Part shown: positions 1 through 32,740 of the stretch, piece after piece
Position numbering within the stretch: the stretch's first letter is position 1
How the letters are laid out: every line of letters starts with the position of its first letter
Source: Sedimenticola sp.
Lineage (GTDB): Bacteria > Pseudomonadota > Gammaproteobacteria > Chromatiales > Chromatiaceae
NCBI GenBank assembly: GCA_026196795.1
Contig: JAPHUE010000136.1
Span: 1 to 32,740 of the forward strand
Direction: 5' to 3'
Length of the DNA stretch: 32,740 bases
The notes under the pieces: model-generated
Told to the model about the DNA's origin: nothing
Database searches by the model: none
The model's input: the letters and a program-made list of their open reading frames with translations, nothing else
Made by a program: the position numbers and the translations under genes

Positions 1-172
1 GACTGTTACTCCTGGTTACTGCTTTAGCCCTCTAGTCTGCAAGGGAATGGGAGTGAGATCAACTTGGGGAAAGTAGGGAATAGGGCGTGATTGAACTCTG
101 CAGCGCTATAGCTGTTGTAGCGATGGCGTACGTTTTGGAGAAATTGTTCAAATCAATAGCTATGAGGGCCCG

Positions 173-484
173 TTAGTTTATCCGGCCTGTGAGGTAACGC
201 TCACCGGTAAAGTGAGTGAATAGTTGGTTGATATAGGGGTGTTCGATAGGTAGGTGGCTTTCGTCTGGCTCCAGGTTGCACTGGGCAACATAGGTTTCCT
301 GCTCAGAGCCATCGACCAACACCCGATACCAGGGTTCATCTTTTGGTGGACGGCTTTTAGCCATCATCTCATACCACTCATTAGAGAGCTGAAACTCGGC
401 ATCTACATCGTAGACCACGCCGCGATAGTCAAACAGCTTGTGGTGTACCAGTTGTCCAACATTCAGTTTTGCCTGTTTCATCAT
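173..484 (-). CDS. hspQ: Heat shock protein HspQ / hemimethylated-DNA-binding (YccV-like) family
   Basis: 103 aa ORF with the family pattern 'VGQLVHHKLFDYRGVVYDVDAEF...KDEPWYRVLVDGSEQETYVAQCNLEPDES...P.HP.....F'. Confidence 0.9.
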   Translation of the reverse strand: MMKQAKLNVGQLVHHKLFDYRGVVYDVDAEFQLSNEWYEMMAKSRPPKDEPWYRVLVDGSEQETYVAQCNLEPDESHLPIEHPYINQLFTHFTGERYLTGRIN

Positions 485-566
485 ATCTACCTGCTATTTG
501 AGTCTGCCTTTTTATGGGCCCTTAATCTCTATGACCCTGATTCAAGCTGTTCTGTTTCATATCGCC

Positions 567-1970
567 TTAATCTTTTTCTGAAGGGTCAGAGTGAATGCCT
601 CGGTGGGTCAGTAGTCGAGGATCAAGCCATTTTTCCAGCTCATCACGGCTGAGACCGGTCTGCTCCTGCGCTACATCGATAACACTACGCTCTTCCTCAT
701 AGGCCTGCTTGCAGATCTCGGCGGCCTTCTGATAGCCGACTATCGGGTTCAGTGCCGTGACTAATATGGGATTAAGTGACAGCGCTTGCCGCATCTTCTT
801 CTCATTGACTTTGAAGTCGGCGATGCTCTTCTCTGCTAGTAATATTGATCCATTACTCAATAGTTCAATACTTTGCAGCAGATTGTAGGCAATGAGCGGC
901 AACATGGTATTGAGTTGAAAATTGCTCGACTGACCGGCCATAGCAATAGTGGTGTCATTGCCGATCACCTGTGCGGCAACCATCATGATCGCCTCGGGTA
1001 TCACCGGGTTGACCTTGCCTGGCATGATACTGGAGCCTGGTTGCAGAGCCGTGAGTGAGATCTCACCTAGTCCAGCAATTGGTCCACTGTTCATCCAGCG
1101 CAGGTCATTGGCAATCTTGTGCAACCCCTGCGCCGTTGTTCGTAGTTGCCCTGACAGTTCAACGGCCGTGCTTTGATTGCTTAGGTCCGTGATAAGTGCG
1201 GTGGGAACGCAGAGTACAAGGCCGGTCTGTTGAGAAAGACACTGAGCGATTCGCGTTGCAAAGTCAGGGTGCGCATTAATGCCGGTACCTACCGCTGTTC
1301 CTCCGAGCATCAGTTGATGCAGGCGTATCTCGGTATCCTGAATGCGTGCGATATTTTCTCTGATCAGATTAGCCCAGGCGGATAGCTCCTGGCTCATGCG
1401 AATTGGCATGGCATCCATCAGGTGCGTTCGCCCTGTCTTGCAGATGGCATCCATAGAGGCAATACGTTGCATGATCGTACCGGCGACAGTTTCCAGTGCG
1501 GGGATGAGTTGTTCTTTTAGGGCTATCGCCGCACAGAGGTGGATCATGCTGGGTATGACGTCATTGCTGCTCTGGCAGAGATTGACATGATCATTGGGAT
1601 GAACCTCAACACCTTGCTTACTCGCCAGGTTGGCAATCACTTCGTTGATGTTCATATTGGTGCTGGTGGCAGAGCCGGTCTGGAAAACATCAACCGGGAA
1701 CTGTGCCATAGGCAGGTCGTTTAGCAGGGTGTCGGCGGCATGGATGATGGCAGCTGCCTTATCGGGAGCCAGCAGTTTAAGATCACGGTTGACCTCGGCG
1801 GCGGCCTTTTTGATCACAATGCCGGCATGGATAAATCGCTTGGGTAAGCTAATACCACTGATCGGAAAGTTGTTAATGGCGCGTTGGGTCTGCGCGCCAT
1901 AGAGAGCATCAGCAGACACATTCAATTCACCCATGCTGTCCTTTTCGGTACGATAAGCAGTCTCTCTCAT
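567..1970 (-). CDS. fumC: Class II fumarate hydratase
   Basis: 467 aa ORF; fumarase/aspartase signature 'GSSIMPGKVNP', 'TGSATSTNMNINEVIA', 'GGTAVGTGINAHPDFA'. Confidence 0.93.
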   Translation of the reverse strand: MRETAYRTEKDSMGELNVSADALYGAQTQRAINNFPISGISLPKRFIHAGIVIKKAAAEVNRDLKLLAPDKAAAIIHAADTLLNDLPMAQFPVDVFQTGSATSTNMNINEVIANLASKQGVEVHPNDHVNLCQSSNDVIPSMIHLCAAIALKEQLIPALETVAGTIMQRIASMDAICKTGRTHLMDAMPIRMSQELSAWANLIRENIARIQDTEIRLHQLMLGGTAVGTGINAHPDFATRIAQCLSQQTGLVLCVPTALITDLSNQSTAVELSGQLRTTAQGLHKIANDLRWMNSGPIAGLGEISLTALQPGSSIMPGKVNPVIPEAIMMVAAQVIGNDTTIAMAGQSSNFQLNTMLPLIAYNLLQSIELLSNGSILLAEKSIADFKVNEKKMRQALSLNPILVTALNPIVGYQKAAEICKQAYEEERSVIDVAQEQTGLSRDELEKWLDPRLLTHRGIHSDPSEKD

Positions 1971-2058
1971 GCGACGAACCTCGCGTAGTTAGATCGGATG
2001 AAATGAGTATGAACCGAAACTGGATAAAAAGCACAAAACGATGGATTTAAGGGTAACC

Positions 2059-2097
2059 CAACTGATCATCACTCACCTAAGCCGCGATGATCAGTTG
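2059..2097. repeat. 12-bp perfect inverted repeat (CAACTGATCATC / GATGATCAGTTG) in the amidase-fumC intergenic region
   Basis: Arms 2059-2070 and 2086-2097 with a 15-nt loop, downstream of the amidase stop; no clear T-run on either side. Confidence 0.6.
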
Positions 2098-2138
2098 AGT
2101 ATGGAAGCGCTTATTAGTTAAAAGTTCACTGGATTGGA

Positions 2139-3686
2139 TTACTCACCTGTTGAGAGATGGGGTGCCGGAAGTTTTTCAAAAAGCGATTCAATTGAAAGTG
2201 CAATAGCTAGTATTTGTTCATCGCTATCGGCGGGTCCATCCAGTTCCAACCCTATCGGTAGACCCGAAGAGGTCATTCCGATCGGAAGCGTGATGCCCGG
2301 AATTCCAGCATTACTACTAGGGTCAGTGTTATGGATGTATGTTTGGAATGTCGGGACCTGTTGGCCATTCAAGTCAACTGTCTTTGCACTGATAGCTGTG
2401 CGTCTTGCCGGTAGCAGGGTAGTTGGGAAGAGCATACCGTCAAGATTATTTTTTGCAAAATACTCTTGGTAGAGCGTTTGAAGTTTCGCCCTGTGTTCGC
2501 CGACTGCTTCCTGGTAAACCTGAGTGGGTATGGCATCATCTTCGGTGCCGATTTTGCCGTCTTTTCCCAGGGCTAACTCGCCCAGGACAAATTTCACGTC
2601 CGGACTGGCAAGTTGTTTTATTACATCAGAAAATGCTATTTGAGCCTGACTCTTATCAAGATACTTTGGAATGTCACGCAGCACTTCGTAGATAGCTAAT
2701 GGAAACCCAATCTTTTCATTGAGTTCATGAAGTCCAGGAAGATCAGCGGCCACTAAAGTAACCCCCTGTTCCTTTAGTCGGTTGAGTGCTTCCTCAATAA
2801 CTGGACGGCTAGTGTTGTCCAAGTTCTGATAGAAGTAGTCGCGGGGCACGCCTAATCGTACGGTCTTTAGATCGGCAGGCTCAATCTGGGTTGGGCCATC
2901 GGTTATAATACCATTGATAAGAATGGTATCTTCGACTGTGCGGGTGATGGGGCCGGCGGTGTCGCGGGTATGAGAGATGGGAACAATGCCTGCCTGAGAA
3001 TAACGGCCAACTGTGGGTCTGAATCCAACGGTACCAGTCAAGGCAGGCGGTATTCTTACCGATCCTCCCGTGTCGGTACCTAAGCCGGCAGGGGCCATTC
3101 TTGCGGCGATTGCTGCAGCCGTGCCGCCACTACTGCCTCCTGGAGTCATCAGGGCATTGTAGGGATTGCCGACTGATCCAAAATGGGTGTTGTCACTGGT
3201 AATCCCAAATGCCAATTCGTGCATGTTGTTTTTACCCAGAATGAAGGCACCTGCATCAATCAGTTTATCGACGACAGGGGCATGCTGTCCTGGGTAGTTG
3301 TTCAGTAGGCCCGGTGTGCCCGCCGTAGTTGGCCAGCCAATGGCATCAATATTATCTTTCAGAACAAGCGGGATACCATGCAATGGAGGTAGTGGTCTTC
3401 CTGAAGCGGTGATCCGGTCTGCCTGCCGTGCTTTTTCGAGCGCACGATTTTTGTCGAGCGTAATGAAGGCGTTCAACTGTTTGTTCGCTTCTATACGGCG
3501 ATACAGTGCTTGAGTGAGCTGGGTGCTAGTGATTTCTTTGCGGCGGATCTTCTCTGCGGCTTCTGTAACAGAGAGTTCAATCAGTACGTGGTCGGTAGTC
3601 GGGACGGTATTGGCTGCCAGTGTAGTGCCAATGCTGGAGATGCATACCGCGACCAAGGATAACAGTGTGTATGGCTGTGAGTTCAT
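2139..3686 (-). CDS. Amidase signature family protein, probably exported (signal peptide-like N-terminus)
   Basis: 'LVLKDNIDA', 'GGSSGGTAAAIAARMAPAGLGTDTGGSVRIPPALTGTVGFRPT' give the Lys/cis-Ser/Ser amidase signature; start at 3686 preferred over the ORF start at 3755 because of a GGAGGC-type RBS and an N-terminus MNSQPYTLLSLVAVCISSIGTTLAA. Confidence 0.88.
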   Translation of the reverse strand: MNSQPYTLLSLVAVCISSIGTTLAANTVPTTDHVLIELSVTEAAEKIRRKEITSTQLTQALYRRIEANKQLNAFITLDKNRALEKARQADRITASGRPLPPLHGIPLVLKDNIDAIGWPTTAGTPGLLNNYPGQHAPVVDKLIDAGAFILGKNNMHELAFGITSDNTHFGSVGNPYNALMTPGGSSGGTAAAIAARMAPAGLGTDTGGSVRIPPALTGTVGFRPTVGRYSQAGIVPISHTRDTAGPITRTVEDTILINGIITDGPTQIEPADLKTVRLGVPRDYFYQNLDNTSRPVIEEALNRLKEQGVTLVAADLPGLHELNEKIGFPLAIYEVLRDIPKYLDKSQAQIAFSDVIKQLASPDVKFVLGELALGKDGKIGTEDDAIPTQVYQEAVGEHRAKLQTLYQEYFAKNNLDGMLFPTTLLPARRTAISAKTVDLNGQQVPTFQTYIHNTDPSSNAGIPGITLPIGMTSSGLPIGLELDGPADSDEQILAIALSIESLFEKLPAPHLSTGE

Positions 3687-3766
3687 TATCGCCTCCTTTT
3701 TATAATTTGAGAGGCTTTTAGTTTCGTATGTATTGAGGGGAGAGGGTATCGACAAGATTGTTGATG

Positions 3767-4528
3767 TCAGCTAAACGTAGCACTGGAAACCCTACGCACA
3801 AGTTCGGTCCTATTGCTGACCTCAAGTTTCTGAAACAGGCGGTTAATATGCGTGCGAACAGTGGAGAATGAGATCCCTAGTTCACGTGCGATGACCTTGT
3901 CAGGACTGCCATTGATAATCCCCAGTAAAACATCATTCTCCCGAGCTGTTATTTGAGTCGCGATGGAATCAACAAGGATTGACTGAATTGGCGATGAAGT
4001 CTCATCTTTCAGTGTCTTAATATTACGCATGGCATTGATGAAGCAGGGTTTAATAAGATCCAGAAGTGCAATCTCGTCACTGGAAAAGTCGGGACGATTT
4101 TTAGCACGCCAAATCCGGATGTCGCCAATGTTTACGGTATGGTCGTGCGCATACAGATTTATACCGTAATGTAGGCCGTCGCGTTTAAGGAAGTCATTAT
4201 AAAACTCTGTTTTAACGAGTGTTTTTTGTGGCATGACGGCGCGTACGGGAACCGTAGATTGATATCGCTGAAGTTTATGCGTGATAGGGTCGTGATGTTG
4301 AAAATAGTGTTCATAGTTTTGTAGGTTAGCTGCATCCATGTTGATCGATACACGCTCCCGAAAACAGCTTCTTTGCTGGTCCCAGATAAAAGATGCGTAA
4401 TAATCTGCATCAAGTAATTCAAGTAGGTCATATCCCACCTGCTGCCTTACTTCTGAGCAATCATGGCTTAGAGTGAGGTGTTCTATTGCCTTGGAGAGCT
4501 GCTGCATTTTTTGTTGAGACAACCACAT
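3767..4528 (-). CDS. LuxR-family transcriptional regulator (C-terminal LuxR HTH, N-terminal GAF/autoinducer-like sensor domain)
   Basis: C-terminal 'ITARENDVLLGIINGSPDKVIARELGISFSTVRTHINRLFQKLEVSNRTELVRRV' is a typical LuxR HTH. Confidence 0.88.
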   Translation of the reverse strand: MWLSQQKMQQLSKAIEHLTLSHDCSEVRQQVGYDLLELLDADYYASFIWDQQRSCFRERVSINMDAANLQNYEHYFQHHDPITHKLQRYQSTVPVRAVMPQKTLVKTEFYNDFLKRDGLHYGINLYAHDHTVNIGDIRIWRAKNRPDFSSDEIALLDLIKPCFINAMRNIKTLKDETSSPIQSILVDSIATQITARENDVLLGIINGSPDKVIARELGISFSTVRTHINRLFQKLEVSNRTELVRRVSSATFS

Positions 4529-4606
4529 GGCTAAAATCCTGTTACTTGATGGTAGGCTGATGGAAATACACGCAACCTGTCTTCGTTTATAACGCTCTCA
4601 ATGGGA

Positions 4607-4681
4607 ATGAGCAACGATAATCTTCAGTGATTACACTTATAAACATGATGGTATTTGGCCGTGTAATCACCGATTGCTCAT
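4607..4681. promoter_or_regulatory. Nested inverted repeat: ATGAGCAA(4607-4614)...GTGATTACAC(4627-4636)...GTGTAATCAC(4661-4670)...TTGCTCAT(4674-4681)
   Basis: Read directly; inner 10-bp arms and outer 8-bp arms are perfect complements; lies in the divergent LuxR/DUF4863 intergenic region. Confidence 0.6.
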
Positions 4682-4783
4682 AAAAACACATATTATTTAT
4701 GGTTGATTTAAGCAAGCTGTTATCGTGTCACTAAACAGGTTATTCTGATTATTACTGACACAAAAATTAAGGAGCCAGTGCAT

Positions 4784-5248
4784 ATGAATGTCGAACAATT
4801 TCAGCAGTTGCTCAAGCCGCTTACTGATATGGTTTCACAGATGCCTATCGATAAAGCGCTTGAAGGTGCACTAACGGCGAAGTATCCACCCGGAAACGAG
4901 TTATTTGAGTCGATCGATAAGGCCTGCCATGAAGCCATTAAGGCCGGTTGGATGTGTGCGCAAGGTGATGAGGGAAGGCGCTTTGGCCGGGTGATTGAAC
5001 CTGCAGATGAAACCGGTCAATTGAGTGTTGATGTGGTGGACCTGATCGATATTGCGGGCCCCCATCATCGCCATCCGTTAGGTGAAGTCTGTATGGTGCT
5101 ACCGATTACAGAGGGCGCTTTGTTTGATGGAAAACCTCGTGGCTGGTGTGTTTATCCGCCAGAGTCGCAGCATCGACCAACGGTAACGAATGGACAGGCG
5201 TTGGTTCTCTATTTATTACCAGAAGGGCAGATTGATTTTACCCGTTAA
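4784..5248 (+). CDS. DUF4863 / 4-hydroxylaminobenzoate lyase-like (PnbB-like) protein
   Basis: Cupin-like metal motif region 'DIAGPHHRHPLGEVCMVLPITEGALFDGKPRGWCVYPPESQHRPTVTNGQALVLYLLPEGQIDF' resembles this family; ATG 4784 has an AAGGAG RBS. Confidence 0.65.
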   Translation: MNVEQFQQLLKPLTDMVSQMPIDKALEGALTAKYPPGNELFESIDKACHEAIKAGWMCAQGDEGRRFGRVIEPADETGQLSVDVVDLIDIAGPHHRHPLGEVCMVLPITEGALFDGKPRGWCVYPPESQHRPTVTNGQALVLYLLPEGQIDFTR

Positions 5249-5276
5249 TCCAATAGTAAAGTCTGGATGCTAATGC

Positions 5277-5308
5277 TGTCATAACGATGCACTCGTATCG
5301 TTATGACA
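5277..5308. terminator. 12-bp perfect stem-loop between convergent genes (candidate bidirectional terminator)
   Basis: TGTCATAACGAT (5277-5288) GCACTCGT ATCGTTATGACA (5297-5308); overlaps the stop of the minus-strand gene; no strong T-run. Confidence 0.5.
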
Positions 5309-5861
5309 CATCTATCTGTACAGGCGGATTATAGAGCGGGTATAAGTGCTCCTCTTCCGTTTTTATCCGCTCGACTAATGCACTGCCTATCTGTTGCAGG
5401 TCGGGCATGAAATCCCTCTCCATCGCATCATTCCAGGGCCATATGTTATAGCGATCTATAAACTGGTTGACTGCTTTACCAATATGGCGCATCTCTCTAC
5501 GCATGGTTTTGATTGTTTCGCAGTTATCCGTATCCTTGGAGATAGTACGGTTCAGGTAAACATAAAGTTTTACGTTTTCCAGCATAATATGTTGATGAAA
5601 AAGAGACTTAAATTGAGCCAGTTCATTACACACTTCCCGAAAACGCTGTTCCTTAGCTTTCTTTTCAATCCGCATATAGTGCATCAAAAGGGATTGATGG
5701 TCATCTTTTAGTAAATCTACAAGGTCGGGATCATAAGAGATGGTGGTGTTGGGCGCGGTTGTATCTCCGCAAGCGATGCGTTTCTTTTTCGGTTTTCTTT
5801 TGAAGAAGCTAAACATTGTTTGATTAAGTGGTTGCAGTGAATTTCTTGGTTTTATATTCAC
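5301..5861 (-). CDS. Hemerythrin HHE cation-binding domain protein
   Basis: Spaced His/Glu: 'DDHQSLLMHYMRIEKKAKE', 'FHQHIMLENVKLYVYL', 'MRHIGKAVNQF', 'EEEHLYPLY'; start uncertain (GTG 5861 or ATG 5816). Confidence 0.7.
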   Translation of the reverse strand: MNIKPRNSLQPLNQTMFSFFKRKPKKKRIACGDTTAPNTTISYDPDLVDLLKDDHQSLLMHYMRIEKKAKEQRFREVCNELAQFKSLFHQHIMLENVKLYVYLNRTISKDTDNCETIKTMRREMRHIGKAVNQFIDRYNIWPWNDAMERDFMPDLQQIGSALVERIKTEEEHLYPLYNPPVQIDVS

Positions 5862-6010
5862 CGTCCCTGATATAAAGTCGTGAGAGTTTATACCATGTTA
5901 TGAGTATCACGCTTCCCTTGGGGACTATATTTCACTGCGTGAACAATAAAATGTGAACTGGTTCTTGCTCTTCTTCTTCGTAATGCAGGGATATTCTGAT
6001 TGGATTGATT

Positions 6011-6442
6011 CTATATTAATAGAAGCTTCTTCAGCTTGACTGTCTTTTTCAGCAGGTCGGCCAGTGTGTAGTTGTCCAATACCTGATAGAACGCCGTCGT
6101 CGATTCTTCCAGCATAGCCTTCAATTGACAGGCTGTTTCAATACGACACTCTGTGCTATCTGTGGTAAAGCAGGATGTCAACACGGTGCCCTGTTCCGTT
6201 CCTCGAATTAATTCACCGATTTTTATGTCATGGGGATCAAGTGCCAGGTAAAAGCCTCCGCCTTTTCCACGCACCGTCTCCACATAACCCTGCTGGCCTA
6301 AGTGATAAACCACCTTCATTAAGTGATTTTTAGAAATGGCATAGGTATCGGCCAATTCTCCAATGGTGGCCATTTCTCCTGGCCGGAGCCCAATATAAAT
6401 AAGTACTCGGATGGTATAGTCTGAAAACGTGGTTAGGCGCAT
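6011..6442 (-). CDS. nsrR: Rrf2-family transcriptional regulator, NsrR-type
   Basis: 'MRLTTFSDYTIRVLIYIGL...ISKNHLMKVVYHLGQQGYVETVRGKGGGFYLA' plus three cysteines 'TSCFTTDSTECRIETACQLKAML'; ATG at 6442 preferred over GTG 6454. Confidence 0.82.
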   Translation of the reverse strand: MRLTTFSDYTIRVLIYIGLRPGEMATIGELADTYAISKNHLMKVVYHLGQQGYVETVRGKGGGFYLALDPHDIKIGELIRGTEQGTVLTSCFTTDSTECRIETACQLKAMLEESTTAFYQVLDNYTLADLLKKTVKLKKLLLI

Positions 6443-6463
6443 GTTATATCCCACTACATAAAG

Positions 6464-6532
6464 AAGTATATAATATATTGATTATATGTTATTCGCATGG
6501 TATATAAACAAGTATATTAAATAATGATTATA
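6464..6532. promoter_or_regulatory. Two 23-bp imperfect direct repeats (20/23 identical) in the divergent nsrR/reductase promoter region
   Basis: AAGTATATAATATATTGATTATA (6464-6486) and AAGTATATTAAATAATGATTATA (6510-6532), 46 bp start to start. Confidence 0.6.
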
Positions 6533-6566
6533 GGATGCTATCATATTTAGCAGAGGAGTGTCAGTT

Positions 6567-7316
6567 ATGCCTAGTCCCCGACATACCGTAATATTGATGA
6601 AGAAGCGAACACTCGCTCCGGGAACAGTTGAACTCACCTATCAGCGTGAAGATGATGGTGTGATCAGTTATCTGCCGGGTCAGTTTTTTTCTCTTGATTT
6701 TAAATATAAAGGTGAAGAGAAGAGCCGGAGTTATAGTGCAGTCGGTCGTGTTGATGATCTAAGAAACAACCGGGAGTTTAGTTTTGCAATTACTGCTGTG
6801 CCGAATGGTGCAGCATCAGAATACTTTATGAATACCAAACCCGGTGAGTCTGCAAAAATGAGTGGGCCCTTCGGGGCTCTCACGCTTCCCCGGACAGATC
6901 CGGAACGCTACATTTTTATTGCAACAGGGACAGGCGTTGCCCCATACAGGGCTATGTTACCTGACCTTGAGCGACGTATGCAGCAGAATACTGACCTGCA
7001 AATTTCTTTGGTAATGGGTGTTAGGACACCTGAAGAGCTGATCTATGGTGATGAGTTCATTGCTTTGGAAAAAGAGTATGCAAACTTCAGTTTTCACGCT
7101 TGTTACAGCCGCAAGATGCCGGCGTCACCAGCGGGTCATGAAAAGCCGGGGAGGGTCAACGTGATGTTTGAAGCCCTCAAGCCTGATTCAGCAAAAGATA
7201 TGGTCTACCTGTGTGGTAACCCTTCTATGGTAGATGATTCAGTCACCTGGTTTACTGAATTGGAATTCACGGCTAAAAATTTGAAGCGGGAGAAGTATAA
7301 ATTTTCAACTTTTTGA
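6567..7316 (+). CDS. FAD/NAD(P)-binding oxidoreductase, ferredoxin--NADP reductase-like
   Basis: 'LPGQFFSLDF...EEKSRSYSAVG' FAD motif, 'GPFGALTLP', 'FIATGTGVAPYRAMLPDL', 'VYLCGNPSMVDD' NAD motifs; ATG 6567 preceded by GAGGAG. Confidence 0.85.
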   Translation: MPSPRHTVILMKKRTLAPGTVELTYQREDDGVISYLPGQFFSLDFKYKGEEKSRSYSAVGRVDDLRNNREFSFAITAVPNGAASEYFMNTKPGESAKMSGPFGALTLPRTDPERYIFIATGTGVAPYRAMLPDLERRMQQNTDLQISLVMGVRTPEELIYGDEFIALEKEYANFSFHACYSRKMPASPAGHEKPGRVNVMFEALKPDSAKDMVYLCGNPSMVDDSVTWFTELEFTAKNLKREKYKFSTF

Positions 7317-7595
7317 TTCAGAAGGGCTGTTGTAATTGTGGTTACTGGATGCTTTTTCCGGGTCATCGGTTTTGTGAAGCATGTGGCGGGTTAGAATGAA
7401 GAGTAGAAAGGATTCGTAAATTGCCGCCGTTAATATCACGCCCATGGTAATCCAAACGGTTACTTCGGTAGAGAGATAGGACATACTGTGTAGCAGATAG
7501 ATAGGTGTCAGTATGATCAGTGACACCGCCAACGAAACCCAAAGCATGTGGTAGCTATAAGGCAACCCCTTTCTACGGATAATGTAGTCTTTCAT
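7305..7595 (-). CDS. Small two-TM membrane protein of unknown function
   Basis: 'YHMLWVSLAVSLIILTPIYLLHS' and 'VTVWITMGVILTAAIYESFLLFILT'; start 7595 with upstream GGGAG; 3' end overlaps the convergent reductase by 12 nt. Confidence 0.6.
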   Translation of the reverse strand: MKDYIIRRKGLPYSYHMLWVSLAVSLIILTPIYLLHSMSYLSTEVTVWITMGVILTAAIYESFLLFILTRHMLHKTDDPEKASSNHNYNSPSESKS

Positions 7596-7847
7596 CTCAA
7601 CAACTCCCTTGTTTGATGTTAAACCACACAAAAAACCTGCCAATGTGATAACTAATGTATATAGCCTTTTCTTGTGGAAATACAAGTTTATAGGGGTATT
7701 GGCCTATTAATGGTGTAGAAATAGGCGGATGAGCGCTTATTGCACGTAGCCTATTGCTTGAAAGTGTGGGTCAGTTGATGATTATCTACTATTAATAACA
7801 ATGAGTTAATACTCATGCCTTTTGATTACACGTACTGTTTCACCTGA

Positions 7848-7863
7848 TCAGTTATATAACTGA
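7848..7863. promoter_or_regulatory. 16-bp perfect palindrome TCAGTTATATAACTGA
   Basis: Read directly; about 200 bp upstream of the chemotaxis receptor gene. Confidence 0.45.
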
Positions 7864-8063
7864 AACCTGTTAGATATTTTCAAGGTTTAAACGAGCTCTT
7901 AAATACTCACTAAAAAAAAGTAAAGGTTTACACATACCTGACGATTACTTAGTACATCACATGTCCTAATCTTTAGATAAGATGACTCCAGAGTGACATT
8001 TCTGAGCATCGAACTTATCGCACAGCATGGAGTGCACCGCGTAGTATTTAAACGGGTATTTTT

Positions 8064-10391
8064 ATGCTAATCAAACATCGGATCATGATTGGGGCGGCCC
8101 TGTTGGCGGCTGTACCAATCGTACTCACCAGCTTTATACTTAATTCTGTCACTATGGATGCCAGTCGAACGGCGCTGGAAGAGAAGGCCAATAATAATCT
8201 AATTGCTGTGCGTGACCTCACCAGGGGCCGCATTGAGGATTACTTCAGCACCATTCAGAAGCAGATTCGGACTTTTGCACATAGCACAACGGCCGTTGAT
8301 GCCATGCGCGGGTTTAGTGGAGCGTTTAACCGCTATACCTATGAAATGGATATAACCGATGTTGGAGAAATGCGTACTGAGTTGAAACAGTATTATGAAA
8401 AAGAGTTTGCAGCTGAATACCAGCGACGTAACTCTGGTGGACAATCAAACAGTAGCTCCTGGGTTACTCAGCTGGATGATGATTCAGTTGCGCTTCAGCA
8501 CCGGATGATTTTTGCAAACAAGAATCCCCTTGGTGAGAAGCATAAGCTTGTCGATATGGGAGAAAAAAGCCGTTACGCTAAACTCCATTCAAAATTTCAT
8601 CCCATATTCACAGGCTTCCTGGAAGAGTTCGGTTATTACGATATCTTCCTGGCCGATCCGGAGAGTGGGGATATTATCTATTCAGTCTTTAAAGAGCTGG
8701 ACTACACAACTTCATTGAAAGATGGTGCATTTGCAAATACAGGAATTGGTATAGCGTTTGCCAAAGCCAACGCGGCGACATCACCCGGGTTTAGTTATCT
8801 GACCGATTTTGATGCTTATCCGCCTTCTTATCAGGATCCAGCTGCGTTTATTGCGTCCCCCATATTTGAAGATGGAAAAAAGATTGGTGTACTGATATTC
8901 CAGATGCCGATTGATTACATCAATAACATAATGACCCACAACCAAAAATGGCAAGAAGCAGGGCTGGGTGAGTCAGGTGAGACCTATATCATAGGCAGTA
9001 ATGGCACAATGCGTAGCATGAGCCGGTTCCTAATTGAAGATAAGCCGGGCTACCTTAAGGCGATTGCTGAGTCGGGTGTTTCAGATGCAGTGGTAAGACT
9101 GATAGAGGCGAAGAATACCAGTATAGGTTTGCAAGCGATCTCTTCCGAAACAGCAAAGGCCGCTATTAATGGTGAGAAGGGTGTTCAGTCGGTCAATGAT
9201 TATAGAAATGTCCACGTACTATCTGCTTACTCCCCATTAGAAATAGAGGGCGTAGAGTGGGCCATTCTGAGTGAAATAGATGAAGAAGAGGCCTTCAGGG
9301 CAGCCGCTGAACTCTCAACGCAAGTGAACTACATGAGTATCGCTATTGCGTTGATCCTAACGGCAATCGCTGTGGCTATCGGTCTGTTTTTCGCTTTAGC
9401 CTGGACAAGACCCATTTTGAAACTTAGCAATATCATCAAGGATATTGAAGAGCAATCCGACCTTACGCGGACAATTGATATAAATAGTAATGATGAAGTG
9501 GGCATGACGGCAAAATCACTTAATGCAATGTTGGATAAATTCCGTAACAGTCTGCATCAAGTAAATAGTGCAACTACGGAGTTAGCTGTTACGTCGGAAC
9601 AGACCTCACGTACCACTGGCGAGACAACCGAAGCCGTACAGATTCAGCTGACAGAAACCACTCAGTTGGCGACAGCCATGCATGAGATGAGTGCGACTGT
9701 GCAAGAAATTGCGAGTAATACGGGTGCCACTGCGGAAGCAGCCAAACAGGCCAATGAAGAGACGGTGAAGGGGTCAAGCGTTGTATCCGAAACGGTGATG
9801 CTCATTGATCAGTTGGCAACAGAAATTGAAAATGCCTCCTCTGTTATCGGAAATGTGCAGAAAAACAGTACTGATATCAGCGGGATCCTGGATGTTATAC
9901 GTGGCGTGGCAGAACAAACCAATCTACTGGCGCTGAATGCGGCCATTGAGGCAGCGCGCGCAGGCGATCAGGGACGTGGATTTGCTGTTGTTGCAGATGA
10001 GGTGCGTACCCTTGCCAGCCGAACACAGGAGTCGACGGGTGAGATTGAGCAGATGATAGTCAGTCTTCAAGGTGGTACAAGTCAGGCTGTTGAGGTCATG
10101 ATAGAGAGTAGTAAAAAGGCTCAGGAGGCTGTTGCACATGCAGGTGTTGCAGGTAGTTCGTTGAATGCCATTGCTGATTCAGTTGAGCGAATTAGTGGTA
10201 TGAGTGCACAGATCGCCTGTGCGGCAGAAGAGCAGAGTGCAGTAGCAGAAGAGATTAACAAAAATGTCATTCGTATAAACGATATGGCGGAGCAGACTGT
10301 TCTGGGGGCTGAACATACCTTGGCGGCGAGCGGGAAGATGTCGAGTCTCTCTACTGATCTACAAACATTGGTGCGGCAGTTTAAGACCTGA
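8064..10391 (+). CDS. Methyl-accepting chemotaxis protein (N-terminal TM, large extracytoplasmic sensor domain, HAMP, MCP signalling domain)
   Basis: Hairpin-tip motif '[48 protein letters not shown]'; HAMP region '[14 protein letters not shown]'-like after a TM at about residues 427-450. Confidence 0.95.
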
Positions 10392-10537
10392 AGTGCTGAA
10401 TAGAATCTCTCGGTCTGGCATATTCTATTGCTCAGTGGTATGAATGTCGCGTCAGGGGCTGTATCTCACTATTCGAGCATCTCATTTTGTTTCAGTGATG
10501 TATGATTGAATGTGATGGGTAATCAGGTTGATCTATT

Positions 10538-11161
10538 TCAGTTCTGCTCTTTTTCCCGAAGTAGCTTTATCTGGAAGAGTACATTACGCTCTTCTTCTTC
10601 CAATACGGATTCGATATAGCGGATGGTTGCGCGGTAACGGGGAATAATATTGTACTTGAGTGCATTGACTCGTTTTTGTGCCTTACGCTGCTCAGCCATT
10701 AATCGACTCAGGGCCATCTCTGACTCTCCCAGACGGGTTAGCATCTCAGTTGCTTCTGTGAGGCCTTTTCGCGTTTCATCGAAGCTGGTATCAGTACCTA
10801 ACAGTCCAACTGGTTCCATGGTGAGTGATTCTGTTGAGATGGCCGGGTATTCAACACCCATGCTACGTTTTGGAATAATATTGATCTGCAGCGTCGGTGC
10901 GATACCCAGTCCGGCCTGTTGGAGCGCCCGGCTACCCATGCGTAGATGTGCCACGCCCAGCCAGTGATAGGCCTCCTTGATAGAAGTGTGGGTCTCTTTT
11001 CTTAGTTTCTGATATTCACCCACCCGTTCATACACCAGCCGTGTCAGCAGTTCCCGTTTCCTTTCCAGCAAGGCATGACCATCTTCAAGAAAACGTACCT
11101 GCTTTTTCATCTCAAGCAGGGTGTTTTTTGTCGGGGGTACCTTTATAAGCTGCTGTGTCAT
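10538..11161 (-). CDS. ntpD: V/A-type ATPase subunit D
   Basis: 'VPPTKNTLLEMKKQVRFLEDGHALLERKRELLTRLVYE' at N-terminus and 'RVNALKYNIIPRYRATIRYIESVLEEEERN' at C-terminus. Confidence 0.92.
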   Translation of the reverse strand: MTQQLIKVPPTKNTLLEMKKQVRFLEDGHALLERKRELLTRLVYERVGEYQKLRKETHTSIKEAYHWLGVAHLRMGSRALQQAGLGIAPTLQINIIPKRSMGVEYPAISTESLTMEPVGLLGTDTSFDETRKGLTEATEMLTRLGESEMALSRLMAEQRKAQKRVNALKYNIIPRYRATIRYIESVLEEEERNVLFQIKLLREKEQN

Positions 11162-11180
11162 GGGGTCAGATTACTCCACA

Positions 11181-12560
11181 CTAATCCGCCGAACGATGGT
11201 ATTTAGCCAGATCGGTTTCCTGTACCCGGGTCAACATATCTTTCGGGAACATACTTAACAGTTCCCAGGCCAGATTGAGGGTTTCGATAATCGAGCGATC
11301 TTCATCTTCACCCTGGCCAACAAACTGACTATCAAAGGCCTCGGCAAATTTCAGATAGCGTCGATCACGTTCAGACAACTCTTCGGCACCAATAATAGCG
11401 GCCAGGTTACGTGTCTCCAGAGCCTTGGCATACATGGCATAGAGTTGGTTAGCCACTCGCGGGTGATCTTCGCGGGTATCATCCTTACCGATACCATCTT
11501 TCATCAAGCGGGAAAGAGAAGGAGAGATATGCACAGGTGGATAGACCCCCTGATTATGCAAATCTCTGCTTAATACGATCTGTCCCTCGGTGATGTAGCC
11601 CGTGAGGTCAGGAATCGGGTGAGTTATATCGTCTGACGGCATGGTGACAACCGGCACCATCGTAACAGAGCCGTGACGATCTTTGATTCTTCCGGAACGC
11701 TCATAGATCTCAGCCAGATCAGAATAGAGATAACCGGGATAGCCTTTACGAGAAGGGACGTCACCTTTGGCGGTGGCGACTTCACGCAACGCCTCGGCGT
11801 AGTTTGTCATGTCGGTAAGGACTACCAGAACATGTCGATCCAGATCAAAGGCGAGATACTCTGCTGCCGTCAAGGCGACACGGGGAAGTGCCAGGCGTTC
11901 TACGGGTGGATCATCAGCCAGGTTGATATACATCACCACATTGCCCAGCACACCAGAGTCGGCAAACTCTTCCTGAAAGAAGCGTGCATCGGCATAGGAG
12001 ACGCCCATGGCCGCAAACACAATGGAGAAGCTGCTCTCTTCATCCACCAGTTTGGCCTGTCGGACAATCTGTGCGGCGAGTCGGTTATGTGGCAGGCCTG
12101 ACGCAGAAAAAATCGGCAGCTTCTGTCCTCTTACCAGCGAGTTCAGTCCATCAATTGAGGAGATACCCGTCTGGATAAACTCCCGGGGATAGTTGCGGGC
12201 GGCAGGGTTGATGGCCGAGCCGTTAACATTTCGTCGAACATTGGAAAGAATGGGCGGACGATCATCTTTTGGATTACCTAAACCGTTAAAGATGCGACCG
12301 AGAATTTCTGGTGAGAGATTGATCTCCAGCGACTGATCGAGAAAACGAACCCAGGTGTTTTCCAGATCGAGATCGCCCGTGCCTTCGAAGACCTGTATCA
12401 ACGCCTCATGCTCACTGGTGCGAATGACCTGGCCGTTGCGTCGTCTATTGAGATGATCACGGATCACCACCTGGTCACCAAAGGCCACCTGGGGTGCATG
12501 CTCAACGACCAGCAGGCTGCCCTGTGCTGAACTGGCGGTTCGGTACTCTTTTGCACTCAT
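11181..12560 (-). CDS. ntpB: V/A-type ATPase subunit B
   Basis: 459 aa; 'QTGISSIDGLNSLVRGQKLPIFSASGLPHNRLAAQI', 'GYPGYLYSDLAEIYERSGR', 'VSPSLSRLMKDG'-type motif 'ISPSLSRLMKDGIG'. Confidence 0.95.
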   Translation of the reverse strand: MSAKEYRTASSAQGSLLVVEHAPQVAFGDQVVIRDHLNRRRNGQVIRTSEHEALIQVFEGTGDLDLENTWVRFLDQSLEINLSPEILGRIFNGLGNPKDDRPPILSNVRRNVNGSAINPAARNYPREFIQTGISSIDGLNSLVRGQKLPIFSASGLPHNRLAAQIVRQAKLVDEESSFSIVFAAMGVSYADARFFQEEFADSGVLGNVVMYINLADDPPVERLALPRVALTAAEYLAFDLDRHVLVVLTDMTNYAEALREVATAKGDVPSRKGYPGYLYSDLAEIYERSGRIKDRHGSVTMVPVVTMPSDDITHPIPDLTGYITEGQIVLSRDLHNQGVYPPVHISPSLSRLMKDGIGKDDTREDHPRVANQLYAMYAKALETRNLAAIIGAEELSERDRRYLKFAEAFDSQFVGQGEDEDRSIIETLNLAWELLSMFPKDMLTRVQETDLAKYHRSAD

Positions 12561-14356
12561 TGTGTGTGCTCCTTGAACTTGGCATATTCAAGACGGATCT
12601 TGCTGAAGGCCTCTTTGAATTCTTCCATAAGCAGCCGAATCTTGTCGCACTGTTCACTGCTGAAAGTCTGCTTGGCACGACGCGCCTTGGCCATCAGGGG
12701 AAGGTCGGTAAGCTCCTGTACTGATATGCCGAGTTCGATCAGTTCTGAGCCGCGCTCAAAGATCATCAGCACCATATCCAGTAACAGGAACTGTTTTTCG
12801 GGTGAGGAAAAGGTGTCCACCGGATCCAGTGCGCTCTGTTGTAGTACACCTTCTTTGATTAACGATGCCCCTTCCAGCTCCCAGCGTTGGGCGGAGGAGA
12901 GTGCTTCAGGACCGACCAGATTCACTATACGAGACAGCTCGGCATCTCTGGCGAGTAAGCCAAGGGCCTGTTTTCTTCTGTGCTCCCAATCCGGATTGAC
13001 CTCCTTGTGCCACCACTGCGCGGCGATACCCACATGCTCGGAGAAGCTGCCCACCCAGTCGATGGCGGGATAGTGACGTGCATCGGCCAACTCTTTTGAG
13101 AGTGCCCAGAAGGTCTGGATAATCTCTTTGGTGTGAGCAGTGACCGGTTCAGAAAAGTCACCACCGGGAGGAGATACAGCGCCGATCAGGGTGACAGATC
13201 CTTTGCCGCAGCCTTGGGATTCCACCCTGCCGGCACGCTCATAAAAGGCCGCCAGTCGTGAGGCGAGATAGGCTGGATAGCCATCTTCTACCGGCATCTG
13301 CCCCAGTCGGCCTGATACCTCGCGCAGGGCTTCTGCCCAGCGACTGGTGGAGTCGGCCAACATGACGACATCGTAGCCTTGGTCACGATAGTATTCGGCC
13401 ATAGTGATGCCGACGTAGATAGAGGCTTCGCGTGCGACAACCGGCATGTTGGAGGTATTGGCCACCAACAGGGTGCGCTCCATCAACTTGTGACCCGAGT
13501 AAGGGTCCTGCAGTTGTGGGAACGTCTCCAGCACATCGACCAGTTCATTGCCGCGCTCACCGCAGCCGACATAGATAACGATATCCGCATTCGACCAGCG
13601 GGCGATCTGTTGTTGTACGACGGTTTTCCCGGCACCGAAGGGGCCGGGTACGGCACTCTTTCCACCCTTGAGCAGTGGAAAGAAGGTATCAAGTATGCGC
13701 TGACCGGTGATCAGTGGAGAGAGACCGTGATCTCTACGCAGATAGGGCCGTGGCGTGCGTACGGGCCAGTGCTGGTAGAGCATCAGCTTGCTCTGTTTCC
13801 CTTCCGGTCGCTGCAGGCGGCCAATAGGGTCATCCAGACGATAATCACCCTCTGGCGCCAGTTCAGTAAGTACACCTGAAAGCGTAGGTGGCACCATGAT
13901 CCGATGCTCAATAATGGCACTCTCCTGCACGCGGCCAATCAGTTGTCCCGGTGATAGGGTGTTGCCAATTTCAAGGCCGGGCTCAGGAATAAAGTGCCAT
14001 GCTTTCTCCCGGTCCAGTGCCGGTAGATTGATACCGCGACCAATGTGATCACCCGACTCAATGAAAACTTTGTCCAGGGGGCGCTGAACGCCATCGAAAA
14101 TACTCCCCAACAGACCAGGCCCCAATTCAACAGAGAGGGGGCGGCCCAAGCCGACAACTTCTTCTCCTGGTCGAACACCTTCTGTGGATTCATAGGATTG
14201 CACTAAGGCGGTTTCACCCTTGAGGGCGATCACCTCGCCAAAAAGACCCATTTGACCTATCTTTACCTGCTCGCCATTACGGATGCCCGGTAAGTGAATA
14301 GTGAGGATCGGACCATTGATTTCACTGATGGTGCCCAGTTTGTCTTTGCTGCTCAT
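12557..14356 (-). CDS. ntpA: V/A-type ATPase catalytic subunit A
   Basis: 599 aa; P-loop 'GPFGAGKTVVQQQIARWSNADIVIYVGCGERGNE', 'LADSTSRWAEALREVSGRLGQMPVEDGYPAYL'; ATGA overlap with B. Confidence 0.96.
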   Translation of the reverse strand: MSSKDKLGTISEINGPILTIHLPGIRNGEQVKIGQMGLFGEVIALKGETALVQSYESTEGVRPGEEVVGLGRPLSVELGPGLLGSIFDGVQRPLDKVFIESGDHIGRGINLPALDREKAWHFIPEPGLEIGNTLSPGQLIGRVQESAIIEHRIMVPPTLSGVLTELAPEGDYRLDDPIGRLQRPEGKQSKLMLYQHWPVRTPRPYLRRDHGLSPLITGQRILDTFFPLLKGGKSAVPGPFGAGKTVVQQQIARWSNADIVIYVGCGERGNELVDVLETFPQLQDPYSGHKLMERTLLVANTSNMPVVAREASIYVGITMAEYYRDQGYDVVMLADSTSRWAEALREVSGRLGQMPVEDGYPAYLASRLAAFYERAGRVESQGCGKGSVTLIGAVSPPGGDFSEPVTAHTKEIIQTFWALSKELADARHYPAIDWVGSFSEHVGIAAQWWHKEVNPDWEHRRKQALGLLARDAELSRIVNLVGPEALSSAQRWELEGASLIKEGVLQQSALDPVDTFSSPEKQFLLLDMVLMIFERGSELIELGISVQELTDLPLMAKARRAKQTFSSEQCDKIRLLMEEFKEAFSKIRLEYAKFKEHTQ

Positions 14357-14997
14357 CGCATACTGCTCAGGTTATCTTGCACGGTACCTGCAGGGAAGAG
14401 GCGCTCCAGAATAGTCTGGTGTAAATTATCTGCCAGTCGTTCTTCTCTTCCTTCAAAGGTGTTGTCGAATCGAATAGATCTGTCATGGCTGCTGATGATT
14501 ACACCACCGATGGTGTTAATGGGTGATGTTTCAAGTGTGATGGTTTTATCTTGTACGGCCTCTTTGTAAAAGTTGTCCCAGATGGGTTGTAGTCTGTCGC
14601 GATCTCTCGTATTGAATGAGGCCCTCAGTTCTGTCTCTTTAAATGAACGTGCCGCTGAGGCCATCAATTGTTTCAGAAGCAGGAGGTAGCTGGTTTCATC
14701 CGCAACCAATTCGCCAATGCGATCGCGCAGTTGTTGCTGTACGGCAATAACCAGATTCCAGCGCAGGTGATCCATCTCTTTTTGCAGTTTCAGTTCATTT
14801 GCCTGTACCTGTCTGCGGAAGGTGCGCTCAGCCTTTGATTTGGCCAGCAGCACTTCCCGTTCTTCTCGCAGATGCAGTCGCTTGTGCGCCTCCTGCATAA
14901 TATTGTCACGACTGCGCTCTGCACGTTCACGATACTCAACGGCGAGTCTGTTGGCGCGACTGAGAATGGCAGTTTCTAGTTCTTTTACCTGTTCCAT
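14353..14997 (-). CDS. ntpE: V/A-type ATPase subunit E (peripheral stalk)
   Basis: Coiled-coil N-terminus and globular C-terminus 'NTIGGVIISSHDRSIRFDNTFEGREERL'; operon position; 4-bp overlap with A. Confidence 0.85.
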   Translation of the reverse strand: MEQVKELETAILSRANRLAVEYRERAERSRDNIMQEAHKRLHLREEREVLLAKSKAERTFRRQVQANELKLQKEMDHLRWNLVIAVQQQLRDRIGELVADETSYLLLLKQLMASAARSFKETELRASFNTRDRDRLQPIWDNFYKEAVQDKTITLETSPINTIGGVIISSHDRSIRFDNTFEGREERLADNLHQTILERLFPAGTVQDNLSSMR

Positions 14998-14999
14998 AA

Positions 15000-15350
15000 C
15001 TACTCCTGACTAAACTCCAGTTCACCACCGAGAAGCTGTTGCAGTCTGTCATCGATCTCACAATGAAAGTTGTCTGGTTCAGCCAGTGAGGGGACTTGAG
15101 TAATCACAATGTGCCCCCCCTCTGAACGGATTCGTTTGAGTAATACTGAGTCACAGTGAGCGAGTTTGTGTCCCAGGATGATGAAGGCCTTCTCCCGTTT
15201 TCTAAGTAACCGGGAAAGCTGTTGCTCCAGCATCTCCTGCGAGGGATCTGCCCAAGTCTCGAATCCGATCAGTTTGAAACCATCCGTCAGTGCCGCCTCG
15301 CCCATGAAGAGCATGCGGGTAGGGTGGTTGTTCTCTTCAATATGGATCAT
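15000..15350 (-). CDS. ntpF: V/A-type ATPase subunit F
   Basis: 116 aa with 'LMFMGEAALTDGFKLIGFETWADPSQEM...FIILGHKLA'; operon position. Confidence 0.82.
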   Translation of the reverse strand: MIHIEENNHPTRMLFMGEAALTDGFKLIGFETWADPSQEMLEQQLSRLLRKREKAFIILGHKLAHCDSVLLKRIRSEGGHIVITQVPSLAEPDNFHCEIDDRLQQLLGGELEFSQE

Positions 15351-15358
15351 GATATTTT

Positions 15359-15802
15359 TTAGAGCTTATCCAGCAACAGGATACTCATCACCAGGCCGTA
15401 AATGGCGATACCTTCTGCAAGTCCTAGATAGATCAACGTGCGACCGAATATCTCCGGCTTCTCAGCCAGTACCGCCAGTGAGGCCGCACCAATCGGTCCT
15501 ACCGCGATGCCCGCCGCTACGGTACTGAATGCGGTCGGTATGCCGACACCGATAATACCCAGGCCCATGCCCATGGATATGTCACCTGTGGCCGCGACAA
15601 CGGCTGGTGCGGCGGCGACTTCCTGGATCCCGAAAAACACCAGCAGGGCCTGAGCACCAACAAACAGAAACAGATTGCTGCCAATGGCTGTTTTGAACCA
15701 GCGTTTTCCGCTGATAGCCTTTGTGGGATGCAGTTCAATCATGACGCCAGTGACGATCAGACCGATAATGCCCAGGGTCATCAATGTAATCAGCCAGTAC
15801 AT
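15359..15802 (-). CDS. ntpK: V/A-type ATPase proteolipid subunit K (c-ring)
   Basis: C-terminal c-type hairpin 'GMGLGIIGVGIPTAFSTVAAGIAVGPIGAASLAVLAEKPEIFGRTLIYLGLAEGIAIYGLVMSILLL' with membrane Glu; two additional N-terminal TMs. Confidence 0.9.
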   Translation of the reverse strand: MYWLITLMTLGIIGLIVTGVMIELHPTKAISGKRWFKTAIGSNLFLFVGAQALLVFFGIQEVAAAPAVVAATGDISMGMGLGIIGVGIPTAFSTVAAGIAVGPIGAASLAVLAEKPEIFGRTLIYLGLAEGIAIYGLVMSILLLDKL

Positions 15803-15885
15803 GGTTTACTCCTTGAGTCCGTAATGTGAGATTGCTGTCTCTGTACCATTCGATAGCAGGCACAGATTGGTGTCTATGATAATGA

Positions 15886-17781
15886 TCATTTCAGACCCTC
15901 CAGTGAAAGTGTGAGGGGGGTGAACTCTTTTCCATCACCTGAGAAGAAGCGGGAGAAACCTTCATAGTATTCCAGTCGCAATGCCTGGATGGTCACGATG
16001 GCCCCTTCAAGGATCAGGATAAACAGATTGCCGCCAATCACCATCAGCCAGTGGCCGGTTCCTTCCATCATGTCAGCCAGGGTAAACACGGCAATTGCCA
16101 GTGCCACGTGATTCAGACTGAATGCGGCGACACGCAGGAATGAGAGGGTGTTGGATATATAACCGGTGAGGGTTTCAAAGGTTTCAATCGTGGCGACCAG
16201 CATGCGTTCACCGGGAGTGGCGTGAGTCTCGATCAGTTTGAAGGCAAGCAGGGTAAGCAGTGTAACAATACTCATGCTGGCGGGCGCCACGCCGAAGCTG
16301 CCGGTCTGGTAGAGATTATAGATGCCACCCAGCACACTGAGGTAGAGGGTAATGCTGACTACGCCATTGGTATCAAACAGTGCATGACTCAATTCACCCG
16401 AGACCAGACGGTTATGAATATACAGCAGGCTGATGACCACCATGAAACCAACGCCCCAGAGCAGCGCCATACTCAGCATATAGAGCGGGTCGGATAGTGG
16501 AGGCAACCAGATAGCATGGAACAGATGTTCGTAACCGAACAGGCTGCCATATAACACACCGAACAGCGTGGCAGACAGACCGGCACAGATCACAAAGGGG
16601 GTGAAACTATTGAGTTTGTTACGACCCAGCCACGCAGCGAGAACAATGACCAGACCATGCCCGACATCTCCAAACATCATGCCAAACATGGCAATGAACG
16701 AAAAGGCGAATACCAGAGTTGGGTTGATCTCGCCATAGCGGGGAATGCCATACTGTTTAACCAGTGATGAGAAGGGCGCGGTTAGCCAGTTTGTTGGCAG
16801 GAAGGTAGGTACCTGGCTATGTTGCTCTCGCGTAGGTGTGGTAGCTGTGATGCTAAATGGATGGGTTAACGTGCGACGCAGTTCCGCTTCGATCGTTGGC
16901 AATGTTTTAACCGGCACCCAGCCGGTGATGATCGCCAGTTCACCCACGCTGCGTGCCGCATCTTCCATGGCAACAAGGGGCTCAGCCATAATCAGAACAT
17001 CACGACACTGCTCCAGTGTAGGGCGAAGTTCATCCGCACAGGCGGACATGGCTTCTTCCCGCTGTTGTTTTTCCAGATCCAGACTCTGACGGCGCAGTTG
17101 CAGATCCTGCCGAATCCTTCCGGGTTCATCTTGCAACTCAGGGGGGATCTCCAGCGCATGGAAGCCTGCCGTATCAAGTACCGAGCTCAACTCGTTCTCA
17201 CGGTTACTTTTTGGACCGATAATAATCACATGGGTGTGTCCTGCATTCTCCATGTAACTGAACAGCAGATAATCAGCCAGACCGATGGCCTCTTTCAGTT
17301 GCGGTACATGGGTGCTGGGCAACATGCCGATATGCAGATCAAGAAACAGACGCTCGCCATGTAACAGGGCGAGATCAATATTCAGGCTTGAGAAATTGTC
17401 GAGTGCCTGTTCCAGTTGATCCAGCATGTGAGCTTCATCTGTCAGGCGTCGAAAATGTTCTTCATAGGCTGAGCAGCGCTCCCAGACCTCGCCCAGCCAT
17501 TCATTGGTCTGTTCAAGTTCAGCGTCGCTGATTACATGAGTAACCAATGATTTTCCTGGGGGCGTTAGTTGCACATGCGTTTCGATTTTCTGCAATCTTG
17601 AGCGGGCCTGCTGAAAGCGATCGCGATACTGTTTGCCCGGAATGTTGGGGAAACTTTCGGCATACTCATCGGCGCTGTTGGGGCTGAAGCTGCCCAGTTC
17701 TGCCAGGGTCAGGCTTGCCTGAGGCAGATCATCCAGCAACAGCTGGATCAGTACCTGTTTCATTGGTAGCGGCTTAAACAT
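15886..17781 (-). CDS. ntpI: V/A-type ATPase subunit I (a-type membrane subunit)
   Basis: 631 aa; 'FAFSFIAMFGMMFGDVGHGLVIVL', 'SNTLSFLRVAAFSLNHVALAIAVF', 'LEGAIVTIQALRLEYYEGFSRFFSGDGKEFTPL' with conserved Arg residues. Confidence 0.93.
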   Translation of the reverse strand: MFKPLPMKQVLIQLLLDDLPQASLTLAELGSFSPNSADEYAESFPNIPGKQYRDRFQQARSRLQKIETHVQLTPPGKSLVTHVISDAELEQTNEWLGEVWERCSAYEEHFRRLTDEAHMLDQLEQALDNFSSLNIDLALLHGERLFLDLHIGMLPSTHVPQLKEAIGLADYLLFSYMENAGHTHVIIIGPKSNRENELSSVLDTAGFHALEIPPELQDEPGRIRQDLQLRRQSLDLEKQQREEAMSACADELRPTLEQCRDVLIMAEPLVAMEDAARSVGELAIITGWVPVKTLPTIEAELRRTLTHPFSITATTPTREQHSQVPTFLPTNWLTAPFSSLVKQYGIPRYGEINPTLVFAFSFIAMFGMMFGDVGHGLVIVLAAWLGRNKLNSFTPFVICAGLSATLFGVLYGSLFGYEHLFHAIWLPPLSDPLYMLSMALLWGVGFMVVISLLYIHNRLVSGELSHALFDTNGVVSITLYLSVLGGIYNLYQTGSFGVAPASMSIVTLLTLLAFKLIETHATPGERMLVATIETFETLTGYISNTLSFLRVAAFSLNHVALAIAVFTLADMMEGTGHWLMVIGGNLFILILEGAIVTIQALRLEYYEGFSRFFSGDGKEFTPLTLSLEGLK

Positions 17782-18817
17782 GCCGTACCTCCGTGTTGAT
17801 GTCGGCGGCCTGGCGTATCAGTGCTTCATCCAGCTTGAGTACCCGTCCCTGAATAATGGCGAACACTCGTTTCAAATCCAGTTCACGCAGCATCAAATAC
17901 GCCAGTGCACGAGTTACTGCCGATGGGCTGAAGCTGAGGCAACGCCTGGCCTGATAAGAGAGCCGTTCTCCCATCGCCAGTTCAACCTCCATGATGTTTG
18001 TGCATTCGCCGAGGTGGTCATTTAATGGAGCGGGTAGTGCTTCCAGCATCTGTTCAATCTCCTGCATATTGACTAGTTGTTTTAACAGGTCAGATTGAAG
18101 CTGACGGCCTGAGGGTATCATCAGGTAGTAGGTCTCCGTCGGGGAGAGCATGTAGTTAAGCCGATAACGTAATAACCAGGGCAAGTTTTGACGATCAATC
18201 AGAGAGCCGATCAGACGCAACAGGGGAGGTTGTTCAGCACTATCGCAGGCTCGGGCGTGTTTAAGCAGGCCCGTGTAATAACGGTGGTCGATGGTTACAT
18301 CGAGTGAGAAAGATTCATTCTTCTCTTCAAACACCCGCCGAGCCTGTCGTGCTATGCCTTCATAAGGGGTCTGCTCCAGTTGCCGAAGCAGTTCCGGAAC
18401 ATTCTCGGTGCGCAGTAACTGCTCATGGGGCAGACTGATCAGTGCCGGGAGGATATGCAGGCTTTCGCGGATCTGATCATAAGGCAGATTATGCAGCTTG
18501 CCCCGAATCAATGCCTTGAGATTATAGAGTTCAAACTTGCGTGACCAGTAGATCAGGATATCCCTTGCACTGCCATTCAGAGGCCGCAACAGGATAGAGA
18601 GTTCGTTCATCAAGGTATTGATTAGTCCCCGCTCAATCGTCCTGTTGAGTTCGGCGTCGCTCAAGCCTCGTTCGGAGAGACCCTCCAGACCAAACATTTT
18701 TTCCAGTTGTTGAAGGGGGGTGTGCAGATAGGATTCGACTTCAGTGGCATCAATCAGCTGCCCCGCCATGACTGACGCACGGGTCTTGAGGTAGGCCTGG
18801 TTGATAGTGTTGTTCAT
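17774..18817 (-). CDS. ntpC: V/A-type ATPase subunit C (AC39/d-like)
   Basis: 'ILIYWSRKFELYNLKALIRGKLHNLPYDQI' AC39-like segment; 8-bp overlap with I; operon position. Confidence 0.82.
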   Translation of the reverse strand: MNNTINQAYLKTRASVMAGQLIDATEVESYLHTPLQQLEKMFGLEGLSERGLSDAELNRTIERGLINTLMNELSILLRPLNGSARDILIYWSRKFELYNLKALIRGKLHNLPYDQIRESLHILPALISLPHEQLLRTENVPELLRQLEQTPYEGIARQARRVFEEKNESFSLDVTIDHRYYTGLLKHARACDSAEQPPLLRLIGSLIDRQNLPWLLRYRLNYMLSPTETYYLMIPSGRQLQSDLLKQLVNMQEIEQMLEALPAPLNDHLGECTNIMEVELAMGERLSYQARRCLSFSPSAVTRALAYLMLRELDLKRVFAIIQGRVLKLDEALIRQAADINTEVRHV

Positions 18818-18835
18818 TATACTGCAATGAACTCC

Positions 18836-19162
18836 CTATGAGAGATCGGCATCTGGATCGATCAGTAGCTCAAATGCGGCGTTTAACGCCTCGGCTTCAC
18901 GGGTTTCTGCAATTGTCCGCAGTTGCATGTGGTGTTCGTCATAGCGTTTTTTTAATTCGCTGTTGGTCTGGATGGCGCGCTGTTCGGCCTTTTCAATGAA
19001 GGCGTTATGCAGTTCCGGTATGCGGGCCTCGAAACGCTCCTCTTCAGCATGGGCTTCATGTAGTGCCCCCTGGATGATACGTTCCCGTTCCTCATCAGCC
19101 TGAAGTACGATGGTTTCAGCCTTTTTTTCGGCATCCAGTAAGCGCTGTAGTGTCTCGTCCAT
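18836..19162 (-). CDS. V/A-type ATPase peripheral stalk subunit G/H-like
   Basis: 108 aa helical, charged ORF 'LLDAEKKAETIVLQADEERERIIQGALHEAHAEEERF' heading the ATPase operon. Confidence 0.7.
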   Translation of the reverse strand: MDETLQRLLDAEKKAETIVLQADEERERIIQGALHEAHAEEERFEARIPELHNAFIEKAEQRAIQTNSELKKRYDEHHMQLRTIAETREAEALNAAFELLIDPDADLS

Positions 19163-19368
19163 AGGGCTCCCCTTGATCTGGTTGTTAGTTTAGCAATTAA
19201 CAAAGTACTTATTATTGCGGCAGATCAGATATACGTTCTATTTTTTCACTTTTGCACACAGAATAGACGCTATCATTCGGCCTTTTCATGTTTGCTGAAG
19301 CATTCATTAGAGTGGGGCTGCAACTTATTCACTGGACTGATGTCGGATGTAGTGGCTTCTGTATGATA

Positions 19369-19384
19369 TCCCTGATTTCAGGGA
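19369..19384. promoter_or_regulatory. Short inverted repeat TCCCTGA-TT-TCAGGGA
   Basis: 7-bp perfect arms, 2-bp spacer, in the divergent region between the ATPase operon and the cytochrome cluster. Confidence 0.4.
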
Positions 19385-19456
19385 GCAGAACGTGGTACTT
19401 ATCGATCCTTGATTATACTTGACAGTAGTTCATAAAGAGGCGATTGTCTGGCTTAT

Positions 19457-19828
19457 ATGCGGCAATTCATGAACAGGCGGTTCTTAGTGATACTGGCGAT
19501 ACTCGTCAGTCTGCTTCCGTTCGGATTCAGTTTTGGCCTCACAACGGTTATCGGTGATAACCATACCGCTTCATCATCACATATGCGCATGATGGGATGC
19601 GATGATATTTCGCATGACAGTGGTTGTGTCGAAATGTCTGCAGAAACCCCACTACATGATGACTGCTGTAGCGACCATTGTGATTCATCATTTGGTTCAC
19701 AGCTCTGCGTGGGAAATGAGTACACTTTTGAGCTTCCCACGGGACATCTGTTTCAGACTTATTTCAGCGCAGGGATTTCTGGCCCGGTTCCATCCACACT
19801 GTTGCGACCCCCTCAGCTACACGCCTAA
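19457..19828 (+). CDS. Small exported Cys/His/Met-rich protein, possible metal-binding (CopL/DUF2946-like organisation)
   Basis: N-terminal hydrophobic segment 'RFLVILAILVSLLPFGFSFG', then 'SSSHMRMMGCDDISHDSGCVEM...HDDCCSDHCD...QLCV', C-terminal 'LLRPPQLHA'. Confidence 0.6.
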   Translation: MRQFMNRRFLVILAILVSLLPFGFSFGLTTVIGDNHTASSSHMRMMGCDDISHDSGCVEMSAETPLHDDCCSDHCDSSFGSQLCVGNEYTFELPTGHLFQTYFSAGISGPVPSTLLRPPQLHA

Positions 19829-19908
19829 AAGTTTTTTACTTTTCCTCTATTAGCCATTTTGGTTAAGTCGATTGATCTGGTCTATGACCAATTAATGGAG
19901 CGTGTGTT

Positions 19909-20397
19909 TTGAAATCTAATTTACTTATGCTGGGTTTACTCTCCCTGCTACTAGTGGCCTGTTCAGATGATCAGGCAACGGCATCGAATACCACAACAAC
20001 AAAAGCAGCGGCACAAGCATCAGCAGCACCTGCGAAGAACTGGTATCGATTCGAACAGGTCAGTGCCGGTGGCCGTATCTACCAAGAAAATTGTGCCGCC
20101 TGTCATGGCAAGCGGGGTGAGGGTGCCGAAAACTGGCGTAAGGCGGGGCCCGATGGTAAATATCCCGCGCCTCCGCTGAATGGTTCAGGACATGCCTGGC
20201 ACCATCCGCTCAATATTCTCTTTCATACCATCAAGAACGGTTCGCCCGGTGGACAGGGCGATATGCCTGCCTGGGGTGAAAAACTAAGTGATGAGGAGAT
20301 TATCTCGGTCATTGCCTGGTTCCAGTCGAAGTGGCCAAGAGAGATCTATCAGAGCTGGGTGCAGCGTGATGTGGCGGCAAGAGCAAATAAAGGTTAA
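19909..20397 (+). CDS. Monoheme cytochrome c, probable lipoprotein
   Basis: Lipobox-like 'LLSLLLVACSDD'; heme motif 'NCAACHGKRGEG'; distal Met 'GDMPAWGEKLSDEEIISVIAWFQSKWP'. Confidence 0.88.
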   Translation: MKSNLLMLGLLSLLLVACSDDQATASNTTTTKAAAQASAAPAKNWYRFEQVSAGGRIYQENCAACHGKRGEGAENWRKAGPDGKYPAPPLNGSGHAWHHPLNILFHTIKNGSPGGQGDMPAWGEKLSDEEIISVIAWFQSKWPREIYQSWVQRDVAARANKG

Positions 20398-20401
20398 TGC
20401 G

Positions 20402-20857
20402 ATGAAAAAAGGCGGCATGCTGGCTGTGATTATTCTGGCAGGTGCCGTGCTGTTCATCTTTGCCGGGGGTATACGTTGGTTGCCTTGGTTTGGAGGCATG
20501 ACAAGTCATCATAAAGGGATGATGAGTCGGCTGCCGGATAGCTATGCAGGACAAACCAATCCCCTCCGGGCTACCACTGCTGTTCTTGAGAAAGGATTAG
20601 AGCACTACAAGAGTTACTGCCTTGGTTGTCATGGTGTCAACGGTCGGGGAGATGGGCCGGCGGGTGCCGGGTTGATTCCCCCACCTGCCGATCTTGCTTT
20701 TGTCATGCGCATGCCGATGGCACGTGATGACTATCTTTACTGGAAGATCAGTGAAGGTGGGAGCTCCGTCGGCTCTGCCATGCCGGCCTTCAAAACAGTT
20801 CTTTCAGAGACAGACCGCTGGGCGCTTCTGAACTACCTGCGCAGCGGATTGAAATAG
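20402..20857 (+). CDS. Monoheme cytochrome c, membrane-anchored
   Basis: N-terminal TM, 'YCLGCHGVNGRGDGPAGAGL', 'SAMPAFKTVLSETDRWALLNYLRS'; ATG 20402 preferred over the longer ORF. Confidence 0.87.
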   Translation: MKKGGMLAVIILAGAVLFIFAGGIRWLPWFGGMTSHHKGMMSRLPDSYAGQTNPLRATTAVLEKGLEHYKSYCLGCHGVNGRGDGPAGAGLIPPPADLAFVMRMPMARDDYLYWKISEGGSSVGSAMPAFKTVLSETDRWALLNYLRSGLK

Positions 20858-20873
20858 AGATGTGAGGCTATAG

Positions 20874-21347
20874 ATGAACAAAATTAACAGACCCTATCCA
20901 TTCATATTACTTCTTGTTGTGCTGGCCTTAGCCATGATGCCGGTAGCACTGATGGCACATGGCAAGGCCACAGGTATTGTGAAAGAGCGAATGGAATTGA
21001 TGAAAAAGATTGGTAAGCAGATGCGCTCAATCAGCATTATGAAAAAAGGAAAAATCCCATTTAATGCGGAGAAAATTAGTAATCATGCCGAAACTATCAG
21101 CCACTCTTCCAGTAAGATTCCTGCGCTGTTCCCGGAGGGTAGTTTGCAAAAACCAACAGAGGCATTGCCCGCTATCTGGGAGCAGTGGGATCAGTTTTTA
21201 TACTTAACAGATCAGTTGAAACTTGAAGCAGTTGCTTTGCAGGAAGTGGCAAAGCAGGAAGATAAACAAGCCATACTTGTGCAGTTTGAAAAGCTCGGAA
21301 AGACGTGTAACGGATGCCATCAAGATTTCAGGGTTGAGGATGATTAA
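20874..21347 (+). CDS. Cytochrome c'-like (class II, C-terminal heme motif)
   Basis: Signal peptide-like N-terminus ending 'LMAHGKATGIVKERMELMKKIGKQM'; C-terminal 'LGKTCNGCHQDFRV'. Confidence 0.88.
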   Translation: MNKINRPYPFILLLVVLALAMMPVALMAHGKATGIVKERMELMKKIGKQMRSISIMKKGKIPFNAEKISNHAETISHSSSKIPALFPEGSLQKPTEALPAIWEQWDQFLYLTDQLKLEAVALQEVAKQEDKQAILVQFEKLGKTCNGCHQDFRVEDD

Positions 21348-21391
21348 GCCAGGATTACTATTGTCTTGATAAACCAACGTGAGGATAGCTA

Positions 21392-21772
21392 ATGAGCAGA
21401 GATCAGTTCATTAAGATGCGCGGGGCATGGGATACCCGTCACTGGATCAGTGTGCCAGGTCTCTCCCATCCGGCGGATGCCTTGCAGCTGGAAGCGTCAC
21501 TCTCAGCACTGCAGGGCATGAATCGGGTTGTCATTTATCCTGAGCAGCAAAGAATACGTGTTACCTATGATCAGACCCGACTGGATTATCAACATATACT
21601 CGAGCAGCTTGAGATGATTGGATTTCCCGCTTCAACAGGTTGGTGGTCTCTACGTAAAGCAGGCTGGTTCCAATATCTGGATCAGACGGCCCGGGAAAAT
21701 GCGCGAGCACCTGAGCCGCCTTGCTGTAGCAATCCCAAGGGAATAGGTGGTCGACATGAACGAAAAAAGTAA
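21392..21772 (+). CDS. Heavy-metal-associated (HMA)-like fold protein lacking the canonical CxxC
   Basis: 'WISVPGLSHPADALQLEASLSALQGMNRVVIYPEQQRIRVTYDQTRLDYQHILEQLEMIGFP' follows the beta-alpha-beta-beta-alpha-beta HMA pattern; C-terminal 'EPPCCSNPKG'. Confidence 0.6.
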   Translation: MSRDQFIKMRGAWDTRHWISVPGLSHPADALQLEASLSALQGMNRVVIYPEQQRIRVTYDQTRLDYQHILEQLEMIGFPASTGWWSLRKAGWFQYLDQTARENARAPEPPCCSNPKGIGGRHERKK

Positions 21773-21809
21773 TAACTGGAATGGTTAACCAAACGTACAG
21801 GTGGAATAG

Positions 21810-22223
21810 ATGACACGTCTAATCGTTATGTTGTTATTTCTATTGCAAGGTTATGCCGTCGTGGCTGCTACAGGACAACCTGCAACCCCAGATGAAATTT
21901 CAAAAGGCAGAACGCTGTATGAACGCTTCTGCCTCTCCTGTCATGGTGAGAACGGAGTGGGAGAATCGCCCATACCGAAATATATACGGGCGCCTGGTTA
22001 TCTCACCGCTATGCCATTAAATGAAACATCCCATGCATGGCATCATAGTGATGAGCAGTTGGTAGATACTATTTTAAACGGGCTTCAACGGACAAAAAGA
22101 ATGCCGTCCTGGAAAGGGGTGTTGAGTGAAGCAGAAGCGCGATCCGTGGTGGGTTATATCAAGAGTCTCTGGAGCTCCAGAATAATTGCTTGCCAGGGTC
22201 CCAGGCATATGAGCTGTATGTAG
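21810..22223 (+). CDS. Monoheme cytochrome c
   Basis: Signal peptide-like N-terminus; 'FCLSCHGENGVGES'; 'RMPSWKGVLSEAEARSVVGYIKSLW'. Confidence 0.87.
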   Translation: MTRLIVMLLFLLQGYAVVAATGQPATPDEISKGRTLYERFCLSCHGENGVGESPIPKYIRAPGYLTAMPLNETSHAWHHSDEQLVDTILNGLQRTKRMPSWKGVLSEAEARSVVGYIKSLWSSRIIACQGPRHMSCM

Positions 22224-22337
22224 TCTCTATACCGCTTTTTTACAGGTAAGCTGCATTGAGCTGGATCAATGTGTTTAGTGCTGGCAGCTCCTAAACTTCT
22301 CAATCTGTAAAAGATCCTGAGACAGTATAGGTGAAGC

Positions 22338-22772
22338 ATGTCTGTTCGATTATCTGAATTCAGCTGGAAGGCGCTATTGGCAGGCAGTATCACTATTATC
22401 CTGTTTGGGCTATTGATGCAGCTTGTCTTTGTGAGTTTTGCAGCTGGGCAGATGATCTTTGTTCAGCACTTTCCAGGCTGGGCAAATTCGACCATGACCG
22501 TTGTTTATATCCTTGGCCTGCTGTTGTTCCTGCTTACCATGGCGCTGGGCGGCTATATAACTGCGCGCATTGCAGCCCGTAGGATCATGCTGCATGGGGT
22601 TCTGGTTGCTGTGTTGGCTGGCGGTGTCTCTTTTGCACAATCACTCAGCGTCGGTGGGCTCACGCTGTTTGGCGCACTGTTTTTTATTCTTGGTATTCCT
22701 TTCACCCTGCTGGGGTGTTGGTTTTGGCGGAGACAATCAAAAACCACACCCAATAGTCCAGCCGCTTTGTAA
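22338..22772 (+). CDS. Four-TM membrane protein, possibly TIGR04086-like
   Basis: Hydrophobic segments throughout, 'ALGGYITARIAARRIMLHGVLVAVLAG'. Confidence 0.55.
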   Translation: MSVRLSEFSWKALLAGSITIILFGLLMQLVFVSFAAGQMIFVQHFPGWANSTMTVVYILGLLLFLLTMALGGYITARIAARRIMLHGVLVAVLAGGVSFAQSLSVGGLTLFGALFFILGIPFTLLGCWFWRRQSKTTPNSPAAL

Positions 22773-23158
22773 CAGGCTCCGTAATACCGGACAAACCTAT
22801 GTGAGAAGTTTTCAGCCTTTGAAAATACAGGGTTGTTTTTCTGCTATGTATTGCATCGGTTAGATCTGACACTTATATCCCAAAAGCCTCCCGAACTAAT
22901 CGAATAATGAAAAGTTGTTTGCAGCCCTCGCTTTTATCTGAACGCTCTTTTGCAATAAATAATTGTTAATCTTAGTCTCGGCTTCTTGTATTAGACCTTG
23001 TTAAATCAGCTTGCATTGGCTGTTATGGCTCCACTAGAGTAGACAGCTCGGTACGTTGTCTGTGGTAGGTATTAGCTGCAGGCCATACGGTGTTACTGGT
23101 AATCCAAAAGGACGGTAGAGAGTCGATCAATTGTCCCAATACTTGTAAGGAAATGGCT

Positions 23159-24346
23159 ATGAGCACAATGAAAGAGATTGTTGTATTAAGTGCAGTTCGC
23201 ACCGCTGTAGGTGGTTACGGCGGCAGTCTTAAGGATGTTGCACCAGGGGATTTGGCGGCGACAGCCATACGTGCGGCGGTTGAGCGTTCCGGTGTTACGC
23301 CTGCGGATGTCGGACACACCGTGCTTGGTCATGTCATTCACACCGAACCACGGGATATGTATATCTCCCGATATGCCTCCGTTACCGCTGGTCTGCCCGT
23401 TGAGACGCCAGCCTTCACATTGAACAGACTTTGCGGAAGTGGTCTGCAGGCTATTGTGTCGGCCGTTCAGCAGATTGAGACCGGTCACAGTGATGTAGCT
23501 GTAGCTGGTGGTGCTGAAGTGATGAGCCGTGCAGGCTACCTGACACCGAGTCTGCGCTGGGGTGCGCGCATGAGTGATGCCAAGATGGTAGACATGATGG
23601 TGGGTGCATTGACGGACCCGTTTGAAGGTATTCACATGGGCGTGACTGCAGAAAATATCGCTGAGAAATGGGGTATCACCCGGGAAGATCAGGATGCGTT
23701 GGCGGTAGAGTCACATCGTCGCGCGGCCCAGGCCTGGGAGAATAATCTATTTGCCGATCAGATTGTGCCGGTTGAACTCAAGACTCGTAAAGGCACCACG
23801 CTGTTTGAGCGCGATGAACACTTCCGTAGCGATATCACGCTGGAAGGCATGGCGAAACTGCGCGCTGTATTCAAAAAAGATGGCTCGGTAACGGCGGGAA
23901 ATGCATCGGGTCTCAATGACGCCGCTTCAGCTGTTGTCTTGGCTGCAGCTGAATACGCAGAAGCCAATGGTCTGAAGCCCCTGGCTCGACTGGTCGGTTA
24001 TTCACACGCTGGTTGTGAACCGGCTTATATGGGTATTGGCCCCGTTCCGGCAGTAAAGAAGTTGCTGGCAGACACGGGCCTAACCGTAGCCGATTTTGAT
24101 GTGCTGGAAGTGAATGAGGCATTTGCTGCCCAGGCCATCGCAGTATGTCGTGACCTGGATCTGCCGATGGATAAGACCAATCCGAATGGCAGTGGTATCT
24201 CGCTGGGTCATCCAATTGGTGCAACCGGTAGTATCGTGACCACCAAAGCGATTCACGAACTGCAGCGTACCGGTGGACGCTATGCGTTGGTTACCATGTG
24301 TATTGGCGGCGGACAGGGTATTGCGGCTGCATTTGAGCGTATCTGA
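23159..24346 (+). CDS. Acetyl-CoA C-acyltransferase / beta-ketothiolase (BktB-like)
   Basis: Thiolase motifs 'NRLCGSGLQAIVSAVQQI', 'NPNGSGISLGHPIGATG', 'VTMCIGGGQGIAAAFERI'; close in organisation to BktB. Confidence 0.93.
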   Translation: MSTMKEIVVLSAVRTAVGGYGGSLKDVAPGDLAATAIRAAVERSGVTPADVGHTVLGHVIHTEPRDMYISRYASVTAGLPVETPAFTLNRLCGSGLQAIVSAVQQIETGHSDVAVAGGAEVMSRAGYLTPSLRWGARMSDAKMVDMMVGALTDPFEGIHMGVTAENIAEKWGITREDQDALAVESHRRAAQAWENNLFADQIVPVELKTRKGTTLFERDEHFRSDITLEGMAKLRAVFKKDGSVTAGNASGLNDAASAVVLAAAEYAEANGLKPLARLVGYSHAGCEPAYMGIGPVPAVKKLLADTGLTVADFDVLEVNEAFAAQAIAVCRDLDLPMDKTNPNGSGISLGHPIGATGSIVTTKAIHELQRTGGRYALVTMCIGGGQGIAAAFERI

Positions 24347-24382
24347 TAAAGCATACTCTGCCAGATTGAACTGGCACTGAAC

Positions 24383-24421
24383 AAAAGGGCCTCTTCACAC
24401 TATGATGAAGAGGCCCTTTTT
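24383..24421 (+). terminator. Rho-independent terminator downstream of the thiolase
   Basis: AAAAGGGCCTCTTCA - loop - TGAAGAGGCCCTTTTT: GC-rich stem with T-run. Confidence 0.9.
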
Positions 24422-24494
24422 CTATGCTGCCTGTTTCTGCATTCAGCATAACCATCTACACTGAACAAAACAGATACTATCGACTCGGGGCGTT

Positions 24495-25127
24495 ATGGCA
24501 TTAATTGATCTGGGCAGCATTATCCACTGGATGGGTTTATTTGGGATCGCCGTGTTTGCTGTCTCCGGTGCACTTGAAGCGGCGCGGAAAGAGATGGATA
24601 TTCTCGGCTTTATGCTGATCGGTACGGTCACCGGTCTGGGTGGTGGTACGCTGCGCGATCTGCTGTTGGGGGCTGCGCCTGTTTACTGGGTACAGCAACC
24701 GCTGACGGTCACCATCTGTCTCGCGGCGGCGGTATTGACCTATTTTTTGGCGCCGCTACTGGCTTCCCGTTATCGTGCACTGATATGGATGGACGCTATT
24801 GGACTGGCAACTTTCAGTATCACGGGGACCTCTATCGCCCTCTCGCTTGGGTCGCCACCACTAATCGCGGTCTGTATGGGGGTGATGAGTGCCACCTTCG
24901 GCGGTATTATCCGGGATGTACTCTGTTCAGAATCCCTGGTACTCACCTCAAGGGAGCTCTATGTCACCACCGCAGCTGCGGGTGCCACCAGCTATCTGAT
25001 GCTACAGATGGCGGAAGTGGGGGATATCATTGCCACGCTGGGTGCATTTGCTATTGGATTTGGTCTGCGCGCGGCGGCCATTATCTTTGGGTTGAAACTA
25101 CCTAGGTATCAAATGCCAGGTAGATGA
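24495..25127 (+). CDS. Trimeric intracellular cation channel (TRIC)/YicG (UPF0126) family membrane protein
   Basis: Repeated glycine-rich hairpins 'GLGGGTLRDLLLGAAPVYWV' and 'ATFGGIIRDVLCSESLVL'. Confidence 0.9.
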   Translation: MALIDLGSIIHWMGLFGIAVFAVSGALEAARKEMDILGFMLIGTVTGLGGGTLRDLLLGAAPVYWVQQPLTVTICLAAAVLTYFLAPLLASRYRALIWMDAIGLATFSITGTSIALSLGSPPLIAVCMGVMSATFGGIIRDVLCSESLVLTSRELYVTTAAAGATSYLMLQMAEVGDIIATLGAFAIGFGLRAAAIIFGLKLPRYQMPGR

Positions 25128-25139
25128 TTTATCTGCTGT

Positions 25140-25493
25140 TTAGAGTAATCGTTTCGGCTCTTCATCGCCTAATTGATAGAGCTTTGCTGCGATTCCCATA
25201 CTGAATAGAGAGAAGTTTTCGATGTCTCCCCACTCATCGCCAGATCCCATCTCTTTTACCTGTTCATTGAGCAATACCCGAATGCGATAGCGTCCCTGGG
25301 TGCGCTGATCTGGTTGGTTTAGTTCGGCTGTGACATAGAGACTGGGTGTCTCTTCGCCCTCATCCAGCAGTGCCATGATGTAGCGGTATTCAGTTGGATC
25401 ATCGCTCTTGATATCACCCAGTATGTTCACCATAAAAGAGCCCAGCTGGTAACGTCTGAGTGGCATCGCGGTTTTGATATGGGGGGTTGTCAT
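25140..25493 (-). CDS. Hypothetical protein
   Basis: ORF with RBS GGGAG upstream of ATG 25493; no family recognised. Confidence 0.5.
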   Translation of the reverse strand: MTTPHIKTAMPLRRYQLGSFMVNILGDIKSDDPTEYRYIMALLDEGEETPSLYVTAELNQPDQRTQGRYRIRVLLNEQVKEMGSGDEWGDIENFSLFSMGIAAKLYQLGDEEPKRLL

Positions 25494-25708
25494 ACTTCGA
25501 CTCCCTTTATCTGATTTGAAAAGAGAGACATTATGAAACAAAGCAGGGCTGTTTGCATAGGTAGGGATAGTCCTGATTATTATCGGGTTTTTCTGGTCGA
25601 CGAAAGAATTGTCATGATATTCTGGTCTTATTAAGTAGGCCGGTTAAAGACCGGCGGTTTGGTGGCTGGCTAATAGAGGCGGCCTTATTGATTTACCGGG
25701 CAGTGATT

Positions 25709-26122
25709 ATGCTAACAAGAGTACACATTGGTTGGGTTTTAGTGCTGTTTATCTTAGCGCCGACCTGGGCCGTTGCTGAGCGTATTGAGGGGCGGCTGAA
25801 TGGGCTGGACTGTGCCTCCCATGGTGAAGTCTGTCCAACAGATAAAGAGGATCCCCATGTCCTGCTGGAGCGGGATTTTGTAGTTCAGACCGAAGATGGT
25901 CACTACTACTTTATTACTAATATGGATTGGCGGACCAAGTTGCAGTATGTCCTGTCGATGGTAAGAGTAGAGGGAAAACGCAGTGAGAAATTGATGGTTA
26001 TAGCCGCAGACGAGTTCTGGGTTAAAGATAACGATGGTGAGTATCAACTCAAATGGAGTCTCACCATGGCACGTGAAGCAGAAAAACAGCGCAAGTTAAA
26101 AGAGACGGGAAATTCCCGGTAA
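25709..26122 (+). CDS. Exported hypothetical protein
   Basis: Signal peptide 'VHIGWVLVLFILAPTWAVA'; precedes the TlpA-like gene by a short gap on the same strand. Confidence 0.6.
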   Translation: MLTRVHIGWVLVLFILAPTWAVAERIEGRLNGLDCASHGEVCPTDKEDPHVLLERDFVVQTEDGHYYFITNMDWRTKLQYVLSMVRVEGKRSEKLMVIAADEFWVKDNDGEYQLKWSLTMAREAEKQRKLKETGNSR

Positions 26123-26138
26123 ATCAAATTGGCAGGTT

Positions 26139-26774
26139 ATGGTGATATCCGGAAAACTATTTATTCTCAGCAAAGTTAAACGGATGGAGCTGTTCTGTTG
26201 GATTCGGCGATTAATCGGCTGCACATTACTACTGTTTGCAACGGTTATGACCGGTCATACCGATCCGTTGGCCGCCTACAAGATGCGCCACTATCAGTTG
26301 CAGGAAGTTGCAGATAGACCGCTGGCGCCCGCTTTCTCTCTTATGAATGTAACTGGGAAATCATCCCGACTGGAAGACTATCGAGGGCAGGTTGTTGTGA
26401 TTAATTTCTGGTCAACCTGGTGTGCCCCCTGTCGTAAGGAGATGCCATCGCTTGAGCGGGCATGGCAACAGTTGCAGTCAGACAATGTTGTGGTTTTGGG
26501 GATTGCCATTCAGGATGAACAGGCGATGGTGGTTCGCTTTATCGAAGAGAGCCGTATCACCTTTCCCATACTGCTTGATACGGAGGGTACGGTGGCGCAA
26601 TCCTGGCCCTTCTCGGGTATTCCTGCCACCTTTGTGCTGGATGCATCAGGTCGGATTATTTATCGCGCACTTGGATTGCGCGAATGGGATAGCGAGGCCA
26701 TATTACAAAAGGTGAGGGCGCTGGCTGGCGAAGATCAACAGATCAAGCCGTTCAGCGCCACAGACATTAAATAG
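26139..26774 (+). CDS. TlpA/ResA-like thiol-disulfide oxidoreductase
   Basis: 'VVVINFWSTWCAPCRKEMPSLERAWQQL' WCAPC active site, 'GIPATFVLDASGRI'; N-terminal hydrophobic segment. Confidence 0.9.
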   Translation: MVISGKLFILSKVKRMELFCWIRRLIGCTLLLFATVMTGHTDPLAAYKMRHYQLQEVADRPLAPAFSLMNVTGKSSRLEDYRGQVVVINFWSTWCAPCRKEMPSLERAWQQLQSDNVVVLGIAIQDEQAMVVRFIEESRITFPILLDTEGTVAQSWPFSGIPATFVLDASGRIIYRALGLREWDSEAILQKVRALAGEDQQIKPFSATDIK

Positions 26775-26777
26775 TCT

Positions 26778-27152
26778 TCAGGATTGGGGTTGCAGATACT
26801 GCTGTTCCAGGTACTTCATTATCTCGGTTGATTCATACATCCACTTTATTTCACCCTGTTCATCTTCGATTCTCAGACAGGGGACCTTTATCTCGCCACC
26901 ACCCTTCAATAGCTCGTCTCTGAACAGTGGATTACCCTTGGCATCCCGGGTTTCAATAGTGAGCGAGTGCTGCTTAAGAAAACGTCGAACCTTCACGCAG
27001 AACGGACAGGCCTTGAACTGATACAGAGCCAATCGTGCAGTCTGCTTATCCAGCTTTGATTGCTCATCGGCAGGACGTGTCACTCCCTTGGGCGAGGTAA
27101 GCGCATCAATGAGCAGAATGAGGCGTCCAAGAATCCAACGAATAATGGCCAT
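26778..27152 (-). CDS. Glutaredoxin / glutathione S-transferase N-terminal domain protein
   Basis: 'LALYQFKACPFCVKVRRFLKQHSLTIETRDAK' CPFC motif, 'KVPCLRIEDEQGEIKWMYESTEIMKYLEQ'. Confidence 0.85.
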   Translation of the reverse strand: MAIIRWILGRLILLIDALTSPKGVTRPADEQSKLDKQTARLALYQFKACPFCVKVRRFLKQHSLTIETRDAKGNPLFRDELLKGGGEIKVPCLRIEDEQGEIKWMYESTEIMKYLEQQYLQPQS

Positions 27153-27604
27153 GCAGTGACTCCGTACAGGTTTAAAAATCGGCTGCATCCTAACATGCCA
27201 CTCTCTGGATATTTACATGGAAATCTATGTGGTTAATTCGTTTGATGCCGGATTAAGCTGTTTGCAGTGTAGTTCCAATATGGCTGGGTGGTCATGGAAT
27301 GAGGTTAAATGAGGATTTCTGGATGTTTGATTCTACAGAGCAGGGTGGTGTTATAGTATGCTAAATAACGATCAATTGGGTGAGTCATTTACCTTTCAAT
27401 TGAAGCACTTAGGTAAAGTACGTGATAATCTTTAGAAACATGTAATTGTTTGTGACCTGTTACCTGTAATGGTCGCTATTTGAAGGGTGTGTTTTTTGTT
27501 GCTCTTCTATATTATTAAGAATAAAAGTTATTGCCAGGGAGGGTACTAAGGGCAGGGCTACTATGAGCGCTGCTTTTTAATATAGACGAGACAACATTTT
27601 GCCC

Positions 27605-30600
27605 ATGCCTGCTCAAAAATCATCTGTACTGCCCAAAGCCGAGCTGACCAGCCTGCGATGGATGATATTACTGGGTGGGGTTGTAGCCATATTTACCGTC
27701 CTGGTCGTCTCTGTCTATCTGCGCAATGCCCTTGAGCGCGAAGCTTTCCAGAACTGGCAAGAACAGAACAGACCACTGGCTAAGACTCTGGCGGCCCAAA
27801 TTGATCAGCAAGTGGATAAGGTCAAGGCATCATTAAGTCTGCTTGCCGCCCTTCCCGAGTTTCAGCAGCTGCAGAACCCTGATGGTATTGACCGCGCTAT
27901 TGGTGGCGTACCCGCAACTGCAGAGTCGAAAAAACGCCAGCTACTCGAGCTGCAGATGGCAGCCTATCCTGAATTTTCAGTCCTGTTCATACTGAAGGAG
28001 AATGGCGACCACTATCTGGCCCATCCTTACTCGGTTCAGCAATCAGTCACCAAGTACAATATGCGTGACCGGGGTTATTTTCAGGAGACACTGCGCACAA
28101 AGGATACGGTTGTTTCTGATAGTTTTGTTGGCGCGGATGGGAAGTTGGCCGTTGCAGTCAATACACCCATTAAACAACCAGATGGATCTTTTTCAGCCCA
28201 TCTGGGTGGTGTGTTTTATCTTGATCGTCTCTCCGAATTACTAAGAAATGTTAAGGATGAGGCGTTTGATGAGCTGATACTGATTGACCGCAAAAGTCAA
28301 TTGATTGGACACAATGATGCCTCCTGGCTGTCGCCTGAACAGAGAAAGGCGTTTCTGCAACGTCCGGAAATGAGTCAACTGCTAGAGCGGCTTAAAGAAA
28401 ATCAGGCGGAGCCGGTTACCTATCAGGAGTTGTGGCATCCCACGGAGCAGAAAGCCTGTCTAACTTTTACTGTTGAACTTGAGAATGGTTGGCGGATGAT
28501 CGCCGTCCGTGAAAGAGGAGCAATATTACAGCAGGTAGAATCTCGCTTTAATATCATCACGGCGACAACGGCCCTTATTCTGCTGGGAATTGCCGGTTTT
28601 GGTCTGGCTTTTGTCAGTTCTGTGGGCAAACGATGGGAACAGGCTGAGGAGGCGTTAAAAGACGCCAAGCGACAGTTGGAAGCCGAGGTGGATGAGCAGA
28701 CACGTCAGCTCACTGCCTCTTACGAACATGTGGATCTGTTATTGGATTCATCCGGGGCAGGTATAATTGGCATTGACTGTGACGGTATCTGTACTTTCTT
28801 TAATCATGCCAGTCTTGAAATCCTCAATTATCCTGTTGGTGAGCCGCTTGCAGGCCGGCATTTGAGTGACATTATTCAACACGGCAAGCGTGATGGAACC
28901 CCCTACCTGACCACGCAGTCGCCTATTCTGGATGCCATCAGTAAAGATAAACGTATCCATATGGAACATGAGGTGTTCTGTACCGCAACGGGTCAATGTA
29001 TACCCGTTGAATACCGCGCTTATCCCATGCGTCTTCAGGGTGAGGTGGTGGGTGCAGTGGTCACGTTCAATGACATTAGTGGACGAATACTTGCGCAGGA
29101 GGCTCAGGCCGATAGTGATGCCCGGTTCAGGTCACTATTTGCACAATCCAACGATGCAATTTTTTTGCTTAATTCAACTACGGGTCAATATCTGGATGCC
29201 AATCGATCAGCGGAGATTTTGACCGGCCATTCAGTAGATGAGTTGCTTAAGTTGACGACAGCGGATGTCTGCCCAGCAGGCGCTGAAGAGCGGCGTCAAC
29301 AGGCTGAAGTTCTCGACTCAACTCACCAAATGGGTGAGGTGGTTTATAAACGACCAGATGGTTCAGAACGTACCGCTATTTTGAGTGTTGTGCCGCTGAC
29401 TGGAGGACTGGTCTTTGGTATTGCCCATGATATTACTGATCAGATCACATCTGAACGAGCCCTGCGACAGAGTGAAGCGCATTTGCGTGCACTCTCAGAG
29501 GCAACCTTTGAAGCGATCTTTATCTCAGAAAAGGGTCTTTGTATTGGGCACAACCTGACGGCAGAAAAGCTGTTTGGCTTTACCCTCGAAGAGTCGATAG
29601 GCCGATCAGGGCTGGAGTGGATTGCCGAAGAGTCGCGTGATCTGGTTCGTGAGAACATGCTAAGTGGTTACAAAGAGCCCTATGAGGCGATGGCTCTGCG
29701 CAAAGATGGAACAAAATTTCCAGCGGAAATTCGTGGGCGCTCAATGGAGTATCAGGATCGCATTGTACGTGTAACGGCCTTGCGTGATATCTCTGATCAC
29801 TATGAAGCAGAAAGGAAATTGCAACATACCAATGCACTGTTACATGCGGTAATCGATCAGGCGCCTTTTGCCATTACAATCGGTGAAGGCAGTGCGGGTG
29901 ATTGGTCTTTAACACTGGCCAATCAGGAAGCACAGCGCATTACCGGTTCGACCGTCGAAAAACAGCGTGAAATTCGTTTTGTCGATGGCGTAATCTGCAA
30001 TCCGGAAAAGCGTAGCTGGCAGATGCTGCACATCGACGGCACTCCTATCCATGTGCAGGACACACCGCTTGTGAAAGCGATGTCAGAGCAGCGAGTGACC
30101 AGAAATAAGGAGATGGTTGTTCGCCGCACTGATGGTGTAGAGACGTATGTGCTGGGTAATGCATCCCCTATCTATGACACAGAGGGTAACCACATAGCCG
30201 GGATCTTTACCTACCCTGATATTACTGAGATGAAACGAAAAGAGGAGACCATCAGGACGTTATCTCAGGCGATGGAACAGAGTCCAGTAGCCGTTATTAT
30301 TACCAATCCAGGTGGTTTTATCGAGTACACGAACCGGGGATTTGAACGCTCTACCGGCTATACCTCAGATGAGGTGCTGGGCCAGCATGTCCGGCTATTA
30401 CGGTCTGAACAAACGGCAGAGGATCACTATAAAGGCTTATGGGAGACCATATCGCAGGGGCAGTCCTGGCAAGGTGAATTTCAGAACCAACGCAAGGATG
30501 GGAGTCTGTTCTGGGAGTATGCCCATATCTCGCCCATCTTTGATGATTATGGGAATATTCGACACTATCTGGCGGTGAAAGAGGATATAACCATTCGCAA

Positions 30601-31906
30601 GGTGCATGAAGAGAAGATTCTGCATCAGGCTCACTTTGATAGTTTGACCGGTTTACCCAACCGCTTTCTTGCGCTCGACCGATTGATGCAGATTTTGCGT
30701 AATGCCCAGCGGGAAGGGCATAAGGCCGCCGTACTGTTTTTAGATCTGGATGATTTCAAGAAAGTGAATGATACTCTGGGCCACGAAGTGGGGGACCAGG
30801 TGATTGAAGAGGCGGCCAGAAGGGTGCGCTGGTCAATTCGCGAAGAGGATACAGTGGGCCGTCTGGGAGGTGATGAATTTATTGTTCTACTCTCCAGTCT
30901 GCAGGAAAAAGAGTCAGCAGGCGTGGTGGCCGAAAAAATACTCGCTGCATTTCGTACCGTGTTTAAGTTGGGTGAAAGAGAGATCTTATTGACCACCAGT
31001 GTGGGTATCTCCATCTATCCGGACGATGGTGAAGATCCAAAGTTACTACTTCGTAATGCCGATACGGCTATGTACCACTCCAAGGCCGTAGGCAGGAACG
31101 CTTATCACTTCTATACCGATGCAATGAATCAGGACGTTGCCAGGCGTCTGGAGCTGGAAGAGCAACTGCACAGTGCCCTGGAAAATGATGAGTTTTATCT
31201 GCATTACCAGCCCATTGTGAATATCTATACGCAGTCAATTGTCGGTGCTGAAGCATTGCTGCGTTGGAATAATCCAAAACTGGGTCAAGTCTCTCCGGTA
31301 GAGTTTATCGAAATTGCAGAACGCACCGGGCGTATCGTAAAGATCGGCGAGTATGTTTTGCGGCAGGCTGTCCAGCAAGCCAAAATCTGGAAATCAAAAT
31401 CACAGAACCCGTTTCGTGTCGCTGTGAATGTCTCTCCGGTACAGTTCAAAGATGAACGTTTCCTCTCTATGGTGCAGGAGATACTGGCAGAGTATGAATT
31501 ATCGGGTGATCATCTCGAAATTGAAGTCACTGAAAATGTGCTGCTAAGTGAAAAAACCAACTCGGTTGAATTATTGAGTGGCCTGCGTGAGCTGGGGATT
31601 TCCATATCCATGGATGATTTTGGAACGGGCTATTCATCACTCAGCAATCTGCGCAACTACCCCTTTGATACGCTGAAGATTGATCGGAGTTTTGTCAGGG
31701 ATATCACTTCTGATCCGGATGATCGGGAGCTTGTGGTTGCGACTATCTCTATGGCCCGGAGTCTGGGGCTGAAGGTCATTGCCGAGGGTGTGGAGACGGC
31801 TGAACAGTTAGCCATACTGCAGACCGAGAAGTGTGCCTTTGCCCAGGGCTACTATTTCAGTAAACCTATTTCGGAGAAAGCGTTGGAACGTTTTTTCCTC
31901 GAATGA
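27605..31906 (+). CDS. Membrane-bound sensor diguanylate cyclase/phosphodiesterase (dCache, multiple PAS, GGDEF, EAL)
   Basis: 'TVGRLGGDEFIVLLSSL' GGDEF; 'GAEALLRWNNPKLGQVSPVEFIEIAERTG' EAL; 'MDDFGTGYSSLSNLRNYPFDTLKIDRSFV'; several PAS/PAC-type segments ('RFRSLFAQSNDAIFLL', 'IRTLSQAMEQSPVAVIITNPGGFIEYTNRGFERSTGY'); ATG 27605 preferred over TTG 27599. Confidence 0.93.
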   Translation: MPAQKSSVLPKAELTSLRWMILLGGVVAIFTVLVVSVYLRNALEREAFQNWQEQNRPLAKTLAAQIDQQVDKVKASLSLLAALPEFQQLQNPDGIDRAIGGVPATAESKKRQLLELQMAAYPEFSVLFILKENGDHYLAHPYSVQQSVTKYNMRDRGYFQETLRTKDTVVSDSFVGADGKLAVAVNTPIKQPDGSFSAHLGGVFYLDRLSELLRNVKDEAFDELILIDRKSQLIGHNDASWLSPEQRKAFLQRPEMSQLLERLKENQAEPVTYQELWHPTEQKACLTFTVELENGWRMIAVRERGAILQQVESRFNIITATTALILLGIAGFGLAFVSSVGKRWEQAEEALKDAKRQLEAEVDEQTRQLTASYEHVDLLLDSSGAGIIGIDCDGICTFFNHASLEILNYPVGEPLAGRHLSDIIQHGKRDGTPYLTTQSPILDAISKDKRIHMEHEVFCTATGQCIPVEYRAYPMRLQGEVVGAVVTFNDISGRILAQEAQADSDARFRSLFAQSNDAIFLLNSTTGQYLDANRSAEILTGHSVDELLKLTTADVCPAGAEERRQQAEVLDSTHQMGEVVYKRPDGSERTAILSVVPLTGGLVFGIAHDITDQITSERALRQSEAHLRALSEATFEAIFISEKGLCIGHNLTAEKLFGFTLEESIGRSGLEWIAEESRDLVRENMLSGYKEPYEAMALRKDGTKFPAEIRGRSMEYQDRIVRVTALRDISDHYEAERKLQHTNALLHAVIDQAPFAITIGEGSAGDWSLTLANQEAQRITGSTVEKQREIRFVDGVICNPEKRSWQMLHIDGTPIHVQDTPLVKAMSEQRVTRNKEMVVRRTDGVETYVLGNASPIYDTEGNHIAGIFTYPDITEMKRKEETIRTLSQAMEQSPVAVIITNPGGFIEYTNRGFERSTGYTSDEVLGQHVRLLRSEQTAEDHYKGLWETISQGQSWQGEFQNQRKDGSLFWEYAHISPIFDDYGNIRHYLAVKEDITIRKVHEEKILHQAHFDSLTGLPNRFLALDRLMQILRNAQREGHKAAVLFLDLDDFKKVNDTLGHEVGDQVIEEAARRVRWSIREEDTVGRLGGDEFIVLLSSLQEKESAGVVAEKILAAFRTVFKLGEREILLTTSVGISIYPDDGEDPKLLLRNADTAMYHSKAVGRNAYHFYTDAMNQDVARRLELEEQLHSALENDEFYLHYQPIVNIYTQSIVGAEALLRWNNPKLGQVSPVEFIEIAERTGRIVKIGEYVLRQAVQQAKIWKSKSQNPFRVAVNVSPVQFKDERFLSMVQEILAEYELSGDHLEIEVTENVLLSEKTNSVELLSGLRELGISISMDDFGTGYSSLSNLRNYPFDTLKIDRSFVRDITSDPDDRELVVATISMARSLGLKVIAEGVETAEQLAILQTEKCAFAQGYYFSKPISEKALERFFLE

Positions 31907-31948
31907 TTGTGCACACGGCTCGTTTATGATGCCAGCACAGGAGCCGCT

Positions 31949-32431
31949 ATGATTCAGATTAAGCAGGCCGATCTCACTAATTCTATGCATGGTGAAGCGC
32001 TAGTTGCACTGCTGGATGCCTATGCCAGAAACCCGATGGGCGGGGGCGAACCCTTACCTGAAGCGACCCGAAAAAATCTGGTTGATGCGTTACAGAAACG
32101 CCGCGATGTGCTCATTTTGTTGGCCTTTTCAGACGACAAGCCGATAGGCCTGATGAACTGTTTTGAGGGCTTCTCTACCTTTAAATGCAAGCCGCTTCTA
32201 AATATTCATGATGTAGTTGTGCTTGAAGCCTATCGGGGGCAGGGTGTTGCGCAACAGCTGTTTGCCGCGGTGGAGCAGATCGCTGTTCAGCGAGGTTACT
32301 GCAAGTTAACCCTGGAAGTACTTGAAGGAAACAAGGTGGCGCAGTCAGTCTATCGACAAGTCGGTTTCAGTGGCTATGAGTTGAACCCAGAAACCGGACG
32401 GGCGCTGTTCTGGGAAAAGAAGCTATCCTGA
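31949..32431 (+). CDS. GNAT family N-acetyltransferase
   Basis: 'LLNIHDVVVLEAYRGQGVAQQLFAAVEQIAVQRGYCKLTLEVLEGNKVAQSVYRQVGFSGYEL'; ATG 31949 chosen. Confidence 0.88.
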   Translation: MIQIKQADLTNSMHGEALVALLDAYARNPMGGGEPLPEATRKNLVDALQKRRDVLILLAFSDDKPIGLMNCFEGFSTFKCKPLLNIHDVVVLEAYRGQGVAQQLFAAVEQIAVQRGYCKLTLEVLEGNKVAQSVYRQVGFSGYELNPETGRALFWEKKLS

Positions 32432-32470
32432 TGACAGCGTCTGCACGATCTGTTTTGTATAACCGCAGGG

Positions 32471-32566
32471 ATCGGAGTCAAACCAATCTAAGCTTCTTAT
32501 AAAAAACACCCATGTACGGTTGGTTTGACTCCGACCCCGATATCTCGACCGTTTGACTCCGGCCCC
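32471..32566. repeat. REP-like inverted repeat pair plus a third partial copy of GGAGTCAAAC / GTTTGACTCC
   Basis: CGGAGTCAAACCA (32473-32485), TGGTTTGACTCCG (32521-32533), GTTTGACTCCGG (32551-32562). Confidence 0.7.
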
Positions 32567-32574
32567 CGGTATCT

Positions 32575-32740
32575 TCAGTACCTTAATAAGTCGAAAGGTT
32601 GTACCTCAACCAGATCACCTATACGAACATGCTCGGCTTCATCGGGTAAAAGAATAAAACAGTTACCGTTACTCATGGAGCTGAGTACGCCTGATCCCTG
32701 CCGCCCTGATGTTTTTACAACCAGCTCGCCTTGATCATCC
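32575..32740 (-). CDS. moeA: Molybdopterin molybdenumtransferase MoeA, C-terminal part (truncated by window edge)
   Basis: Minus-strand translation '..DDQGELVVKTSGRQGSGVLSSMSNGNCFILLPDEAEHVRIGDLVEVQPFDLLRY*', the typical MoeA C-terminal domain. Not in the supplied ORF list because it runs off the window. Confidence 0.85.
   Translation of the reverse strand, partial: DDQGELVVKTSGRQGSGVLSSMSNGNCFILLPDEAEHVRIGDLVEVQPFDLLRY

What the first reader, a model, noticed from the sequence alone, without database searches (positions are those of the whole stretch)
19457..22223. Six-gene metal/cytochrome cluster: Cys/His/Met-rich exported protein, three monoheme c cytochromes, cytochrome c' and an HMA-like protein
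All genes are on one strand with short gaps. Cytochromes of the 'HAWHHP...MPAWGEKLSDEEI' type are, as I recall, often near copper-resistance genes, and the first gene and HMA-like gene are metal-binding in character. No copper ATPase, multicopper oxidase or regulator is present, so this could be a periplasmic metal-response or electron-transfer system not described as a unit.
Basis: partly seen in the sequence, partly recalled or inferred. Interest (0 to 1): 0.6.

Follow-up and report, generated by a model that had tools for sequence, protein, structure and literature searches.

The report
Copper-sensing leader heading cytochrome gene cluster
The six genes form a copper-handling operon in a Sedimenticola bacterium, in which the first gene looks like a small self-stalling "sensor" peptide that probably lets copper switch on translation of unusual histidine-rich c-type cytochromes, a class of target not named for such sensors in the papers I read.

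Summary
The window is a Sedimenticola contig. Genes g1-g6 (plus a seventh, 22338-22772) form a discrete cassette between a V-ATPase operon and a thiolase. It is kept in 8 of 9 genomes of the genus with g1, g2 and g5 invariant, and is cleanly missing from the ninth. The HxWHH cytochrome family of g2 lies within about 1.5 kb of copper genes in 21 of 29 of its best loci across the class (control 0 of 14). In congeners, paralogs of g5 and g6 sit inside complete copper islands. Folding shows that a ribosome parked at the RPP motif would uncover the next gene's start: 5.1 kcal/mol in 10 distant loci and about 2 in Sedimenticola, against 0.07 in 51 ordinary gene pairs (p = 6e-7). Copper dependence, arrest and redox role are inferred, not shown. 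New variant of a known kind.

The parts
19418..19447 (+). Putative promoter of g1: CTTGACA (19418-19424), 17-nt spacer, GATTGT (19442-19447)
   Evidence: CTTGACA is identical in all 8 Sedimenticola loci, with a conserved GA.TGT downstream; the consensus scan did not score it as sigma-70, so tentative
19457..19828 (+). g1: CutF-like exported leader peptide, 123 aa, putative copper sensor and arrest peptide
   Evidence: Signal-peptide-like N-terminus, invariant Cys and C-terminal LL(R/H)PP in 8 orthologs; homologs head copper operons in other genera
19667..19681 (+). g1 C71xxxC75, putative copper site
   Evidence: Invariant in 8 orthologs; the same CxxxC as CutF C69-C73 (PMC8456105)
19805..19813 (+). 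g1 R117-P118-P119, putative ribosome-stalling motif, 4 residues before the stop
   Evidence: P118 P119 invariant; RPP present in all distant g1-like leaders checked, against 22 of 498 control ORFs with (R/H)PP in the last 15 residues
19812..19824 (+). Tail of g1 predicted to pair with the g2 ribosome-binding region (anti-SD arm)
   Evidence: Minimum-free-energy fold; covering it lowers the SD opening cost from 10.1 to 6.3 kcal/mol in the window; family-wide test against controls
19878..19890 (+). 5-bp hairpin TGGTC-TAT-GACCA just upstream of the g2 SD
   Evidence: 92.5% of pair cells kept in 8 sequences but only one compensatory pair: weak
19897..19911 (+). g2 Shine-Dalgarno GGAG (19897-19900) and TTG start (19909-19911)
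   Evidence: GGAG at -12 and a TTG start in all 8 Sedimenticola loci
19909..20397 (+). g2: lipoprotein-type monoheme cytochrome c with an added HxWHH motif
   Evidence: PF13442 E 1.8e-15; C62xxCH, H95, W97, H98 and H99 invariant in 13 members; lipobox-like LVAC read from the sequence
20402..20857 (+). g3: membrane-anchored monoheme cytochrome c with an HHxGM motif
   Evidence: PF13442 E 9e-12; motif seen in relatives
20874..21347 (+). g4: cytochrome c'
   Evidence: PF01322 E 4.1e-33
21392..21772 (+). g5: HMA-fold protein without CxxC, with a C-terminal CC
   Evidence: paralogs follow P1B ATPases in copper islands
21810..22223 (+). g6: monoheme cytochrome c with HxWHH and the C-terminus CQGPxHMxCM
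   Evidence: PF13442 E 2.7e-13; C-terminus shared by the close g6 homologs read in full
22338..22772 (+). g7: hydrophobic protein that follows g6 in several genomes
   Evidence: Conserved in L002, L003, L040 and L047; no confident family

Best explanation
The cluster is a copper-homeostasis operon whose first gene, g1, is a CutF-like translated leader. g1 is exported as it is made. Copper binding at its CxxxC, while that site sits in or near the translocon, makes the ribosome pause at the LLRPP motif a few codons before the stop. The paused ribosome covers the g1 tail that otherwise pairs with the Shine-Dalgarno region of g2, so g2 (weak TTG start) and the genes behind it are translated. The products are periplasmic c cytochromes carrying extra His/Met/Cys clusters, cytochrome c' and an HMA-like protein. 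They bind and/or redox-buffer copper and pass electrons to the respiratory chain. Shown here: gene content, conservation, motifs, copper gene neighbourhoods, and the computed tail/SD occlusion. Inferred: arrest, copper as the signal, the sign of the response (on with copper), and the redox role.
For: g1 meets the protein criteria used to define CutF-like leaders in PMC9973294 (<150 aa, signal peptide, PP within 15 residues of the end, co-directional gene within 1000 nt). CxxxC and the Cys-to-PP distance (43; 40-44 in CxxxC homologs) match CutF (41 from the residue numbers in PMC8456105), not the longer distance of the RAPP leader in the same genome (47). Homologous leaders head MCO, HxWHH cytochrome, DUF411 and cytochrome c' operons. 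The HxWHH cytochrome family is copper-associated in 21 of 29 loci against 0 of 14 controls. Covering the tail opens the next SD by 5.1 kcal/mol (10 distant loci) and about 2.1 (8 Sedimenticola), against 0.07 in 51 control pairs.
Against: No expression, arrest or copper-binding data. Within Sedimenticola the tail/SD pairing does not exceed synonymous tails (mean z 0.54), and two of eight orthologs show no gain on covering. The motif is LRPP, not the proven RAPP/RGPP. g1 does not match DUF2946. The CutF paper itself could not show arrest directly.
Confidence: 0.68

Rival explanations
1. g1 works like CruR, not CutF: the ribosome stalls at RPP when copper is scarce and copper relieves the stall, so the operon is turned off by copper (a copper-scarcity or cytochrome-supply operon).
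For: CruR, a related leader with a C-terminal RAPP, has this sign (PMC9426467). The tail/SD occlusion found here works equally well with either sign.
Against: CxxxC and spacing are of CutF type. The targets' relatives sit with detoxification genes (MCO, Cus, P1B, CopG), not copper uptake. The short gap and SD masking fit translational control, not the long rho-dependent gap of CruR.
Confidence: 0.15
2. g1 is simply a periplasmic copper-binding or chaperone protein, and its C-terminal prolines serve protein contacts; the tail/SD pairing is a by-product of proline codons.
For: CutF was first proposed to be such a chaperone (PMC8456105). Sedimenticola tails do not beat synonymous tails.
Against: The PP motif stays 2-14 residues from the stop at a fixed distance from Cys in diverged homologs. 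Distant loci beat synonymous tails (mean z 1.76 against -0.17 in controls, p 8e-5).
Confidence: 0.14
3. The cytochromes are ordinary electron carriers of a respiratory branch, and copper gene proximity in other genomes is incidental to this cluster.
For: Best sequence matches in solved structures are CcoP-type and c6/cL cytochromes. There is no copper efflux gene in the window.
Against: The HxWHH family recurs beside MCO, CopB, CopG, Cus and P1B genes in many families. Extra His/Met/Cys motifs are conserved. The cassette is headed by a copper-type leader.
Confidence: 0.12

Closest known systems
CutF-cutO of Rhodobacter capsulatus and CutF-like leaders (PMC9973294, PMC8456105)
   Same: Small exported leader, CxxxC, C-terminal PP motif about 41-43 residues later, short gap, SD of the next gene masked by RNA pairing, copper genes downstream.
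   Different: The first target is a c-type cytochrome lipoprotein, not a multicopper oxidase. The motif is LLRPP (CutF: EGPPPRL). Predicted masking uses the leader's own last codons rather than an intergenic stem-loop. No copper response measured.
CruR / DUF2946 leaders (PMC9426467, PMC12992588)
   Same: Cys-pair leader with a C-terminal PP arrest motif at a fixed distance, heading copper operons.
   Different: CruR has CxxC and RAPP and acts by rho-dependent termination with the opposite sign; g1 is not matched by PF11162.
Copper-resistance islands with CopA-type MCO, CopB, CueR and P1B ATPase, plus HxWHH cytochromes (this work)
   Same: Share g5-, g6- and g2-type proteins and often a g1-like leader.
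   Different: The window cassette has only leader, cytochromes and HMA-like protein, with no ATPase, MCO, efflux or MerR gene.

Membership tests
CutF-like leader (criteria of PMC9973294) | Protein under 150 aa with N-terminal Sec-type signal peptide | tested here: met
   122-126 aa, basic N-terminus plus hydrophobic stretch in all 8 orthologs; signal peptide judged by eye, no SignalP
CutF-like leader (criteria of PMC9973294) | PP motif within the last 15 residues | tested here: met
   P118-P119, 4-7 residues before the end in all 8
CutF-like leader (criteria of PMC9973294) | Cysteine metal-site motif (CxxxC in CutF) | tested here: met
   C71xxxC75 invariant
CutF-like leader (criteria of PMC9973294) | Co-directional downstream gene within 1000 nt, copper-related | tested here: met
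   80 nt to g2, whose family is copper-associated
CutF-like leader (criteria of PMC9973294) | RNA pairing that masks the next SD and is opened by leader translation | tested here: inconclusive
   Supported family-wide against controls but not beyond synonymous expectation in Sedimenticola; no experiment
CutF-like leader (criteria of PMC9973294) | Copper-dependent stalling and target expression | not testable with these tools
   Needs reporter and toeprint experiments
DUF2946 / CruR | Match to PF11162 above cut-off | tested here: not met
   No match for g1 at E up to 1; only one of nine distant homologs scanned has even a trace, E 0.78
DUF2946 / CruR | CxxC and RAPP about 45 residues apart | tested here: not met
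   g1 has CxxxC and LRPP, shorter distance
HMA metallochaperone (g5) | Ferredoxin-like HMA fold | tested here: met
   Profile and fold matches to MerP, CopZ, ATP7B
HMA metallochaperone (g5) | CxxC metal site in the first loop | tested here: not met
   Absent; invariant CC near the C-terminus instead
Classical copper-resistance operon (cop/cue/cus) | Contains a copper ATPase, MCO, Cus efflux or CueR/CopRS gene | tested here: not met
   None found among the cluster's genes; relatives of its genes lie beside such genes elsewhere

The most novel reading that the evidence does not exclude
A heme-based periplasmic copper detoxification system: HxWHH cytochromes take electrons from Cu(I) and pass them to respiration, doing without oxygen what multicopper oxidases do with it, under direct translational copper sensing by a leader peptide. 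It may be the only periplasmic copper-oxidising system in members that lack a CopA-type MCO (none found in G008, 99% complete, or G006, 90%).
Probability: 0.27. Interest if true: 0.82.

Novelty: new variant of a known kind. Interest (0 to 1): 0.58.

Why it matters
If true, it extends nascent-chain copper sensing, known from only a few studied cases, to a leader family outside DUF2946 and to a new kind of target, c-type cytochromes. It offers a simple anti-SD design in which the sensor's own last codons hide the next gene's start. It also gives a widespread, unnamed HxWHH cytochrome family (99 of 369 sampled genomes of the class) a testable job in copper handling.

Tried and rejected
DUF2946 membership of g1: rejected. 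A conserved SD-proximal hairpin as the switch: only one compensatory pair, so not relied on. RNAalifold on ten sequences gave a weak consensus, -3.9 kcal/mol. Nucleotide-level selection for tail/SD pairing within Sedimenticola alone: not significant against synonymous tails. Rfam gave nothing above its gathering score. The sigma-70 scan found no promoter before g1. Two family scans failed on a wrong g3 start and were repeated.

Full report
Identity and anatomy. The window is contig C291 of a 2.77-Mb, 78% complete genome. Its genus-mates in the collections are Sedimenticola. The six reported ORFs are real and co-directional, with gaps of 80, 4, 16, 44 and 37 nt. Domain searches confirm three monoheme c cytochromes and a cytochrome c'. 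g5 is an HMA-fold protein by profile and predicted structure, but lacks the CxxC site and has an invariant CC near its end. A seventh hydrophobic gene follows at 22338-22772.

Conservation. In eight of nine genomes of the genus the cluster is present, and wherever the flanks could be read it sits between the same V-type ATPase operon and the same thiolase gene. g1, g2 and g5 are always present; g3, g4, g6 and g7 vary. In G004, a two-contig genome rated 100% complete, the ATPase and thiolase regions stand close together without the cassette. So this is a discrete, dispensable unit.

Copper link. In congeners, paralogs of g5 and g6 lie inside textbook copper islands: CopA-type multicopper oxidase, CopB, MerR/CueR regulator, P1B ATPase, SHOCT protein, g5-like, TVP38, and in one island a g6-like cytochrome (gene names there are my reading of the translations, with the MCO confirmed by TIGR01480). 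A profile of the g2 family (13 members, invariant heme site plus HxWHH) found matches in 99 of 369 genomes of the class. Of the 29 best loci other than the window, 21 have MCO, CopB, DUF411, DUF4399, CusA, P1B ATPase or CueR homologs within the roughly 1.5-kb flanks. None of 14 unrelated control loci do. Five further loci brought in by the HMA search were left out of that control because that search retrieves HMA-bearing ATPases by design; three of those five had a P1B match.

g1 as a leader peptide. All eight Sedimenticola g1 proteins share four Cys including C71xxxC75 and the tail (G/D)P(V/I)PxxLL(R/H)PP, with no insertion between them; the tail ends 4-7 residues before the stop. A g1 profile found relatives in other genera of the family. 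They read (L/F/Y/Q)RPP near the end; the CxxxC leaders have a Cys-to-PP distance of 40-44. They are followed by MCO genes, HxWHH cytochromes, DUF411, cytochrome c' and similar genes. C-terminal (R/H)PP occurs in 22 of 498 control ORFs, a set that still contains some leaders. These are the traits of CutF-like leaders (PMC9973294, PMC8456105). CutF's published residue numbers give a distance of 41. DUF2946/CruR leaders (PMC9426467) have CxxC, RAPP and a longer distance. g1 does not match PF11162, whereas a separate gene in the same genome does so just below the cut-off and has RAPP (L097).

RNA switch. The next gene, g2, starts with TTG in all eight genomes, with GGAG at -12. In the window's predicted fold the last g1 codons pair with the g2 start region. 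I compared the cost of opening SD-to-start in the free mRNA with that when a ribosome covers the tail. The ribosome was placed with the first Pro of the PP pair in the P-site, as toeprinted for CruR (PMC12992588). The window falls from 10.1 to 6.3 kcal/mol. Ten leader loci from other genera or other copper loci of the family fall by 5.1 on average; the eight Sedimenticola g1 loci fall by about 2.1. In 51 ordinary adjacent gene pairs the same operation changes nothing (0.07 +/- 1.35). One-sided rank tests give p 2e-6 for the distant set, 0.003 for Sedimenticola and 6e-7 for all 18. Against synonymous tails, which keep the protein, the distant loci occlude more than expected (mean z 1.76; controls -0.17; p 8e-5), but Sedimenticola does not (mean z 0.54). 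Part of the effect thus follows from the proline codons themselves. Caveats: start codons in the distant loci were chosen by rule, control pairs lacked PP tails, the values for the leader sets were entered in rounded form, and related sequences are not independent.

Mechanism proposed. Copper in the periplasm binds nascent g1 at CxxxC, the ribosome pauses at RPP, the pause hides the anti-SD arm, and g2 and following genes are made. The sign of the response is inferred from CutF and from the copper-resistance character of the targets; CruR shows that the opposite sign is possible. The cytochromes carry extra conserved metal-type ligands: HxWHH in g2 and g6, HHxGM in g3, CQGPxHMxCM in g6. A role as copper-binding redox proteins is plausible. 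A CopA-type MCO is not found in three genomes that carry the cassette and were searched at adequate depth, two of them at least 90% complete, so an oxygen-independent substitute is conceivable. This last step is speculation.

Verdict. A copper operon with a CutF-like leader and an unusual cytochrome output: a new variant of a known kind. That cytochromes are not named as targets of CutF-like leaders rests on the passages of the main texts I read; supplements could not be opened.

Noticed in passing
19418-19447: CTTGACA is identical upstream of g1 in all 8 Sedimenticola loci, with GA.TGT 17 nt on and only about 9 nt before the g1 ATG in the window; this would give a very short or leaderless 5' end.
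   Followed up: partly
L097:3001-3321 (G000:C134): The same genome has a second leader-like gene, CxxC...RAPP (DUF2946-like, just below cut-off), upstream of a His-rich DUF2796-like protein and an ABC transporter, possibly another metal-uptake operon under arrest-peptide control.
   Followed up: no
L041:13041-13448 (-): A small exported ORF with a Pro-rich tail (PPVPIPPRLSF) lies directly upstream of a CusCBA-like efflux operon in G027; no Pfam match.
   Followed up: partly
21810-22223: g6 and its homologs end in CQGPxHMxCM, a possible copper site added to a c-type cytochrome; the same ending is kept in genes from several genera.
   Followed up: partly
10538-19162 (-): A V/A-type ATPase operon in a gammaproteobacterium flanks the cluster and is conserved next to it across the genus.
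   Followed up: no
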